Position numbers and translations under genes: made by a program. The notes beneath the pieces are model-generated. The model ran no database searches. It was not told where the DNA came from and worked only from the letters and a program-made list of their open reading frames with translations. DNA of 64,000 nucleotides from Verrucomicrobium spinosum DSM 4136 = JCM 18804. GTDB lineage: Bacteria; Verrucomicrobiota; Verrucomicrobiia; Verrucomicrobiales; Verrucomicrobiaceae. The stretch spans positions 3,567,105 through 3,631,104 of the forward strand of contig NZ_ABIZ01000001.1 in NCBI RefSeq assembly GCF_000172155.1. Reading direction: 5' to 3'. Shown in pieces: positions 1-64,000 of the stretch (the stretch's first letter is position 1; each line of letters begins with the position of its first letter).

Positions 1-200
1 ACCGTGCGCTGGGCGTCGTCAAATTCGGTGTACTTCCGAGTGCGTTCATCCGCCTGTAGGATGCCCTCTGCGGAGACGAACTCCGTCACCATGACATCGG
101 CACCCAGCTCCTTGCACAGACTGCGAAAGACCATGTCTGTGACGCCCGCCATGGGGGCGAGATAGAGGGGGAATTTGCCAGGGGAGAGCCAGGGAAGCAT
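1..200 (-). CDS. tRNA-dihydrouridine synthase, N-terminal part (gene runs off the window)
   Basis: Read on the minus strand from an ATG at 200, the first 66 codons encode the N-terminus of a Dus-family flavoprotein. The diagnostic segment LAPMAGVTDMVFRSLCKELG (residues about 14-33) is the start of the FMN-binding TIM barrel. It is followed by the expected VTEFVSAEGI stretch. Family knowledge: Dus enzymes use FMN and NADPH to reduce uridine in tRNA D-loops, in the cytoplasm. The catalytic cysteine lies beyond the cut end, so the DusA/B/C subtype cannot be set from this fragment. A divergently oriented lipoprotein gene starts 110 bp away. Confidence 0.85.
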   Translation of the reverse strand, partial: MLPWLSPGKFPLYLAPMAGVTDMVFRSLCKELGADVMVTEFVSAEGILQADERTRKYTEFDDAQRT

Positions 201-309
201 TTCTATAACATGGCTTCAAATTGCCAAATCCTCAAGGAGGAGCAATTTTGGCGAACAAAGTGCGCAATCCGGGTTGTATAACTATCCTCACTCTGAGAAG
301 ATACATACC

Positions 310-765
310 ATGAAACTGAAGCACATCCTCATCATTGCCCTGCTTGCTGGCGGCATCACCGCCTGCGAAAAGAAAGCGGGCTCGCAGACCGAAGCCGACA
401 AAAAGGCCGACGAGGCCTCTGAGAAGGTGGAGCAGGCTAAGGACGCCATCAAAGACGCCACCAAGGCGGCTGGTGATGCCGCAGCTGCCAAGCTCGACGA
501 AGCTAAAGAATCCGCCACCAAAGCCGCTGATGAACTCAAGGCCAAGGCTGAGAAGGCTGCGGCAGATGCCAAGGCTGCCGGAGAGAAGGCAGTTGGAGCC
601 ACAGCGGATGCCGTGAAAGACGCCGCGAAGAAGGTGGAAGAAGCCGTGACCCCGGCTCCGACGCCTCCTCCCGTCCCTGCTCCGGCACCGGCACCGGCCC
701 CAGTGCCTGCTCCGGAAGCCGCCCCGGCTCCCGCGCCAGCACCTGCTCCCGCGCCTGGTTCCTAG
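310..765 (+). CDS. Ala/Lys-rich lipoprotein with a Pro-Ala tail
   Basis: A 151-residue protein. The ATG at 310 is preferred over an upstream in-frame ATG at 175 because it begins a clean lipoprotein signal (MKLKHILIIALLAGGITAC) with the lipobox cysteine at residue 19. GAGAAG lies just upstream as a possible ribosome binding site. The mature part (about residues 25-110) is a long charged helix made of loose 11-residue-like repeats (KAADELKAKAEKAA type), as in LEA-like or apolipoprotein-like helices. The last about 35 residues alternate Pro and Ala, which would give a stiff extended tail. It is probably anchored in the outer or inner membrane and may act as an envelope spacer, but that role is inference. 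No enzyme motif is present. A strong terminator follows at 813-845. Confidence 0.75.
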   Translation: MKLKHILIIALLAGGITACEKKAGSQTEADKKADEASEKVEQAKDAIKDATKAAGDAAAAKLDEAKESATKAADELKAKAEKAAADAKAAGEKAVGATADAVKDAAKKVEEAVTPAPTPPPVPAPAPAPAPVPAPEAAPAPAPAPAPAPGS

Positions 766-812
766 GCTCGGAGTGTGAGAGGAGATCGTCGTTGACGATC
801 TTGAAATGATTC

Positions 813-845
813 AAACGGCATCGAAGCAATTCGATGCCGTTTTTG
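813..845 (+). terminator. Rho-independent terminator after the Ala/Pro lipoprotein gene
   Basis: Perfect 13-bp inverted repeat (813-825 with 830-842) with a GCAA tetraloop, running into a T tract. It ends the transcript of the lipoprotein gene that stops at 765. Confidence 0.85.
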
Positions 846-901
846 CGTTGTGACTGGAGATGGGTGCCAGATTTCCAGGAACCCCTTGCGGGAGAGATGT
901 G

Positions 902-976
902 TGAGGCACCATGCCTCAGATTCTCTCTGCGGAAAGGCCCGCCCCAAGGCACATTCATGTGCGAATGGGGCGGGCC
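902..976 (-). terminator. Paired hairpins at the 3' end of the membrane-protein operon
   Basis: Two inverted repeats. TGAGGCA/TGCCTCA pairs 902-908 with 912-918. An 11-bp GC-rich stem pairs 936-946 with 966-976 and has a smaller GCACAT/ATGTGC hairpin nested in its loop. On the minus strand the larger stem lies about 30 bp after the stop at 1006 and is followed by a short T-rich stretch, so it probably ends that operon. Confidence 0.5.
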
Positions 977-1005
977 AGGAGATCGAGCGGGCCTGAATCT
1001 TTCGG

Positions 1006-2202
1006 CTATTGGGGAGATCTTGCCGGTTGTTCCTTTCCGCGGTTTGTGGCGTGGACAAGAATGCCGCCGACTGCTCCCATTGCACCGCCGCCAGCCACCG
1101 TAAGGGCGATTGGGGTGGTGAAGCCCAGGAATTTGCGCCAATCTTCGGCAGAGAGGCTGTTCCAGACATCAACCGACTTGACCACATTCCAGCCGTAATT
1201 CACAAAAGAATTGCTTCCAGAGCCCCCGGGATGGAGCCAGAAGCTGGCAAAAAACCCCGCCGTGGCACCCGCGACCAAGCCCCAACGAATCCAACGTGAG
1301 GAAACGCGATCTACTGGCCAGGACAACAGGAAGGGCAGGTTCACCAGGAAGATGAATGCGAGCAACTCATTGTTGATAAATGCCACCCCCCCCATGAGCC
1401 AGTCGATGCTGCGGTGCATCACGAGCAGGGAGATCCCCGTCAAAAAGCCCAGGACACGATTCCCGATGGCAAAAATGCAGAGGAACTCCAGGAAGAGTCC
1501 GCTGCCGAAGAACAGGCGCGAGAGCCCGGGGTGCTCCAGCATCCAGATCGCCTCAGGCGGATTGCCTGCGAATGCGGGGTCGAAGTTGTTTAAATAGCTC
1601 TGGCGGGCGGTCTTGAGCATATCCATCGCCACGTTGTTGGAATTCCAGAGCCACATGCCTCCAGAGTTGTCGAGCTTGGTGAAGACGGAGATGAAGTACA
1701 TTCCCGTGAGAATGACCTGGGCCTGCACAAACATCCAGGCGCGCAGCTTTTCATCAGGCGGGGCCAGGGTGAACTTCTCCCGGAAGTTGTAGTAGAGAAC
1801 CGCGATGGCCTGGATGATGAGCGTGCAGCTCACGATCTGGTACCCGTGGTGGGTGAAGCCCTGCGAGTTGTACAAGGTGAACGGCAGGACATGCATCAGT
1901 GCCAGCACGGGCAGCACCAGCGGGAGAGCCGCTCCGGCGACGTAGAAGACGAGCAGACCCGCAAAGATGGCGCGGTAAACATTCCAGGTGGAGGGGTCCG
2001 CCAGCCAGGTGAGCCAGAGCTTTCCATCGTTGATGCCATGCAGCAGCTTCAGCAGGCCCACGGGGTGCGGCTCCTGCGTGTAGTCGATGCTCAGCCGGAG
2101 GGTGAACAGCAGGAAGAGCGAGAAGAGGAGCCGGGAGAGAAAGCCCTCTACGGCAGAGACTTTGGGCAGGGTATTCCAGCCAGAGAAGAGCCATTTGATC
2201 AT
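1006..2202 (-). CDS. Polytopic membrane protein, HTTM/VKGC-like
   Basis: A 398-residue integral membrane protein with about nine to ten hydrophobic segments, for example near residues 25-40, 78-105, 120-140, 160-178, 232-262 and 278-298. Conserved-looking polar clusters sit between them (NSQGFTHHGYQ and KLDNSGGMWLWNS). The layout, with an aromatic-rich core and histidines in loops, resembles HTTM/vitamin-K-carboxylase-like membrane proteins, but I cannot confirm family membership by eye. Its ATG overlaps the stop of the upstream gene by ATGA, so the two are translationally coupled. The function is unknown and probably involves the inner membrane. Confidence 0.6.
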   Translation of the reverse strand: MIKWLFSGWNTLPKVSAVEGFLSRLLFSLFLLFTLRLSIDYTQEPHPVGLLKLLHGINDGKLWLTWLADPSTWNVYRAIFAGLLVFYVAGAALPLVLPVLALMHVLPFTLYNSQGFTHHGYQIVSCTLIIQAIAVLYYNFREKFTLAPPDEKLRAWMFVQAQVILTGMYFISVFTKLDNSGGMWLWNSNNVAMDMLKTARQSYLNNFDPAFAGNPPEAIWMLEHPGLSRLFFGSGLFLEFLCIFAIGNRVLGFLTGISLLVMHRSIDWLMGGVAFINNELLAFIFLVNLPFLLSWPVDRVSSRWIRWGLVAGATAGFFASFWLHPGGSGSNSFVNYGWNVVKSVDVWNSLSAEDWRKFLGFTTPIALTVAGGGAMGAVGGILVHATNRGKEQPARSPQ

Positions 2203-2741
2203 CGTGCCTGGGGGGTGAGGGTTTCCTTGCCGATCAGTTCGACTTCCTCGACTACTTTGCTGTCTTTGTAGCTGATATATGACTTGATGATTTGAAGCTG
2301 GTCGGGCAGGACCTGGTTCTTTCCTTTGGCCTCGTGCCGCATCTGGACGAACATTTCATCACAAACTTGTTGCACCATGGCGGGAGGCAGATCTTTGGCC
2401 TTGATGTCGTGCTTCTTGGCGAGTTCCTCCGCTTTTTTGCGGTAGATTTTCCCGATCTTCGGGCAGGTGATGCCGGTCAGCTTCTGTACCGGGATGGGCT
2501 GCCCATTCCCATCCGCTACTGTGTAGTAGGGGCGTTCGGCACTTGGATTGGAGTACATGGGGTAGTTGGAAAACGGATAGTTCTCCTTCAACAAGAGTGA
2601 GAGGGCAGTGTAGATCAGAAGTGCGCCAATGGGGCTGCGCTTGAGAAAGGCCCAAGCTTTTTTTGCTGGGGGGGATAGGTGCGCCATTGGGGAAACCCTG
2701 ATGGGCTCCTGAATGGCGGGGGGCTGGACAACGGAAGGCAT
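2199..2741 (-). CDS. Membrane-anchored hypothetical protein, partner of the HTTM-like gene
   Basis: About 180 residues from the ATG at 2741; a start at 2687 (MAHLSPPAKK) is equally possible, since neither has a clear ribosome binding site. One hydrophobic segment (GALLIYTALSLLL) is followed by an aromatic/proline segment (YPFSNYPMYSNP) and a charged, Lys-rich soluble part. The open frame extends upstream to 3188, but that part is the antisense of the divergent secreted-protein gene and should not be annotated. It is the first gene of a two-gene operon with the HTTM-like protein and possibly forms a complex with it (inference). No known domain was recognised. Confidence 0.6.
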   Translation of the reverse strand: MPSVVQPPAIQEPIRVSPMAHLSPPAKKAWAFLKRSPIGALLIYTALSLLLKENYPFSNYPMYSNPSAERPYYTVADGNGQPIPVQKLTGITCPKIGKIYRKKAEELAKKHDIKAKDLPPAMVQQVCDEMFVQMRHEAKGKNQVLPDQLQIIKSYISYKDSKVVEEVELIGKETLTPQAR

Positions 2742-2901
2742 GGCGGGTAGACGGGAAAAGTCGGGCGGAGAAAAGCAGGTACCTTTTGCTAGCTGCATCA
2801 CGTATCCATGACAAGTCGTTGATTGACAATGGCTCCGCGGATTTTGATTGTATGGAAAGATTGAGTGAGGTAAATTATCAACGGTCGTGAAGTATTTCTT
2901 T

Positions 2902-4947
2902 ATGAAACGGCAAGTTCTCCCCTGGTTTGCGGTGGGGAGTGTTTGCGCCGCTGTCTTGCAGTTTAGCATTTTTGGCCAGGACCCGGGAGTTGCAATCTCT
3001 CCGGTCCTGCCTGCAATCGCACCTGTGGTGGAAGGGTCAATTAGGGTGTTACCGAGTCCCTCGCCGGTTGACCCCGTTGCCCATCCGGCGGCTCCACCCT
3101 CGGTGGAGGGACCCGTCATCCCGCCGACGGTGGTCGCGGCGTCCGCGACTCCTGGGGACATGCCGGTGGGGACCCTGCCGGAACCCATTGCGGAGCCCCG
3201 CCGGGTGCGCCAACCCCTTCAGGAGTACTTTACGGTGTTCGATCCCCAGCGGGAGGCTCGCCAGAACGTGCACGAGAAGGTCAACCCGTTCATCACCTAC
3301 ACCCACCTCGGCACCGACTTTGGTTTCATTGGCAACGGCCAGGAGTCCATTGGCTGTGAGCGGGGTGCCGTGCTGATCAACATGCCTCAGGGCTACTGGG
3401 CGGGCATGTGGCATGGGCTGGCAGGCATCGGCACTGATCTGGACTCCCAGCTCGACTTCCGCGCGTGCTACCCGCCCTTCATGAACACCAAGTTTCAGCC
3501 CAAGATTGTGGGTTTCGAACTCCGTGGGAAGGGGAAGGGGACGTTGAAGGTTGAGATCAAATCCTCCCTGCAACAGGTGCTGTGGATGAAGCCCTTTGTT
3601 CTGGATACCCCGGATATCCGCACCCAGGTGGAGCCCGTGAACCCAGACCAGGTAGGGAAAGCCAAGTACCTCAACTGGGTGGCTGAGTCTGGGACGGATG
3701 TCTCCTTGGATTCCGTTTCTTTCATTGTCCAGGCACCGGCCATTCCTTTCGACGAATATGTGTTTCTCACCAGCTATGCCAAGCTGGCGCGCTGCTTCAG
3801 TCTGCGGACGGCTTGGGTAAGAGACCGTGCCCACATCCGGGATGGGCATTTTGACAACGTTCCGGCCACGGGCCTTTTTGCCATGTGCTCGGCGCTGGCC
3901 GCGGAACTGGGTGTGGTGGACCACAAGTTCGCACGGGACCTGGTGTACCGCGTAAATGACAACATCACCCGGCTCGACAGCTCGCGCGGGCTGCTGCCTC
4001 ACTTCGTGAAGGTGTTTGAGAATGGACACTACGGCATTGTGCCAGGCACGGAGTACAGCCTCGTGGACACAGCCATCTACTACCATGCCATGTTGGTGGC
4101 AGCAGAGATTTTGCGGGATCAGCCGCTCAAGGATCATCTGACAGATCAATTGCGGGCTATTGTGCTGGATGAGATGCTGGTGGATGGGGAAGGGTACATC
4201 CGTCACGGCGTGCGCGAGGATCGGGTGACACCATTGCGTGCCGTGTGGCGTGACTGGGGTGGGGAGACCGCACTGGTGCTGGCCATGGCCAACATGACCG
4301 CCAAGCCCCCGCCGCTTAAGATGGCCACTACTGGGCGGGTTTACGACGGCACAGGGTTCATTCCAGAAATTCAGAGCCTGTTCTATCCAGACTTCGATCA
4401 GGAAACGGCGGATGCGATCTCCCGGCAGAGCTGGCCAGCCATCCGCAAGGACATGCTAAAGCGCCAGAAGGAATACTTCCCCAAGAACTGGCCGGACAGC
4501 CAGGCGGCCAAGGAGCGCTTCTTCGGCCTCTCCGCTGGCGAGGCTCAGCACGGTAACGGCTACATGGTGGGAGGCGTGGACCTGCCGCAGCAGACCGTCA
4601 TTCACCCGCACTATGTGCTGCTCTCCGGGAGCACTGATCCCGACCCGGAAGGTGTTTATGATCTGCTTCGCAAGATGGAGGATGATCAGCTCTTTCCCCC
4701 GTGGGGGATGGTGGAGAATTTCACCAAGGACCTTGACGAATATCTTCCCATGTTGGGGGCTCTGAATGCCAGTTTTGAATGCTTGGGGGCGTACAACCTC
4801 ATGGCCAGGCACCGCAAGGCCAAGAACCTGGTTTACGAAGCGTCACGTTCGAATTCTGAACTCCGCCGTGGAGTCAGCATCTTCTACCCGGTGGCCACCA
4901 CTTCGGCAGAGGCGAGCAAGACGGGCATTTCATTGACGGTGCGGTAG
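2902..4947 (+). CDS. Secreted glycosidase-like (alpha/alpha)6-barrel protein
   Basis: A 681-residue exported protein. The ATG at 2902 (MKRQVLPWFAVG) gives a normal signal peptide; an in-frame GTG at 2887 adds five residues. A Pro/Ala-rich linker (about residues 35-100) precedes a long globular part. That part contains a GTDFGFIGNGQES segment, then WVRDRAHIRDGHFDNVPATG, RLDSSRGLLPHF and a C-terminal GYMVGGVDLPQQTVIHPHY segment. The many Asp/Glu/Trp/Tyr residues spaced on predicted helices suggest a six-hairpin glycoside hydrolase fold (GH144-like or similar); the exact family is inference. It acts in the periplasm or outside the cell. Its 3' end overlaps the convergent Trm112-like gene by 64 bp. 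Confidence 0.55.
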   Translation: MKRQVLPWFAVGSVCAAVLQFSIFGQDPGVAISPVLPAIAPVVEGSIRVLPSPSPVDPVAHPAAPPSVEGPVIPPTVVAASATPGDMPVGTLPEPIAEPRRVRQPLQEYFTVFDPQREARQNVHEKVNPFITYTHLGTDFGFIGNGQESIGCERGAVLINMPQGYWAGMWHGLAGIGTDLDSQLDFRACYPPFMNTKFQPKIVGFELRGKGKGTLKVEIKSSLQQVLWMKPFVLDTPDIRTQVEPVNPDQVGKAKYLNWVAESGTDVSLDSVSFIVQAPAIPFDEYVFLTSYAKLARCFSLRTAWVRDRAHIRDGHFDNVPATGLFAMCSALAAELGVVDHKFARDLVYRVNDNITRLDSSRGLLPHFVKVFENGHYGIVPGTEYSLVDTAIYYHAMLVAAEILRDQPLKDHLTDQLRAIVLDEMLVDGEGYIRHGVREDRVTPLRAVWRDWGGETALVLAMANMTAKPPPLKMATTGRVYDGTGFIPEIQSLFYPDFDQETADAISRQSWPAIRKDMLKRQKEYFPKNWPDSQAAKERFFGLSAGEAQHGNGYMVGGVDLPQQTVIHPHYVLLSGSTDPDPEGVYDLLRKMEDDQLFPPWGMVENFTKDLDEYLPMLGALNASFECLGAYNLMARHRKAKNLVYEASRSNSELRRGVSIFYPVATTSAEASKTGISLTVR

Positions 4948-5087
4948 ATCCGGCTGCCGTCCTCTGTTGCCAGGGCTTCCTCGTCTGCAGGAATGCCGTG
5001 GGCGCTCTTTTCAGCTTCCGTGGCCAGGCGCAGCGGCTGCTTGGTATTGGGGCAGCGTAGCAGGGCGATCATGGCTGGGGAGAGCAT
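4884..5087 (-). CDS. Trm112-like small protein
   Basis: A 67-residue protein. It carries the Trm112/YcaR-type pattern: LLRCPNTKQPL near the N-terminus and a C-terminal YRTVNEMPVLL, which matches the usual Y-x-I-x-D/E-G/M-I-P-V-M/L ending. Only one cysteine is left, so the zinc ribbon of some homologues is not intact. Trm112-like proteins act as small partners of methyltransferases or LPS enzymes; which partner applies here is not visible. The last 64 bp overlap the end of the convergent secreted-protein gene, which is unusual but keeps both family signatures intact. Confidence 0.7.
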   Translation of the reverse strand: MLSPAMIALLRCPNTKQPLRLATEAEKSAHGIPADEEALATEDGSRIYRTVNEMPVLLASAEVVATG

Positions 5088-5282
5088 GATCCAACCTATG
5101 ATGGAGACGGAATCCGGGCAATCAGGAAGTTGCCTTGCCTGGGGAGCAGGAGCGGGGCTTCGGTAACGCCGGGCAGCAGTGGAAAAAGGATTGTCTTGGA
5201 GTGGCGGTTTTGTTGCAATGCCGCGCTTGGAACTCCGTACTGGGTTCCACTCGTTTTTTCCTCAGCCTCCTTGCTCCCACCC

Positions 5283-6827
5283 ATGACCAATTCGACGACT
5301 GCAATCCGGCCGGACATGCGCCTCTTCTGGGCGTGTTTCATCGCTCTCGTGGCGACCTCCTTCGTTTTTGGGGTGAGGGCGAATACCATTGGCGACCTTC
5401 AGGCCACCTTTAACCTCTCCGAGCAGGAGAAGGGTGCCATCAACGGGGCGGGCATGTGGCCCTTTGCGCTCAGCATCATCTTCTTCAGTCTCATCATTGA
5501 CCGCATTGGCTACAAGACGGTGGCGGTGTTCGCCGTGATTTGCCACGCCGTGGCGTTGATTCTCACGCTCCGGGCAACGGGATACCAGTCGTTCTACTGG
5601 AGCACGCTGTTGGTCTCCGTGGGAAATGGCACCGTTGAAGCCTTTGTAAACCCGGTGGTGGCAACACTGTTCCCCCGCCAGAAGGCAAAGTGGCTCAACA
5701 TTCTTCACGCTGGCTGGCCCGCAGGTCTGGCCCTGGGGGCGCTCTTTGCCGTGCTGCTCGGATCCGGGGCTGACAAGGCTGCCAACCTGAGGTGGGCGTA
5801 TGGTGCCTGCTTTATACCAGTTGTGATTTATGCGGCATTGATCCTCCCACGGCAGTTCCCGGCGAACGAACGTGTGGCGGCTGGCGTGAGCTATCGGGAC
5901 ATGCTGAAGGAAGTCGGAGCGGTGGGTTTCTTCATCATCACGGCTTTGACCGTGCCTGCGGTGTCTCAGATGATGAGCCAGCCTGCGTCTCTCCCCGTCG
6001 TGCTTGCGATAGCCTCGGTGGTTGCGATTGCCATGGGGCTGTACACCCGGTCCTTGGGAAACTGGCTCTTCATCTTTGTCCTCATCACCATCGGACCACT
6101 GGCGACCACTGAGCTGGGTACAGATGGTTGGATGCCCGACCTTCTCAAACTCAGTGGTCCGGACTTCCCGCACTTTGAGACCTGGATCTTCGTGTACACC
6201 TCCGTGATCATGACGGCGCTGCGATTCTATGCTGGCCCGATCGTGCACAAGTTCTCGCCCATCGGGCTGCTGGTCATCGGTGCCGCCATCGCTGTGGTGG
6301 GGCTTCTCTGCCTGTCGCAATCGGCCGGCTGGGTCATCTTGGGGGCGGCTACCGTCTATGCCTTGGGAAAAACCTTCCTCTGGAGCACAACGTTGGGAAT
6401 GGTGTCCGAGCAGTTTCCCAAAGGTGGGGCGCTTACCCTGAACGGTGTTTCCGCCGTGGGAGTCCTCTTCCTCGGCGTGCTGGGTACTCCTGCGATTGGC
6501 TACAAACAGGACCTGGACATGGACAAGCGTCTCTCCGCGACTGAGAACGTTGCCCTCTATGCCAAGGTCAAAGGGGAGGAAAAACCCACCATCTTCGGCA
6601 GTGCGCCGAGCCTGGACCAGACGAAGATCAAGACTCTGACTCCCGAAGAGACCAAGCAACTGGAGCGGGCCCAGGCTGCGAGCAAGCTGCATGTGTTCGT
6701 GAACATTGCCATTCTCCCAGCCTTCATGTTCTTGTGCTATTTAGGCATGTTTTTGTATTTTAAGGCCAAGGGCGGCTATAAACCCGTCGCACTGGGGCAT
6801 GCTGACGAGGCAGATCCCGGTTTCTAA
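5283..6827 (+). CDS. MFS transporter, first of a tandem paralogous pair
   Basis: A 514-residue major facilitator with about 12 membrane segments. The start at 5283 (MTNSTTAIRPDMRLFW) is preferred over the longer open frame, which would prepend a non-hydrophobic leader. Shared signatures with the next gene are LNILHAGWPAGL after TM4-5, ALRFYAGPIVHKFSP, KTFLWSTTLGMVSEQFPKGG and a GTPAIGYKQD loop. A hydrophilic insertion of about 60 residues (about 415-475) lies before the last membrane helix, longer than in typical MFS proteins. The substrate is unknown; a sugar is a guess only. A short CGGCTG/CAGCCG hairpin (6871-6885) sits between this gene and the next. Confidence 0.85.
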   Translation: MTNSTTAIRPDMRLFWACFIALVATSFVFGVRANTIGDLQATFNLSEQEKGAINGAGMWPFALSIIFFSLIIDRIGYKTVAVFAVICHAVALILTLRATGYQSFYWSTLLVSVGNGTVEAFVNPVVATLFPRQKAKWLNILHAGWPAGLALGALFAVLLGSGADKAANLRWAYGACFIPVVIYAALILPRQFPANERVAAGVSYRDMLKEVGAVGFFIITALTVPAVSQMMSQPASLPVVLAIASVVAIAMGLYTRSLGNWLFIFVLITIGPLATTELGTDGWMPDLLKLSGPDFPHFETWIFVYTSVIMTALRFYAGPIVHKFSPIGLLVIGAAIAVVGLLCLSQSAGWVILGAATVYALGKTFLWSTTLGMVSEQFPKGGALTLNGVSAVGVLFLGVLGTPAIGYKQDLDMDKRLSATENVALYAKVKGEEKPTIFGSAPSLDQTKIKTLTPEETKQLERAQAASKLHVFVNIAILPAFMFLCYLGMFLYFKAKGGYKPVALGHADEADPGF

Positions 6828-6966
6828 CCGAGTTTTTCCTTGAGGCATCCCGCCTTTCTGTTTAAAAACGCGGCTGCTTCAGCCGTTCCTTGGTTTCGTA
6901 CGGAGCTTCTTCCGGCAAAGTCACCTCACTCACCAGACAGACATCAACCAAATACACAACACACAC

Positions 6967-8550
6967 ATGAGTAGCAACGCGGGCATCGCGCCCAATGCAA
7001 ATCGCCTCCTTTGGGCAGGCTTTATGGCCATCTTGGCCGCCGGCGTCGGATTCTCCGTTCGCGGCGGAATCTTGGGCCAGTGGTCTCACCAGTTCGGCTT
7101 CACCATGACGGAGCTGGGCACCATCACCGGAGGGGGGCTTACCGGCTTCGGCGTTGTGATTATATTGACAAGCCTTTTTGCCGACAAAATTGGCTACGGC
7201 AAGCTGATGATCGCAGCATTCCTGCTGCACTTCGTCTCGGCCGTGCTAACGCTTGCCACGCCAGCATTCTTTGCGTCCGGTGGAAAGGAAGCCGCCTACT
7301 GGTGCCTCTTCTCGGCCATGTTTATCTTCGCCATTGGTAATGGTGTTTGCGAAGCGGTAGTCAATCCTCTCACTGCGACGCTGTTCCCCTCGAACAAGAC
7401 CCATTACCTTAACATTCTCCACGCCGGTTGGCCTGCAGGTTTGGTGATCGGTGGTCTCGCTTCCACGTTCATGTCGGCCAAGACGGATGCCTCTGGTGCC
7501 GTCATCGCTGCCGCAGTGGACTGGAAGATCCAAATGTCCTTGTTCCTCATTCCTGTCGTGCTCTACGGCGTGATGTTGATTGGGCAGAAGTTCCCGAAGT
7601 CCGAGGTGGAGTCCGCTGGTGTGACGATTGGCGAAATGGTCAAGTCCGTCATTGCTCCTCTATTCTTTGTCCTCATCGTGTTGCATGCTCTGGTGGGCTA
7701 TGTTGAACTGGGCACGGATTCCTGGATTGCCAAGATTACCGGCAATATCATGGCCAGCCCTGCCAATGGATTGAAGCTGATGGTTTACACCTCGCTTCTC
7801 ATGTTCGCCCTGCGCTTTGTGGCGGGTCCGATCGTTCACCGTATCTCTCCTCTGGGTCTGCTTTTTGTCAGCGGGATTCTGGGCTGCATCGGTCTGACGC
7901 TCTTGGGCAATGCGACCAGCATCGCCATGTGTGTGGTGGCCGCCACGGTCTATGCCTGCGGGAAGACCTTCCTCTGGCCGACCATGTTGGCCGTGACTTC
8001 TGAGCGGTTCCCCAAGGGTGGTGCGGTAGCCATCGGATTGATTGGTGGCGTGGGAATGTTGTCAGCTGGTCTCCTGGGGGGGCCTGCCATCGGTTACAAG
8101 CAGGACTACTTCGCAACGAAGCAGCTTGAAGTGAAGGCTCCTGAAACGTATGGCCGCTACTCTGTTGCCGAGCCCAAGGGGTTCCTCTTCCTTCCGAAGA
8201 TCAAAGGTCTGGACGGTGCCAAAGTGGGCGTCCTTGAGGACAAAGGTAAAGAGCTTGCCAACGTTGGCGCGGCTCTCGCCAAAGATGGCAAGCAGGATAA
8301 GAACCACGATGCTCTCGCCACCTGGTGGGAATCCTCCAAGTCTTCGGTCGAAGCTGACATTCAGCCGGTCAAGGATGCCACACTTGAAGGCAGCCGCATG
8401 GCCCTAAAGGTGACGGCAGCCGTTCCAGCGATCATGGCGGTCCTTTACCTGCTCCTGATTCTTTACTTCAAGGCAACTGGAGGCTACAAGGCCCTGCAAG
8501 TGACTGGTGAACAGATCGCTGGTGGTGTGCAAGGCCCTGGTGAAGGCTGA
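6967..8550 (+). CDS. MFS transporter, second of a tandem paralogous pair
   Basis: A 527-residue paralogue of the preceding gene with the same signatures (LNILHAGWPAGLV, ALRFVAGPIVHRISP, KTFLWPTMLAVTSERFPKGG, GGPAIGYKQDYF). The hydrophilic insertion before the last helix is longer here, about 90 residues and Lys/Asp-rich (about 390-480). The first cytoplasmic loop and TM1 differ (GFSVRGGILGQW), so substrate choice may have diverged after duplication. Both proteins end with a KATGGYKAL/KAKGGYKPV-type segment after the last helix. A strong terminator follows at 8586-8618. Confidence 0.85.
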   Translation: MSSNAGIAPNANRLLWAGFMAILAAGVGFSVRGGILGQWSHQFGFTMTELGTITGGGLTGFGVVIILTSLFADKIGYGKLMIAAFLLHFVSAVLTLATPAFFASGGKEAAYWCLFSAMFIFAIGNGVCEAVVNPLTATLFPSNKTHYLNILHAGWPAGLVIGGLASTFMSAKTDASGAVIAAAVDWKIQMSLFLIPVVLYGVMLIGQKFPKSEVESAGVTIGEMVKSVIAPLFFVLIVLHALVGYVELGTDSWIAKITGNIMASPANGLKLMVYTSLLMFALRFVAGPIVHRISPLGLLFVSGILGCIGLTLLGNATSIAMCVVAATVYACGKTFLWPTMLAVTSERFPKGGAVAIGLIGGVGMLSAGLLGGPAIGYKQDYFATKQLEVKAPETYGRYSVAEPKGFLFLPKIKGLDGAKVGVLEDKGKELANVGAALAKDGKQDKNHDALATWWESSKSSVEADIQPVKDATLEGSRMALKVTAAVPAIMAVLYLLLILYFKATGGYKALQVTGEQIAGGVQGPGEG

Positions 8551-8585
8551 GACGGCGATCCTCCCTGAGTTCGAATAGACGTTTG

Positions 8586-8618
8586 TGGGACGAGGTCTGT
8601 GCCTCGTCCCATTTTTTT
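8586..8618 (+). terminator. Rho-independent terminator after the MFS pair
   Basis: Ten-base stem TGGGACGAGG (8586-8595) pairs with CCTCGTCCCA (8602-8611) around a 6-nt loop and is followed by seven T residues. It closes the transporter transcription unit before the LolA-like gene. Confidence 0.9.
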
Positions 8619-8678
8619 GGTGGTTGGGTCAGACGCTTGAACTGCTTGCCCATGCCGGAATGGACTGCATGGTTAGGC

Positions 8679-9380
8679 ATGAGGATTCGAGAAATGTGGT
8701 GTCTGGCAGTCACAGCGGTCGCACTGATCGCAGGTCGCGCCGGATTCGCGGCCACTCCCGACGAGGCCCGGACTGCGCTGGAGAAGTGGCTGGTTTCGGC
8801 CTCTAAAGTGAATTCGGTCCAGGCCAAGTTTGACCAGTTGCGCCAGCTCAAAAGCGTGCGCAAGCCGCTCAAGCGGGAGGGCCAGATGTGGATGGAAAAG
8901 ACAGGTGGTTTCCGCTGGCAGGTCGGACAGGTGCCTGATCTCCTGGTACAGCGGGGGAGAGACGGCTCTCTATGGGTCCTGGATGGCAAAGACAAGAAAG
9001 CCCGGGTCTGGAGCAAGGAAGCCCTGGAGGCCCAGGAGAAGGATGGCAAGGGGCAAGGGTTTGCCATGATCCAGTCCATGCAGGCGATCTCCTTGAAGGA
9101 GTTCGAGGAGCAATTCAAAGTTCGCGGCGGGGAGCCTGATGCCAACAACGCAGACCTCTGGACATTCGAGCTGGGATTGAAGGACAACAAGGCCGCCCTC
9201 TTTGTCATCAAGGTTACCCTCAAGGGGAACGTCAAGGAAGGTGCACTGCATGCCCTCACCATCCATATGCGGGATGGATCCAGCATGACCACCGCGATCA
9301 CGGAGTACCGTTTGAACGGAGCCATCCCGGACAGCGTGTTCAAGGTGGACACTGCGGGGTATGAAGTGGAGAAGGAGTAA
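8679..9380 (+). CDS. LolA-like periplasmic outer-membrane lipoprotein carrier
   Basis: A 233-residue exported protein. The start at 8679 (MRIREMWCLAVTAVALIAGRAGFA) gives a basic n-region and a signal peptide cut after about residue 24. The mature part has the LolA/COG2834 pattern: V-N-S-V-Q-A-K-F-D-Q near the N-terminus, a strand-rich core with LKREGQMWMEKTGGFRW, and ELGLKDNKAALFVIKVTLK. The family carries lipoproteins, or lipids in divergent paralogues, across the periplasm. The following hydroxyacyl-ACP dehydratase-like gene hints at a lipid-related unit, although 412 bp separate them. Confidence 0.7.
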   Translation: MRIREMWCLAVTAVALIAGRAGFAATPDEARTALEKWLVSASKVNSVQAKFDQLRQLKSVRKPLKREGQMWMEKTGGFRWQVGQVPDLLVQRGRDGSLWVLDGKDKKARVWSKEALEAQEKDGKGQGFAMIQSMQAISLKEFEEQFKVRGGEPDANNADLWTFELGLKDNKAALFVIKVTLKGNVKEGALHALTIHMRDGSSMTTAITEYRLNGAIPDSVFKVDTAGYEVEKE

Positions 9381-9792
9381 GAACGCAGGTTTCTGAATCC
9401 AAAGTATAGAACTCCAAGATTCATTGATTGGGGATGGACGTCGTGGGCAGACTTGATGAGGTTGGACCTTCCGCCTTTAGAGAGGTTTGGTCTTGCAGAC
9501 CTTGAGCGTTGCCCAGGGGCTCCTATGGAGACGGTGGTCCCGCTTGGGACCATCTCGCAGAATACAACGCCTCTCGCACGGAAGAACAGCGCACGATGGA
9601 TCCCACCTCGTGGGAGAGCATCTCGGTGATATCGCCAGGACGGATAGGGAGGTCACGCAGCCGGGAGCTTTTGGTCAGGGGCCTCCCTTAGATGACGAGG
9701 GACTCCTGATCACCGGAAGAGAAGGGGGCTCCCAAGCGAATCATCCCTCACTTTGCGATTGATCCGACCTCTTTCGTCATCATTGCTGGGGC
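9381..9792. other. Intergenic stretch, 412 bp, no convincing gene
   Basis: I see no supported coding region here. A 7-bp inverted repeat (TGGTCCC at 9535-9541 with GGGACCA at 9546-9552) forms a hairpin without a T tract. One plus-strand frame (9487-9762) stays open, but it has no recognisable signature and an unconvincing composition. Confidence 0.5.
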
Positions 9793-10227
9793 ATGGATTT
9801 TGACTCAGCGCTTCGCGCCCTGCCCCATGGTCCCGAGTTCAGATTTGTGGATTCTCTCGTTTCCCTGGAGCCAGGGAAATCTGCGACTGGCTCCTATCGA
9901 CTGCGTGGTGACGAGCCCTTTCTGAAGGGGCATTTTCCTGGTCTGCCGCTCATGCCCGCCGTGCTGATGGTGGAGGCCATTGCCCAGATCGCCGGGGTGG
10001 CCGCGCAAACAGACCCGGAGATCCCGCCGCTCGCCGATCTTCGACTCACAGCGATCCGGTCGGTAAAGGTGTTTGGAGCGGCTTTCCCGGGGGACGGCCT
10101 ACAGATCGAAGCCGAGGTGCAGGGGAGGATGGGCCCCCTTATTCAGGCCACAGGCCGGGTGCGACTGGGGGAGAAGATCCTCGCGGAAGGCCAGGTGACC
10201 CTGAGCGGTGGAGCTGCGCCTCCTTGA
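9793..10227 (+). CDS. FabZ/FabA-like 3-hydroxyacyl-ACP dehydratase family protein
   Basis: A 144-residue hot-dog fold protein. The central motif GHFPGLPLMPAVLMVEAIAQ (residues 46-65) keeps the catalytic histidine (His47) and the glutamate (Glu61) of FabZ. The N-terminal PHGPEFRFVDSL matches the usual LPHRxPFLFVD start. It would dehydrate 3-hydroxyacyl-ACP in fatty-acid or secondary lipid synthesis in the cytoplasm. Because it is a stand-alone copy outside a fab cluster and next to a LolA-like gene, a role in a special lipid or polyene pathway is possible (inference). GGGG just before the ATG may serve as ribosome binding site. Confidence 0.8.
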   Translation: MDFDSALRALPHGPEFRFVDSLVSLEPGKSATGSYRLRGDEPFLKGHFPGLPLMPAVLMVEAIAQIAGVAAQTDPEIPPLADLRLTAIRSVKVFGAAFPGDGLQIEAEVQGRMGPLIQATGRVRLGEKILAEGQVTLSGGAAPP

Positions 10228-10256
10228 ATTCGCAGAGGCGCGTGGTATTTCAAATC

Positions 10257-10484
10257 ATGGCGACATACATCTACGAAACCATTCCTCAGACGGAAGGGGA
10301 AGCCCCGAAGCGTTTTGAAATCAAGCAGAGCATGCGCGACGCCGCTCTGACGAACCATCCGGAGACAGGAGTGCCTGTCCGCCGTGTCATCACTGGCGGG
10401 GCAGGGCTCATGGGCGTTGGGCAGACTGCTCCGGTTTCTTCCGGTGGTGGCGGGCATTGTGGCACCGGGTGCGGCTGTCATTGA
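10257..10484 (+). CDS. FmdB-family small protein with degenerate zinc ribbon
   Basis: A 75-residue protein starting MATYIYETIPQTEGEAP. The frame follows the FmdB pattern (M-P-T-Y-x-Y-x-C-x-x-C-G, F-E-x-x-Q-S-M, C-P-x-C-G, V-R-R-x-I-S-G-G). However, the four zinc cysteines are replaced: YETIPQTEG where Y-x-C-x-x-C-G is expected, and NHPETG in place of C-P-x-C-G. A new Cys/His cluster sits at the very C-terminus (HCGTGCGCH). FmdB proteins are small putative regulatory proteins of unclear role. It starts 30 bp after the FabZ-like gene and is probably co-transcribed. Confidence 0.7.
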   Translation: MATYIYETIPQTEGEAPKRFEIKQSMRDAALTNHPETGVPVRRVITGGAGLMGVGQTAPVSSGGGGHCGTGCGCH

Positions 10485-10565
10485 AAATGAATTCATTAGA
10501 GGTGTAAAAAAGACTTGCGGGAATGCGGAATCTACGCAAACTGCGCGTCCTCAAATGAATTCCAA

Positions 10566-10655
10566 GGACAGGTGCCAGAGTGGTCGAACGGGCACGATTG
10601 GAAATCGTGTGTACTAGTGATAGTACCGAGGGTTCGAATCCCTCCCTGTCCGCCA
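10566..10655 (+). tRNA. tRNA-Ser (GGA anticodon)
   Basis: Class II tRNA. The acceptor stem GGACAGG pairs with CCTGTCC (10645-10651), then discriminator G and an encoded CCA. The anticodon loop TTGGAAA (10598-10604) presents GGA at 10600-10602. The long variable arm GTACT/AGTAC is as expected for serine, and the T arm is GAGGG-TTCGAAT-CCCTC. It reads UCC (and UCU by wobble) codons. Confidence 0.95.
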
Positions 10656-10824
10656 TTCATCACCAGAGCGTGATGTTGTAAGAAAGGCCAGTTGGCAAAA
10701 GGTTGCTATTTGCCGCAGTGCGAACCACCGCCTGCTTGAATGTTTCACAGGGTGTCAGGTTCGATAAAGCTTGCAGCTGCCTACGGTGCGGTCAGCCATT
10801 TTATGGTGCGATTCTCCGTCTGAC

Positions 10825-11400
10825 CTAGCTTAGAATTCCTGGCATGGTCATCTGAGGCGGCGAAGAGCGGGCGAGATGACCATAGGCATCGCATTGAAGC
10901 TCTGTCCCGTTGTTTTCAACGATGGCTTGTTTGTTGCAACGGAAACGGGCCAGCTTGATCAATAGCTGGTCTGCGGTCCTTTCCTCTGAGAGGAGTTCTT
11001 GCAGGAGTCCGGTTGCTTCGTCGTTCCTCAGAAGCAAGGACCACTCGTACAAACTGCCATACGAGGCGATTTCGAGGTGCTCAATCTTCTGGGCGGCCCC
11101 TGCCAGAGCTGCGTTGATGGCGGGAGAATTGCCGAACGCATGGATCATGTGATGGCACTCTTGAATCAGCTTCGCGGTGACTTCGCACTTGGTGGCAATC
11201 GCTGGCTGGTTGAAGGCCTGAAAGACATGCGTTAGCTTTTCAATCTGACGTACCGTCTCATGGTGGTGGGACAGCATCAGGCTTTGCAAGGTGGAGGCCG
11301 TTGCTTCCTCGATGACATAGGGCATTCCCAGGACCAGCTGCATTTCCGAACTGAGTCTGCTGCCGAGCTGATGGAGGAATAATTCCTTGAGGCTTTTCAT
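10825..11400 (-). CDS. DUF892/YciE-like ferritin-fold protein
   Basis: A 191-residue protein from the ATG at 11400. MKSLKELFLHQLGSRLSSEMQLV is the usual family start; the frame stays open to a GTG at 11463 that would add 21 residues. The all-helical sequence with HHHETVRQIEKL, HHMIH and KIEHLEIASYGSL matches the DUF892 four-helix bundle, a ferritin-like fold often found with stress genes. It has several His and Glu residues that could bind a di-metal centre, but I cannot map the canonical site with certainty. The C-terminus ends in a non-conserved tail. Confidence 0.75.
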   Translation of the reverse strand: MKSLKELFLHQLGSRLSSEMQLVLGMPYVIEEATASTLQSLMLSHHHETVRQIEKLTHVFQAFNQPAIATKCEVTAKLIQECHHMIHAFGNSPAINAALAGAAQKIEHLEIASYGSLYEWSLLLRNDEATGLLQELLSEERTADQLLIKLARFRCNKQAIVENNGTELQCDAYGHLARSSPPQMTMPGILS

Positions 11401-11529
11401 GGGGGTAGCGACGAGTGGTGGTGCCTTGTTGTTGTTATTTTCTGTTAAACTGAGGGATTGCACCCTGCGTAATGAGGGGCGCGGGTCCCTGCCTTTTGTC
11501 GCGAAACCGTCGTTTTGCCGATGACGAGG

Positions 11530-11868
11530 CTATTTGGCATCTGTTTGCCCGGATGACAGGTCTTCCGCCGGGGGATTGGGTGGCGGGACGAAGATGGAAG
11601 AACCAGTCAGGTCGTTGAGGGTCAGGCTGCTCGGAGCTTGTTGTTCGCTTGGCCGGTACTGTTCACTCTGGGTGTCTTTGTCCTGTGGCCCGGTACACAG
11701 CAATCCTGGTGAGGTGATGCCCATTCCAGGGCGATATTCAGCGATGTCGTAGCTGCGGTGAGTATTCATGAGGATAGGTAGTTGGCGGTGGTCCATGTGG
11801 CACCACTCTCGAAGGGTTGGCTGAAAATGTATATGGGGTGAACGCCCCATTATTTGTGAATCAGGCAT
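11530..11868 (-). CDS. Hypothetical small protein (uncertain)
   Basis: A 112-codon frame upstream of the DUF892 gene on the same strand. It is hydrophilic, Pro/Ser/Gln-rich and has no recognised domain; a shorter start at MNTHRSYDIAEYRPG is possible. Composition is less biased than in obvious shadow frames and no real gene overlaps it, so it may be a small lineage-specific protein, but evidence is thin. Confidence 0.3.
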   Translation of the reverse strand: MPDSQIMGRSPHIHFQPTLREWCHMDHRQLPILMNTHRSYDIAEYRPGMGITSPGLLCTGPQDKDTQSEQYRPSEQQAPSSLTLNDLTGSSIFVPPPNPPAEDLSSGQTDAK

Positions 11869-11988
11869 CTTGCTTTCGGGTCACTCACCGCGATGCACCG
11901 TGTGGGAAAAAGACTGCTCAATGGAGCAAAAAGGCTCAGATGCCCATTGCGTCATCTGATTGATGTATGGCATGTTTTGGCCGTGAAA

Positions 11989-14031
11989 ATGTTGAATTAT
12001 CTCTGCCAAAGCGGCCGTGAGTCAGGTCTTGGTCTAAGCCTCCTCATGGTTGTGTGTGGAGTGCTTCCTTTTCTGTCAGCCCAAGAAAGGCTGATTGATA
12101 CCGCTGACGAGTCAATCGCGTCTCAGTCGTCTCTGGCCGAGGTGGTGTCCATGGCCCGGTGGTCGGAACCTGTAAATGGATTGGCGGCGCGGGTGGACTT
12201 TGTGGACCCTACTGGACCCGCAGGATACGTGGTGCTGCTGCAATTGCGCAATGTCGGTGCCTCGCGACTGAGAGTGCCCATGGGGAACCCGCCAGATTCC
12301 CAACTCGCCCGCCTTTTTGAATTGCACAAGCGTGACCGGAGAGGAGCGTGGCATCGGGCTCCATGGATGCCGGGTGAGCATCTGGACGGTGACGGTCCAA
12401 AGGTGGAAAGAGGGGGCGTGATTTACGCGGGGCTTTCAGCTGGGCAGGATATCGTACGGCCACCCGTTGTCTTGCAGCCAGGGGAAGGGGCATTGGTCTA
12501 TCTCTGGGGTGATAGGCCTGGCGGTGATGAGCGGAGGCATCCACTGGATGTAAAGATCGTCCTCCGTCTCAAAGAAGGTCTGGATTCAGCCGCTGCTGTT
12601 GATGGTCCGTCATTGACAGCACCGAAGGGGGGGAAGCTCCTGACTGCGACCAAGCCCTCCAGTGCGTTGGTTCCAACGTGGACGGGTGTGCTGGAGACGC
12701 CTCCATTTCCAACGCGACGAGCCATCAAATTTCACGCTCATCGACGTGGGCAGTTGGAGTGTCCGACGATTCTCCCGCCCATCAGCTACGCCATCGGGCA
12801 TCCTCTCACTCGTGACATGTGGGGCACGCAGTTCGAGGGGCTTTGCCAGTCCAATATTGCACTCGATGCAGCGGTTGATCTTTACCAGCCACTCCCGATG
12901 CGGAGCATCTTGGAGAAGCGAATGGGCGAGGCTTCTCCGATGGTCGTGAAGCTGTTGATTGCCGTGCCAGCCGTAAGAATGAGCAGTGCCCCCGCGATGA
13001 GCTTGCTCAAAAACTGGGCGCAGACTACGGAGTGGAGTGAGGTCAGGGAACTTCACCGGGCGCTGGGTCATCTTCTATACTGCTATGGTCAGGAGACTCC
13101 ACCCTGGTTGCTTGCATTGATCGAGAAGGTATTGACCGACGAACGTAAACTCACTTTTGATCACTCTTCTGGCCCAAGTGGCGTGGCCGCCCGCACCGTG
13201 CTTGAGCATGGGACTGAAGAGGAACGGCTTCCGCTAGCACTGGCGCGAACCAGGTGTCCCGGGGCGTTCTCGGTATTGGAGGCAAATTTTAAGAAATACC
13301 CCAGCGACTACGGAGTGCTGGCTCTGACTTGGCTGGGCGACCCACGCGCCGCGCCGCTTCTACTGGATGCCTTGCGGACCAGGACTCTCGCGTTGCAACC
13401 TTCGAGCTGGCCTGATGTTGACGATCTCTCAAGGGCCGTGGCAAGGTATCGGATTCAAGAGTCTGTGCCGCTGCTTATGGAGCATCCGAAATCCCCTGAA
13501 GCGGTGACGGCATTGGGAAGGCTCGGTGATCTTCGCGCCCAGGCTTACCTCGAAAAATTGATCAACACGGAGCCTGGCCAGATGACAGAGATTTCCCTTG
13601 CCGCCAGGATCGCCCTGGCTGCCCTTGAGCCAGCCAAACGACGGGTCAGGTTCGAGGAATTGATGAAAGGGCCATTTCATGGTCGATGGAGAGCTGTCGA
13701 AGTGGTGAGGAAGATGGCCGGGCTTGAAGACCCCAGCTTGAGCCCTTTGTTCATGGCCTATGTTGCCACCAGCGATGACAAGTACATTGTCCGCGCCTCA
13801 GTGGAGCACCTCGGTCAGATGAGAGCGCACGAGGCAGTGCCGGTGTTGCTCGCGAGCTTTGATCGGAAATTCGATCCTGAGTCTGACAACAGCAAGAGCT
13901 CCTACACAAGTGCCGAACATCGCGCCAATGTCGTTGGTGCTCTTGAACTAATCTCAGGAGAGGACCTGGGGCCCGACCTGGAACCCTGGATGAAATGGTG
14001 GAAAGGGCGGGTGCAGAATCTGCAGCCCTGA
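11989..14031 (+). CDS. Secreted HEAT-repeat protein
   Basis: About 680 residues. The ATG at 11989 gives a plausible signal peptide (hydrophobic GLGLSLLMVVCGVLPFLSAQ); the frame extends to 11893, adding a 32-residue Arg-rich leader that is unlikely to be real. The N-terminal third (about 40-240) is beta-rich without a recognised domain. The C-terminal half (about 330-670) is a series of HEAT-like helical pairs, for example YGVLALTWLGDPRAAPLLLDAL, EAVTALGRLGDLRAQAYLEKL and VRASVEHLGQMRAHEAVPVLL. Such repeats usually mediate protein binding in periplasmic or surface proteins of this phylum. No catalytic motif is visible. Confidence 0.65.
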   Translation: MLNYLCQSGRESGLGLSLLMVVCGVLPFLSAQERLIDTADESIASQSSLAEVVSMARWSEPVNGLAARVDFVDPTGPAGYVVLLQLRNVGASRLRVPMGNPPDSQLARLFELHKRDRRGAWHRAPWMPGEHLDGDGPKVERGGVIYAGLSAGQDIVRPPVVLQPGEGALVYLWGDRPGGDERRHPLDVKIVLRLKEGLDSAAAVDGPSLTAPKGGKLLTATKPSSALVPTWTGVLETPPFPTRRAIKFHAHRRGQLECPTILPPISYAIGHPLTRDMWGTQFEGLCQSNIALDAAVDLYQPLPMRSILEKRMGEASPMVVKLLIAVPAVRMSSAPAMSLLKNWAQTTEWSEVRELHRALGHLLYCYGQETPPWLLALIEKVLTDERKLTFDHSSGPSGVAARTVLEHGTEEERLPLALARTRCPGAFSVLEANFKKYPSDYGVLALTWLGDPRAAPLLLDALRTRTLALQPSSWPDVDDLSRAVARYRIQESVPLLMEHPKSPEAVTALGRLGDLRAQAYLEKLINTEPGQMTEISLAARIALAALEPAKRRVRFEELMKGPFHGRWRAVEVVRKMAGLEDPSLSPLFMAYVATSDDKYIVRASVEHLGQMRAHEAVPVLLASFDRKFDPESDNSKSSYTSAEHRANVVGALELISGEDLGPDLEPWMKWWKGRVQNLQP

Positions 14032-14148
14032 GTGAGGGCATTCAGCGAACATTGCCAGAGCCGCCAACCCAATCGATCGAGCTCGAAGCCTATGACGAAT
14101 GGGTGCTTTCAGCGGTGACGTTCGAGCTCTTGCCTCGTACATCGGTCT

Positions 14149-14706
14149 CTACTTTTTCACACACGCTGGACAGATGCCATAGAACTCCAGCTCCGCCTGA
14201 ATCTCGTGCCAGCCTGTTGAAACCGTGACGGACCTCTGCAAGCCATCCAGAGGCAGCTTCACCTCAACGGAAGTGATTTTTTCGCAGCTTTTGCAGATCA
14301 GATAGTCGTGCTGGTGTCCCCTCACAAGAAGCTGGAAATGGGTCGATCTCCCTCGAAAACTGAACCGGCGCACAATTTCCGCTTCCTCGAGTTTCATCAT
14401 CAGGCGATAGATGGTGGCTTGGTCCAACTTGCTGAGATTTGGCTTCGCTCCCAGTTCCAGAAGCGTCATCGGATGGTGGTGAATGGCCATTTCCATCAGC
14501 AACGCCACCAACCCACGGGTGCGACGCATGTTCAGAGGTTTCAGATTCTCAACCAGCTGCTCCACCAGTTCGTCAGCCTCAGAGGCTGGAATGGAACACA
14601 TCAAGTGCTCGCAGCAGTGTTCATGACCACCGGCACCTGAAGTCGATTCCCGGGAAACTGGATTGATCACTTTCGTGCGCGAGGCGGTGGCAACCTTTTT
14701 GGTCAT
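14149..14706 (-). CDS. zur: Fur-family repressor, probably Zur
   Basis: A 185-residue regulator from the ATG at 14706; a TTG four codons upstream is less likely. The winged helix spans about residues 55-110 (RRTRGLVALLMEM, LDQATIYRLMMKLEEAEIVRR). The dimer domain has GHQHDYLICKSC and ends in GICPAC, giving the two CxxC pairs of the structural zinc site. An N-terminal extension of about 40 residues carries an unusual cluster, HEHCCEHLMC (residues 28-37), absent from ordinary Fur/Zur. The box at 14724-14745 lies just upstream of the start, suggesting autoregulation. The zinc rather than iron assignment rests on the neighbours (two COG0523 GTPases, HisI paralogue, DUF1980), which are classic Zur targets. 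Confidence 0.75.
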   Translation of the reverse strand: MTKKVATASRTKVINPVSRESTSGAGGHEHCCEHLMCSIPASEADELVEQLVENLKPLNMRRTRGLVALLMEMAIHHHPMTLLELGAKPNLSKLDQATIYRLMMKLEEAEIVRRFSFRGRSTHFQLLVRGHQHDYLICKSCEKITSVEVKLPLDGLQRSVTVSTGWHEIQAELEFYGICPACVKK

Positions 14707-14723
14707 GTGCGCAAACAACAGCC

Positions 14724-14745
14724 TAATGCAAACAATTGCAATAAG
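14724..14745. promoter_or_regulatory. Putative Zur operator (auto-regulatory)
   Basis: TAATGCAAACAATTGCAATAAG: inverted repeat TGCAA/TTGCA with a 4-bp spacer, one base shorter than the other boxes in this island. It lies about 20 bp upstream of the repressor start. Confidence 0.55.
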
Positions 14746-14947
14746 CTCGTGCTGGATGCTGGCAATTACGGCACCTCACACTGAAACTCGCTGTGGACGT
14801 GTCATCCAGCCAGGCACAGAAGGTGGCAACGGCTCTCAAGGGCAGTGTTGAGAGTTGCGTCGCCATCGTAAGCGGGCGAGGATTTGAGCGAACTCGGGAA
14901 GGGGTTCTCTTCCAGCTAAATTACAACTCAGCAGTTCACTTTTTCGG

Positions 14948-14968
14948 TAATGCAAATCAGTTGCATTT
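14948..14968. promoter_or_regulatory. Putative Zur operator before the pseudopilin operon
   Basis: TAATGCAA-ATCAG-TTGCATTT: TGCAA/TTGCA inverted repeat with the standard 5-bp spacer and TAAT/ATTT flanks. It lies 40 bp upstream of the pseudopilin gene. Confidence 0.65.
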
Positions 14969-15007
14969 AAATGCTTGACCCTTGAGGACGATGCCAAATA
15001 GTGATTC

Positions 15008-15730
15008 ATGCAAGTGAGTTGCGGTTATAGGAGGGGGTTTACACTTCTGGAGTTGCTTGTGGTCATCGGCGTCGTGGCGGTGTTGGCTACCTTGGTCCTG
15101 GTTGCTGGGAGGTCTGTCCTGTCGAAAGCCAGGCAGGCCAAGTGTGCAGGGAATCTCCGCCAGCTTGGCACAGCCATCTTGAGCTATACCCAGGACCACG
15201 ATGGCACGTTTCCCATGACCTCGCACGGGCTCGATGCATCCAGCTTCGAGAAGGGCTGGATCTTCAGCCTCAGAGATTACCTGGCGAATGTGGACGAGAT
15301 GCGGATATGCCCGGTGGACCCCAAGGGGGAGGAACGGCTGGCAGGCAACGGTACCAGCTACCTGCTCAACAGCTTTCTAACTGTTCCGCAGGTCGGGCCC
15401 TTCGGTGAGAATCTCGGTGGCTATACGAGCCTGAACCAGGTGCCCCGGCCCCAATCAACACCTATCGCGTTCATAATCAATTTCTCCCGGGGTGCCGGGA
15501 TGACGAACGATCACACCCACTCGGAGTCCTGGGAGGGCTCATGGTCCTCATTGCGGCGGGACATTCAGCCCGACGCCTTCTGTGGCGGCACCCGCTCGGA
15601 GGACGGTTGCAAAGGCTCCTCGAACTATCTGTTTGTAGATGGGCATGTGGAATCAATCAATGCCGAGACCCTCCATCAATGGATCACTGGCGGCTATAAC
15701 TTCGCCGACCCTGCCGCGGTACGAGACTGA
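15008..15730 (+). CDS. Type II pseudopilin-like protein, DUF1559-like with H-x9-DG end
   Basis: A 240-residue protein. The N-terminal class III leader YRRGFTLLELLVVIGVVAVLA has the prepilin peptidase site (G|FTLLE), with the conserved Glu at +5 and a single hydrophobic helix. The C-terminal part ends with NYLFVDGHVESI, the H-x9-DG signature of pseudopilins common in Planctomycetes and Verrucomicrobia. Cys residues near DEMRICPVD and DAFCGG may pair. It lies 42 bp after a putative Zur box and 21 bp before a choice-of-anchor-M gene, so it is predicted to be made under zinc starvation, perhaps to help export or display that neighbour (inference). Confidence 0.8.
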   Translation: MQVSCGYRRGFTLLELLVVIGVVAVLATLVLVAGRSVLSKARQAKCAGNLRQLGTAILSYTQDHDGTFPMTSHGLDASSFEKGWIFSLRDYLANVDEMRICPVDPKGEERLAGNGTSYLLNSFLTVPQVGPFGENLGGYTSLNQVPRPQSTPIAFIINFSRGAGMTNDHTHSESWEGSWSSLRRDIQPDAFCGGTRSEDGCKGSSNYLFVDGHVESINAETLHQWITGGYNFADPAAVRD

Positions 15731-15751
15731 CGCACCCCCCCACCAGAAAAG

Positions 15752-16564
15752 ATGAATGCCCCCATCCGAATTGCCTGCCACACTCTCATGTTGCTTGGTG
15801 CCCTTGCTTCTCGCTTGGACGCCGCGATCACAGTGCTTGGTCCCGGGCATATGGACTTTGACATCAATGTAGATTCGAGCGGTGAGTGGTCCACATCCCT
15901 GAGCCACGATGTTCAAGGAGCATTCGCCACCGATACCGATTCAGTCCTGTATCTGATCAATCAATCCATGCCGACTGGCAGCCGTGCAGCCAGGCCCTCC
16001 GGGAGCCAGTGGAGTTTCCTCGGGACACCGGCTGGCGGTAATGTGTGGATCCTCCCGCAAACGCAAAGCGCATCCCCCAACGCTGTCTGGCTGGGGCTTA
16101 GCACGGAGGGCACATCCGCGTCGTACCTTGGGGCGTGGGACCCCGCCCATACAAGCGTGGCCTCGGGCCAATGGATCGAGCTCCGGCTGCTAGGGGTCGA
16201 GTACCATGGCAATGAAACGAACAATCAGTTCTCCATGTGGCTGACAGACGGTTTTGGCAATCCCAACGTGTGGATGGACACTGCGGACGGTATTGCCACC
16301 ACCGGGCTCGATGATGTGTACTACATGCCCATAGGTGGCCATGTGCACATGAACTGGGGGTTCACCAGCATGGGCATCTATGACGTTACTTTTGAGGCCC
16401 GGACCTATCTGGCGAACGGTTCGGAATCCATCAGTGAGGACTTTACCGTCCGCTTTGGGGTGAACGCGACAGACGTGGTGCCCGAGCCTGGCCGGGGTCT
16501 GTTGCTCATGCTGGGGCTCAGCATGCTGTTGGGGCGTCGCGGCCGGAGAAGAATCAGGGGCTGA
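15752..16564 (+). CDS. Secreted choice-of-anchor-M domain protein with PEP-CTERM-like tail
   Basis: A 270-residue protein with an N-terminal signal (MNAPIRIACHTLMLLGALAS). It has a single domain resembling the actinobacterial surface-anchored repeat (TIGR03769, choice-of-anchor M): start GPGHMDFDINVD, mid GGNVWILPQ and WLGLSTEGT, then GGHVHMNWGFTSMGIYDVTFEA. His33-x-Asp35 and His197-x-His199 are candidate metal ligands, conserved in the other copies in this island. The C-terminus VVPEPGRGLLLMLGLSML plus an Arg-rich end is a PEP-CTERM-type sorting signal for outer envelope display. It is second in the operon behind a Zur-like box. A role as surface zinc receptor is inference. Confidence 0.75.
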   Translation: MNAPIRIACHTLMLLGALASRLDAAITVLGPGHMDFDINVDSSGEWSTSLSHDVQGAFATDTDSVLYLINQSMPTGSRAARPSGSQWSFLGTPAGGNVWILPQTQSASPNAVWLGLSTEGTSASYLGAWDPAHTSVASGQWIELRLLGVEYHGNETNNQFSMWLTDGFGNPNVWMDTADGIATTGLDDVYYMPIGGHVHMNWGFTSMGIYDVTFEARTYLANGSESISEDFTVRFGVNATDVVPEPGRGLLLMLGLSMLLGRRGRRRIRG

Positions 16565-16666
16565 GCTGGCGGGCCAGCCTTTTCTGGAAACCGGCCTGGG
16601 TGAACCAGCATGAGGGCCTCACCCAGCTGGTGCACCCGCGCAGGCAGCAGGGCGGTTGACTGCGAC

Positions 16667-17545
16667 TTAAATCGTCATCCCTGCTGGGTTCGCACCGTTT
16701 CGGCGGTTGCGACGGAAAAGAGCCAGGGCCAGTCCACCTGCGGTAAGCAGTATCCGCGAGGGTTCTGGCGTCACCAGGAAGCTGAATGTGGCAGGGGTGG
16801 AGAGCGGGGTGTCCCCTTGATAAACACTCGAAAACGTGAACTCCAGTTCGTAAAGACCCGGCTGGGTGAACCCGAATGCGTAGTGGGTGTGGTCTCCCAC
16901 CTCCACACTTAGCCTGTTGTTGTCCAGCGTAGAGCCGGGGTCGTAGGTTGAGAAGATGACATCACCGCTTGCACGATTGCCCCAAGTGGCGCCCAGTCCA
17001 GTCGTCTCGTACACCCCGAACTGGGCCCCCTGAGGCATCGTCCAGTTTGTGAGCACCATGTGAATGACGGAGGCCGTGACCGGATCCCCTGTCCATGGGC
17101 TGGTGAATTCATGGATCCAGTCCTCATCAAGCAGTCCTTCCCCCGAGAACCCCAGATAAGGCCCGGTGCTCGCCCCTCCCATGACCCAGATGGACTGGCC
17201 AGCTGAGATTCCGAGCATTCCGGCAAAGCGATTGATTGACGCCTGGTTGTTGGTGACCGTGGTTCGCGCGGCATCTGTCTGGATCAAAATATCCTCCGGC
17301 CCATAGGTGGCTCCGCCGTCCATATGGATGATCGGATTGAGCTCTTGCGTTTGCGACTCATATGTCACGCGGAAATCGCCATGGCCCGTGGTGTAAACAT
17401 AGGCTGAGGACGCGAGAGTAGGTATGATGAACATCGCGAGTATTGGCAGGAAGCACGATGGCTTCAGCCGCAAACGAGCGCCATCCCTCTCAGCAGGTCC
17501 GCCTGATATCGCAGGGTGGGGATTGGGGAGAAGCAGCGAGATCAT
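16667..17545 (-). CDS. Secreted choice-of-anchor-M-like protein with PEP-CTERM tail
   Basis: About 292 residues from the ATG at 17545. A TTG start at 17473 would give a neater signal peptide (MRLKPSCFLPILAMFIIPTL), and the longer frame to 17596 would be translated through a Zur-like box. The domain matches its neighbour: GHGDFRVTYES at the start (His55, Asp57), GQSIWVMGG, and GDHTHYAFGFTQPGLYELEF (His219, His221). The C-terminus is TPEPSRILLTAGGLALALF followed by RRNRRN, a PEP-CTERM signal. It faces the plus-strand genes and shares the 17.55-17.81 kb regulatory region with the giant surface protein. Likely exported under zinc limitation (inference). Confidence 0.7.
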   Translation of the reverse strand: MISLLLPNPHPAISGGPAERDGARLRLKPSCFLPILAMFIIPTLASSAYVYTTGHGDFRVTYESQTQELNPIIHMDGGATYGPEDILIQTDAARTTVTNNQASINRFAGMLGISAGQSIWVMGGASTGPYLGFSGEGLLDEDWIHEFTSPWTGDPVTASVIHMVLTNWTMPQGAQFGVYETTGLGATWGNRASGDVIFSTYDPGSTLDNNRLSVEVGDHTHYAFGFTQPGLYELEFTFSSVYQGDTPLSTPATFSFLVTPEPSRILLTAGGLALALFRRNRRNGANPAGMTI

Positions 17546-17570
17546 CAGGATAATGAAAAGCAAGGTGTGG

Positions 17571-17590
17571 ATGCAATGAAGTTGCGTTAA
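17571..17590. promoter_or_regulatory. Putative Zur operator for the minus-strand anchor-M gene
   Basis: ATGCAA-TGAAG-TTGCGTTAA: TGCAA/TTGCG with a 5-bp spacer and a TTAA flank, ending 26 bp upstream of the ATG at 17545. It supports choosing that start or a later one. Confidence 0.55.
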
Positions 17591-17628
17591 AAACATTGGC
17601 TTCGGGATCCAGCGTTCGTCAAATCATT

Positions 17629-17649
17629 TAATGCAAACGGATTGCAAAA
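17629..17649. promoter_or_regulatory. Putative Zur operator in the divergent control region
   Basis: TAATGCAA-ACGGA-TTGCAAAA: a perfect TGCAA/TTGCA pair with a 5-bp spacer, between the divergent minus-strand anchor-M gene and the giant surface protein gene. Confidence 0.65.
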
Positions 17650-17757
17650 GAAGGGCGGCGCTGCCACCGTTTCCGGCTGGGGGCTAAGTTCAGCGGTGGA
17701 CGTATTGATGAATTGTCCACGGGGTTTTAGCGTGATTGCGATCACGGAATGTAATTT

Positions 17758-17778
17758 ATATTGCAAATAGGTTGCGGG
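17758..17778. promoter_or_regulatory. Putative Zur operator before the giant surface protein
   Basis: TATATTGCAA-ATAGG-TTGCGGG: TGCAA/TTGCG pair with a 5-bp spacer. It is 34 bp (centre to centre) from the next box. Confidence 0.55.
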
Positions 17779-17792
17779 AAAGGTTTATGAGA

Positions 17793-17813
17793 TAATGTAT
17801 GTCATTTGCATTA
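17793..17813. promoter_or_regulatory. Putative Zur operator abutting the giant surface protein start
   Basis: TAATGTAT-GTCAT-TTGCATTA: long palindrome with TAATG/CATTA ends and the same spacing as the other boxes; the left half-site is less conserved. It overlaps an in-frame ATG at 17795, so translation probably starts at 17813 or later. Confidence 0.5.
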
Positions 17814-20800
17814 TGAGGCATAGTCACGATCCTCCGCAGCCTGTGTTTCGAATGGGGCTGACCATCTTGCTGGCGCTTTTGCTGGGCCTGGTCACCTCGT
17901 CCGCTCTTGCTCAAAACACAGGGACGGTCGGGTTCGAATCGGCCAGCTATCAGGTCAATGAGCAGTCCGCCTATCTGACGGTGCTTGTCCGGCGAACGGG
18001 AGGCAGTAGTGGCACTGTATCGGTCAACTTTGCCACGTCTGACGGCACCGCGATAGCGGCTACGGCGGGAGTCGCGAATGACTACACTCCCACGAGTGGG
18101 ACGCTTGTGTTCGAAGATGGCGAGACGGAGAAGGTCATCACTGTGCAGATCGTCGTGCCAACTTCGGAAACGGTTGCGGAGCCGAGCGAGACGTTCAGTT
18201 TAACCCTCACTGGACCAAGTGCAGGGGGAATAACGACGACGACGTTTACCCTCAATGACACGCCGCTCTACTTTGCTCCTGCCGACCAGACGACGACCAT
18301 CGGCACCCCCACAGCCTCCATTGCGTTTACCATTGGCGATGCAGAGACCGCGGCGGGCGACCTGCTCGTCAGCGCGTTTTCGAACAATCCCACGCTGCTG
18401 CCGGATAGTGGGATCGCTCTGGGCGGCAGCGGTGCCAACCGTACCGTGACGCTTACGCCTTCGGCAGGGCAATCGGGTGCCGCCCAAGTCATCCTCATCG
18501 TCACAGACGCGGGTGGGGCAACGATGGCTCGTTCCTTTTATCTTCGCGTCGGAGCGGCAACGGCGGCGACGGCAATGGTGGAGGTGGAGGCGATTCCCGA
18601 TGTGTCCCTCACTGCTGATGATTCATTTACGCTCAACTATGCCATGACAAATTCCGCGTGGGTTACCTCCGTCAGCCGCAGCAATACCACACTATTCAAC
18701 GCCCCTGGTACCGGTACGGGCAGTGATTTGCGCACCCAGCCCACCAGCGGGGGCACGGCCCGAACCCTGCGCATTCGTCCTGGGGACCGGAGCACCGAAG
18801 CTGGGCTCTACGGTACATCGACAGTCACACTCGGTTTTACCGGCGTGGGGGCTCCTGCGGCGCGTACATTCAACGTCCGCGTCAATCCTCGAGCTGTTGT
18901 GGACAATCAGTTGCTGGGAATCTCCGGCACCACCAGCACCTTCGACGTTCTGGCAAACGATGTGGTGCCGCTGGAGGGGCACGCTTTTGCGATCACGGCG
19001 GTCACTGCTCCTGCCAACGGCACACTCGCCATCACGCCCGATGGAAGGTACCTCCGTTACACACCCACCAACCCAGCCGCGACGTACGACTCGTTTACCT
19101 ACACGGTCACCGTGACCTCGGCCGATGCGTTCAATGGCTACACCTTCCGCGGATCCGGCTCCGTAAAGATCGGCGGCTATGTAGTCGTTGACTCGGCGGT
19201 GGCGGGGCAGCATACCGACCTCGACATCGACTATGTCAACGGCGTGTGGACCCAGAATATCCGCACGGACGCCTTCATCATGGGGGCAGTCCAGAGTGGC
19301 ACCTTCAGTCAAACAGTGTTGGACTCCGATGAAGGGGTGCTTTTCCTTGACGCATCCACCAAGCAAGCGCGTCCCTCAGACCCATTGTGGGACGTGCTGG
19401 GAGTTCCGGCTGGAGCGGATGTATGGCGCGGGCCGGAAAGTACCAGCGGTCACAAGATTTACCTGGGAATTGCCAACGAGGCCACCAAAGAATCGACAGT
19501 GGATGCCTACAGCCCGGTTGGCGACCCGCGGGCGGCTAGCGAAAGCCATTGGGTCAGGACGGACCTCGTCGGCTTCTCGGGGCCGGGCGACTTTGCTGCG
19601 TTTTATGGGGGCGAGGTCTCATTTGATACGCTCGATGGGCTGAATGGTGCGAACGAATCGGCGATCGGCGGGAATCCTTCCGACACCTTCTGGGGCTTTG
19701 CGGGTTCACACGCCCACCTGGCATGGTGCTTCACGGCTCCCGGTCGGTACACGCTCACCTTCCGCTCCACCGTCCGAGTGAATGGTGTATTCGTGACCAG
19801 CCCAGACACCACATTTACTTTCGACGTTGATAGTGTGGCGGGCGACTTCCGGCTGACGGAGAACGCTCCCTTGGTATTGGCAGATAACGCAACCATGGAC
19901 GAAGACGGCGCGCCCCTGCCCATTGATGTCCTCAGCAACGACGCGTCGTCGGCCGACAATTACGAGGTGCTGAGCGTCACTGGAGTCACACAGGGAACGC
20001 ATGGCAGCGTGACTATTCCAGCAGGAGCAGGTGCGGTGGTCTATGTGCCCAATGCCAACTTTCACGGCAGCGACAGCTTCACATACAACGTGACGGACGA
20101 ACACGGAGGCGGGGCTGCCGGCGCCGTGACTATCACGGTGAACCCGGTGAATGATGTCCCGTCTTTCGTGAAGGGAGCCAACATTGAACACACAATCGAT
20201 GACCACGGCTCCAAGACCTTTCCCTCGTGGGTGACTGAGATCAGTGACGGTGACCTGAATGTGGAGCAAACGCTGACCTTCCAGGCGAATGTGATCAGCG
20301 GGGCTTCCATCTTCGCGGTGATGCCGACCGTAAGTGCCAGCGGCACCCTGGCTTATGAGCTGAATGGAACTCCGGGGGTCGCCACCGTGGAACTGCGCCT
20401 CACTGACGACGCAACGGCAGGGAGTGCGGCGCTCACGACGGAGCCGCAAACCTTTACTGTGACATCTTTGTCCGCGCCCAACTACACCGTGACAGCTATC
20501 GGCACGTTAGGCGGTGCCACTTCTTCTGCGCTTGACGTCAACAACAAGCGCCAGGTGTCGGGCAACTCCCTCGTGACCGCGGATCCGGGGTCAACGGGCT
20601 CACTGTTGCGTGCCTATCTTTGGTCAAACGGTACGATGACAAACCTTGGTGCCATGGTGCCCATTCCTCCGAGCACCAGCGCGAACCGGTTTGGACGAGG
20701 CTATGCGGTGAATGACGCGGGCATCGTAGTTGGAGAGTTCAACAACGACTCGTCACGCGCATTCGTGTATAGCGGTGGGGTCATGTCTGGTTTGACCCGG

Positions 20801-23800
20801 CTCGCAGGTGGGAATGACAATGGAGTGGCCGTGGACATCAACAACTCGAACGTCATCGTCGGAGCGAGCAGCAACGGTGCGGCTAGCAGACCGACAAAGT
20901 GGACACGCGATGGCGGTGTCTATATTCCGTCTGACCTTGGCACGCTAGCGGGTACATCTTCATCAGGAGGGAGGGCCGCGGCGATCAACGAACGAGGTGA
21001 CTGCGCAGGGCAGTCGCTTAACAGTGTCGGCACCACCCAGGCCACATTGTGGAGCGAGGGGGGCATCGTCAACCTCACCTCTCTGGGGGATGGGACTCGC
21101 TTTAGCCAGGCCATGGGGCTCAATGAGCGTCTTCATGTTGTTGGATCGTCCTCTACAGGACAGACTGTCGGCGATCTCATCGGTACCACCAGCACGACCG
21201 GCATCACGAGAGCGTTCATCTGGTACCGAGGTGTCATCACGGAGCTGCCGCCCGTCAATCTGTACACTTCGACCAACAACGGCCCCACGACGAATTACCA
21301 CAGCGTCGCCAACGACATCAATGATGCGGGAGTGGTCGTCGGGAACTCACAGAGAATCTCGGGCAGCCCAGCAGTCGCCACCGTATGGGAAGATGGCGTG
21401 CCGACTGACTTGAACTCGTTGTTGCCTCCTGGTACCGGGTGGGTGCTGACCAATGCCGACGGGATCAACGACCGTGGCGACATTGCTGGGACGGGCACCT
21501 TTGGCGGAGTGTCACGCGCTTTCCTGCTGCTGAGAACTCCTGTGAATGACAGGCCGGCGTTTGTGAAAGGTGCAGATCTGGAGCACTTTGGCAACAACAA
21601 CGGCCCCCAGATCTTCACTGCCTGGGCCACTGAGATCAGCGATGGCGACGTGGAAGTGGAGCAGGAGTTGACCTTCGAGGTCAATGTTGTGAGCGGAAGC
21701 GGCATCTTTGCCACCGCCCCAGCGGTCAGTCCGAATGGCACCCTGACCTACACTCTGAATGGCACCCCTGGCGTTGCCACCGTGGAAGTGCGCGTCACCG
21801 ACGATGCGACGGCAGGCAGCGCGGCTCTCACAACAGAGCCGCAAAGCTTCAGGGTGGCATCCTTCTCAACGGTGCAACGTCGCGTCATCGCTGGTGTGCA
21901 TGCCGACGTGGTATCGGTGTTTGACGACGAGGGCGTGCTCACATTGGAGTCCATGGCTGACATTGACGGGCAGTTTCACGTGAGGCTCAACCCCAGTGAA
22001 GTGATCTTCAATGTCGAGGAGTCAACGCGTTCCTCCGTGCCCGACCTGGCAGAGTATGCTTTCCTGGGCACCCCGGGAAGTGACGTCTGGATTGCCCCGG
22101 AGCAAAATCCTGGCGGCGTGGCGCTCTGGCCGGGATTGAACACCGAAAATGTGCCTTCTGGAGCCTATGACAACGATCAGGTGACCCTCCGGCTGGAATC
22201 TGTGGGAGGGCCTGGAAGAGTGGAGATCTATCAGTCGAGCCCCTTTGGCTCCCCAGAACGCCGGATAAGCAGCACAGACCCCAACTATAAAACGTGGACA
22301 CTTGGATCCGGCCAGCATGTGCACGCCAACTGGGCCTTCACCGCTGCGGGCACTTACACGCTGACCTTCTCCGCCAGTGCCACCGCCAATGGCACGCCCG
22401 TCACGACTTGGCAGAATTACACGTTCATTGTGGGCAGCATTCCCACTGGCGTGGAAACCGACACCTCACTGGCGGTAAATCCCCCCGTTACGGAGATTGG
22501 AAACCCGGTGATGCTGACTGCCACAGTCACTCCTGCAAATGCGCTCGGCTTTGTGGAGTTCTTGAACGGTGCCACGGTGCTGGCACAGAAGCCGGTGAGT
22601 GCTGGGGTGGCGACGTTCGCCACCTCCAGTTTGAGTGTGGGTACGCATGCGATCACCGCGCGTTTCGTGCCTGGGTGGGTCCATAATTTTGGCGCATCCA
22701 CATCTGCTCCAGTCCTTGCCACCATCACAGAGCCGGGTGGCATTCCCTTTGGCATAGTCGGGGTCGTGGACCCCTACCAGCCGGGGCAGACATTGAGTGC
22801 TCAGGTGGTGGGATACACTCTGCAGCCCGGCGAGTCTTTCCGATGGTATTTGCGCATGCCTCCCAATCGGGAGTTGCTCTTCGCTACCGTGGAAGGATCG
22901 ACCTATTCCAGGTATGTGGATGCTGCCCTGAACGGGTTTGAGTTGGGTGTCAAAGTGCTCTCCGGCAGCGCCATCGTGGCGGAGTCCGCATGGGTGCCCG
23001 TCAACGTTGTCCAGAGCGGCGCACGACCGGTCCTCACCCGTGTGGATGCTATTGGCAACCCCGTGCTGCCTGGAGAGGAGGGGATTGCGTTCACTACAAG
23101 CGGACGCACCCTAGCCGTCGGTGAATCCGTGCGGTACGTAGTATTCCTGTCCTATCTGGGAGGCGCTCTTTCCCAAGAGTATGCCGATTTTGAAACGACT
23201 GCCGTATCGACCCTTTTTCAGCCTGTGCAGAGGGACAGCTCTGGGTTGATTTTTCATCGGACCACGGCAGCTTCGCTTCCGGCAGACGCTGGCATCGCCG
23301 CTCAGATCGTGCGCGAGGGCATTGTTGTCGCCCAGTCGGAGCCGGTTTGGATCACGCTCCAACACCGTGAGATTGTCATAGAAGGCGTCCACTCGATTTA
23401 TCGTCAGGGTGGTGCACTCCAGGCGACTGCAAATATCTTTCCGGTACGCTCCACGGATGTTTTCACTTACACCTGGGAGCTCACCAAAGGCGGGGTTACG
23501 ACTGTCTGGGGGCAAGCCCAGCAAACCACGCCCGAGGTGACAAAAACAAATCTCACTGTGGCGGAGCACGACGACGGCCGACTATCTCTGAAACTCTACA
23601 ACCACGGGGTACTGGTGGAAACCGTGAGTGGCGCGGCACGGCCCACCATCCGCGTGACTGACGATCCGAACGGTCAAATTGTCCTTCTTGCTGCTCTTGC
23701 AGGGCACTACCACCAGGGAGACAGCGTTAATCTCAACTTGATCCTTGATCCAGCCCCCGTGCCGGGGGATCAGATCATCTGGGAATGGAAGTGGCCGGGA

Positions 23801-24709
23801 AGCGAAACCTGGCTGGAAATTCCCGGGTTCACCGGCACGGGAAATACGGTGATGGCTGAGCAGGCACTCCATAACGTGCAGGTCCGTGCCACGCTGGACT
23901 TTGCCGCAACAGGCATCGCCTCTGTGACCTCGGAGGTTCGCACCATCCTTGTGGATGATCATGGTGCCGCGCCACGCCAGCAGCCGAGCGTCGCTGGGGC
24001 GACTTCTTACTTGGGGGGTGATCCCGTCAACCTGATCCGGCAGCTTCCTGTCAATGGTCCTACCATTCTTACTACCCATCTCTGGGAGAGGAAAGCCCCG
24101 GGTGCACCGTCGTTTGAAGCCCTCCTCGGCGAGACGAGTGCCACCTTGTCATTCGTGGCACCCATTGCGGACCATGGGGCACAGTATCGAGTCTCCATCC
24201 TCAAACCCGGGGGGAGCATTGCCTACGGTCCATCCAATCCGGTCACTCTGGAGGTTTCCAACCCAATCGCGAGCTGGCGTCAGTCGTATTTTGGGACGGA
24301 ACAGAACGCAGGGAATGCTGCAGACTTGTTTGATGCTGACCAGGACGGCCTGCCGAATCTTATGGAGTATGCGTTCGGATTGAATCCTCTCAACGGCGCG
24401 GCGGGCAGTCTGAAATTTGCCGGGGGCGTTCTGGAGGAAACCGGCCCGCCTGTCGTCGGCATCGTGGGTGCCAATGGGGAATCACAGGTTCTGTACGCCC
24501 GATTCACCCGATGGAAAAATCCGGCGGCTCTGGGGCTAAGCTACATGGTGAGATTTAGTGGCGACCTCACCCAATGGGAGGACTCAGTGGCAGTGCCGCA
24601 GGTAATCGCTGAAAGTGCGGACATGGAGGCTGTGCAAGTGCCATTCCCCGCCACCGTGCTCGGGCATCCCGCACGCTTCTTTCGGGTGGTGGTTCGAAGC
24701 TCGTATTAG
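17813..24709 (+). CDS. Giant secreted multidomain protein with two choice-of-anchor-M domains
   Basis: About 2298 residues, signal peptide from MRHSHDPPQ (17813) or MGLTILLALLL (17852). In order: Calx-beta (about 35-140, VGFESASYQVNEQ...), Ig-like domains with VLANDVV and VLSNDAS signatures (about 360-440 and 680-780), anchor-M domain 1 (about 460-672; His467, Asp469, His633, His635), a spacer FVKGANIEH... (about 785-885), HAF-type propeller repeats such as AVNDAGIVVGEF (about 895-1245), a second copy of the spacer (about 1250-1350), anchor-M domain 2 (about 1360-1542; His1363, Asp1365, His1502, His1504), a Big-type domain (about 1545-1625), further Ig-like segments, and a C-terminal DADQDGLPNLMEYAFGLNPL module typical of verrucomicrobial surface proteins. 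Two Zur-like boxes precede it. Only 48 bp separate it from a COG0523 gene, suggesting one transcript. Confidence 0.8.
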   Translation: MRHSHDPPQPVFRMGLTILLALLLGLVTSSALAQNTGTVGFESASYQVNEQSAYLTVLVRRTGGSSGTVSVNFATSDGTAIAATAGVANDYTPTSGTLVFEDGETEKVITVQIVVPTSETVAEPSETFSLTLTGPSAGGITTTTFTLNDTPLYFAPADQTTTIGTPTASIAFTIGDAETAAGDLLVSAFSNNPTLLPDSGIALGGSGANRTVTLTPSAGQSGAAQVILIVTDAGGATMARSFYLRVGAATAATAMVEVEAIPDVSLTADDSFTLNYAMTNSAWVTSVSRSNTTLFNAPGTGTGSDLRTQPTSGGTARTLRIRPGDRSTEAGLYGTSTVTLGFTGVGAPAARTFNVRVNPRAVVDNQLLGISGTTSTFDVLANDVVPLEGHAFAITAVTAPANGTLAITPDGRYLRYTPTNPAATYDSFTYTVTVTSADAFNGYTFRGSGSVKIGGYVVVDSAVAGQHTDLDIDYVNGVWTQNIRTDAFIMGAVQSGTFSQTVLDSDEGVLFLDASTKQARPSDPLWDVLGVPAGADVWRGPESTSGHKIYLGIANEATKESTVDAYSPVGDPRAASESHWVRTDLVGFSGPGDFAAFYGGEVSFDTLDGLNGANESAIGGNPSDTFWGFAGSHAHLAWCFTAPGRYTLTFRSTVRVNGVFVTSPDTTFTFDVDSVAGDFRLTENAPLVLADNATMDEDGAPLPIDVLSNDASSADNYEVLSVTGVTQGTHGSVTIPAGAGAVVYVPNANFHGSDSFTYNVTDEHGGGAAGAVTITVNPVNDVPSFVKGANIEHTIDDHGSKTFPSWVTEISDGDLNVEQTLTFQANVISGASIFAVMPTVSASGTLAYELNGTPGVATVELRLTDDATAGSAALTTEPQTFTVTSLSAPNYTVTAIGTLGGATSSALDVNNKRQVSGNSLVTADPGSTGSLLRAYLWSNGTMTNLGAMVPIPPSTSANRFGRGYAVNDAGIVVGEFNNDSSRAFVYSGGVMSGLTRLAGGNDNGVAVDINNSNVIVGASSNGAASRPTKWTRDGGVYIPSDLGTLAGTSSSGGRAAAINERGDCAGQSLNSVGTTQATLWSEGGIVNLTSLGDGTRFSQAMGLNERLHVVGSSSTGQTVGDLIGTTSTTGITRAFIWYRGVITELPPVNLYTSTNNGPTTNYHSVANDINDAGVVVGNSQRISGSPAVATVWEDGVPTDLNSLLPPGTGWVLTNADGINDRGDIAGTGTFGGVSRAFLLLRTPVNDRPAFVKGADLEHFGNNNGPQIFTAWATEISDGDVEVEQELTFEVNVVSGSGIFATAPAVSPNGTLTYTLNGTPGVATVEVRVTDDATAGSAALTTEPQSFRVASFSTVQRRVIAGVHADVVSVFDDEGVLTLESMADIDGQFHVRLNPSEVIFNVEESTRSSVPDLAEYAFLGTPGSDVWIAPEQNPGGVALWPGLNTENVPSGAYDNDQVTLRLESVGGPGRVEIYQSSPFGSPERRISSTDPNYKTWTLGSGQHVHANWAFTAAGTYTLTFSASATANGTPVTTWQNYTFIVGSIPTGVETDTSLAVNPPVTEIGNPVMLTATVTPANALGFVEFLNGATVLAQKPVSAGVATFATSSLSVGTHAITARFVPGWVHNFGASTSAPVLATITEPGGIPFGIVGVVDPYQPGQTLSAQVVGYTLQPGESFRWYLRMPPNRELLFATVEGSTYSRYVDAALNGFELGVKVLSGSAIVAESAWVPVNVVQSGARPVLTRVDAIGNPVLPGEEGIAFTTSGRTLAVGESVRYVVFLSYLGGALSQEYADFETTAVSTLFQPVQRDSSGLIFHRTTAASLPADAGIAAQIVREGIVVAQSEPVWITLQHREIVIEGVHSIYRQGGALQATANIFPVRSTDVFTYTWELTKGGVTTVWGQAQQTTPEVTKTNLTVAEHDDGRLSLKLYNHGVLVETVSGAARPTIRVTDDPNGQIVLLAALAGHYHQGDSVNLNLILDPAPVPGDQIIWEWKWPGSETWLEIPGFTGTGNTVMAEQALHNVQVRATLDFAATGIASVTSEVRTILVDDHGAAPRQQPSVAGATSYLGGDPVNLIRQLPVNGPTILTTHLWERKAPGAPSFEALLGETSATLSFVAPIADHGAQYRVSILKPGGSIAYGPSNPVTLEVSNPIASWRQSYFGTEQNAGNAADLFDADQDGLPNLMEYAFGLNPLNGAAGSLKFAGGVLEETGPPVVGIVGANGESQVLYARFTRWKNPAALGLSYMVRFSGDLTQWEDSVAVPQVIAESADMEAVQVPFPATVLGHPARFFRVVVRSSY

Positions 24710-24757
24710 ATGGAGATTTATGAGGTTCTGCCGTGGAGGTCTGAAGCTGTTGCGCAT

Positions 24758-25897
24758 ATGCAAATTACCTTGATCACCGGATTTCTTGGGGCTGGCAAGA
24801 CGACCTTTCTCAAACGCATTCTGCGTGAACAGGGGCCATCGGTCCGGTTCGGCGTGATAGTGAACGACCTGAGTGAGCTGGAAGTCGATGGTGAGTTGAT
24901 CCGCCTGGGCCACTCGGTGTCTGAGGAAGATGGTACTTTGATCAGTCTGTATCATGGGTCCATCTCTGACACAAGAAGGCGGGATTTTGGCAGAGCACTA
25001 AGACAGATGCAGGAGGCGGGCGTGTCCCATGTGCTTGTGGAAACCTCTGGGGGAAGCCGGCCCGGAGAAGTCATTGAGGAATTGAAATCATGTGGAGGGG
25101 CTGTCCTTCATGCGGTGGCGTGCCTTGTCGATGCCAGAGCCCTGGTGCACGACTACGATGGGGGCCCCGGGCTGCTGCGCATCCTGTTGGAGAACGAAGA
25201 CACAGGTCGCCGCACCACTGAGAATCTGCTGGCTGAACAACTGCAGTCTGCGAGTTTCGTCATCATCACCAAGGTGGACACGATGGATGAGCACTCACTT
25301 CCGGTGCTGATTAGGACCATGCAGATCCTCAATCCCCAAGCGCAGTTGCTTGCCAGCGCTTATGGCAAGATTGACTTTCGGACCCTGCTCCATGCTCCCC
25401 CGTACAGCCTGCCTGCAAGCCCATCTCGTCTGCCGACAAGTGAGGCTGATGAAATCGGATACACCGTCATCAGGGATGCAAGGCCGCTGCACCCTCAGCG
25501 ATTTTACGACCAGTACCGGCTGCGATTGGGGACGGGTCTGTTTCGCAGCAAGGGGTTCATCTGGCTGGCGAGCAGGCCGGATCAAGTTCTGCTGTGGAAT
25601 CAGGCGGGAGGTGCGCTGGGCCTGGAGTTCCTGGCCATCTGGCGGGCGCACATCCTTGAGACGGACCGTCGGCTGGCCCCCGAGGAAATTGCCCATCTCA
25701 AAGCGAAGCTGGCCGATGCGCACCCGGTGTATGGTGATAGGTTGTGTGAAATAACATTGATCGGGTTGAAGCGGGACCGGGACATTTTTGCCCGGGGGCT
25801 GGATCAGTGCTTCTGCACGGAGCAGGAGATCGCCCACTGGAAGAGGGGCGGGGCCTTCATTGATCCTTGGCCGAGGCAGTTGCGAAAGCTGGCTTGA
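24758..25897 (+). CDS. COG0523 GTPase with a lost CxCC motif
   Basis: A 379-residue G3E GTPase. The ATG at 24758 (MQITLITGFLGAGKTTFLKR) puts Walker A at residues 8-16 and is preferred over the longer frame from 24710. Walker B is VLVETSGGSRP and the base motif is ITKVD. The metal motif G-C-x-C-C-T of the family reads HGSISDT here (residues 66-72), so all three cysteines are gone. The C-terminal domain contains RPLHPQRFYDQYRLR and SKGFIWLASRP, as in YciC/ZNG1-type proteins. Members regulated by Zur move or allot zinc under starvation. The Cys-free form may be a distinct subgroup or act without metal transfer (inference). It lies directly behind the giant anchor-M gene. Confidence 0.85.
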   Translation: MQITLITGFLGAGKTTFLKRILREQGPSVRFGVIVNDLSELEVDGELIRLGHSVSEEDGTLISLYHGSISDTRRRDFGRALRQMQEAGVSHVLVETSGGSRPGEVIEELKSCGGAVLHAVACLVDARALVHDYDGGPGLLRILLENEDTGRRTTENLLAEQLQSASFVIITKVDTMDEHSLPVLIRTMQILNPQAQLLASAYGKIDFRTLLHAPPYSLPASPSRLPTSEADEIGYTVIRDARPLHPQRFYDQYRLRLGTGLFRSKGFIWLASRPDQVLLWNQAGGALGLEFLAIWRAHILETDRRLAPEEIAHLKAKLADAHPVYGDRLCEITLIGLKRDRDIFARGLDQCFCTEQEIAHWKRGGAFIDPWPRQLRKLA

Positions 25898-25939
25898 ATG
25901 CCGGGTCAGATCACTCGTGGGCCGTGGCATCACAGGCAC

Positions 25940-26338
25940 TCACGGGAGATTCCGGGGGATCTGGGACGAATGATGAGTGATTATGGGGGCTGCCAGAGTC
26001 AGGTCGAGCACATAGGTAAACCGCGCTTCAAAGGCCAGGGGCTCATCATCAATCCTGAATGAAAATCGATAGATGCCGCTGGCTGCTTCTATCTCTGCAC
26101 GCAGCGGCTGCACTCTTAGCGTGCTTTCATGCAGCGAGACGTGCAAGTCCTTCTGAGCAGAGAGGTTCTGGAAATACTGCCTCATCGCTTCGGGCGTGTG
26201 GATGGGGCGCGAAGAGAAGGTGGGCAGCAGGATTGCGTCTTTTGCATAAAGGTCGATCAAGCCCTCCACTCTTCCAGAGTTGGCGTTGGCAATCCATTCT
26301 GCGATCAAGGCGGCGGAGGAGTCAAACATGACAGCCAT
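25940..26338 (-). CDS. SnoaL-like / DUF4440 (NTF2-fold) protein
   Basis: A 132-residue cone-fold protein. The start MAVMFDSSAALIAEWIANANSG is followed by VEGLIDLYAKDAILLPTFSSRP and TPEAMRQYFQNL, the usual DUF4440/SnoaL pattern. A beta sheet then carries YRFSFRIDDEPLAFEARFTYVL. Members are small enzymes or ligand-binding proteins; no role can be named. It is transcribed divergently from the hisI-like operon, with the box at 26357-26377 between them, so it may share zinc control. Its 3' end nearly meets that of the COG0523 gene. Confidence 0.75.
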   Translation of the reverse strand: MAVMFDSSAALIAEWIANANSGRVEGLIDLYAKDAILLPTFSSRPIHTPEAMRQYFQNLSAQKDLHVSLHESTLRVQPLRAEIEAASGIYRFSFRIDDEPLAFEARFTYVLDLTLAAPIITHHSSQIPRNLP

Positions 26339-26356
26339 GATGATGGAAGATTTATG

Positions 26357-26377
26357 TAATGCAAATAACTTGCGTTA
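26357..26377. promoter_or_regulatory. Putative Zur operator between SnoaL-like and hisI-like genes
   Basis: TAATGCAA-ATAAC-TTGCGTTA: the most complete palindrome of the set, with a 5-bp spacer and TAA/TTA ends. It overlaps an in-frame ATG at 26359, arguing that hisI starts at 26410. It could control both directions. Confidence 0.7.
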
Positions 26378-26409
26378 TGATTCGAGTTGGGCTCCTTTGT
26401 TTCACGCGA

Positions 26410-26895
26410 ATGTCTGCCCCACTACCCAGTCCCCAATTTCAACCTCGCCACTCCGTTGCCCAAGTGGAGGAAGGTTGTGAACTCGCCCCCAAATTTGATG
26501 AGCAAGGCTTGATCCCCTGCGTGACTACTGACGTTGAGAGCGGTGAGGTGTTGATGCACGGCTATATGAACGCGGAGTCTCTGTCGAAAACGATTCTCTG
26601 GAGGCAGGCGGTGTATTGGAGCCGGAGCAGAAAGAAGCTATGGCACAAAGGGGCAACCAGCGGGCTCGTGCAGAATGTGGCGGAGATACGCGTGGACGAT
26701 GACCAGGACTGCATCTGGCTCAAGGTGCGCGTCACAGGCGGAGCCTCCTGCCATGTAGGCTACCGCTCCTGCTTTTACCGGCGTGTTTCATTGAGCCCGG
26801 CAGACAGCGGGTACGCACTGGAGTTTGCCGAAGATTCCAAAGTGTTTGATCCACAATCCGTCTATGGCGATGCGCCGAACCCCACCCGTCTATGA
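26410..26895 (+). CDS. hisI: HisI-like phosphoribosyl-AMP cyclohydrolase paralogue
   Basis: A 161-residue protein from MSAPLPSPQF. The PRA-CH core is clear: GEVLMHGYMNAESL (46-59), YWSRSRKKLWHKGATSG (69-85), VDDDQDC (95-101) and SCHVGYRSCFYR (113-124). The reaction is hydrolysis of phosphoribosyl-AMP in histidine synthesis, normally needing zinc held by three cysteines. Here the first zinc cysteine (D-C-D-x-D) is aspartate (Asp97), while Cys114 and Cys121 remain; Cys101 is nearby. No other his gene is adjacent. Position behind a Zur box and before a COG0523 gene fits a stand-by paralogue for zinc starvation, an arrangement known from comparative work on COG0523 clusters. The stop overlaps the next ATG by 4 bp. 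Confidence 0.85.
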   Translation: MSAPLPSPQFQPRHSVAQVEEGCELAPKFDEQGLIPCVTTDVESGEVLMHGYMNAESLSKTILWRQAVYWSRSRKKLWHKGATSGLVQNVAEIRVDDDQDCIWLKVRVTGGASCHVGYRSCFYRRVSLSPADSGYALEFAEDSKVFDPQSVYGDAPNPTRL

Positions 26896-27989
26896 AAAAA
26901 ATTCCACTTGTGTTGATCGCTGGATTTCTTGGAGCAGGCAAAACCACTTTCCTTCAAGAGTTGCTCACCGCCTTAAAGCGATGGAACGTCCCGGCAAGCG
27001 TGGTGATCAACGATTTCGAGAACGCTGAAGTGGACGCTGCGCGACTGCGCCACACGGCTGGCATGGTCGTGGAAACGGTGAGCGGCGCTTGCGTATGCTG
27101 CTCGTCTCTGGAGGAGTTTCTGGGAAAGCTCGCCACCATTGAAGTCGCTGAAGGAGGCGTGTTGCTGGTGGAGGCAAATGGCACTTCGGACTACATCACG
27201 CTGATTGCGGCTCTCACGGCACGGGCGGAGGCCGGGAGGTTCATCTCGCCGCTGCAGGTGACCATGATTGATGCGAGCCGTTGGCAGAATCGCTACTGGC
27301 ACAACAAACTGGAGTGTGAGCAGGTGCAAACCTCCACGCACTGGTGCCTGCGTCATCATGGGAAGGCTGCCAAGAAGCGGTTGCTGAGTGTGCGCAAGCA
27401 AGTGACAAAACTTGCTCCCAAAGCGGTTGAAACCGACGCGGATTACTTTGCGCAATACCTGAGCCTGTTGTGCACTTTTTCCACACCCGAGGAAGCCCCC
27501 CAACCGGTGGGGAGGCTTGAGTCACATTCAGACTTTGGGGACGAGGATGATGACGGCGACACTTCAAGTCCCTCTCATCGACCGCATGTTCATCATCACG
27601 TTCATCACCACCATGACGAGCTGGCCTTCACCTCCATGATGGTAACGTTGCCTGAGGTGGTAGAGACGCGGGATCTGAAACGGGTGCTGGATGGGCTGCC
27701 AGAGAGTGTTTTGCGGGTGAAGGGCATCTGCAGGCTGGCGGCGTATCCCGGCATGGTGTTCTCAATCCAACACCTTCGTCCCGAGGTGGAGACATGGTGT
27801 GAGCCGGTCGGCGAAGTGGAAATCGAGCCCACTTGCATCATCATCGGTGTGGGCATGCCCGCTCACGAAATCCGCGCCGAGTTTCAGGCAATACCCCTGG
27901 CAAGAATGCAGGACGACCCACTCGACCGCACCCGTGCATTGCCGGAGATAGTTTCCTCTGCCCAGCATGGCGCTGATGCCTGGACGTGA
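26892..27989 (+). CDS. COG0523 GTPase with CxCC and His-rich loop
   Basis: A 365-residue G3E GTPase: Walker A GFLGAGKTT (11-19), metal motif GACVCCSS with Cys67, Cys69 and Cys70, and VLLVEANGTSDY as the Walker B region. The usual NKxD is not visible; QTSTHWCLRHHGK stands in that area. A His-rich loop HRPHVHHHVHHHHDE (about 229-243) follows an acidic stretch, typical of zinc-handling members. The C-terminal domain contains RVKGICRLAAYPGMVFSIQ. It is translationally coupled to hisI, so it may deliver zinc to, or spare zinc for, that enzyme or another target (inference). Confidence 0.85.
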   Translation: MKKIPLVLIAGFLGAGKTTFLQELLTALKRWNVPASVVINDFENAEVDAARLRHTAGMVVETVSGACVCCSSLEEFLGKLATIEVAEGGVLLVEANGTSDYITLIAALTARAEAGRFISPLQVTMIDASRWQNRYWHNKLECEQVQTSTHWCLRHHGKAAKKRLLSVRKQVTKLAPKAVETDADYFAQYLSLLCTFSTPEEAPQPVGRLESHSDFGDEDDDGDTSSPSHRPHVHHHVHHHHDELAFTSMMVTLPEVVETRDLKRVLDGLPESVLRVKGICRLAAYPGMVFSIQHLRPEVETWCEPVGEVEIEPTCIIIGVGMPAHEIRAEFQAIPLARMQDDPLDRTRALPEIVSSAQHGADAWT

Positions 27990-28031
27990 GACGGGAAGAA
28001 GCAATTCAGCCCGAATCATGCAAAAAGCGTC

Positions 28032-29117
28032 ATGCCCCGAAGAACGGCACACACCATCGGCTGCTGCATCCTGTTGCTGTGGGGCACGGTATTCATCTAC
28101 TTTTACGGTAGTGGTCGTGTCATCCACTATTTGCCGGAAGACGGATGGTTTCGACCAATGGTGCTATGGGGTGGGATAGGCATGGCGGGGCTGGGGCTGT
28201 TTAACCTGATCGCCTGCCAACCACCGCCAGGCGAAACCAGGGATCACTCCTGCCGGGGATGTGGTCCTGAAGACACCGGTGCTGCTGGGCCATTGCCGTT
28301 GGCGGATGGCCTGGGCGAACACGTGAAAAGCCTGGAAACCGACAGTCTGAGTCGGGTGGATGCGATGATTTTCTCATCAAGAATTCATCTCCCTCAAGGC
28401 GTCGAGGTCGGGGATACCCTGCCTTGGAAGGACGATTCGTCTCATTCCGGTGAATTTCGGCCGCAATGGGGAATGTTAGAGTGGGTTCAACTGGGGTTCC
28501 TCGCCGTCCCCATCGCCATCTCGGCCATGTTCAGCCCTGACCAGTTCAGTCTTCATGCGCTGGAGAACAAGGGGCTCTATGAGGGGGAGTCCAACCAAAC
28601 GGGCAGACTCCGCGGCTCTCTGCCCGTCTTCAACGGGGCCGGAACGGTGGGCGGTACGAGTCCGGATGGGCGAGGTGACTACATCGTGATTGACGAGCAG
28701 AATCTCCGGCGGTCCTTTAAATTGAGTGATCTCGAAGCGACTGTTCCACGATCACAGGAGGGAGATTTTCAGTTGAGTCTGGCGGAGCTGTATCTCATCG
28801 CCGGGGACCCTGACATGGCCAGTGTTGTCGATGGTCAGCCCGTGGAGACGCTGGGCCGGGTGATCCCTGAAAAGGGAAATACCGAAGGCGGCAGACGGTT
28901 GCGTCTATTCAGGCTTGAGGTGATGTGTTGTGCCGCTGATGCCCGGCCGTACTCGATTGCGGTGGGGGTGGGGGAGCCTCCTCCTCCTCTCAAGAGCATG
29001 GCCTGGGTCAAGGTCCGCGGGGTCATCCGCTATCTCCCCAGCAAAGGGAGGTGGCTGCCGCGACTGCATGCCAGATCCATCCAGCCGACAACTGCCCCGC
29101 TGGAAAATCCGTTTTAG
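28032..29117 (+). CDS. DUF1980/TIGR03943 membrane protein (YcgQ-like)
   Basis: A 361-residue protein with two N-terminal membrane segments (about 9-27 and 43-62) and a third near 148-168 (VQLGFLAVPIAISAMF). The soluble C-terminal domain holds the family hallmark VMCCAADARPYSIAVGV (about 296-312) and GVIRYLPSKGRW. In other bacteria this protein pairs with a DUF318 permease (YcgR) and is Zur-regulated next to COG0523 genes. No DUF318 gene is in this window, so the partner is absent or encoded elsewhere. It starts 42 bp after the COG0523 gene and completes the operon, which ends at the terminator 29184-29211. Confidence 0.75.
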   Translation: MPRRTAHTIGCCILLLWGTVFIYFYGSGRVIHYLPEDGWFRPMVLWGGIGMAGLGLFNLIACQPPPGETRDHSCRGCGPEDTGAAGPLPLADGLGEHVKSLETDSLSRVDAMIFSSRIHLPQGVEVGDTLPWKDDSSHSGEFRPQWGMLEWVQLGFLAVPIAISAMFSPDQFSLHALENKGLYEGESNQTGRLRGSLPVFNGAGTVGGTSPDGRGDYIVIDEQNLRRSFKLSDLEATVPRSQEGDFQLSLAELYLIAGDPDMASVVDGQPVETLGRVIPEKGNTEGGRRLRLFRLEVMCCAADARPYSIAVGVGEPPPPLKSMAWVKVRGVIRYLPSKGRWLPRLHARSIQPTTAPLENPF

Positions 29118-29183
29118 CGCAAGCAAAGAGGGATGGGACCGGTTGTGACACATTTAATGCATTGGATGTGCCTTGGTTTTTGA

Positions 29184-29211
29184 ACTGCGGAAAGCGCAGT
29201 CAAAGTTTTTT
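29184..29211 (+). terminator. Terminator of the hisI-COG0523-DUF1980 operon
   Basis: ACTGCG (29184-29189) pairs with CGCAGT (29195-29200) around GAAAG, followed by CAAAG and a run of six T. Confidence 0.65.
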
Positions 29212-29267
29212 GCGATCATAAGCGGCAGCGAAGCGCTGTCTGCGACGACGCTCGCACCTTGCCAGAC

Positions 29268-29990
29268 TCACGGTGCCGGTTTCTCAGCATGTTCTGGAGC
29301 CCGCGTGATATCATACTCACGCCATGCCACTTGATGTTTGTCGGTCTTAGGGAAACACTTGGAGCCTGGGGAGGTAGGTTTGGCACCTTCGGCGAGGATC
29401 CCGGCTTTGGTGAGGGCATCACGTTGATCCACGCCCCAGTCCAGCTTCAGATCGGCGATGGGTTGATGGGAGAGGATGGCAAAGACGATCTCGCGGCTCT
29501 TGTTCACGCCTTCGGGGAGTGCCGTGTTGATGTCCCACATTTCTTCAGCACGAAGCCCCGACTCGGGCGGAAGCTTGATGGTGCGGTCCTTGAACACCTT
29601 GCCGCTGGGCTGGGAGGGGTTGGGATAATAGAGGAGCACGCCTCCATCTGCGTTGATCGCCCCCACATAGAGCCAGCCACTTTCGGGTGTGCGGATGCCC
29701 ACGCTCTGGCGGTCACCAGTCTGGTAGGAGGGTTGGTTGGTGGTGATCTGGAAGGGCCCTTCCGAGGCACCTGCGGGAGGGAGATTTGCGGTTTCGGCGG
29801 CTGTCGGGACAGCGCTGGTGGAAGGCTTGTCTGTCGTGGTGGCTGCGGTAGCCGTTGCGGGGGGAGCGGTCGTTTGGGTGGAGGGAGAAGCGGGGGCTTC
29901 CTTCTTGCACCCAGCGGTCAAGGTGACGAAAGCCACCGCGGCAGCGGCACAGGCAATATAGGCGGAGGAGGAGAGGGAGGGGCGGACCAT
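29268..29990 (-). CDS. Lipoprotein with DUF4384-like domain
   Basis: A 240-residue lipoprotein from the ATG at 29990; the lipobox is VTLTAGC. A Thr/Ala/Pro-rich linker (about 27-70) leads to a beta-rich domain with FQITTNQPSYQTGDRQSV and SGWLYVGAINADGGVLLYYPN, which resembles DUF4384 (a domain seen in caspase-like and surface proteins). The function is not known; it is probably displayed in the periplasm. It lies downstream of the hydrolase-like lipoprotein gene on the same strand, 126 bp away. Confidence 0.65.
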   Translation of the reverse strand: MVRPSLSSSAYIACAAAAVAFVTLTAGCKKEAPASPSTQTTAPPATATAATTTDKPSTSAVPTAAETANLPPAGASEGPFQITTNQPSYQTGDRQSVGIRTPESGWLYVGAINADGGVLLYYPNPSQPSGKVFKDRTIKLPPESGLRAEEMWDINTALPEGVNKSREIVFAILSHQPIADLKLDWGVDQRDALTKAGILAEGAKPTSPGSKCFPKTDKHQVAWREYDITRAPEHAEKPAP

Positions 29991-30116
29991 GATCAAAGGA
30001 GTGCGGCAGCTACTGTTCCGGAGGTGGGCGCATTGGCAGGCGGCACCCGGGATCTACTACTGGGACGGTCCCGGCGGGGCGTCAAGCTGAGCGTGTTTGC
30101 GCTGACGTTCCACGCT

Positions 30117-31607
30117 TTAATTTCGACGTGACATTTGCTTCACAGTGGATTCCCGAGCCTCAATAAGGCGGGTGATGAAGTGTCGAAATGGATCATTCCA
30201 AATGTCGCCGTGGCCATCAATGACTGCCTTGTCCGCTTGGGCGACCATGAAGGGGCCGATGCTGCTGGCGTCGTCCACCAACCCCTGAGTCTGGAAGGGG
30301 GACATGAAACCCCGCCCGTGTTCGCCTGCGGACAGGGGCTTCATCGCAGCCAGTCCGGTCTTGCCTTTCTGCTGGGGGATGGCCCGCAACATGGCACCGT
30401 CGCCGGATTTGACTAGGTCGTGGGTGGCAAAGGGGCGGTAGGCCCCAAGCGCGACACGGAGGCGTACGCCCTGCTCGATCCAGGGAGTCTGTTGTGTGGA
30501 GCTGGTGAGATTGCCCAGCGTCTGACCGATGGGGAACAGGGTCTTGTTGGGAACGTCCGTTTTGGAGCCCACCACAATCATCCGCGGAAGGTAGATGTAG
30601 GGGACGCGTCGGGACTCGGCCAGACTTGCCAGGCGTTGGTCGCGACTGTAGCGGGCGATGGTGACATAGCGCAGGGCTTCAAAGGCGGGATTCACCAACA
30701 CCACCATGTCCCAGTTGCGATGCACCCAAGGGCGTTCCTTGCGACGTTCGTGGTCATACACCAGTTCCATGAGGTCATCTTCGTAAGAGCGGGAGACGGA
30801 GGAGAATACGGCTGCCGCTCCGAAGCTGTGGCCCACGATGATGGCGCGGGAGTTCTTGTCCGCAGCATTGCGGGGTTCTGCTTCCTCGAACCGCCGGCGG
30901 ATGAGGGAAATGCGTTTCAAGGTCTCTGCCATGGCGCGGTAGCCGATTTCCTCGGCCGTGCCCTTGCGGTTCCAGAAGCTGAGGTAGTGGGGGATGTTTG
31001 CCACAAAGCTGGCTCCTTTGACGCCTTCAATGCCAAGTGAGGTGGCGTTCTGAATGACGCGCCCGCGCCAGCTCAGATAGATGGCGATGACGGGGCGCTT
31101 CAGGGCACCGGGCTTGGTGTTCTCATCCTCCCACACTTCGTAAGCGGCCTTGCGGAACTCCCTCAGATTGTCATTTTTCTCCTGGGCGTTGTTGTTCCAA
31201 CCATGGGCAAAGGCCAGGATGATGACGCCATTACGGTAGCGGGCGCTGTTCTTCGCCAGATCGGTCTCCAGAGTCGCTTCCAGGAACTCGATCTGATTGC
31301 GTCCTCGTCCGGGCCGGGTGCCTGAGACGGAATCGACCGCATCCGGTGTGGTCTCCCAGTAGCTGCCTTGGTCGTCGCACTCAATGTGGGCAAGCTTGAA
31401 AGTGTCGCCGTACACTTCGAAGACGCGGTGCTCGCGGATCTTGGCGGAAACGTTCTCCGGATCCACGGCGGCATGTCGGCTGGGGGGTGATTTTGGCTGC
31501 TGCGGCAGCCGTGCCGTGGAGTAGTCTGAGCGATATTGCTTGTGAGCGACACAACTCGTAGCTGCGAGAAGCAGCGTTGCCCAGGCAAAACACAGTCCCA
31601 TTTTCAT
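30117..31607 (-). CDS. Lipoprotein with alpha/beta-hydrolase-like domain
   Basis: A 496-residue lipoprotein from the ATG at 31607 (MKMGLCFAWATLLLAATSC, lipobox AATSC). The hydrolase core shows FAHGWNNNAQEK (oxyanion region, about 134-145) and the nucleophile elbow VGHSFGAAAV (about 260-270, Ser in GHSFG), then a strand with MVVLVNPAFEA. A downstream His for the triad could be in FATHDLVKSGDG. This arrangement is like esterase/lipase or DUF900-type alpha/beta hydrolases. The substrate is unknown; it probably acts at the periplasmic face of a membrane. Confidence 0.7.
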   Translation of the reverse strand: MKMGLCFAWATLLLAATSCVAHKQYRSDYSTARLPQQPKSPPSRHAAVDPENVSAKIREHRVFEVYGDTFKLAHIECDDQGSYWETTPDAVDSVSGTRPGRGRNQIEFLEATLETDLAKNSARYRNGVIILAFAHGWNNNAQEKNDNLREFRKAAYEVWEDENTKPGALKRPVIAIYLSWRGRVIQNATSLGIEGVKGASFVANIPHYLSFWNRKGTAEEIGYRAMAETLKRISLIRRRFEEAEPRNAADKNSRAIIVGHSFGAAAVFSSVSRSYEDDLMELVYDHERRKERPWVHRNWDMVVLVNPAFEALRYVTIARYSRDQRLASLAESRRVPYIYLPRMIVVGSKTDVPNKTLFPIGQTLGNLTSSTQQTPWIEQGVRLRVALGAYRPFATHDLVKSGDGAMLRAIPQQKGKTGLAAMKPLSAGEHGRGFMSPFQTQGLVDDASSIGPFMVAQADKAVIDGHGDIWNDPFRHFITRLIEARESTVKQMSRRN

Positions 31608-31744
31608 CAGCACAGATTATTGCGCGATGTGATGATGTAAAGAAAAAACCTGGCGAAGGGTCACTTGAGACGGACTATCCTCACAACTCTTTGTGCGCTA
31701 AGAGCTTCACTGACTGTACCCAACTTTGACTCGCTGGCGGCTCG

Positions 31745-33160
31745 TCAGCATTGGGGTGTGCTGCCCAGTCTGGTCGCCCGCGACCACGGCACCCTGATGG
31801 TAAGGAATCCCCCGGGCTGTAATTCTGCTGTCGCCGTGGTTCCCAGCAATCGGGCGTAGATCGCCACCAGGGAGAGCCCGAGCCCGGAGTGGCTGATGAT
31901 TCCCTCCCCCTCACCGTGCCGGGAAGGCTTTCTCCAGAATCGCTCCATCAAATGAGGCAGATCCGCACTGGAGAGCCCGGGGGCAGGATTGGAAACCGCC
32001 AGCTGTTCCGCAGAAGATTTTATGGTAATGGTCGCACCAGCGGGGGCATGGGAAACGGCATTCTCCAGCAGATTATTGGCGATAGCATCCCAGATCACCG
32101 GATCAGACTGCAGATGGCCGGATTCCGGTTTCAATAAAAGGGTGAGCCCGCGCAATTCCGCGGACCCTCTAAAGCGCTCCACGGCTCCCTCGCCCAACCC
32201 TGCTGGATCCACGGGCTGCAGGTGCACAGGCTGCCGACCTGCTTCAGCGCGGGAGAGCAGGGTGAGCTTCTGCAGCAATTGCTCGAGCCCTTTGAGTACC
32301 TTTTGAGCTTCTTCAAATTGCTCCGTGGTCCGCTCATCGGGCCACTCTGCCATGAGTTCGATGATGGCCCGCAGTTCCGCGAGAGGAGTGCGCAGCTCAT
32401 GAGCCGCATGGCTGCTGAACCGGCGCTCGCGTTCAATCGCCTCGCGGGCGCGGGTGAGCAGGTCATTCACCCTCCGGCCCACGGGAGCCAGCTCTGTCGG
32501 CAGCGTGGTGGCATCCAGGGTGCGGGCGGGGTCATCGACCGGTATTTCCTGAACCTCCCTGGCAAGATCTGTTACCGGCCGCAGGCTTCTCCGCACCACG
32601 CTGCGCATCACAATCAGTCCCACGAGCATTCCCATGGCGGCCGTGCTGGCGACCACCATGCCGAGAGTATGCAAGGTCTCGCCCAGGGCGGTGCTGTCAC
32701 TGGCCACTCCCAGTTCCACCAGGCTGGCCCCGTCGGGCTGATCTCGGGACTTTACGGGGACGGCCAGCCAGAGGGCCCTGCCAGGGCGTCCATCGGGGAG
32801 AGTGAGGTATCCATTCAGAGGTTTGCGCGTCAGGGGCTCCGGCAGAGAAGGCAGGCGGTCACGACGCAGGGAAGGGGAGCGCGCCAGCAGGCTGCCACTG
32901 GGAGTACGAAATTCGAAGTAGTCGCCCCCGGCAGCGGAGCCAAAGCCAGCAAACTCCTGCACTTCCAGATCGATCTCCAGCTTGCGTCGCTCCATCTCAG
33001 ATGTCGTCACCAGAGCATCGGCCTTGGCGGCAAGGACGGCGTCGAAATTGCGCAAGAGCAGCCGTTCAGCGGTGAAATAGATGAGCCCCCCCCCCGCTGG
33101 CAGGAGGACGACGGCCGCAACGCAGAGAGCCAGCGTAAGGCGTGTAAGGAGTGAGGTCAT
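31745..33160 (-). CDS. Sensor histidine kinase
   Basis: A 471-residue two-TM sensor: TM1 about 7-30, a periplasmic domain of about 130 residues, TM2 about 167-187, then a HAMP-like linker. The H box is FSSHAAHELRTPLAELRA (His about 251) and the N box NNLLENAVSHAP. The G1 region reads SNPAPGLSS, lacking the usual Asp of D-x-G-x-G, although a C-terminal SGLGLSLVAIYARL G2 box is present. Nucleotide binding may therefore differ from the norm. It is coupled to the response regulator by an ATGA overlap, and with the PepSY gene upstream forms a three-gene operon. Confidence 0.85.
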   Translation of the reverse strand: MTSLLTRLTLALCVAAVVLLPAGGGLIYFTAERLLLRNFDAVLAAKADALVTTSEMERRKLEIDLEVQEFAGFGSAAGGDYFEFRTPSGSLLARSPSLRRDRLPSLPEPLTRKPLNGYLTLPDGRPGRALWLAVPVKSRDQPDGASLVELGVASDSTALGETLHTLGMVVASTAAMGMLVGLIVMRSVVRRSLRPVTDLAREVQEIPVDDPARTLDATTLPTELAPVGRRVNDLLTRAREAIERERRFSSHAAHELRTPLAELRAIIELMAEWPDERTTEQFEEAQKVLKGLEQLLQKLTLLSRAEAGRQPVHLQPVDPAGLGEGAVERFRGSAELRGLTLLLKPESGHLQSDPVIWDAIANNLLENAVSHAPAGATITIKSSAEQLAVSNPAPGLSSADLPHLMERFWRKPSRHGEGEGIISHSGLGLSLVAIYARLLGTTATAELQPGGFLTIRVPWSRATRLGSTPQC

Positions 33161-33852
33161 GATGACGAGGACGGAGAGGCGGCATCTGGATCCAGCAAGT
33201 AGCCGAGACCCCTGCGGGTGTGGATAAGCTGGGGTACACCTGGCGGAGAGAGCTTCCGCCGCAGCGAATACACGGCTGTATCCACCGCATTGCTCAGAGG
33301 ACTGTCCGTTTCACTGTATAGGCGGGCTTCGATCTGTTCGCGGCTGAAGATCTGTCCCGGATGTCTGGCCAGGCAATCCAGGAGGGCAAACTCCCGCGCG
33401 GTCAGCGTGACTGGATTGCCCAGCCGGCTCACGGTGCGGGCTGCGAAATCGATTTCCAGCGGACCGACCCGGATCCTGGAGTCAGGCTTGCCGTGACGGC
33501 GTCTCACGAGGGCCTCAAGGCGCGCTGCCAACTCGATGATGGCAAAGGGTTTGATGAGATAATCATCCGCTCCCGTGACCAGACCCCGCACCCGGTCCTC
33601 CACGCTGTCGAGCGCCGTCAGAAGGAGCACGGGTGTGTCCACCTGCTGTTGGCGCCATGTGGCCAGGAGCTCCAGGCCGGACTGACCGGGCAGCATGATG
33701 TCAAGGATCACGGCATCATACGCGGCCAGTTCTGCCAGTTGAGCACCCTCCTCCGCGGAGGAGGCTTCATCAACAGCATGGCCCAGGCGGGTGAGCGCCC
33801 GGGCCACGGTCTTGCGCAATCGGGTGGCGTCTTCAATGAAGAGCAGGCGCAT
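33157..33852 (-). CDS. OmpR-family response regulator
   Basis: A 231-residue regulator; the ATG at 33852 (MRLLFIEDATRLRKTVARAL) is the natural start although the frame runs further upstream. Receiver domain: acidic pair near residues 7-8, phospho-acceptor in AVILDIMLPGQSG (about Asp51), Thr/Ser in LLLTALD, and Lys in YLIKPF (about 101). The winged-helix DNA-binding domain (about 130-225) has REFALLDCLARHPGQIFSREQ and YSLRRKLSPP. It follows the PepSY gene by 19 bp and overlaps the kinase start. Confidence 0.9.
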   Translation of the reverse strand: MRLLFIEDATRLRKTVARALTRLGHAVDEASSAEEGAQLAELAAYDAVILDIMLPGQSGLELLATWRQQQVDTPVLLLTALDSVEDRVRGLVTGADDYLIKPFAIIELAARLEALVRRRHGKPDSRIRVGPLEIDFAARTVSRLGNPVTLTAREFALLDCLARHPGQIFSREQIEARLYSETDSPLSNAVDTAVYSLRRKLSPPGVPQLIHTRRGLGYLLDPDAASPSSSS

Positions 33853-33871
33853 TGGGCAAGGAGGATAAGGA

Positions 33872-34360
33872 TCAGTCAGCCTTCTGGGTGAGGATGGTGC
33901 CGTCCGCGCTGAAGACCGCTTTAATATCGCCGCCATCCTTTTCCTGGCGGTCAATCTCCACACGGTACGTCACCTTGTCGCCCTCGGTTTCCTTTTCCAC
34001 GTCGTCCACCCGGCCTGTGGTGCTGGCCAGTTTCTTGGCGGCGTCCTGTACGGCGGCAGGGGCCTCACTCAGGGCGATATCGTCACGCACCTTGGTCACG
34101 GTGCCGTTGGCGTTCAGGTAGAGTTTGCGTTCGTGCTTGGCAGAGGGGAGTTTGACCTCGGCCACGTACAGGTTCTGCCCCTGGATGCTGATGAGGTCCA
34201 CTTCGTCCAGAGTACCGCCCGCGAGGTTTTGATTGATCGCTTGCTGTACGGAAGCAGGGCACTCTGCCAGGGTGATGTCCTTGGCGGAGAGGACAGGGGC
34301 GCAAGTGAGGGCTGCGAGCAGCGCTGCGGCAGGAACGAAGAGGAGGCATTTGGTTTTCAT
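33872..34360 (-). CDS. Secreted PepSY-like protein
   Basis: A 162-residue periplasmic protein; the start at 34360 (MKTKCLLFVPAAALLAALTCAPVLSA) gives a clear signal peptide. Two PepSY-like repeats follow: PASVQQAINQNLAGGTLDEVD...VAEVKL and PAAVQDAAKKLASTTGRVDDVE...YRVEID. PepSY proteins commonly accompany OmpR/HK systems and are thought to sense or modulate envelope conditions. As the first gene of the regulator-kinase operon, it may be the signal partner or the target of the system (inference). Confidence 0.75.
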   Translation of the reverse strand: MKTKCLLFVPAAALLAALTCAPVLSAKDITLAECPASVQQAINQNLAGGTLDEVDLISIQGQNLYVAEVKLPSAKHERKLYLNANGTVTKVRDDIALSEAPAAVQDAAKKLASTTGRVDDVEKETEGDKVTYRVEIDRQEKDGGDIKAVFSADGTILTQKAD

Positions 34361-34472
34361 AGTCGGATGTTTTTGTAGGGTTTTTGGTTGTGGCTCCAGC
34401 AGTGGTGACCACGCAGACATCCTGCCATGCGGACATGACGCGAAGATGATGACACAGAAGTTTTCGAATCTC

Positions 34473-35183
34473 TCAGCGGGCTTGGGTGGCGCTGGTTGGC
34501 ACAATTTCGGAAAGAGGACAGAGCTGCTGGCCTTGGGCGTCGAAGTTTTTCCGGGACAGCCATCTCTCAAAGCGTGCCCGCAGGATGGGCCACTCTCCAT
34601 CGATGACGGAAAACCATGCTGTATCGCGATTGCGCCCCTTCACGACAATGGCCTGGCGGAATATGCCCTCAAACTGGAATCCCAAACGCAATGCGGCGCG
34701 GCGGGAGGGGGCGTTGAGGGAGTCGCATTTCCATTCGTACCGACGATACCCGAGGTCGAAGACATGGCGCATCATCAAGTACATCGCCTCCGTGGCGGCG
34801 GTGGTGCCTTGCAGGGCAGGGCTGAAGTACAGGTGGCCCACCTCGATCACTCCGTTGACGGGATCGATCCTCAAATAGCTCGCCACGCCAAGTGCACGGC
34901 CCGTGGGAATGTCCACGATGGCGAAGAATAGAGGGTCGGAGCCATCGGCACGCTCTGCAATCCATGCGGTGTATTCCGCCTGAGAACGAAAAGGGCCATA
35001 GGGCAGGTAGGTCCAGGAGTGTCCCGCGGTGTCCGCACAGGCGGCCTCATAGAGTTCCGTTGCATGATCCACCGTCAAGGGCTCCAGACGGCACCAGCAG
35101 CCTGGCATGGGCGAGCGTTTTGGGCAGGGAGGTGGGTTCCAGTGAGGGAGAGGCGCACCGGTGGCAGGGGTTGAGAGATTCAT
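34473..35183 (-). CDS. GNAT-family N-acetyltransferase (RimJ/COG1670-like)
   Basis: A 236-residue acetyltransferase. A Pro-rich N-terminal about 25 residues is followed by RLEPLTVDHATELYEAA. The core has GVIEVGHLYFSPALQGTTAATEAMYLMM (acetyl-CoA binding region, with Q-G-T-T-A in place of the more usual R-G-x-G-x-A/G) and RRAALRLGFQFEGIFRQ, the typical C-terminal motif of the family. The substrate is unknown. It lies 112 bp upstream of the PepSY operon on the same strand and is probably a separate unit. Confidence 0.85.
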   Translation of the reverse strand: MNLSTPATGAPLPHWNPPPCPKRSPMPGCWCRLEPLTVDHATELYEAACADTAGHSWTYLPYGPFRSQAEYTAWIAERADGSDPLFFAIVDIPTGRALGVASYLRIDPVNGVIEVGHLYFSPALQGTTAATEAMYLMMRHVFDLGYRRYEWKCDSLNAPSRRAALRLGFQFEGIFRQAIVVKGRNRDTAWFSVIDGEWPILRARFERWLSRKNFDAQGQQLCPLSEIVPTSATQAR

Positions 35184-35274
35184 GACCAGGGTAATTGGGG
35201 ACCAGATTCGCGATCATGGCAATCTCTTGAGAGACGGGGCAGTTCCCGACGTTTCCCCGCGCCTCTCCTGACTT

Positions 35275-36750
35275 ATGAAAAGACTCCTCGCTTCTGTTGC
35301 GGCGCTGGTGCTGGGCTCAGTGGCCACAGCCTCGTCCGGGCTCCATGCTGCAACGCCTGCCCGCCCCAATATTGTCTTCATCCTTGCTGATGATCTCGGG
35401 TACACCGATGTGGCCACCCTCGGCAGCAAGTACTACGAGACCCCAAATATCGACCAGATGGCGGCACAAGGGGTGAAGTTCACTCAGGGCTACTCATGCG
35501 GACCGAACTGCCAGCCTACTCGTGCCGCTCTGATGAGCGGGCAATACGGGCCCCGCACCGGCGTTTACACGGTGGGCGGAATCGATCGATTCCCCTGGCA
35601 AACCCGCCCATTGCGCCCGGTGGACAACGTCGTGAACCTGCCGCTGGAGAAGGTGACGCTGGCCCAGACGCTGAAGAATGCCGGTTATGCCACGGCGATG
35701 TTCGGAAAGTGGCACTTGGGCAACGGAGAGGCCTATCATCCTTCCAAGCGGGGCTTCGATGAGGCCATTGTTTCCAATGGACGACACATCAACTTCGATA
35801 CGAACCCCAAGGTGGCTGTCCCCGAGGACGCCTATCTGGCGGACTTCCTTACCGACCGGGCTGTGGACTTCATTCAACGCCACAAAGAAAGTCCGTTCTT
35901 CCTCTATCTGCCACACTATGGGGTGCACTCTCCCTATGAGGCCAAGGCGGACCTGATTGCTCGGTTCAAGGACAAACCGGCCGTGGGAGGACATCACAGT
36001 CCGGTATATGCAGCCATGCTGGCCAGCGTGGATGAGAGTGTGGGCCGCATCTTGAAGCTGCTGGATGACCTGAAGCTTTCCCAGAATACGTTGGTGGTCT
36101 TCTCCAGTGACAATGGCGGGGTGGGTGGCTATGAGCGGGAGGGGATCGACGCCAAAGGCATCACCGACAACGCTCCGCTGAGGGGTGGCAAAGGGATGCT
36201 CTATGAAGGGGGCGTGCGGGTGCCATACGTGTTTCAGTGGAAGGGGCACATCAAGGCCGGGCAGGTCAACACCACTCCCATCAACTCCGTGGATCTCTAC
36301 CCCACACTGGTGGAACTGGCTGGTGCGCAGGCTCCGGCTGTGGCAGAGCAACCGTTGGACGGGGTCAGCTATGTGAACGAGCTGATCGAGCCTGGTGCAA
36401 CTCCTCGCGGACGGGACGCGATCTTCTGGCATTTCCCTGGTTACCTGGGAGCAGGCGGCGATACCTGGCGCACCACCCCTGGCGGATCGATCCGCCAGGG
36501 CGACTGGAAGTTGATCGAGTTCTTCGAAGACGGACGCCGCGAGCTCTACAATCTGCAACAGGACCCTGGCGAGAAGATCAATCTGGCGGATCAAGAGCCA
36601 GACCGTGTAAAGGCACTGCACGACCAACTTGAAGCCTGGCGGAAGGATGTGAAAGCCCCCCTGCCCACGGTCAACAATCCACAGGCCGCCGAAGCGGCTG
36701 GCAAAAAAGGTGGAAAAAAGAAAGCCAGAAGCGATGCCGATGCCGACTGA
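35275..36750 (+). CDS. Secreted sulfatase (type I, formylglycine)
   Basis: A 491-residue arylsulfatase-like enzyme with a signal peptide ([20 protein letters not shown]). Metal site Asp39-Asp40 in [13 protein letters not shown]. The active-site motif is [18 protein letters not shown], where Cys79 is the residue converted to formylglycine (C-x-P-T-R; the fourth position is Thr rather than Ser). Further family motifs are FGKWHLG and SSDNGG. The C-terminus is Lys/Ala-rich. The likely substrate is a sulfated polysaccharide in the periplasm or outside. The paralogous sulfatase follows after 47 bp, so both probably form one operon. Confidence 0.9.
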
Positions 36751-36797
36751 CAGACATTAACCAGACACCATCCCTCATCCTACTCCAATTGTCTATC

Positions 36798-38273
36798 ATG
36801 AAACAACGTCATGGATTGATCCACTGGGCCGCCGCGTTGGCGGGTGTGTTATTCAGCTTTCACACGGCAACCGCCGCGAGTGGTGCCCAGGGATCACCCA
36901 ATGTGGTCGTGATCTTCGCGGATGATCTGGGGTATGGTGACCTCGGCTGCTTCGGAGCCAAGGGGCAGGCGACGCCGAATCTGGATCGCATGGCGGCAGA
37001 AGGAGTGAAGTTTGAGAGGTTCTATGTTGCGCAGCCCGTGTGCTCCGCCTCACGCATGGCGCTCATGACGGGCTGTTACCCCAACCGGGTGGGGATCAAA
37101 GGAGCTCTGGGGCCGGGAGCCAAGGTGGGAATCAGCAAAGAGGAGACCACCCTGGCAGAACTGGTGAAGCAGAACGGCTATGCCACGGCGGCGTTTGGCA
37201 AGTGGCATCTTGGCGACGATCCCCAGTTTCTGCCAGTGCGGCATGGGTTCGATGAATACCTGGGGCTGCCGTACTCCAATGACATGTGGCCGTACCATCC
37301 TGAACTGGTGAATCTGACGCCTGAGCAACGCAAGAAGCGCCGCGGCTTCCCGGCGCTGCCTCTGGTGGACGGGGATCGGATCATCCTGCCGGAGGTCACT
37401 ACGGTGGAACAGACCCGCCTTACCACCTGGTACACCCAGCGCGCCGTGAAGTTCATCAACACGAACAAGGACAAGCCGTTCCTCCTGTACCTCGCACACA
37501 GCATGCCGCATGTGCCGCTCTTCGTGAGCGACAAGTACAAGGGCAATTCCGCGAACGGCGTCTATGGCGACGTGATCGAGGAAATCGACTGGTCAGTGGG
37601 AGAGGTGCTAAAGGCCCTCAAGGAGAACGGGCTCGATGAAAATACCCTTGTGATCTTCACCTCCGACAATGGTCCGTGGCTCAGCTATGGCACGCATTCA
37701 GGCTCTCCGGGCCCGCTGAGAGAAGGCAAGGGCACCGTCTGGGAAGGGGGCGTGAGAGAGCCCTTCGTGGCGCGTTGGCCCGGGAAGATTCCGTCCGGCA
37801 AGGTCGTGACGGAGCCCGCCATGACCATCGACATCCTACCCACCGTGGCGGCCCTGACGGGAAGCAAGCTGCCGGATCACAAGATCGACGGGCGCAACAT
37901 CTGGCCGCTTCTCTCGGCCACGGACGGAGCGAAGAACCCGCACGAGGCCTACTACTTCTACTACAACGACAATGAACTACAGGCCGTGATGAAAGGGCGC
38001 TGGAAGCTCTACCTGCCACACAGCTACCGCACGCTGAATGGACGTCCCGGGGGAAAGGACGGGGTGCCGGCCCCCTACGAACAGCGAACGCTGGAAAAAG
38101 CAGAACTCTACGATGTGGTGAGCGACATTTCAGAACGCACGGACCTGGGGGCTGCCAACCCTGAAGTGGTGGCGGAACTGGAGAAACTCGCAGAAGACAT
38201 GCGGGCAGATCTGGGTGATTCGCTCACCAAGCGTGCGCCCAACGGTGCTCGTCTGGCGGGAAAAGTCGAGTGA
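36798..38273 (+). CDS. Secreted sulfatase (type I, formylglycine), second copy
   Basis: A 491-residue paralogue; the ATG at 36798 ([20 protein letters not shown]) gives a signal peptide, a TTG three codons earlier being less likely. Metal pair Asp42-Asp43 in [12 protein letters not shown]. The formylglycine motif is [18 protein letters not shown] with Cys82 (C-S-A-S-R, the alternative consensus with Ala). FGKWHLGD and FTSDNGPW are present. It differs enough from the first copy to act on another sulfated substrate. A long hairpin follows directly at 38281-38310. Confidence 0.9.
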
Positions 38274-38280
38274 AGGGTTG

Positions 38281-38310
38281 GGCAGTTTGACAGAACTGTC
38301 ACAAACTGCC
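38281..38310. terminator. Long stem-loop after the sulfatase pair
   Basis: A 13-nt arm (GGCAGTTTGACAG) pairs with the 15-nt arm CTGTCACAAACTGCC, which has a two-base bulge, around an AA loop. There is no T tract, so it may be a Rho-assisted terminator or an mRNA-stabilising end. Confidence 0.4.
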
Positions 38311-38410
38311 GTGAACCAAAAAGAAGGGTGTAGATACATTGGCTGATGGCGCAAAGGCTGCTGGCCGACACGTCCTCCCTCCTGTGTCTCCAAGTCCAAT
38401 CTGATCCACC

Positions 38411-39124
38411 ATGAGAATCCATCGTGCTCTTTTTGCCGCTGCCTTGCTTGGCAGTGGTGCTTTGGCAACCTCTACGTTTGCCGCTGATCAACTGCCTGCC
38501 AAGGCCGACGCCCATGGCCATGCTCCTGATGAGGCCCAACTCACTCCTGAGCAGGCCTTGCAGCGCTTGAAGGATGGCAACGACCACTTCGTGGTCAACA
38601 AGCCGGAACATCCCCACCTGACGCCCCAATGGAGAAACCAACTGGCGACCGGACAACATCCCTTTGCCATTGTGCTGGGCTGCGCGGATTCCCGCACCGC
38701 ACCCGAGGTGATCTTTGATCAGGGGTTGGGAGATTTGTTTGTGGTCCGGGTCGCAGGCAATGTGGTGAACGACGAAATTCTGGGGAGCATCGAGTACGCG
38801 GTGGAACACTTGGGCAGCCCGCTGATCGTGGTTCTTGGCCATGAGCGTTGCGGGGCGGTGAAGGCCGCACGCGAGACGATTGCCGCCAAAAGCGAAGCCC
38901 CCGGGCATGTGCAATCTCTTGTAAAGGCGATCGAGCCGGCTGTCACGGCCACGGCCAGTGCCGATGCGGAAACCACCGCAAAAGCGAATGTGATGAACGT
39001 CGTAAAGGCTTTGGAAAAATCAGGGCCGTTCTTGAGCGAAAAAGTGGCAGTTGGGAAGGTGAAAGTGGTGGGTGCCCATTATGACCTCGACACGGGTGCG
39101 GTGGAATTCCTGACCGCAAAGTGA
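38411..39124 (+). CDS. Exported beta-class carbonic anhydrase
   Basis: A 237-residue enzyme with a signal peptide (MRIHRALFAAALLGSGALAT), so it works in the periplasm. Zinc ligands Cys91 in GCADSR, His144 and Cys147 in GHERCGA, with Asp93-Arg95 as the catalytic dyad. Beta-CAs interconvert CO2 and bicarbonate. A His-rich AHGHAPDEAQ segment follows the signal. It has its own terminator and no operon partner. Export of a beta-CA is less common than cytosolic location, but the leader is clear. Confidence 0.9.
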   Translation: MRIHRALFAAALLGSGALATSTFAADQLPAKADAHGHAPDEAQLTPEQALQRLKDGNDHFVVNKPEHPHLTPQWRNQLATGQHPFAIVLGCADSRTAPEVIFDQGLGDLFVVRVAGNVVNDEILGSIEYAVEHLGSPLIVVLGHERCGAVKAARETIAAKSEAPGHVQSLVKAIEPAVTATASADAETTAKANVMNVVKALEKSGPFLSEKVAVGKVKVVGAHYDLDTGAVEFLTAK

Positions 39125-39153
39125 CAGCTTGTTAGTGCTGCAATCCAGACACG

Positions 39154-39184
39154 AAAAAAGCGGAGCTGATGCTCCGCTTTTTTT
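39154..39184 (+). terminator. Rho-independent terminator after the carbonic anhydrase gene
   Basis: GCGGAGC (39160-39166) pairs with GCTCCGC (39171-39177) around TGAT, flanked by an A run on the left and seven T on the right. The A/T flanks extend the stem and would let it work for the convergent MarR gene too. Confidence 0.9.
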
Positions 39185-39241
39185 AACAGCGTTTGTGGGT
39201 GACAACCCTTGTTTGAAGAGGTCTGTCTGCCGGGATGCTGA

Positions 39242-39694
39242 CTATCGGGCCTGGGCTGCTTCAGCACCGCTGATGGTCCCCACGAAGGAGCTCATATCCG
39301 GGCTGTTGGAGACGCTCATGGCCTCGGCCACACGGTCCTGAAGGGCACCGCGCAGTTTGCCCACAAGTTCCATGCCTTTTTGGGTGATGCGAACCAGCAC
39401 CTTGCGGCGGTCGTCGGCAGCATGCATGCGCTCCACGTAGCCGAGCTTCTCCAGGCGATCTACAAGACCGGTGGCAGCAGCGGTGGAGTGACCCATCTTG
39501 CGGGCGATGTCGGTCATGGTCAGTTCCTTGGATGTGCTGAGGTAGCTCATCAGGTAGAACTGGGCGAAGGATACATTGCCGCGGCTGAGATCCTTGGAGA
39601 GGTTCAGCAGGAATTCCCGCTGACTGAAAAGGATGAAGTCAGCGAGTTTGCCAGGATCGCTAAGGTTGGCTGCTTTGGATACGGGAGTTGCCAT
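39242..39694 (-). CDS. MarR-family transcriptional regulator
   Basis: A 150-residue regulator from the ATG at 39694 (MATPVSKAANLSDPGK). The winged helix is clear: LTMTDIARKMGHSTAAATGLVDRLEKLGYVER followed by ADDRRKVLVRITQKG (the D-R-R wing). It probably binds the palindrome at 39756-39771 to control its own expression. The next upstream region is a long AT-rich non-coding stretch, so its other targets are not evident. Confidence 0.9.
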   Translation of the reverse strand: MATPVSKAANLSDPGKLADFILFSQREFLLNLSKDLSRGNVSFAQFYLMSYLSTSKELTMTDIARKMGHSTAAATGLVDRLEKLGYVERMHAADDRRKVLVRITQKGMELVGKLRGALQDRVAEAMSVSNSPDMSSFVGTISGAEAAQAR

Positions 39695-39755
39695 GAGTGA
39701 TGAGGAATTAAAGGTTTGCAAAGCCTGAACGTCGTGGTGTTGAGATTACTATACC

Positions 39756-39771
39756 TTCTAAGTACATAGAA
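39756..39771. promoter_or_regulatory. Candidate MarR operator
   Basis: TTCTAAGTACATAGAA is palindromic except for one pair and is centred on GTAC. It sits 62 bp upstream of the MarR start in AT-rich sequence that also looks promoter-like. Confidence 0.45.
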
Positions 39772-40300
39772 TTACAAGATATTTTTCTAAAAACCACACT
39801 GGTAATTCCCCCTATTTGTTGAGGGCACACGCCATTTTATAGTCAATGGCTGCAAAATATCAAGCAAAAACGCGACCTTTTTCAAAAAATATACCGCAAA
39901 TCCAATAATTTTCAAAATCCGGGCCTGAGAGTATGAAGTTTCAATATTGAGTGGAGCTTCCTTTTTCTGGGGAGTTGCCGTTTAAAAATTTGTCCTAGAT
40001 GCCGAAAAATCAGGGCTTGGCGTGGTTTCCCTCATCGTGAGAGTTTGATTGGATACGCCTTTCAAAAATGAAAGGAGAGAATGGGGGGACTGGAGGCCCA
40101 AAAAAGTGAAATTTTTTGGTTTCTTGATCTTCGATGCCCGGTGGCGAGCCGAGGACGGCTGACCGGGCTCGATTTTTGGGTCTTGAGCTGGTACCACACC
40201 AGAAGACAGCAGCAGGGGAGTCAATCGATGAGAGGCTACTCCCTATATATAGAGGGAGTGCAAATAGAAGCTCCCTGAGCCCGGTTGCGATATGGTCGCG
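39772..40300. other. AT-rich non-coding stretch with three hairpins (candidate ncRNA)
   Basis: No supported gene. The DNA is much more AT-rich than its surroundings. It contains CCAAAAAA/TTTTTTGG (40098-40105 with 40112-40119), then a GC-rich two-step stem (GCCCGGT 40136-40142 with ACCGGGC 40062+100 to 40168; inner AGCCG/CGGCT) followed by TTTTT, i.e. terminator-like on the plus strand, and ACTCCCT/AGGGAGT (40238-40244 with 40253-40259). A plus-strand transcript ending near 40177 could be a small RNA, but no promoter can be proven by eye. Confidence 0.4.
40131..40177 (+). terminator. Terminator-like stem within the non-coding stretch
   Basis: TCGA plus GCCCGGT on the left and ACCGGGC plus TCGA on the right, with AGCCG/CGGCT nested inside, running into TTTTT. 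No annotated gene lies upstream on this strand. Confidence 0.5.
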
Positions 40301-41149
40301 CTATTCCCAGATGGCTTCCACTTCCAGGTGTCGGGCACAGAAGGCTGTGGTCTCCTGGCGTGTCATCACGGCAAAAGCCGTCGAGAGGGCATCTGAGAGT
40401 GCGGCGGTGGGGGCGCTTGCCCAAACGCGCTCCTTCCGCACGGGCATGGGTTGGAAGGTGCGTGGGTTCATGATGTGGTTCCCTTTGACCTGGAAACCGC
40501 TGCCACTTACGGCACGATCTGTGAGCCGGAGGGGAATCTTGTTCTCCCCACCCACGCTCACGACCCAGCCTTGCTCTCCTGGCGGAGCCCCAATTGCGAG
40601 GATGCTGCTGTCACCCGCGTTCAGAAGGACATTCTGCACACTCCAATCTTCCAGGACAGTTACCACCTGGTCCAGGGCATACCCTTTCCCTACGGCCCCC
40701 AGATCCAGAAGTGGGTAGTCCACATGGGAGGTGACGAAGCCGGTCTCGTCGAGATCAAAGACGTGGATGCCCACGCGCTGCTGGGCGAACGCTACTTCCT
40801 CGGCGGACGGCGTTCTGGGTGTGCCATCGCTGTTGCGGAAGATCTTCATCAGCGGACCTATCGTGATGTCGAAGGCTCCGTTGGTCTCGGCATGGACGGC
40901 CTTGGCCAGAGCCAGGCAATCTGCCGCGGCCAGTCCGACTGGAGCCCTTTCCCCCTTGCGGAGGTGATTCACCCGCCAGATGTCGCTCATCGGGCGGAAG
41001 CGGCTCAACTCGTCCTCCAGTCGATCAATCTCTGCGAAGACCGCATCTGCAACGTTGCCAGCATAGGCCGCATCCACATCGTCTTGGGCGATGATGATTT
41101 CGAATTCAGTGGCCATCGCCTCATGGCGGGCGCGGTAGAGGGGCGTCAT
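40301..41149 (-). CDS. apbE: FAD:protein FMN transferase (ApbE)
   Basis: A 282-residue ApbE-family enzyme that links FMN to threonine of target flavoproteins (Nqr/Rnf type) using FAD and Mg. Motifs: MATEFEI (usually MGT-x-F), DLGAVGKGYALDQ (about 154-166), SGSGFQVKGNHIMNP (about 217-231) and the Mg-site segment ALSDALSTAFAV. No lipoprotein or signal leader is seen at the start, so it may be cytoplasmic or lack its N-terminus; MTPLYRARHEAMATEFEI looks complete. The ATG overlaps the stop of the upstream TIGR03663 gene... on the same strand the membrane-protein gene is first and apbE second, with ATGA coupling. Confidence 0.85.
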   Translation of the reverse strand: MTPLYRARHEAMATEFEIIIAQDDVDAAYAGNVADAVFAEIDRLEDELSRFRPMSDIWRVNHLRKGERAPVGLAAADCLALAKAVHAETNGAFDITIGPLMKIFRNSDGTPRTPSAEEVAFAQQRVGIHVFDLDETGFVTSHVDYPLLDLGAVGKGYALDQVVTVLEDWSVQNVLLNAGDSSILAIGAPPGEQGWVVSVGGENKIPLRLTDRAVSGSGFQVKGNHIMNPRTFQPMPVRKERVWASAPTAALSDALSTAFAVMTRQETTAFCARHLEVEAIWE

Positions 41150-43089
41150 TGACGGGATCTTTTGGAGCGCTTTGGCTGGGGAGTGGATTCGCCTTCCGGG
41201 GGAATCTCGGGCACGGGTTCCGCCTGCCGCACCGGGGCATCTCCCAGTGCTGGCTCGGTGGGGCGCGCCAGGGCAGGGGAGAGATTTACCGGCAGTGGTC
41301 CAGTGGGACCAAGAGAGACGGGAAAGGGGCTGAGTGACGAATCAGAGGGGGCGGGTGCCGCGAGCTCGGTGCTGTTAGTGGCCTCTCCCGGCGGGAGGAC
41401 CGGCAGGGTGGCAGGGAGCGGGGGCGCAACTTCCTCTTCCACCACCAACTCCGCCTTGACTGGCGGGACTGCGGGCAACTCAGGGTTGAGATAGGCTTCC
41501 CAGAGGTGCTTTTCCACAAGCAAAGAGAGCATCACTCCCGGGCGCAGCCCGTAGTCACTTGAGATGTATTCGCCCTCCAACTTGGCTAGGATCTCTTCGC
41601 CTCTCGCCTTGTCAGTGACGATGATGGGGGCTTCCAGTTTGGCTGGGATCTGGTCCTGGTAGCCGACTTGAGTGAGATCACGCAGATACCAGGGGAGGGG
41701 CCATCCATGTTCCGCCTGGATGATCTGGACCGGGGTGGACTTCCCAGCAGGGTGGCGAGCGGCCAGTTCATGAATGCGCTTGGAAAGTGCGAGCAGGTTC
41801 GTCGTCGTATGAGAATAGACGTACGGATTCCGGCTGTCAGCGGCATAGCGGGTGGCTCCGGGAAAGGAGTAATCCGTGGCGAGGTTCGTCTGGCTACAGA
41901 GATGGTAGATCCCGGTACCGAACAGGATGATCAACACCGTCTTGAACAACGGCATCTGTACAGCACGGAAGAGCCGCCGCATGCCCAGTCCTGCCAGCAG
42001 AACGAAGGTGTACTGAACAGCCATCACGGACCAAGGGGTCTTGTAGGGAATGATGGAGTAGATTGCCAGCAGAAATACTCCGTACAGCGAAAGGAAGACC
42101 AGGAAGGCGCGGACGTTGCTGACCCGGCGCTTGTCCAAGAGGGCATCCAGCATGCCAATCAGGGCCAGAGCGGGAATGAGGGCCTCCGACCAGACAAAGC
42201 CGTCCTTCCGCCAGGTCATGAGCTGGAGGTAATAGTGCCACGGCTTCTCATGCCCGCTGCCACCAGATCGCCGCAGGTAGCTGTCATAGGTGACGATGCT
42301 GTCGTGCACTCCCTGCCAGTCCTTGAATCCGTTGGAAAACATCCAGACGGACGTCGCCGCTGCAACTCCCGCCACGATGAGCCACGCCAGCCAGTCGGGG
42401 ATGGTGGGCCGGGCTCCCGCATAGGAAAGGCGGGCATTCCGCGGCTCAAAGGAACCGATGCGGAGGGATACGAGTCCCCAAGCCGCCGCCATTGCCGCCA
42501 GATTGAGGACAAAGGTCTCCTTGGTGGCGTGCATGAACCCGAGACATAAACCTGCCAGCAGGAGCCAAAGGAAATTGCGCTTCTGGGACCATCGCCAGAG
42601 CGATGCGATGAAGAGGCCGGTCTGGAACACAAACGGCACCTCCATGATATAATAACGGCTGTAATAGTTCAGCATGGGCGAGACCGCCGCCAGCAATGCT
42701 GCGACGACGGCTCCCGTCCGTCCCAAGCCGTCGATCAGCAGGAGTGGCAGAAGCACCAAACCCAGGCCGAAAATCGCCACCACCCAGCGGAGCTCTCCTT
42801 CATCCATGGCGGTTGGATCCCATCCACGCCACTTGCCGATCAGATCTGCCGCATGATGTAAAAATGGGCCGTGGTAGTCCTTGGGATCGTATTCAAAAGT
42901 GCGGCTTTTGGCGTACTCGTGCGTTTTCAGCGCCAGAATCGCCTCATCCGTATGCATGGGTTTCTTAGCCAGATCCGTAAATCGGTACAGAGATCCGAGC
43001 CCCAAGGCGAGGATGAGCAGAAGGATAAAGCTTTTCCAGTTCAGCGGAGCAGGTTCGCGCGCCATGGGGCGGCAAGGTTTAGACAGCAT
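41146..43089 (-). CDS. TIGR03663/GT39-like polytopic membrane protein
   Basis: A 647-residue membrane protein with about ten or more membrane segments. The N-terminal motif MHTDEAILALKTHEYAKS with the acidic pair near the first TM, and YDPKDYHGPFLHH, match the TIGR03663 (Agl23-like) group related to GT39/PMT glycosyltransferases. The C-terminal about 150 residues are a soluble Pro/Ala/Glu-rich tail ending in a Lys/Arg cluster (KRSKRSRQ). Starts at 43089 or 43065 (MAREPAPLNWKS). It may transfer or help flip lipid-linked sugars (family inference). Its stop is overlapped by the apbE start. Confidence 0.75.
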   Translation of the reverse strand: MLSKPCRPMAREPAPLNWKSFILLLILALGLGSLYRFTDLAKKPMHTDEAILALKTHEYAKSRTFEYDPKDYHGPFLHHAADLIGKWRGWDPTAMDEGELRWVVAIFGLGLVLLPLLLIDGLGRTGAVVAALLAAVSPMLNYYSRYYIMEVPFVFQTGLFIASLWRWSQKRNFLWLLLAGLCLGFMHATKETFVLNLAAMAAAWGLVSLRIGSFEPRNARLSYAGARPTIPDWLAWLIVAGVAAATSVWMFSNGFKDWQGVHDSIVTYDSYLRRSGGSGHEKPWHYYLQLMTWRKDGFVWSEALIPALALIGMLDALLDKRRVSNVRAFLVFLSLYGVFLLAIYSIIPYKTPWSVMAVQYTFVLLAGLGMRRLFRAVQMPLFKTVLIILFGTGIYHLCSQTNLATDYSFPGATRYAADSRNPYVYSHTTTNLLALSKRIHELAARHPAGKSTPVQIIQAEHGWPLPWYLRDLTQVGYQDQIPAKLEAPIIVTDKARGEEILAKLEGEYISSDYGLRPGVMLSLLVEKHLWEAYLNPELPAVPPVKAELVVEEEVAPPLPATLPVLPPGEATNSTELAAPAPSDSSLSPFPVSLGPTGPLPVNLSPALARPTEPALGDAPVRQAEPVPEIPPEGESTPQPKRSKRSRQ

Positions 43090-43164
43090 CTGCCACCCGT
43101 CAATGCAAGCGCACGGAAAACCGCGTGGACTGGGTGAATTCCTCGTGTCAGACTAGAGACATCC

Positions 43165-43857
43165 ATGCGCTTTTCTCTCTACACCTTCCTGCTGACTGTC
43201 CTTGTCTCGGCCCGGTTGCAGGCCGGACTGGTGGTGGACAATGAACCCATTGAGCTCAAACCCCGGCCCGAGGACGACGAGGTCGAACAGACTTTCACTT
43301 TCAAGAACACGGGCAGCAAGCCTCTCACCATTGTGCGTCTGGAGAGTACCTGTTCCTGTCTGGAGGCCAGCCTGGACAAGCGAGTTTACGCTCCAGGTGA
43401 GAAGGGCCAAGGGAAGGCCAAGTTCAAGGTGAGCAGCTTTGTTGGTCGCCATGAAAAGTCGCTGCGCGTGCACACGGATGATGATCAGGAGCCTGAGAAG
43501 GTTGTGAACTTCGTGCTGGATGTACCGGAAGTGATCAGCATTGAGCCAAAGCTTCTGGAGTGGACCGTCGGTGAAAAGGCCGAGCCGAAGACTTTCGTGG
43601 TAAAAATGACCGGCACCGATCCGATGAAGATCACCAAACTCTCCGCAACTCGGGAAAATGTTACCTTTGAATCCAGAGAGGTGACTCCTGGGCGCGAGTA
43701 CGTGATCACCATGAAGCCGGCTTCCACCGCCGATGTGACCATTGGCGCACTGAAGATCGAGACCGACAGCAAGATCCCAAAGTACAGCCGCCAGATGGCA
43801 TTCTTCAACATTGTGCGGCCGGAACTGGCGGAAAAGAAAAAGGCGGCGGGGAGGTAA
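43165..43857 (+). CDS. Secreted DUF1573 protein
   Basis: A 230-residue exported protein with signal MRFSLYTFLLTVLVSARLQA. The DUF1573 domain (about 22-110) shows FTFKNTGSKPLTIVRLESTCSCLEA, the conserved N-T-G and the C-S-C pair after the third strand. A second Ig-like half follows. The family is abundant in Bacteroidetes/Planctomycetes/Verrucomicrobia and has no assigned function. It is 13 bp upstream of the rhodanese gene, and the two probably form an operon. Confidence 0.8.
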   Translation: MRFSLYTFLLTVLVSARLQAGLVVDNEPIELKPRPEDDEVEQTFTFKNTGSKPLTIVRLESTCSCLEASLDKRVYAPGEKGQGKAKFKVSSFVGRHEKSLRVHTDDDQEPEKVVNFVLDVPEVISIEPKLLEWTVGEKAEPKTFVVKMTGTDPMKITKLSATRENVTFESREVTPGREYVITMKPASTADVTIGALKIETDSKIPKYSRQMAFFNIVRPELAEKKKAAGR

Positions 43858-43870
43858 AAGAGAACGGGTG

Positions 43871-44314
43871 ATGAAGACGATCAGCCAAGCAATCGTGATC
43901 CTTGCTCTGACGCTGGTGGCAGCGACTGCCACCCAGCGTTGGCATCCCCGTGCCCCGGCGTGGTATGTGGCGGACGAGCGGCTGGCAGACGATGAGGTGA
44001 CGCTGGCGCTCGTCCAGGAAAAATGGAAGGGAGAGGTCCTATGGATCGATGCCCGTCCGAGAACCGACTACGAAGCGGGGCACGTTCCGGGGGCGGTCTT
44101 GCTCAACGAACAGGAAGCCGATAGTCTCATGTTCGACCTCTTCGAGAAGCTGCAGGACAACACCAAGCCCATCGTAGTGTACTGCAGTGGTGAGGCTTGT
44201 CAGGCCAGCCGGAAGATTCGTCGGTACTTGAAGGACCGAGTGGGTTCTCAGGAAATCTACGTGCTGCGTGGCGGTTGGAAAGAAGCCCGAGCTTTGGGCC
44301 CTGCGAAAAAGTAG
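43871..44314 (+). CDS. Rhodanese-domain protein, membrane-anchored or exported
   Basis: A 147-residue protein from the ATG at 43871 (MKTISQAIVILALTLVAATA). A leader or anchor is followed by a single rhodanese domain: VLWIDARPRTDYEAGHVPGAVLLN and the catalytic loop VYCSGEACQASRKI with Cys in C-S-G-E-A-C. Rhodaneses transfer sulfane sulfur; periplasmic ones may take part in redox or sulfur stress. Paired with DUF1573, whose CSC pair could be a redox partner (speculative). Confidence 0.85.
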   Translation: MKTISQAIVILALTLVAATATQRWHPRAPAWYVADERLADDEVTLALVQEKWKGEVLWIDARPRTDYEAGHVPGAVLLNEQEADSLMFDLFEKLQDNTKPIVVYCSGEACQASRKIRRYLKDRVGSQEIYVLRGGWKEARALGPAKK

Positions 44315-44324
44315 GAGCGGACGT

Positions 44325-44702
44325 TTAGCTCGGGAGTCTGTGGCAAATCTCAAGGCGATTCCCGCACGGATCCTCAAAGAAGATCGCATAGTATTGCGGT
44401 GCTTCATATCGGGGTCCTTCTACATGATTGGCTCCTGCTGCCACGGCGATCGCTCCCAGCCGGTTCACCTCGGAGGGTGACTCCGCCCAGAAGGCGATGC
44501 GGTTTTCATTGGGCTGGTGATTGGGAGATTCAGTGACGCCAAAGAACTCTGTCACCGGGCCCTCAGGTGCTTCAAACTGGAGCCAGCCTTCAATTTGCTC
44601 GTCCCGAGTGAAGCCAAGGGCTGGCAAGAGCGCCTCGTAGAAAGGCTGCACTATGGCCAGGCTGGATACGCGAAGGTCAACGTGATCGAAGCGACGTGAC
44701 AT
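44325..44702 (-). CDS. VOC-family (glyoxalase-like) protein
   Basis: A 125-residue vicinal-oxygen-chelate protein. Two beta-alpha-beta-beta-beta halves are visible: FDHVDLRVSSLAIVQPFYEALLPALG and NRIAFWAESPSEVNRLGAIAVAAG...FEDPCGNRLEICH. Candidate metal residues are His7 of the first strand and Glu of LEICH. The substrate is unknown (glyoxalase or resistance-type). It converges with the rhodanese gene, which ends 10 bp away. Confidence 0.8.
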   Translation of the reverse strand: MSRRFDHVDLRVSSLAIVQPFYEALLPALGFTRDEQIEGWLQFEAPEGPVTEFFGVTESPNHQPNENRIAFWAESPSEVNRLGAIAVAAGANHVEGPRYEAPQYYAIFFEDPCGNRLEICHRLPS

Positions 44703-44760
44703 GAGACGGAAGGGTGGGGGATTTGATCAAAGCGCGAGTTCCAGTGTCGGATCTGGTGCC

Positions 44761-45127
44761 ATGGAAACAAGCTCTCAACGTGTCCGGCTTGGCCAGTGGA
44801 TGCTTGTTGCCGTGGGTTTGGGAGTGAGCTTGCTCCTTCCCATCGCGCTGCCTTCTGTTTTTCGTGCCGTTGAGGCAGGTGTTCTGGGGTTTTGATGACC
44901 AGCCTGTTGGGGACATTCTCTTTTGGCTTGTGGTTGGCATTGTGGCGGCGATAGCACTCTTCGCTCTGACTTGCATGTTGTCTCGGGATGGCAGGAGACG
45001 GACCGCGCAATACCTCCTGGTGATCGTGGCGGTGTTTGAGCTGCTGGCCTGGCCGTGTGGGGTGCTCATGACCCATGATGTCGAACGGGTGAATGTTCGC
45101 GGGATTTTGTACTCGACTCCGGAGTGA
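44761..45127 (+). pseudogene. Small membrane protein split by a frameshift
   Basis: A first frame from 44761 (METSSQRVRLGQWMLVAVGL) encodes one membrane helix and stops just after VEAGVLGF. A second frame, open from 44864 to 45127, continues with DDQPVGDILFWLVVGIVAAI and two more helices, ending VRGILYSTPE. Joining at the GGGGTTTT run (44886-44893) gives one natural three-TM protein of about 120 residues. Either the gene is broken or the run was mis-sequenced. The function is unknown. It lies just upstream of the IS element. Confidence 0.5.
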
Positions 45128-45300
45128 TGGAGATGGTTGAGATGACCGGTCATGATAGGTCGGCCCTGTTCTGCTCTCGACGTGGTGGGACGAACGAGTT
45201 TCATCAAGGGCTGGTGAGGGGCGACCCCATGGGTAGTGCGCGTCCTGACCGCATAAATGCGGAACTCCAACCCGGCTTATGGAACGGATAGGGGGCTTCC

Positions 45301-46886
45301 CTAGCAGCCTGTCGGACTTTGAAAATGCGATTGGGCTGTGTTAGGTAGAGCGATGGCGAGCCGGTTTGTAGTCATTGATCACGACACCCCTCTGTTGCTG
45401 CCTCCTGACCTGAGGGACTGGCTTCCCGAGGACCATCTGGTGCATTTTATCATGGATGCGGTCAAACTGCTGGATCTGTGCCAGGCCAGGGTCAACACCC
45501 GGGGCACAGGTTACGCCCAGTACCCTCCTGGCATGATGCTGGGGCTGCTGATCTATTGCTATGCCACGGGCACCTTCAGCAGCCGCAAGATCGAGACGCT
45601 CACTTATGAGAGCGTGGCGGTGCGTTATCTGTGTGCGGACACCCACCCCGATCACGACAGCATCTGCAAGTTCCGGCGTGAGAACAAGGAGCTGCTGGAA
45701 AGCAGTTTTCATCAGGTGCTGGAGTGTGCCGCACGGCTCAACGTGCTGCAAGTGGGGCAGGTGGTGTTGTCGGTGGATGGCACCAAGATTTTGGCCAGCG
45801 CCAGCAAGCACAGCGCCGTGAGCCATGGGCACGCCCAGCAGCAGTTGCTGCTGCTGGAGGAGCAGATCAAAGAGCTCACGGCCAAAGCCGAGGCCGCAGA
45901 CAGCACGCCGTTGCGCGAGGGGCTGAGTCTGCCTGAGGAGATCCGGCGGCGTCAGAAGCGGCAGGAAAAGCTGCGGGAGGCAGTGCAGGTCATCGAGCAA
46001 AGAGCTCGTGAGCGGCATCAGCAGGAGCAGGCGGCCTATGAACGCAAGCTTCAGGAGCGCCAGGACCGGGAACAAGCGCGGGGCAAAAAGACCGGAGGCA
46101 AGGCCCCTCAACCACCCAAGGAAGGGCCTCAAGCCAAAGACCAGTACAACTTTACCGATCCACAGAGCCGGATCATGAAACACGGCGGTGGGGAGCACTT
46201 TGAGCAAAGTTACAATGCGCAAGCGGCCGTTGAGGTGCAAAGCCGCCTTGTGGTGAGCCAGCTGGTCAGCGATGCGCCCAACGACAAGGAGCAGCTGGTG
46301 CCGGTGCTGGAAAACAAAAGCCCCGTTGTGCAGAGCCTCAGCGTGGTGCTGGTGGACAGCGGTTACTACAGTGAGGCGGCGATCCGACAGGTGGAGGTGC
46401 CTGATGCAGACACCGGGGTGAGTCCGCAGGTGTATGCGGCGACGCGACGGCACAAGCACGGGCGTAGTGTCAAGGACCTTGAGCAGCATGACGATCCGCC
46501 GCCACCACCGCCCGGAGCGCCGGTCAAAGCGATCATGGAGCAGCGGTTGGAAACCCAGGAGGGCAAAGCCCTCTACGGGTTGCGCAAGCAGACGGTGGAA
46601 CCTGTGTTTGGCATCATCAAATCTGCGATGGGCTTTCGTCGGTTCAGCCTGCGCGGGCTCACGAAAGTGGGGCTGGAGTGGACGCTGGTCACGCTCAGTT
46701 ACAATCTCAAGCGTCTGTATCACCTTGGGACAAGGCTCCCAGCCTGAAGAAAGCGGCTCAAGCGAGCTCAGCGGCGGGAAATGCAACGACACGGCTGGCT
46801 CCAACCGCGCCTCATCCATCTGACACGACGACTCCGGTTCCCCGATCGCACTCCTGCAGCATCCAGCAAATCCGACAGGCTGCTAG
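45301..46886 (+). mobile_element. Complete IS1182-like insertion sequence
   Basis: Flanked by 16-bp perfect inverted repeats, CTAGCAGCCTGTCGGA at 45301-45316 and its complement at 46871-46886. The outer CTAG is itself palindromic and could be a 4-bp target duplication, making the IR core CAGCCTGTCGGA. It carries one transposase gene and about 120 bp of 3' non-coding DNA. It lies between the frameshifted membrane gene and a PEP-CTERM gene and interrupts neither. Confidence 0.85.
45353..46747 (+). CDS. IS1182-family DDE transposase
   Basis: About 464 residues from the ATG at 45353 (MASRFVVIDHDTPLLLPPDL); the frame extends 15 bp upstream. DUF772-like N-terminal domain (LPEDHLVHFIMDAVKLLDL, YPPGMMLGLLIYCYATGTFSSRKIE, DSICKFRRENKELL), then the DDE core: SVDGTKI (first Asp), VVLVDSGYYSE (second Asp) and TVEPVFGIIKSAMGFRRF (Glu). 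A long charged coiled-coil insertion (about 165-255) and a poly-Pro stretch lie within. The frame is intact, so the element may be active. Confidence 0.9.
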   Translation: MASRFVVIDHDTPLLLPPDLRDWLPEDHLVHFIMDAVKLLDLCQARVNTRGTGYAQYPPGMMLGLLIYCYATGTFSSRKIETLTYESVAVRYLCADTHPDHDSICKFRRENKELLESSFHQVLECAARLNVLQVGQVVLSVDGTKILASASKHSAVSHGHAQQQLLLLEEQIKELTAKAEAADSTPLREGLSLPEEIRRRQKRQEKLREAVQVIEQRARERHQQEQAAYERKLQERQDREQARGKKTGGKAPQPPKEGPQAKDQYNFTDPQSRIMKHGGGEHFEQSYNAQAAVEVQSRLVVSQLVSDAPNDKEQLVPVLENKSPVVQSLSVVLVDSGYYSEAAIRQVEVPDADTGVSPQVYAATRRHKHGRSVKDLEQHDDPPPPPPGAPVKAIMEQRLETQEGKALYGLRKQTVEPVFGIIKSAMGFRRFSLRGLTKVGLEWTLVTLSYNLKRLYHLGTRLPA

Positions 46887-46943
46887 TGCGGGGCGATGAG
46901 GCAGGATTTGCAAGGGGCTTCTAGCGAGCCCCTGTCCTTCGGT

Positions 46944-47651
46944 CTATCTCCGTGGCCGCTGTCTCCGCATAGTGGCGGCAATGCCGGTGAGGAACAGCAG
47001 AAGACTACCGGGCTCCGGGACGGGGGCGACGGCAAGGTTGATCTTCGTGAGGGAAGCGCTCTGTCCGAGTGCGGCCACCAAGGTGTTGCCAGCTATCTGA
47101 ATGTTGACCGGTTGGACATTGTTCACCTCACCCGTCGTGAAGCTAAAGGTAAAGGACTCGGTCGTTGTTTGATCCACGAGGCCGAGCAGCGTGCTGGTGG
47201 GCGTCTGGTAGATCGTTGCCCCATTCACCAGAACGTTCACATTTAGCGAACTGAGGATGGAGACTGTGGCTGACGAGTTGCCACTAATGGTGAGGTTGTA
47301 GGTGGTATTGTCCAGCAGGGTGATTCCCGTAAACGCCTTGGTGGCAGAGAAGCTTCCTGCGACGCCAGCGACTCCTCCCTGGGCAATCTGAAACAACCCC
47401 CCGGAATCATCGGCAATTCCTGGGTTCAATGTCATCGTCTGGGTGGACAGGACTCCCGCAAACGTATTGGAGGCATTCCATCCTGCTCCAAGATTTGAAT
47501 TGGTGGTGGTGCCCACCGTGGCCACCAGAGTCGTCTGCGTGACCGTCTCCGATGGAGTTCGGTCCAACGCGTTCGCAATGAGCACCTGAGCCGATGCTGT
47601 GGAAGCACCGATCCAGAGCCCTGCCGCCAGGATGATTAGCAGGGGTTTCAT
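46944..47651 (-). CDS. PEP-CTERM secreted protein
   Basis: A 235-residue exported protein: signal peptide MKPLLIILAAGLWIGASTASA, a Thr/Ser/Asn-rich beta domain, and a C-terminal PVPEPGSLLLFLTGIAATMRRQRPRR, a canonical PEP-CTERM signal (PEP motif, hydrophobic helix, Arg cluster). Such proteins are processed by an exosortase and displayed or released. No enzymatic motif is seen. The IS element ends 57 bp past its stop. Confidence 0.85.
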   Translation of the reverse strand: MKPLLIILAAGLWIGASTASAQVLIANALDRTPSETVTQTTLVATVGTTTNSNLGAGWNASNTFAGVLSTQTMTLNPGIADDSGGLFQIAQGGVAGVAGSFSATKAFTGITLLDNTTYNLTISGNSSATVSILSSLNVNVLVNGATIYQTPTSTLLGLVDQTTTESFTFSFTTGEVNNVQPVNIQIAGNTLVAALGQSASLTKINLAVAPVPEPGSLLLFLTGIAATMRRQRPRR

Positions 47652-47723
47652 GAGTCGCCATAAAGATAAGAAAAAGTAATGATAAAGGCAACATCTATTT
47701 ATTAGCGGCGCTACTGCATAATG

Positions 47724-47760
47724 AAAAACCCGTTTCCGAAGGCGGTCCGGAAACGGGTTT
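47724..47760 (-). terminator. Terminator of the ATPase/W-x-D operon
   Basis: A 13-bp perfect stem (47726-47738 with 47748-47760). On the minus strand it lies just past the stop at 47787 and is followed by a T run. Confidence 0.85.
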
Positions 47761-47786
47761 AATGGGGCGTCAGGCTTTGGGAAGGG

Positions 47787-50700
47787 TCACTTCAACTTCT
47801 GTCCTGCCTCCTCGATCCAACCTGCATCGGGCATGGCGTAGGGACGGAAGGTTTCCAGAGTGCCTTCGTGCTCGTTGTAGAACAGAGCCCGGTGCAGCCC
47901 CAGATTGCTGGCCTTGGGGGAGTCAATCAGGCTCGCAGAATCGTTGGCGCTCATCTGGAAGACCACTCGCATCTCAAACTCGCTCAGCGCCTTGCGGCTC
48001 AGAGAGCGGTTGACGTTGTTAAACGTATCCACCGTGGTGATGACGTGCATCCCGAGGGAGCTGCCCTCGGTGATGAGATCCACGAACTGGGTGCCTGGGT
48101 TGCCACCCCCTTCGTCGTCACTGCTCATGGAGAAGCTGAAGTCATCCTCCTGACGCAGCTTCTTGTACTTGTGCAGGCCATGGATGAGCAGGAAGACCGC
48201 GGGGGCGCGGGAAGCTTCGATCTCACCGTTGCTGCGGGCCTTCATCTCGGTGGAGAGTTCGGACATGATCGTGCCGATGTCCTGGCCCCGTGAGACGATG
48301 ACTTCGTGAGGCACAGCCGCGATGGCCCGCTCGATGAAGTCTGAATCCGTGGTGCCCGGGGTGCACCCGTGGAGCACCACAAACTTGGCGCCTCCCACAG
48401 GATACTGGGCGGCCAGGGAGAGCAGGGAGGTGCCCAATAGGGTGAGCGCAGCTTCGTCCCGCTGTCCGACAATGAGCAGGTGATTCCCGCTCTGACGATG
48501 GAAGGCGGCTTCCGTGGGCCCCTTGATAGAATTCGGCGCACCGAGCCAGGCCTTGCCAGCCAGAGGCTGACTGGCGGGTTTGGTGTCGAGCGCAAAGCGG
48601 AGCAGTTGGTTCTCGCGAAGATCGGCGGGGGCGTTGCCTTCGAAGACGATGGGGGAGGTGTACTCGTGTCCGCGCTCCACGGCCAGATCGTGGACCTTGT
48701 CCAGCCACTCGTCCCGTTCATCATCTCCCAGCCAGACCACCTGGAACGGGCTGTTGCCTTCGATTGCGCCAGCGGCATCATTGTAGATGCCCTCGCCCGG
48801 ACGGGTGAGGAGGCGGGGGGCAGAGTTGTTCTCATCCATGATGAGGTAGGCGTCTGCTTCATTGCACTGGAGGGCCACACGAATGACCATCTGGCCCAGC
48901 GTGGCGCGGGCCAGCGAGTAGGCGCCGCCCAGTGTCTGTGAACCCAGGAGCACATGGATGCCAAAGGCGCGGCCTTGACGGACGATGCGGTCAAAAAGCA
49001 GGGAAGCCGTCTGGGCGATGGTGTCATCGTCCACGAAGAACTCCTGGAACTCGTCAATGAGCAGCAGGGACCGAGGCATGGGCTCGGTGCCGCCCGCCCG
49101 CTTGTAGCCAGCGACGTCCTGCACCCCGAGCTTCCGAAACATGTCTCCACGACGTTTCAGTTCGCCGTCCACACGCTGAAGCACGCTCAAGGCGAACTCA
49201 CGATCACTCTCAATGGCGACCACCTTGGCGTGAGGCAGTTTTTTCGAGGCATAGCACTTGAATTCAACCCCTTTCTTGAAGTCGATGAGATAGAACTCCA
49301 CTTCTTCCGGGCTGCAGGTGAGCGCGAGGTTGGTGATGATGACGTGGAAGAGCGTCGATTTCCCTGAACCCGTCTTTCCAGCGAAGAGGGCGTGTTGCCG
49401 GGTGCCTTTGCCGATGGCCAGGTACTGGAGTTTGGTGGCACCTGTGCGTCCGATGGCGATGCGCAGTTCGTTGGTGGTTTCGCCCGTCCAGAGTTCTCCT
49501 GGCGGCGGGGCGATCTGGGAAAAGGGCACCTGGACGATGTTGGAGTCGATGCTGCTCTTGCCGATCCGGTGGACGAGTTGCACGGCGAGGTCCGGATTGG
49601 GCGGGGCGTCGAACACCAGGGTGGCACCAGACTTCTTCACCACATCGTCCGCCAGGACAAAGCCATTCCGTTCCTTGCGCAGGCAGATGCTGTTCTGACG
49701 CAGTTCGTCGGGCGTGAACCCATCTGGAAGGGGGTGGCGTTGATCCCAATGAATGAGCGTGTAGATGCCACAGCGAGGGCCGCTGGTGGCAATGCTCTGT
49801 AGTCGTTTGGCCGCGGTCTCGCTGAAGTTCACGGGGAAGTCGGCGATGACGAGGAAATGATATTTTTCCGCCACGCTCCCCGCCTGCTCATTGTACTCGG
49901 TGATCGAGGCGTACTCATTCCGAAGGTACATCTGGATGACCTTCTCGATGTGTTCGCTCAACTCGGCGAGGCGCTCCTCGATCTGGTCGCGCTGCGTCCA
50001 GATACGTCGGTTGATGAGCGTTTCCTCGTAGTCGGAGAGGTGCATGAGGCCGGCGAAACTCTGGCCCAGTCCCACCGGGTCAATGATCGTGAAGCTGAGC
50101 TTGCCGGGAGGGGTGGTTGCCAGGAGGCGGAGGATGATGTTGTTCAGCGCATCTATGGCGGTGGTGCCACCCGGTTCGTTGGTCTCGAACAACAGGGAGC
50201 CCTGATAGGGGAAGGAGAGTGAAAGCGGGATGGAGAGCTTTGACGGTCCGGGGAGGGCAAGGCGCGGATCCTTGGGCAGAGTGGCGGTCGGTCGAGCCAG
50301 ATCCACTTCGAGCTGGGCGAAGCGTGTGGCGGGGGTGAAGTCTGTCGGGGGCTTCCAGCCCTCTGCATAACCCGCATGCCATTGGGGGAACCGTGCGGCG
50401 GTGGCCGAGTTCATCTGGCTGATGGCATCATAGATCGGAGTGATCTCGCTCTTCCATTCGGTCTCGATTTGATGCCAGCGTGCGCTCTCGCCAGACTCTA
50501 GGGAGGCGACATCGGCCTGTTGGGCGGCACGCAACTGGGAGATGATGGCGGAGTCTGTATTCGATACGGAATCAATCTTGTGGGTTTGCTCGGCCTCCAC
50601 GCGTGCCAGACGGCTGGCAAGGGTGTGGTCAATCTTTGCCAGCAGTCGGGGATGTTGTGCCGCGAGCTTGGCCTTCGTGCGCTCCTCGAACTCCTGAGCC

Positions 50701-51677
50701 ACCTCGTCGGCGCGCAGCTTCTGTTCCTCGATTTCCGCCACTTCACGGTCGAACGCGTCCTGTAGTGCTCCGCGGCCCTGTTGAGTATGCGAATCCACGG
50801 TGGCCCGGCAGCTGTCCTGGAGGAAGCGGGCTTCCTTGATCGATGCGGCCAGTTCTTTGGCCAGCGGTTTCACCTTGGACATGCCGATGAGGTGGATGAT
50901 CCAGACGGAGATGAATGCCACAGCGCAGCCCGTGGCGACGACGCCGTAGTCCTTAGGATGAAGCCCCATCCCATACAAGGCACCCAGGCCGACCAGGACG
51001 ATGCCGAGAGCGAAGAAGGTGAGAGGGACTTTTGCAAAAAGCCGGGGGAGGGGGAACTGCTTGAATTCCTCCAGTTGCTTCTCACCGGCTGCCAGATGGG
51101 CCTGTAGGTGGTTGAGCCACTCCACCTCCTCACCCGCAGGGATGGGGCCCGGAAGAGGGGCCTTGCGACGAACCCGGATCATGCTGATAAACGAGCTGGA
51201 GCCCGCGAAGGCATCTCGCGTGCGGTGCAACAGATCGGTGAACTGTGACTGATAGGTGGCCAGACGGCGGGTGAACTCCGGGTTGATCACGCCGGATGCT
51301 TCCAACTGACGTTCCAAACGGAAGCGACGCATTTGCAGTTCGCCCAGCCAGCTTTCCCGTACCTCCCTAACGCGGCGGGGTAGATGCCGGGTGAGGACCA
51401 GATGGGAGCGTTCCACGCGCGTACGCCGCCTTTCATAGACGTGCTTGAGACGCGCTGACTCAGCCTCCAGATGTGCCTGGGCTTCGGAAACTTCGCGGTC
51501 GAGCCGGCCTTGCGCCTGATCAATGGTGACCTGATGTTTTTGTGTGACGATATTGCGCTGTGTGCGCAGTTCCTTCTGTAGCTGATCCTCGCGCTTGGCG
51601 AAGTCTGCCACTTTGCTTTCCAGTGCGCCGAGCAACTCGACGCTCCGGCTGGCTCTGAGATCCAACCCGTTACTCAC
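47787..51677 (-). CDS. FtsK/SpoIIIE-type ATPase, EccC/YukB-like, of a type-VII-like module
   Basis: A 1296-residue protein starting at a GTG (51677). The N-terminal about 210 residues are a coiled coil; two membrane helices follow (about 216-240 LTFFALGIVLVGLGALYGMG and 248-270), then a second coiled coil (about 275-400). Three FtsK-like domains come next. The first (about 460-700) has a degenerate P-loop. The second has Walker A GKTGSGKST (about 763-771) and Walker B LLLIDEFQEFF (about 868). The third (about 1065-1260) reads LIVGQRDEAALT with no P-loop Lys. This triple arrangement is that of EccC/EssC, the motor of type VII secretion, but here only the middle domain looks active. It is the last gene of a four-gene operon with the W-x-D proteins, whose reading frame overlaps its start. 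Confidence 0.85.
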   Translation of the reverse strand: MSNGLDLRASRSVELLGALESKVADFAKREDQLQKELRTQRNIVTQKHQVTIDQAQGRLDREVSEAQAHLEAESARLKHVYERRRTRVERSHLVLTRHLPRRVREVRESWLGELQMRRFRLERQLEASGVINPEFTRRLATYQSQFTDLLHRTRDAFAGSSSFISMIRVRRKAPLPGPIPAGEEVEWLNHLQAHLAAGEKQLEEFKQFPLPRLFAKVPLTFFALGIVLVGLGALYGMGLHPKDYGVVATGCAVAFISVWIIHLIGMSKVKPLAKELAASIKEARFLQDSCRATVDSHTQQGRGALQDAFDREVAEIEEQKLRADEVAQEFEERTKAKLAAQHPRLLAKIDHTLASRLARVEAEQTHKIDSVSNTDSAIISQLRAAQQADVASLESGESARWHQIETEWKSEITPIYDAISQMNSATAARFPQWHAGYAEGWKPPTDFTPATRFAQLEVDLARPTATLPKDPRLALPGPSKLSIPLSLSFPYQGSLLFETNEPGGTTAIDALNNIILRLLATTPPGKLSFTIIDPVGLGQSFAGLMHLSDYEETLINRRIWTQRDQIEERLAELSEHIEKVIQMYLRNEYASITEYNEQAGSVAEKYHFLVIADFPVNFSETAAKRLQSIATSGPRCGIYTLIHWDQRHPLPDGFTPDELRQNSICLRKERNGFVLADDVVKKSGATLVFDAPPNPDLAVQLVHRIGKSSIDSNIVQVPFSQIAPPPGELWTGETTNELRIAIGRTGATKLQYLAIGKGTRQHALFAGKTGSGKSTLFHVIITNLALTCSPEEVEFYLIDFKKGVEFKCYASKKLPHAKVVAIESDREFALSVLQRVDGELKRRGDMFRKLGVQDVAGYKRAGGTEPMPRSLLLIDEFQEFFVDDDTIAQTASLLFDRIVRQGRAFGIHVLLGSQTLGGAYSLARATLGQMVIRVALQCNEADAYLIMDENNSAPRLLTRPGEGIYNDAAGAIEGNSPFQVVWLGDDERDEWLDKVHDLAVERGHEYTSPIVFEGNAPADLRENQLLRFALDTKPASQPLAGKAWLGAPNSIKGPTEAAFHRQSGNHLLIVGQRDEAALTLLGTSLLSLAAQYPVGGAKFVVLHGCTPGTTDSDFIERAIAAVPHEVIVSRGQDIGTIMSELSTEMKARSNGEIEASRAPAVFLLIHGLHKYKKLRQEDDFSFSMSSDDEGGGNPGTQFVDLITEGSSLGMHVITTVDTFNNVNRSLSRKALSEFEMRVVFQMSANDSASLIDSPKASNLGLHRALFYNEHEGTLETFRPYAMPDAGWIEEAGQKLK

Positions 51678-51882
51678 AGTCGTTTTTCACCTTTCTAAGC
51701 AAATTGTCCATCTCCTCCATGACGTTCCGCGCATGGGTCACCAGATGCGGAAGTTTTTCGAGGTAGTGTTCCTGAAACTCTAGGGCCTTTTGGTCCCGCC
51801 AACTGGACCGCGTTTGCTGCCATTCCACCGTCAATTCACGGAGGGCTTGGGCGAGATTGGAGGCGCTGACGCGAGTGCTCAT
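51670..51882 (-). CDS. Small W-x-D helical-hairpin protein (WXG100-like)
   Basis: A 70-residue protein, starting MSTRVSASNLAQALRELTVE. The central turn is SWRDQKALEFQEHYLEKLP with Trp28-Arg-Asp30 where WXG100 proteins have W-x-G, flanked by two long amphipathic helices. It is shorter than the usual about 100 residues. Its stop overlaps the ATPase start by 8 bp, which argues for coupling in stoichiometry and function. By analogy it would be a secreted substrate or chaperone partner of the ATPase (inference). The open frame extends upstream over the next gene, but those residues belong to the coiled-coil protein's antiframe. Confidence 0.75.
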   Translation of the reverse strand: MSTRVSASNLAQALRELTVEWQQTRSSWRDQKALEFQEHYLEKLPHLVTHARNVMEEMDNLLRKVKNDCE

Positions 51883-51955
51883 GTGATAGGAAAAAGAAGC
51901 GGCTGAAAAGAATCGAAAACGCCGTGGCGGACGAGGAGTCTTTAGGGACAAAACC

Positions 51956-52492
51956 TCAGGAGGGTTGTTCAGATTCCGCCGCACTCGGCAAGGAGGTGCT
52001 TGGCCCGGAGGGGGCGGGACCTCCCACCTGATGATAGGACTCCAGAATCTTCTGAACCTGGTCCAAATAGGCGACGGCTTTGGGCAGATCGTGATCCACA
52101 TAATCCCGCAGCATCTCCATCTTTCGCACATGGGGATCAAAGGTGCTGTCGAAGTTCCGGTTCCACGCTTTGACCCGCTCCAGTTTTTGCTCCGCCTCGG
52201 CGACGGCTGCCTTGGCCTTCCGGACAGCGGCTTGTTGCTGGGAGGGGGAGTCCACGAACTCGGACATCCGGGCCGTCATGAGCTCGCCTTCTACCTGCTC
52301 CAACATGCGTCGGCGCCGACGAATCTGCCCTTCCCAATGAGTGCGCTGTTCCGTCTGTACCCAGGCACGGGCACGGCGGATCTCGTCGCCCGACTGGTCA
52401 AGCGAGCGCCGGGCCTTCGTGATGAAAATGACGAGGTGCGCCCGGAAGCTCTGGAGGGCGTCGAGTGAGGTGATTTTTGCCTGATCAGCCAT
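51956..52492 (-). CDS. Coiled-coil protein of the W-x-D operon
   Basis: A 178-residue highly helical protein (MADQAKITSLDALQSFRAHL). It has heptad-like charged segments (about 15-150), a W-E-G triplet at 53-55 inside THWEGQIRRRRR, and a Pro/Ser-rich C-tail (GGPAPSGPSTSLPSAAESEQ). No known domain. It sits between the two W-x-D proteins. It could be a bacterial analogue of an EspC- or EssA-like accessory, a scaffold, or a substrate; these are guesses. No membrane segment or signal peptide. Confidence 0.7.
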   Translation of the reverse strand: MADQAKITSLDALQSFRAHLVIFITKARRSLDQSGDEIRRARAWVQTEQRTHWEGQIRRRRRMLEQVEGELMTARMSEFVDSPSQQQAAVRKAKAAVAEAEQKLERVKAWNRNFDSTFDPHVRKMEMLRDYVDHDLPKAVAYLDQVQKILESYHQVGGPAPSGPSTSLPSAAESEQPS

Positions 52493-52510
52493 GATATGCT
52501 GGAAAGCAGC

Positions 52511-52783
52511 TTAACGTTGATCGAGGTATTGTTCGATGCGTTGCGCCTTTCGCAGGAGAAAAGGAGTGTGCTTTTCAGAGATCTCCACGAATTTTTTGAG
52601 AGCTTTCATGGTGGTGATGAACTCCTCGGCAAACTTCTCATGCTCCTGATCCTGCCAGGTGCCGCTCAGCGCCGCGAAACGAGCATTCAAAGCCGAGGCC
52701 TTGGTCTGCACTTCGTCATTGAAGCGCTTCAGCTCCTTGGCGAAGCGTCGCACCTCCTCTGGATCCATGATTGCCTGTGCCAT
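52511..52783 (-). CDS. WXG100-like protein with W-x-D turn
   Basis: A 90-residue protein; the ATG at 52783 (MAQAIMDPEEVRRFAKELKR) is chosen because residues upstream in the frame are non-helical and Arg-rich. Size and helix-turn-helix layout match WXG100. The turn reads GTWQDQEHEKFAEEF (Trp43-Gln-Asp45), so Gly is replaced by Asp, exactly as in the 70-residue partner. It is the first gene of the operon, with the long upstream region 52784-53026. A candidate substrate of the ATPase (inference). Confidence 0.8.
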   Translation of the reverse strand: MAQAIMDPEEVRRFAKELKRFNDEVQTKASALNARFAALSGTWQDQEHEKFAEEFITTMKALKKFVEISEKHTPFLLRKAQRIEQYLDQR

Positions 52784-52953
52784 ATGTATAAAAGTACGTC
52801 TGTGAGTCCTCGTGGACCTTGATTGAACCCTCGCAATTTGCCTTTGGTTGTACCATTTATGCATATTCGAGGGAGGAGGGGCGAGGCAAAAATCCCCACC
52901 TGAGGGGAAAAGCACCTTCTTCAGGAAGGCGTCTCAGCCTCGCATCGAATGCA

Positions 52954-52990
52954 AAAAATAGACCCTCCTGCCGACGGGCGGACAGGAGGG
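52954..52990 (-). terminator. Terminator of pyrG
   Basis: CCCTCCTG (52963-52970) pairs with CAGGAGGG (52983-52990); on the minus strand the stem is followed by TCTATTTTTT. It ends the kdsB-pyrG transcript and separates it from the W-x-D operon. Confidence 0.85.
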
Positions 52991-53026
52991 TGGTGATACT
53001 AAGGGCCTACCAGCTGAGGGCGGATC

Positions 53027-55466
<2,440 letters not shown>

Positions 55467-55549
55467 TTTCCGCACCTTCCGTCCCCTACCAATTGAGGGT
55501 GGACGGACATCCTGCTTGCGGTGACCTGTTTCCCCGGCAAACTCAATCT

Positions 55550-55690
55550 ATGTTTCGTGCGTGGCCATGGTGGATCTCCCTCATTCTGATTGCGGTCAGC
55601 CTGGGATGGTTCTGGCTGCTCAGCCTTGATCTGCGGTTCGTCAGGGTGGAGCCTGACGTGCGCCCGGCGACCGCTGAGGCGAAAAAGTAA
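55550..55690 (+). CDS. Small single-TM protein
   Basis: A 46-codon frame, MFRAWPWWISLILIAVSLGW, with one clear membrane helix and an acidic C-tail (VRVEPDVRPATAEAKK). It lies in the divergent gap between kdsB and parE. No homologue is recognised. Small TM proteins are often real, but evidence is limited to composition and gap placement. Confidence 0.45.
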   Translation: MFRAWPWWISLILIAVSLGWFWLLSLDLRFVRVEPDVRPATAEAKK

Positions 55691-55801
55691 AGGCTTCTTG
55701 AGCCCGTCTTTCCCTACTGGTCAAATGAATACCATTGCTTGACGTCGGGGGGAATCGGGTTAACGAAATGTTCAACCTCTCCCACTTTCCCCCCTTCTCT
55801 C

Positions 55802-57718
55802 ATGGCTAACCACGGATATACCGAAGACTCCATTCGTTCACTCGACTGGCGGGAGCACATTCGTCTGCGCCCCGGCATGTACATCGGCAAGCTGGGTGAC
55901 GGCACCGCTCCTGAAGATGGCATCTACGTGCTGCTCAAAGAGGTGATCGACAACACCATCGACGAGCATGTCATGGGTTACGGCAAGGAAGTCGAGATCA
56001 CGATCGAAGAGAACGTTTGTACGATCCGCGACTACGGACGCGGCGTCCCCTTGGGGAAGCTGATGGAGTGCGCCGCCCAGATCAACACGGGTGCCAAGTA
56101 CGACAGTGAGGTCTTTAAGCGAAGTGTGGGCTTGAACGGCGTGGGTATCAAGGCGGTGAATGCTTTGTCCGACCGCTTTGACATCCAGGCCTACCGCGAG
56201 GGCAAGACACGCGCTATCGAGTTCTCACAAGGGCTCGTGGTCAAGGAGATGAAGAACCCGGTGGCCACGACGGATCGGGACGGTACGAAGATCACGTTTC
56301 ATCCGGACCCGACTTCATTCGCTGGCGACTATGCCTTCCGGCTGGATTTCATCCGGGAGATGCTGCGTTTCTATGCCTGGTTAAATCCAGGTCTGACGCT
56401 GACGTTGAACGGTGAGAAGTTTCGGAGCAAGGACGGTCTCATTGACCTCCTCAATGCCAAGCTGACAGAGGAACCGCAGTATCCGATCATCTATCTCGCC
56501 TCGAAGGAGGTGGAAGTGGCCTTCACGCATGGTGTGGGGTATGGCGAGGAGTGCTACAGCTTCGTGAACGGCCAGCACACCACGCAAGGGGGGACGCATC
56601 TGGCAGCCTTCCGGGAGGCGCTGGTGGCTGAGGCACGGGAATTCTTCAAGAAGCAGTTCGATCCCAGTGACGTGCGCGGGAGCCTGGTCGCAGCGGTGAG
56701 CGTGAAGGTGCAGGAGCCGGTGTTCGAGTCCCAAACGAAAACGAAGCTGGGCAGCACGACCATGGAGCCCAACGGCCGCAGTCTGCGGACCACAATCGTC
56801 AACTTTGTCACCTCCCAGCTGGACAACTACCTGCACAAGCATGGCGATGTTGCAAAGGCCATGCTGGAGAAGATCCAGGCCAACGAGAAGGAGCGCAAGG
56901 AGATCAGTGGCATTCAGAAGATCGCCCGCGAGAGCGCTCGCAAGGCCAAGGTCCACAACAAGAAGCTGCGTGACTGCCGGGTGCATTTGGACACCAAGAA
57001 CCCCGATCGTGAAAAGAGCACGCTCTTTATCACGGAAGGGGACTCTGCGAGCGGCAGCATCACCAAGAGCCGTGATGTGAACTTTCAGGCCGTGTTCAGC
57101 CTGCGGGGCAAGCCGCTCAACTGCTTCGGCCTCACCCGCAAAGTCTGCTATGAGAATGAGGAGTTCAATCTCCTCCAGAACGCACTCAACATTGAGGAAG
57201 ATCTCGAAGAGCTGCGTTATCAGAACGTGGTGATGGCGACAGATGCTGATGTGGACGGGATGCACATCCGGTTGCTCATGATCACCTTCTTCCTGCAGTT
57301 TTACCCGGAACTCATCCGGCGTGGGCACCTTTACATTCTGCAGACGCCGCTGTTCCGTGTGCGCAACAAGAAGGAAACCTTCTATTGCTACAGCGATGAG
57401 GAGCGTTTCAAAGCGATCGCGAAGTGTGGCAAGGCCGCTGAGATCACCCGGTTCAAGGGCCTGGGCGAAATCTCACCGGATGAGTTCAAGCATTTCATCG
57501 GCCCCAAGATGCGGCTGGAGCCCGTGCTCATGCCGGAGCACAAGAGCATCAAGGAGCTGCTGACCTTCTATATGGGCAAGAACACGCCCGACCGCCAGGA
57601 GTACATCGTGCAGAACCTTCGGGTGGAGCACGATATCGAATTGGAAGACAAGGCTCGTGATGAAGAGGAGCGCAAGAAGAAGCAGAAACAGGTGATTTCC
57701 CTGGAGGCCCCCTTCTGA
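55802..57718 (+). CDS. parE: Type IIA topoisomerase subunit B (ParE/GyrB-like)
   Basis: A 638-residue protein from [20 protein letters not shown] (ATG 55802). GHKL ATPase: [22 protein letters not shown] and [30 protein letters not shown] and [12 protein letters not shown]. It ends with a Lys/Glu-rich stretch. Size without the GyrB insertion and pairing with a short-tailed A subunit favour topoisomerase IV (ParE) over gyrase, which in this phylum is only an assignment by similarity. parC follows after about 80 bp. Confidence 0.9.
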
Positions 57719-57798
57719 TTTCCCTTCCATGCCACTTTTTGAAGTTTGCCTATTGAGTTTTGAGTATTGAGTATTGATTTTTGCCTTTTGTTTCGAGC

Positions 57799-59835
57799 GT
57801 GACTCCTGATTCCCTTCTTCCCCCCTCTGGTCCCTCCCATACCGGGGAACTGCACACCAAGCTCGTGGATGAGCTCTATGGTGACTGGTTCCTGGACTAC
57901 GCCTCCTACGTGATCCTGGAGCGTGCGGTGCCGCACATCAACGATGGGCTCAAGCCAGTGCAGCGACGCATCCTCCACTCGATGCGTGAGTTGGAGGACG
58001 GACGCTATAACAAGGTGGCAAACGTGGTGGGGAACACGATGAAGTATCACCCCCACGGGGACGCTTCCATCGGGGATGCCATGGTTCAGCTCGGTCAAAA
58101 AGAGCTGCTGATAGACACCCAGGGGAACTGGGGAAACATCCTCACCGGAGACGGTGCAGCCGCCTCCCGGTACATCGAATCGCGCCTCACCAAGTTCGCG
58201 CTGGACGTGGTGTTCAGCCCCAAGGTGACGGAGTGGGCGAACAGCTACGACGGCCGCAATAAGGAGCCGGTGACGTTGCCGGTGAAGTTTCCGCTGCTCC
58301 TCGCCCAGGGGGTGGAAGGCATCGCCGTGGGCCTCTCCTGCCGCGTGCTGCCGCATAATTTCAACGAACTCTGCGACGCCTGCGTTGCCGCCCTGCGCGG
58401 TGAGCCCTTCCAGTTGTTACCGGACTTCCCGCAAGGGGGCATCATGGATGCCGCTGACTACAACGACGGTCAGCGCGGCGGCAAGGTGCGAGTGCGCGCC
58501 AAGATCGAGACCGTGCCCAAGCGGAACATGGTGCGCATCACGGAGATTCCCTTCGGCACTACGGCCGGAAGCGTCCAGGAATCCATCGTCGCCGCCAACG
58601 AAAAGGGCAAGATCAAGATCCAGAAGGTGGAAGACAACACGGCGGAGTTTGTGGAAATCCTCGTGCACCTTCCCAGCGGCACGGACCCTGACCAGGCCAT
58701 TCAGGCGCTCTATGCGTTCACAGACTGCGAGGTCAGCATCTCCGTCAACGCCGTCGTCATCCAGGATGACAAGCCCAATTTCATCTCCGTCACGGAGATT
58801 CTCAAATCCAACGCGGAGTACGCCAAGCAACTGCTCAAGCAGGAACTGGAGATCGAACTCGGCGAGCTGGAGGAGAAGTGGCACTTCAGCTCACTGGAGA
58901 AGATCTTCATCGAGAAGCGCATCTACCGTGACATCGAAGAATGCACCACGTGGGACGGCGTCATCGGTGCCATCTGGAAAGGCCTCACGCCTTATCTTGG
59001 CCTTTTGAAACGCGAGATTACGGAGGACGACATCACCAAGCTCACGGAGATCAAGATCAAGCGCATTTCCAAGTTCAACTCCTTCGAGGCCGATGAACTG
59101 ATCCGCGGCTTGGAAAGTGACATCGACCAGGTGCAGCGCTACCTCAAAGGATTGACCCGGTATGCCATCTCGTACTTCGAGCGCATCAAGAAGACTTACG
59201 GCAAGGATCGTGAACGTCGCACCGTGATTGCTGGTTTTGACCGGGTGGCGGCTTCAGACGTGGCCATTGCCAACGAGACGCTCTATCTCGACCCGAAAGA
59301 AGGTTTCGCTGGCTATGGTCTGAAACGGGAAGGGGAGCCCGTGAGCAAGTGCTCCACGATGGACGAAGTCCTCTTCATCACCCGCGAAGGTGTGATGAGC
59401 GTCGTGAAAGTGGCGCCGAAATTCCACGTGGGTAAGAACCCCGTCTATCTGGCCGTCTTCAAGCGCGACGAGCAGGCGGTGTATTCGTTGATCTACCGCG
59501 ATGGCAAGCAGGGCCGTGTGTATGCGAAGCGGTTCCGTGTGGGTGGTATTACCCGCGACAAGGAGTATCCTCTGACGCAAGAGTCCCCCGGGACAAAAGT
59601 CATGTTCTTCTCACGGCATGAGACGGAGGAAGAAAGCAACGCCCAGATCTTGAATATCAAGCTCAAGCACGAACTGCGCATGCGGGTGGATGCCTTCCCC
59701 TACAAGTTTGGAGACCTCGCCATCAAGGGACGTGATTCCAAGGGCAATCTCGTCACCGAGAAGTCGGTGGAAAAGATCACCCGGTTGCGCAAGAGCGCAT
59801 CGGGTGAGGCGGAAGAAGAGGAAGTGGTGGAGTAG
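57799..59835 (+). CDS. parC: Type IIA topoisomerase subunit A (ParC-like)
   Basis: About 678 residues from a GTG at 57799; a TTG at 57781 is also in frame. There is no clear ribosome binding site. Breakage-reunion domain: GLKPVQRRILHSM, KYHPHGDASIGDAMV and GDGAAASRYIESRLTKF with the catalytic Tyr. The C-terminal about 180 residues have only a few propeller-like segments (PVYLAVFKRDEQAVYSLIYRDGK), much shorter than GyrA, and an acidic end (EAEEEEVVE). It decatenates DNA with the preceding ParE. A short direct repeat (TTGAG/TATTGAG) lies in the intergenic gap. Confidence 0.9.
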   Translation: MTPDSLLPPSGPSHTGELHTKLVDELYGDWFLDYASYVILERAVPHINDGLKPVQRRILHSMRELEDGRYNKVANVVGNTMKYHPHGDASIGDAMVQLGQKELLIDTQGNWGNILTGDGAAASRYIESRLTKFALDVVFSPKVTEWANSYDGRNKEPVTLPVKFPLLLAQGVEGIAVGLSCRVLPHNFNELCDACVAALRGEPFQLLPDFPQGGIMDAADYNDGQRGGKVRVRAKIETVPKRNMVRITEIPFGTTAGSVQESIVAANEKGKIKIQKVEDNTAEFVEILVHLPSGTDPDQAIQALYAFTDCEVSISVNAVVIQDDKPNFISVTEILKSNAEYAKQLLKQELEIELGELEEKWHFSSLEKIFIEKRIYRDIEECTTWDGVIGAIWKGLTPYLGLLKREITEDDITKLTEIKIKRISKFNSFEADELIRGLESDIDQVQRYLKGLTRYAISYFERIKKTYGKDRERRTVIAGFDRVAASDVAIANETLYLDPKEGFAGYGLKREGEPVSKCSTMDEVLFITREGVMSVVKVAPKFHVGKNPVYLAVFKRDEQAVYSLIYRDGKQGRVYAKRFRVGGITRDKEYPLTQESPGTKVMFFSRHETEEESNAQILNIKLKHELRMRVDAFPYKFGDLAIKGRDSKGNLVTEKSVEKITRLRKSASGEAEEEEVVE

Positions 59836-59944
59836 GAACCCGCTGCGCGGGAGACGCCAGACTAGAAGACACAAGACACCAGACTTGATTGCTGGTGCCT
59901 GTTTGAATTCGCCCTCTGTTGTTCGCTTCAGGGGATGTGCGCCT

Positions 59945-61686
59945 GAGCGGGGCTGGGAACCGCCTCCTTTATGCACGAACAAACTGCGAGGTGACTTGGC
60001 CAGGGAGTAGAGGAGGCGGGGTCTCCGGCCCCGCAGTCTGTGGGATGGGCGGGGCAGGAAGGGGATCGAGGGACGTTTGATGCGTGAGCAGGGCTGGGAA
60101 CCCCCGCCTCCTGTACTCAAGAACAAGCTGCAACATAGCTTGTCCGCGGAATAGAGGAGGTGGGGTCTCTGGCCCCGCGGTCTGTGGGGCGGCCGGGGCG
60201 GGAAGGGGATCAAGGGACGATTGGGGCGTGAGCGGGGCTGGGAACCCCCGCCTCCTTTACGCACGAACAAGCTTCAAGGTCACATGGCTGCAGAGTAGAG
60301 GAGGCGGGGTCTCCGGCCCCGCGGTCTTGCGGGCGGCCGGGGCGGGAAGGGGATCGAGGGACGTTTGATGCGTGAGCGGGGCTGGGAACCCCCGCCTCCT
60401 GTACCCAGGAACAAGCTTCAAGGTCACATGGCCGCAGAGTAGAGGAGGTGGGGTCTCCGGCCCCGCGGGTCTGTGGGGTGGCCGGAGCGGGAATGGGATC
60501 AAGAGACGATTGGGGCGTGAGCGGGGCTGGGAACCCCCGCCTCCTGCACTCAAGAACAAGCTTCATGATGACATGGCCGCAGAGTAAAGGAGGCGGGTTC
60601 TCTGGCCCCGCGGTCTTGCGGGCGGCCGGGGCAGGAAGGGGATCGAGGGACGTTTGATGCGTGAGCGGGGCTGGGAACCCCCGCCTCCTGTACTCAAGAA
60701 CAAGCTGCAACATAGCTTGTCCGCGGAATAGAGGAGGTGGGGTCTCTGGCCCCGCGGTCTGTGGGGCGGCCGGGGCGGAAAGGGGATCAAGGGACGATTG
60801 GGGCGTGAGCGGGGCTGGGAACCCCCGCCTCCTGCACTCAAGAACAAGCTTCATGATGACATGGCCGCAGAGTAAAGGAGGCGGGGTCTCTGGCCCCGCG
60901 GTCTGTGGGGCGGCCGGGGCGGAAAGGGGATCAAGGGACGATTGGGGCGTGAGCGGGGCTGGGAACCCCCGCCTCCTTTACGCACGAACAAGCTTCAAGG
61001 TCACATGGCCGCAGAGTAGAGGAGGCGGGGTCTCTGGCCCCGCGGTCTTGCGGGCGGCCGGGGCGGGAAGGGGATCGAGGGACGATTGGGGCGTGAGCGG
61101 GGCTGGGAACCCCCGCCTCCTGCACTCAAGAACAAGCTGCAACATAGCTTGTCCGCGGAATAGAGGAGGCGGGGTCTCTGGCCCCGCGGTCTGTGGGGCG
61201 GCCGGGGCGGAAAGGGGATCAAGGGACGATTGGGGCGTGAGCGGGGCTGGGAACCCCCGCCTCCTGTACTCAAGAACAAGCTGCAACATAGCTTGTCCGC
61301 GGAATAGAGGAGGTGGGGTCTCTGGCCCCGCGGTCTGTGGGGCGGCCGGGGCGGGAAGGGGATCAAGGGACGATTGGGGCGTGAGCGGGGCTGGGAGCCC
61401 CCGCCTCCTTTACGCACGAACAAGCTTCAAGGTCACATGGCTGCAGAGTAGAGGAGGCGGGGTCTCCGGCCCCGCGGTCTTGCGGGCGGCCGGGGCGGGA
61501 AGGGGATCGAGGGACGTTTGATGCGTGAGCGGGGCTGGGAACCCCCGCCTCCTGTACTCAGGAACAAGCTTCAAGGTCACATGGCCGCAGAGTAGAGGAG
61601 GTGGGGTCTCCGGCCCCGCAGTCTGTGGGATGGCCGGAGCGGGAAGGAGATCGTGGGACGTTTGGGGTGTGAGCGGGGCTGGGTTT
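59945..61686. repeat. Tandem array of twelve 144-bp units
   Basis: Units start with GAGCGGGGCTGGGAAC at 59945, 60086, 60230, 60374, 60519, 60663, 60807, 60951, 61095, 61239, 61383 and 61527, and a partial at 61671; spacing is 141, 144, 144, 145, then 144 throughout. Each unit holds a large inverted repeat (CCCCCGCCTCCT... and ...GGAGGCGGGG) around a variable core of three main types: AACAAGCTGCAACATAGCTTGT (A), a GCTTCAAGGTCACATGGC form (B), and GCTTCATGATGACATGGC (C). Order: divergent, A, B, B, C, A, C, B, A, A, B, B. 144 is divisible by three, so frames stay open on both strands without being real genes. It sits directly behind parC. Confidence 0.95.
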
Positions 61687-61747
61687 GTTGTTTCCTATGG
61701 GAAGGTGCTGCCCCGGTGTCTCCATTCATCCGCAGCCCTCTCTCCCT

Positions 61748-62173
61748 CTACCCGTTCTCAGTTGCAGTTGCAGTTGCAGTTGCAGTTGCAGTTGCAGTTG
61801 CGGCCCTGAATTCCAAAGACAGCGAATTCACGCAGTACCTCAATCCGGTAGGCTTGGGTCCGTCGGGAAACACATGTCCCAAGTGGGCGCCGCACTTTCC
61901 GCAGACGATCTCGGTGCGGCTCATGCCGTGGCTGTCGTCCTCGTGCATGGAGACGGCCTCTTTGTTCACCTGATTCCAAAAGCTGGGCCAGCCGGAGCCG
62001 GAGTCGTATTTCGTCTTTGAGTCGAACAGGTCTTCACCGCAGCAGACGCACGTGTAGGTGCCGTCGGCCTTGTGATTGCAAAATTTGCCAGTGAACGGAT
62101 ACTCTGTCCCTTGTTCCTGGGTCACGCGCCATTGCTCTGGCGAGAGGCGCTCTTGGAGATCAGCTTTGTCCAT
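61748..62173 (-). CDS. msrB: Peptide methionine-R-sulfoxide reductase with Ala-Thr tail
   Basis: A 141-residue enzyme reducing methionine-R-sulfoxide in proteins. Zinc ribbon CxxC pairs in [11 protein letters not shown] and [13 protein letters not shown]; core SGSGWPSF; catalytic Cys in [13 protein letters not shown]. The normal family end is LEF plus a few residues, but here an (Ala-Thr)7 tail plus ENG follows, encoded by the (CAGTTG)7 microsatellite at 61759-61800. The tail is likely unstructured and may vary in length between strains. Confidence 0.93.
61759..61800. repeat. Hexanucleotide microsatellite (CAGTTG)7 inside msrB
   Basis: Seven perfect copies of CAGTTG (plus strand). In the msrB frame each copy encodes Ala-Thr, so slippage changes tail length without shifting the frame. 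It lies at the edge of the 144-bp array. Confidence 0.95.
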
Positions 62174-62262
62174 GCTGAAGCATACGTAGATTTGGCAGGG
62201 TTCAACAAAGCAACGCCTGCTTCATTGAACCAGGTTGAGGCCGCTGAGGTGGCGACATCCCA

Positions 62263-62640
62263 TCAGGACTGATTGCGTTCCATCAGCTCGCGGATGAGGC
62301 GGAGTTGTTTTTTGTCAGGCTTGGCAGCCAATGCATGAGGCGTAAGCAGGACCTTTTCCCGGCGGGCCTCGGCTGCTTTCTGATAGTTCTGCACTGGCGT
62401 CAGATCTTCCATGAAGAGCTTCACCAGCGACGCTCCCACTCGGGTGGTGGGGAAAGCAATGACGCGAACCACCAAACTCAGGTCACCCCGCTGAATGTCG
62501 AGCACCTCGCCGAGTTTCAACTCTCGGGCTGGCTTCATGGGTTGCCCGCCAATTTGCACCAGCCCACGGGTGCAGGCCTGGGTGGCAAGAGAGCGGGTCT
62601 TGAAAATGCGGACGTGGTGCAGATAAAGGTCGGCGCGCAT
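62263..62640 (-). CDS. S4-domain RNA-binding protein (Hsp15-like)
   Basis: A 125-residue protein: S4 domain at the start (MRADLYLHHVRIFKTRSLATQACTRGLVQIGGQP, then KPARELKLGEVLDIQRG), followed by a basic tail. Hsp15/RqcP-type proteins bind stalled large ribosomal subunits or structured RNA. It is followed by msrB and preceded by rsmB on the same strand, with gaps of about 60-90 bp. Confidence 0.85.
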   Translation of the reverse strand: MRADLYLHHVRIFKTRSLATQACTRGLVQIGGQPMKPARELKLGEVLDIQRGDLSLVVRVIAFPTTRVGASLVKLFMEDLTPVQNYQKAAEARREKVLLTPHALAAKPDKKQLRLIRELMERNQS

Positions 62641-62702
62641 GAAGGGGGGGTATTCTGGCGGAGTGAGAGCTCCGCCAGATTCCTATTCTACGTCAAACAG
62701 CC

Positions 62703-63947
62703 TCAACTTTTCAACAAAAGCGCAGCGAACGCGCCATCGAATCCATCTCTCCAGGGGAGGGAACTCCGAGTTTCCACCAGCTTGAATTCCGGATGAGCGA
62801 CCAGGAATGAAGCAATGATGTCCTCGTTTTCCTCCCGATCGAGACTGCAAGTGCTGTAAACCAAGCTTCCGCCGGACTTCAGGAGAGGTGACAGAGTGGA
62901 CAGAATCTTGGTCTGTAGTTGGGCCATCTCGACGAAGACCTCAGGATCCAACCGCCAACGGACATCGACGCGACGACGCATCACGCCCGTATTGCTGCAG
63001 GGGGCATCAAGAAGAATGCGATCAACTTGGACGCCTTTCCAGATCGGAGGCAACGGTTTGGTCCAATCCACCTGACGGTTCTCTGCAATGGTTACGTTCA
63101 GACGCTCCAGATTCTGCTGCATGCGCTGGAGCCTGCGGGGCACAGAGTCACAAGTCAGGATCCGTCCCTGATTCTGCATCTTCTGCGCCAGATACGCGGA
63201 CTTGCCGCCTGGTGCAGCGCAAGCATCCAGAATCGTCTCACCCGGTTGAGGGGCGAGGAGATCGCAGGCGATTACCGTACTGGGGTCCTGAGCATAACAC
63301 CGGCCGCTGGCGAGCCACTCACGCGGCAAGGTGTCGGCGCGGAAGAACCCCGGGAAAGAAATAGGTTCCAGCGGGAGCACCTCTTCCGGGGTGAGCGGCT
63401 GCGGGTGCAATTGATTCACCCGCACATACGTTGAGGCGGGCTGTTGGTCCCACTCGCAGAGGGCTTCCGCTGCTGACTTGCCGAACTGCTTGGTCCACCG
63501 CTCAGCAAGCCAGGAAGGATGCGAGGTTCGCTCGGCGATGGGGAGGCGATCCATGCGTGCCAAGAGCGGGATTCTCTCCCGGTCCACCCGGCGAAGCACG
63601 GCGTTGACCAGCCCGCGAGCCTTGCCAGCCTGGTTCACCGTTTCGTTCACTACGGCGTGGGCTGGCATCTCCAGCAGAAGAAGCTGGGCAATGCCGAGCC
63701 TGAGCAGCCAGTGGACACTGGTTTCAAGGTGCTGATTGTCGCAGACCCGTTCCAGCCAGATGTCCAGCAGGTCGATGTTGCGAAGCGTGCCCATCACTAG
63801 CGTCTGAAGGAGCGCGGTGTCGCGATGATCAAGGCGATGGGTGGCGGCAGCCTTTTCGATGAGGTCTGCTGCATAGATTTCACTGCGCTCCCATTCGACG
63901 AGAATCTGAAGTGCAAGCTGTCGGGAATTAAGGGGGATTACGCTCAT
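62703..63947 (-). CDS. rsmB: 16S rRNA m5C967 methyltransferase (RsmB-like)
   Basis: A 414-residue enzyme. N-terminal NusB-like domain (about 1-130: SRQLALQILVEWERS, HRLDHRDTALLQTLV). C-terminal SAM methyltransferase: DACAAPGGKSAYLA (SAM loop, about 240-253), DAPCSNTGVMRRRVDVRW (catalytic motif IV with P-C) and YSTCSLDREENE (second Cys, motif VI). It methylates C967 of 16S rRNA. The start ATG overlaps the stop of the upstream partial gene by ATGA. Confidence 0.92.
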   Translation of the reverse strand: MSVIPLNSRQLALQILVEWERSEIYAADLIEKAAATHRLDHRDTALLQTLVMGTLRNIDLLDIWLERVCDNQHLETSVHWLLRLGIAQLLLLEMPAHAVVNETVNQAGKARGLVNAVLRRVDRERIPLLARMDRLPIAERTSHPSWLAERWTKQFGKSAAEALCEWDQQPASTYVRVNQLHPQPLTPEEVLPLEPISFPGFFRADTLPREWLASGRCYAQDPSTVIACDLLAPQPGETILDACAAPGGKSAYLAQKMQNQGRILTCDSVPRRLQRMQQNLERLNVTIAENRQVDWTKPLPPIWKGVQVDRILLDAPCSNTGVMRRRVDVRWRLDPEVFVEMAQLQTKILSTLSPLLKSGGSLVYSTCSLDREENEDIIASFLVAHPEFKLVETRSSLPWRDGFDGAFAALLLKS

Positions 63948-64000
63948 TCTGCTGCAAGGGTGCCTCGGCCGATGCCCCGGTATTGGAAGCCGTAGCTGGC
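63944..64000 (-). CDS. C-terminal end of an upstream gene (possibly nucleotide-sugar dehydrogenase)
   Basis: The last 18 residues are seen, ASYGFQYRGIGRGTLAAE then TGA, overlapping the rsmB ATG by ATGA. The G-F-x-Y-x-G-I-G-R-G end resembles the C-terminus of UDP-glucose 6-dehydrogenases, but the fragment is too short to be sure. Translational coupling to rsmB is clear. Confidence 0.4.
   Translation of the reverse strand, partial: ASYGFQYRGIGRGTLAAE

What the first reader, a model, noticed from the sequence alone, without database searches (positions are those of the whole stretch)
47787..52783. A four-gene type-VII-like module with paired W-x-D proteins in a Gram-negative phylum
The operon is WXG100-like (W-Q-D), coiled-coil protein (with W-E-G), W-R-D mini protein, and an EccC-like ATPase, with overlapping or close genes and its own terminator. 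Both small proteins carry Asp in place of Gly in the turn. No EccB, EccD, EccE, mycosin, EsaA or EssB is nearby. It could be a minimal diderm secretion, conjugation-like or DNA/protein translocation device.
Basis: partly seen in the sequence, partly recalled or inferred. Interest (0 to 1): 0.85.

Follow-up and report, generated by a model that had tools for sequence, protein, structure and literature searches.

The report
Four-part type VII-like molecular machine
Four neighbouring genes of a Verrucomicrobia bacterium encode a molecular motor related to the type VII secretion motor plus three small hairpin-shaped partners; the same genes keep company across Verrucomicrobia and Planctomycetes, even where they lie far apart in the genome, so they are very probably one machine whose job is still unknown.

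Summary
Four minus-strand genes encode a 90-aa WXG100 protein (W-Q-D), a 178-aa coiled coil, a 70-aa W-R-D mini-protein and a 1296-aa EccC/EssC-like ATPase, with their own terminator. The same order occurs in 84 of 97 loci (7 of the other 13 are cut by contig ends) and in 30 of 40 Planctomycetota loci. ATPase and WXG100 co-occur in 20 of 387 genomes of the window's phylum and 59 of 392 Planctomycetota; only one of the two was found in 2 and 4. In several planctomycetes the genes lie hundreds of kilobases apart yet persist, which linkage cannot explain. W-x-D is invariant in both small families; the W-E-G of the coiled coil is not conserved. Only the middle of three ATPase domains keeps Walker A (129 of 129). 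The export motif YxxxD/E is absent from the WXG100 family (0 of 84), no EssB, YukD or LXG protein was found in the genome, and one clade lost the membrane hairpin while keeping the partners. Closest known: the HP0062/FtsK pair of Helicobacter and the WXG100/EssC-like insert of CoCoNuT operons. I read it as a stand-alone, old PVC variant of the WXG100-FtsK kind, probably working like a type VII core at the inner membrane; secretion is not shown.

The parts
52511..52783 (-). WXG100-family protein, 90 aa, W43-Q-D45 in the hairpin turn, C-terminus Y86-L-D-Q-R90
   Evidence: Pfam PF06013 E 4.7e-11 over cut-off; W-x-D in 84 of 84 orthologues (starts were set by script near 90 aa, so the common length is not independent evidence); best PDB profile match HP0062 3fx7 and 2gts, E 3.6e-11 and 1.1e-10
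51956..52492 (-). Long helical-hairpin (coiled-coil) protein, 178 aa, helices 3-76 and 84-156, then a low-confidence Pro/Ser-rich tail
   Evidence: AlphaFold2 model, mean pLDDT 90.6; orthologue present in the 84 of 97 loci with all four genes; Tyr153 invariant in 62 aligned rows
51670..51882 (-). Mini WXG-like protein, 70 aa, W28-R-D30, ends D-C-E
   Evidence: W-x-D in 83 of 83 orthologues, Cys within the last five residues in 79 of 83; WXG100_ESAT6 match E 0.0041, below cut-off; family profile matches distant WXG100 proteins at E 1.1e-5 and 1.4e-5
47787..51677 (-). EccC/EssC-like FtsK-HerA ATPase, 1296 aa: N-terminal coiled coil, hydrophobic hairpin at about 213-268, second coiled coil, three tandem FtsK-like domains; P-loop GKTGSGKS at 767-774 in the middle one only
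   Evidence: model of residues 430-1296, mean pLDDT 89.7; Foldseek best match EccC 4nh0, E 3.5e-32
47726..47760 (-). Intrinsic terminator of the operon
   Evidence: 15-pair stem, T-run, -23.1 kcal/mol, z -3.96

Best explanation
A dedicated four-component machine of PVC bacteria. SHOWN by computation: a FtsK/HerA motor of the EccC/EssC branch with one active and two degenerate ATPase domains, in most species with a membrane hairpin, is coupled in evolution to three partners, a WXG100 hairpin, a mini WXG-like protein and a long hairpin, as a rule each in single copy. INFERRED: the motor works as a hexamer; the three partners form a complex that docks on it, with the degenerate domains as docking or regulatory sites, as the ATPase 2-3 part of EccC does for a signal peptide; ATP hydrolysis in the middle domain then moves the partners, or a client they escort, across or along the inner membrane. 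So it works like the core of a type VII system (motor plus Esx proteins), but the partners look more like fixed machine parts or adaptors than variable cargo.
For: Same order in 84 of 97 loci, 84 of 84 ordered, and in 30 of 40 Planctomycetota loci. WXG100 profile in 20 of 387 genomes, all 20 among the 22 with the ATPase (one of the 20, G195, is the CoCoNuT-like type). Planctomycetota: ATPase in 62, WXG100 in 60, both in 59 of 392; Fisher p 3e-65, not corrected for kinship. Unlinked yet retained: G494 has the four genes at four places 0.23-2.66 Mb along one contig; G413, G745, G541 and G696 at two or three places. Copy number: one WXG100 match in each of the 60 genomes and in 19 of 20; one long-hairpin match below E 0.01 in 24 of 25 genomes. 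Motor: EccC, then EssC, rank above FtsK in Foldseek; EccCa, EccCb and EssC profiles rank above FtsK. Full Walker A in the middle domain 129 of 129, in the outer two 0 of 129. Two or more hydrophobic segments ahead of the ATPase domains in 109 of 129, one in 10, none in 10.
Against: YxxxD/E in the last 25 residues of 0 of 84 WXG100 proteins; the residue four after the invariant Tyr is basic in 83 of 84. No second long-hairpin match below E 0.01 in 25 genomes and no LXG protein in the own genome, so no payload is known. A clade of nine lost the membrane hairpin; seven of the nine carry all three partners. No outer-membrane component is linked among the recurrent flank families looked at. In VIA-align the highest Z goes to the FtsK DNA motor (31.3 over 277 residues), above EccC (27.6 over 747, rmsd 14.6); the Foldseek TM-score to EccC is only 0.40. 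Exceptions: L093 lacks the WXG100 gene, L057 and L095 keep only the mini-protein, G496 has only WXG100 and a 1006-aa ATPase. No experiment and no complex prediction.
Confidence: 0.55

Rival explanations
1. A non-secretory motor: a FtsK/HerA pump or remodeller (of DNA or protein) used in stress response or defence and regulated by its hairpin partners, as may hold for the WXG100/EssC-like part of TerY-P/CoCoNuT operons.
For: Distant relatives of the ATPase sit with a WXG100-like protein, a coiled coil and a small protein beside TerD (Rhodococcus), or VWA, PP2C, kinase and CARF genes (Caballeronia, L050). Of six such ATPases (four plasmid ones, L050, L051) four have no hydrophobic segment. One window-type clade is membrane-less. 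The FtsK motor has the top VIA-align Z.
Against: None of the window's neighbours searched (10 proteins) nor the ten recurrent flank families searched is a TerY-P or CARF gene; rarer flank families were not annotated. All 39 planctomycete ATPases lie on one side of a branch (support 87), unlike a drifting cassette. Most members have the membrane hairpin. By profile the motor is nearer EccC than FtsK.
Confidence: 0.3
2. A polymorphic-toxin delivery system: the long hairpin is an LXG-like carrier whose C-terminal payload varies, and the small proteins are Lap-like targeting factors.
For: In a Helicobacter plasmid the coiled coil at the same place ends in a WHH/colicin-DNase domain and is followed by a SMI1/KNR4 protein. 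Four planctomycete orthologues of the long hairpin have C-terminal extensions of 186-208 aa; the two tested are Imm33-like.
Against: The window protein ends in a low-confidence tail and has no domain match; no paralogous carrier in 25 genomes; Imm33 is an immunity-type, not a toxin-type, domain; homology between the PVC long hairpin and the Helicobacter coiled coil was not detected.
Confidence: 0.1
3. A mobile or selfish four-gene cassette without a host function.
For: Patchy distribution, 22 of 387 and 62 of 392 genomes, and flanks not conserved beyond close relatives.
Against: Unlinked parts are retained and usually single copy; the ATPase tree keeps the planctomycete rows together; the module's GC content, 0.600, is about one standard deviation above the window mean; no place covers 80% of the ATPase on plasmids or phages.
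Confidence: 0.05

Closest known systems
Type VII secretion systems T7SSa/T7SSb (EccC/EssC plus Esx WXG100)
   Same: EccC/EssC-branch motor with membrane hairpin before tandem ATPase domains; WXG100 helical-hairpin partner; the three-domain part aligns to EccC
   Different: Only the middle of three domains has Walker A; coiled coils where EssC has FHA domains (from text); no YxxxD/E; no EssB or YukD in the genome (EccB inconclusive); no LXG effectors; diderm host phyla
WXG100/EssC-like insert of type III-A CoCoNuT (TerY-P/CARF) operons (PMC11090510, passages seen)
   Same: Three ATPase domains with only the central one predicted active; long N-terminal coiled coil; two WXG100-like proteins, one without the motif; a coiled-coil protein
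   Different: That ATPase lacks transmembrane helices, its coiled coil is fused to a nuclease and it sits in a defence operon; here the ATPase mostly has a membrane hairpin and the four genes stand alone
Helicobacter pylori HP0062 (WXG100) and HP0066 (FtsK) pair (PMC4978471 and PMC3397514, passages seen)
   Same: WXG100-like dimer with a WRD bend in a Gram-negative, clustered with an FtsK/SpoIIIE protein; HP0062 is the best solved match of the window WXG100
   Different: H. pylori itself was not compared gene by gene; a related Helicobacter plasmid locus carries a WHH nuclease and a SMI1 gene, and its ATPase has 823 aa
LXG effector with Lap1/Lap2 partners of T7SSb (PMC9600955, search listing with start of abstract only)
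   Same: A long hairpin-type protein plus two small helical partners beside an EssC-type motor
   Different: No toxin domain, single copy, no LXG match in the genome; the parallel is by architecture and partly recalled

Membership tests
Type VII secretion system (T7SSa/T7SSb) | Membrane-bound EccC/EssC ATPase of the FtsK/SpoIIIE family | tested here: met
   NCBIfam EccCa/EccCb/EssC match below their curated cut-offs, so same branch but not equivalence
Type VII secretion system (T7SSa/T7SSb) | WXG100 (EsxA-type) small helical-hairpin partner | tested here: met
   PF06013 over cut-off; profile matches HP0062, EsxB and EsxA structures
Type VII secretion system (T7SSa/T7SSb) | C-terminal YxxxD/E export motif (as quoted from Poulsen et al., passage) | tested here: not met
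   0 of 84 WXG100 orthologues in the last 25 residues
Type VII secretion system (T7SSa/T7SSb) | EssB/YukC and YukD components (T7SSb) | tested here: not met
   no match at E 0.01 in the whole genome, B. subtilis control rang
Type VII secretion system (T7SSa/T7SSb) | EccB component (T7SSa) | tested here: inconclusive
   no match, but no control genome rang; EccE, MycP, EsaA not searched
Type VII secretion system (T7SSa/T7SSb) | LXG-class effectors in the genome | tested here: not met
   PF04740: no match at E 0.01, B. subtilis control rang
Type VII secretion system (T7SSa/T7SSb) | Partners exported across the membrane | not testable with these tools
   needs secretome or fractionation
CoCoNuT/TerY-P-type WXG100/EssC-like module | Three ATPase domains, only the central one with Walker motifs | tested here: met
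   full Walker A 129 of 129 in the middle, 0 of 129 in each outer domain; GK[ST] alone occurs in 6 first-domain windows
CoCoNuT/TerY-P-type WXG100/EssC-like module | ATPase without transmembrane helices | tested here: not met
   window ATPase has segments at 213 and 246; 10 of 129 relatives have none
CoCoNuT/TerY-P-type WXG100/EssC-like module | Coiled coil fused to a nuclease; TerY-P/CARF neighbours | tested here: not met
   no domain match in the window coiled coil; none among ten window neighbours searched
HP0062-type WXG100/FtsK pair | WXG100 homologous to HP0062 with W-x-D bend, beside an FtsK-like ATPase | tested here: met
   (E 3.6e-11); WRD bend from text; this operon
FtsK/SpoIIIE DNA translocase | DNA translocation and DNA-recognition gamma domain | not tested
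   the middle domain matches the FtsK motor fold; no gamma-domain search was made

The most novel reading that the evidence does not exclude
An old PVC-wide inner-membrane machine that shares its motor and hairpin partners with type VII systems but is not a secretion system: four fixed, usually single-copy parts, no variable cargo, export motif absent, membrane anchor dispensable. It would show that the WXG100-EssC pair is a general motor-adaptor module of which type VII secretion is one specialised use.
Probability: 0.3. Interest if true: 0.82.

Novelty: new variant of a known kind. Interest (0 to 1): 0.64.

Why it matters
Type VII systems are described from Actinomycetota and Bacillota (abstract passage); in diderms the WXG100-FtsK pair is known to me mainly from Helicobacter and from defence operons. 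A four-part version kept across Verrucomicrobiota, Planctomycetota and a Lentisphaerota-labelled genome, even when its genes are scattered, gives a clean minimal set in which to ask what the EssC motor and WXG100 hairpins do without the rest of a secretion apparatus. It also offers natural variants (membrane-less motor, Imm33-like extensions) that can separate membrane translocation from other functions.

Tried and rejected
Fifth component: flank genes of 21 loci, of 97 loci and of the split planctomycete loci were clustered. Ten of the most recurrent flank families were searched in Pfam: hybrid sensor kinase, DUF7133, prepilin-type N-methylation, PSD1/PSCyt, PQQ propeller, GFO/IDH/MocA, radical SAM/BATS, ThiG, and two without match. 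They sit at varying places, so none was accepted. In the split loci the recurrent families look like DUF1501, sulfatase, pseudopilin and DegT aminotransferase (these names are from reading, not from a search). Less frequent flank families were not annotated.

Effector search: the long-hairpin profile over 25 genomes gave one match below E 0.01 in 24 and none in G496; further matches are E 0.018 or worse.

Defence label: PADLOC matches (SspH, mads_8, HerA) cover the common FtsK core and ZorA the coiled coil; not taken as membership.

Relation of the mini-protein to WXG100: hhalign of the two alignments gave probability 9.6% although W-x-D aligned (E 0.0033), and the PDB profile search of the mini family found HP0062 only at E 0.93-0.94. 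The relation rests and is moderate.

Long hairpin: Foldseek had 0 matches at E 0.001 or better, the best being generic coiled coils; the PDB profile search gave E 0.003 at best, to unrelated helical proteins.

Domain equivalence: by sequence the middle domain is nearest the first EccC ATPase domain (placing that stretch in domain 1 is my reading of the numbering), by position it is the second of three. Unsettled.

Labels 'Bacteroidetes' (L059), 'Omnitrophota' (L117) and 'Akkermansia muciniphila' (L070) for near relatives were not trusted; mis-binned or misnamed assemblies seem likelier.

Rows dropped: the genome-contig scan kept the best 80 of 459 relatives. One search collapsed identical ATPases to 97 loci, window and one Phycisphaerales locus included; of 13 without all four genes, 7 had under 1200 bases upstream. 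ATPase statistics (129 rows) leave out proteins under 1150 aa. Alignments A2, A3 and A4 hold 62, 62 and 60 of the 84 loci, A5 47 of 129. One search counts 83 mini-proteins because one start could not be set. For gene order 40 of the 62 ATPase-positive planctomycete genomes were fetched. A2 was built partly from genomes searched; only G387 had contributed. G526 and G583 were not searched genome-wide for the long hairpin. Two of the four extended long hairpins were tested in Pfam.


Full report
WHAT IS THERE. The window lies in an 8.22-Mb single-contig genome; its nearest named relative among the loci is Verrucomicrobium sp. BvORR106. Between a CTP synthase gene and a gene without Pfam match that reads like a PEP-CTERM protein, four minus-strand genes follow one another: a 90-aa WXG100 protein, a 178-aa coiled coil, a 70-aa mini-protein and a 1296-aa ATPase. 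They are separated by 18 bp, 73 bp and an 8-bp overlap and end in a strong terminator. The module's GC content (0.600) is close to that of the window (0.587), so composition gives no sign of recent import.

WHAT THE PROTEINS ARE. The first protein matches Pfam WXG100 over its cut-off; its family profile finds HP0062 of Helicobacter pylori first among solved structures, then EsxB and EsxA. W43-x-D45 is in 84 of 84 orthologues, and Lys79, Ala80, Tyr86, Leu87 and Gln89 are invariant. The mini-protein has W28-x-D30 in 83 of 83 and a cysteine in its last five residues in 79 of 83; in Planctomycetota W-x-D is present in 31 of 31 of each family. Its kinship to WXG100 is moderate. The coiled coil is predicted with mean pLDDT 90.6 as one antiparallel hairpin, helices 3-76 and 84-156, with a low-confidence tail. 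The ATPase has coiled-coil-like stretches (my reading) on both sides of a hydrophobic hairpin and then three FtsK-like domains. Foldseek places EccC first over the three-domain part, then EssC, then FtsK (TM-score 0.40 to EccC, as the domains are turned differently). VIA-align gives the single-domain FtsK motor the top Z and EccC/EssC somewhat less over much longer stretches. A full Walker A is in the middle domain in 129 of 129 and in neither outer domain in any.

CO-OCCURRENCE. Of 97 distinct loci (window and one Phycisphaerales locus included), 84 carry all four genes, all 84 in the same order. Of the other 13, 7 are cut by contig ends, two (L050, L051) are of the CoCoNuT-like type, one (L046) has its three small genes together on another contig, L093 lacks the WXG100 gene, and L057 and L095 keep only the mini-protein. 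In 387 genomes of the window's phylum the WXG100 profile matches 20, all among the 22 with the ATPase; the two others, G051 and G320, have only partial ATPase matches, and one of the 20 (G195) is of the CoCoNuT-like type. In 392 genomes of the phylum of a Phycisphaerales hit, 62 have the ATPase, 60 the WXG100 and 59 both (p 3e-65, without correction for kinship). Of the four exceptions, G608 and G725 are contig fragments, the ATPase match of G766 begins 643 bases into its contig, and in G685 the three small genes end just before the contig does.

UNLINKED PARTS. Of 40 fetched planctomycete loci, 30 have the full order. Nine of the other ten have the WXG100 gene elsewhere in the genome; the tenth, G496, has a WXG100 gene beside a shorter ATPase and no detectable long hairpin or mini-protein. 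In G494 the ATPase, WXG100, mini-protein and long hairpin lie at 0.23, 0.71, 1.94 and 2.66 Mb; in G413 at 5.92, 2.50, 4.30 and 4.30 Mb; in G745 at 2.49, 2.83, 2.33 and 2.33 Mb; in G541 and G696 the three small genes stay together far from the ATPase. G605 and G465 also have all four; in G526 and G583 ATPase, WXG100 and mini-protein were found and the long hairpin was not searched genome-wide. Linkage cannot explain that retention. The WXG100 is single in each of the 60 genomes and in 19 of 20 (G211 has a second, CoCoNuT-like one); one of three genomes (G389) has a second, weak match. The long hairpin is single in 24 of 25.

EVOLUTION. In an ATPase tree of 129 rows (quick method, SH-aLRT only) the 90 non-planctomycete rows are set apart from the 39 planctomycete ones by a branch of support 87, under the tool's mark of 95. 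Flanks are not conserved beyond close relatives. Ten of 129 ATPases have no hydrophobic segment; nine of them form one clade (support 100, Prosthecobacter-like, 1171-1226 aa, maximal hydropathy 0.75-1.08), nested among anchored forms, while the tenth (L125, 1.45) is borderline and lies elsewhere. Seven of the nine keep all three partners in the fetched DNA; of the other two, L095 keeps the mini-protein and L107 is cut. In six of the nine a gene for a membrane protein of about 244 aa, without Pfam match, is divergent from the operon; it was found in no other locus searched.

RELATIVES ELSEWHERE. Plasmids of Rhodococcus and Deinococcus encode relatives over all three ATPase domains, those of Caballeronia and Helicobacter over residues 417-1017 and 515-969 (27-35% identity). 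All four have a WXG100-like protein of 87-89 aa (profile E 2e-7 or better), a coiled coil of 314-436 aa and a small protein of 73-144 aa beside the ATPase, the last two assigned mainly by position. The Rhodococcus ATPase is fused to TerD. The Caballeronia operon has VWA, PP2C, kinase and CARF genes as annotated, and locus L050 of a verrucomicrobial genome that also holds the window-type module has the same layout. This is the arrangement that the CoCoNuT paper describes, with a single active central domain and two WXG100-like proteins (passages seen); that paper says an earlier study (Anantharaman 2012, not held) saw the WXG100/FtsK operon standing alone in other genomes. One H. pylori paper calls WxG plus FtsK, with HP0062 and HP0066 as examples, a minimal type VII set, and a review gives the WRD bend of HP0062 (passages seen).

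HOW IT PROBABLY WORKS. Shown: four parts that evolve as a unit; an EccC/EssC-branch motor; hairpin partners. Inferred: a hexameric motor at the inner membrane, driven by its middle domain, with the partners docking on the degenerate domains, as the ATPase 2-3 part of EccC binds a signal peptide (title of 4n1a). I favour a type VII-like translocation core (0.55). Against plain secretion stand the missing YxxxD/E (0 of 84), the absence of EssB, YukD and LXG, the lack of paralogous cargo and the membrane-less clade; these leave a non-secretory motor at 0.3. Imm33-like extensions of planctomycete long hairpins and the WHH nuclease of the Helicobacter counterpart hint at conflict biology, but no toxin domain is present here.

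NOVELTY. The kind (WXG100 plus EssC-like FtsK) is known, also in Gram-negatives. In searches of the held open-licence library (listings only, capped in 38 and 71, passages of six papers seen) I met no description of this stand-alone four-gene form, its PVC-wide distribution or its unlinked retention; most subscription papers are not held. From recall only: Sutcliffe (2011) listed WXG100 proteins outside Gram-positives, so their presence in these phyla may be in print.

Noticed in passing
window 51670-51882; orthologues: The mini-protein has a cysteine at or near its C-terminus in 79 of 83 orthologues and in 28 of 31 planctomycete ones, also where it does not overlap the ATPase start (L033). 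Why it is kept is unexplained.
   Followed up: partly
L089, L096, L101, L102, L103, L105, just upstream of the operon: A divergent gene for a membrane protein of about 244 aa occurs, among the loci searched, only beside operons whose ATPase lost its membrane hairpin; it may supply the anchor or be plain synteny of close relatives.
   Followed up: partly
L131:6575-7636, L177:6820-7947, also L179 and L187: Planctomycete long-hairpin proteins with C-terminal extensions of 186-208 aa; the two tested are Imm33-like, PF24719.
   Followed up: partly
L050 (genome G211): A genome that holds both the window-type module and a second VWA-WXG100-coiled coil-FtsK-Card1/CARF-VWA-PP2C-kinase operon of CoCoNuT type.
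   Followed up: partly
phage record MT836827.1 (hit H11): A 10-kb unannotated record from human faeces encodes a relative of the ATPase over 43% of its length.
   Followed up: no
window 59944-61683: About twelve tandem copies of a 144-bp unit downstream of a DNA gyrase/topoisomerase IV A-type gene; long frames stay open through it.
   Followed up: no
window 45338-46747: A DDE transposase gene downstream of the module; the nearest relative's locus L032 lists no such gene at that place.
   Followed up: partly
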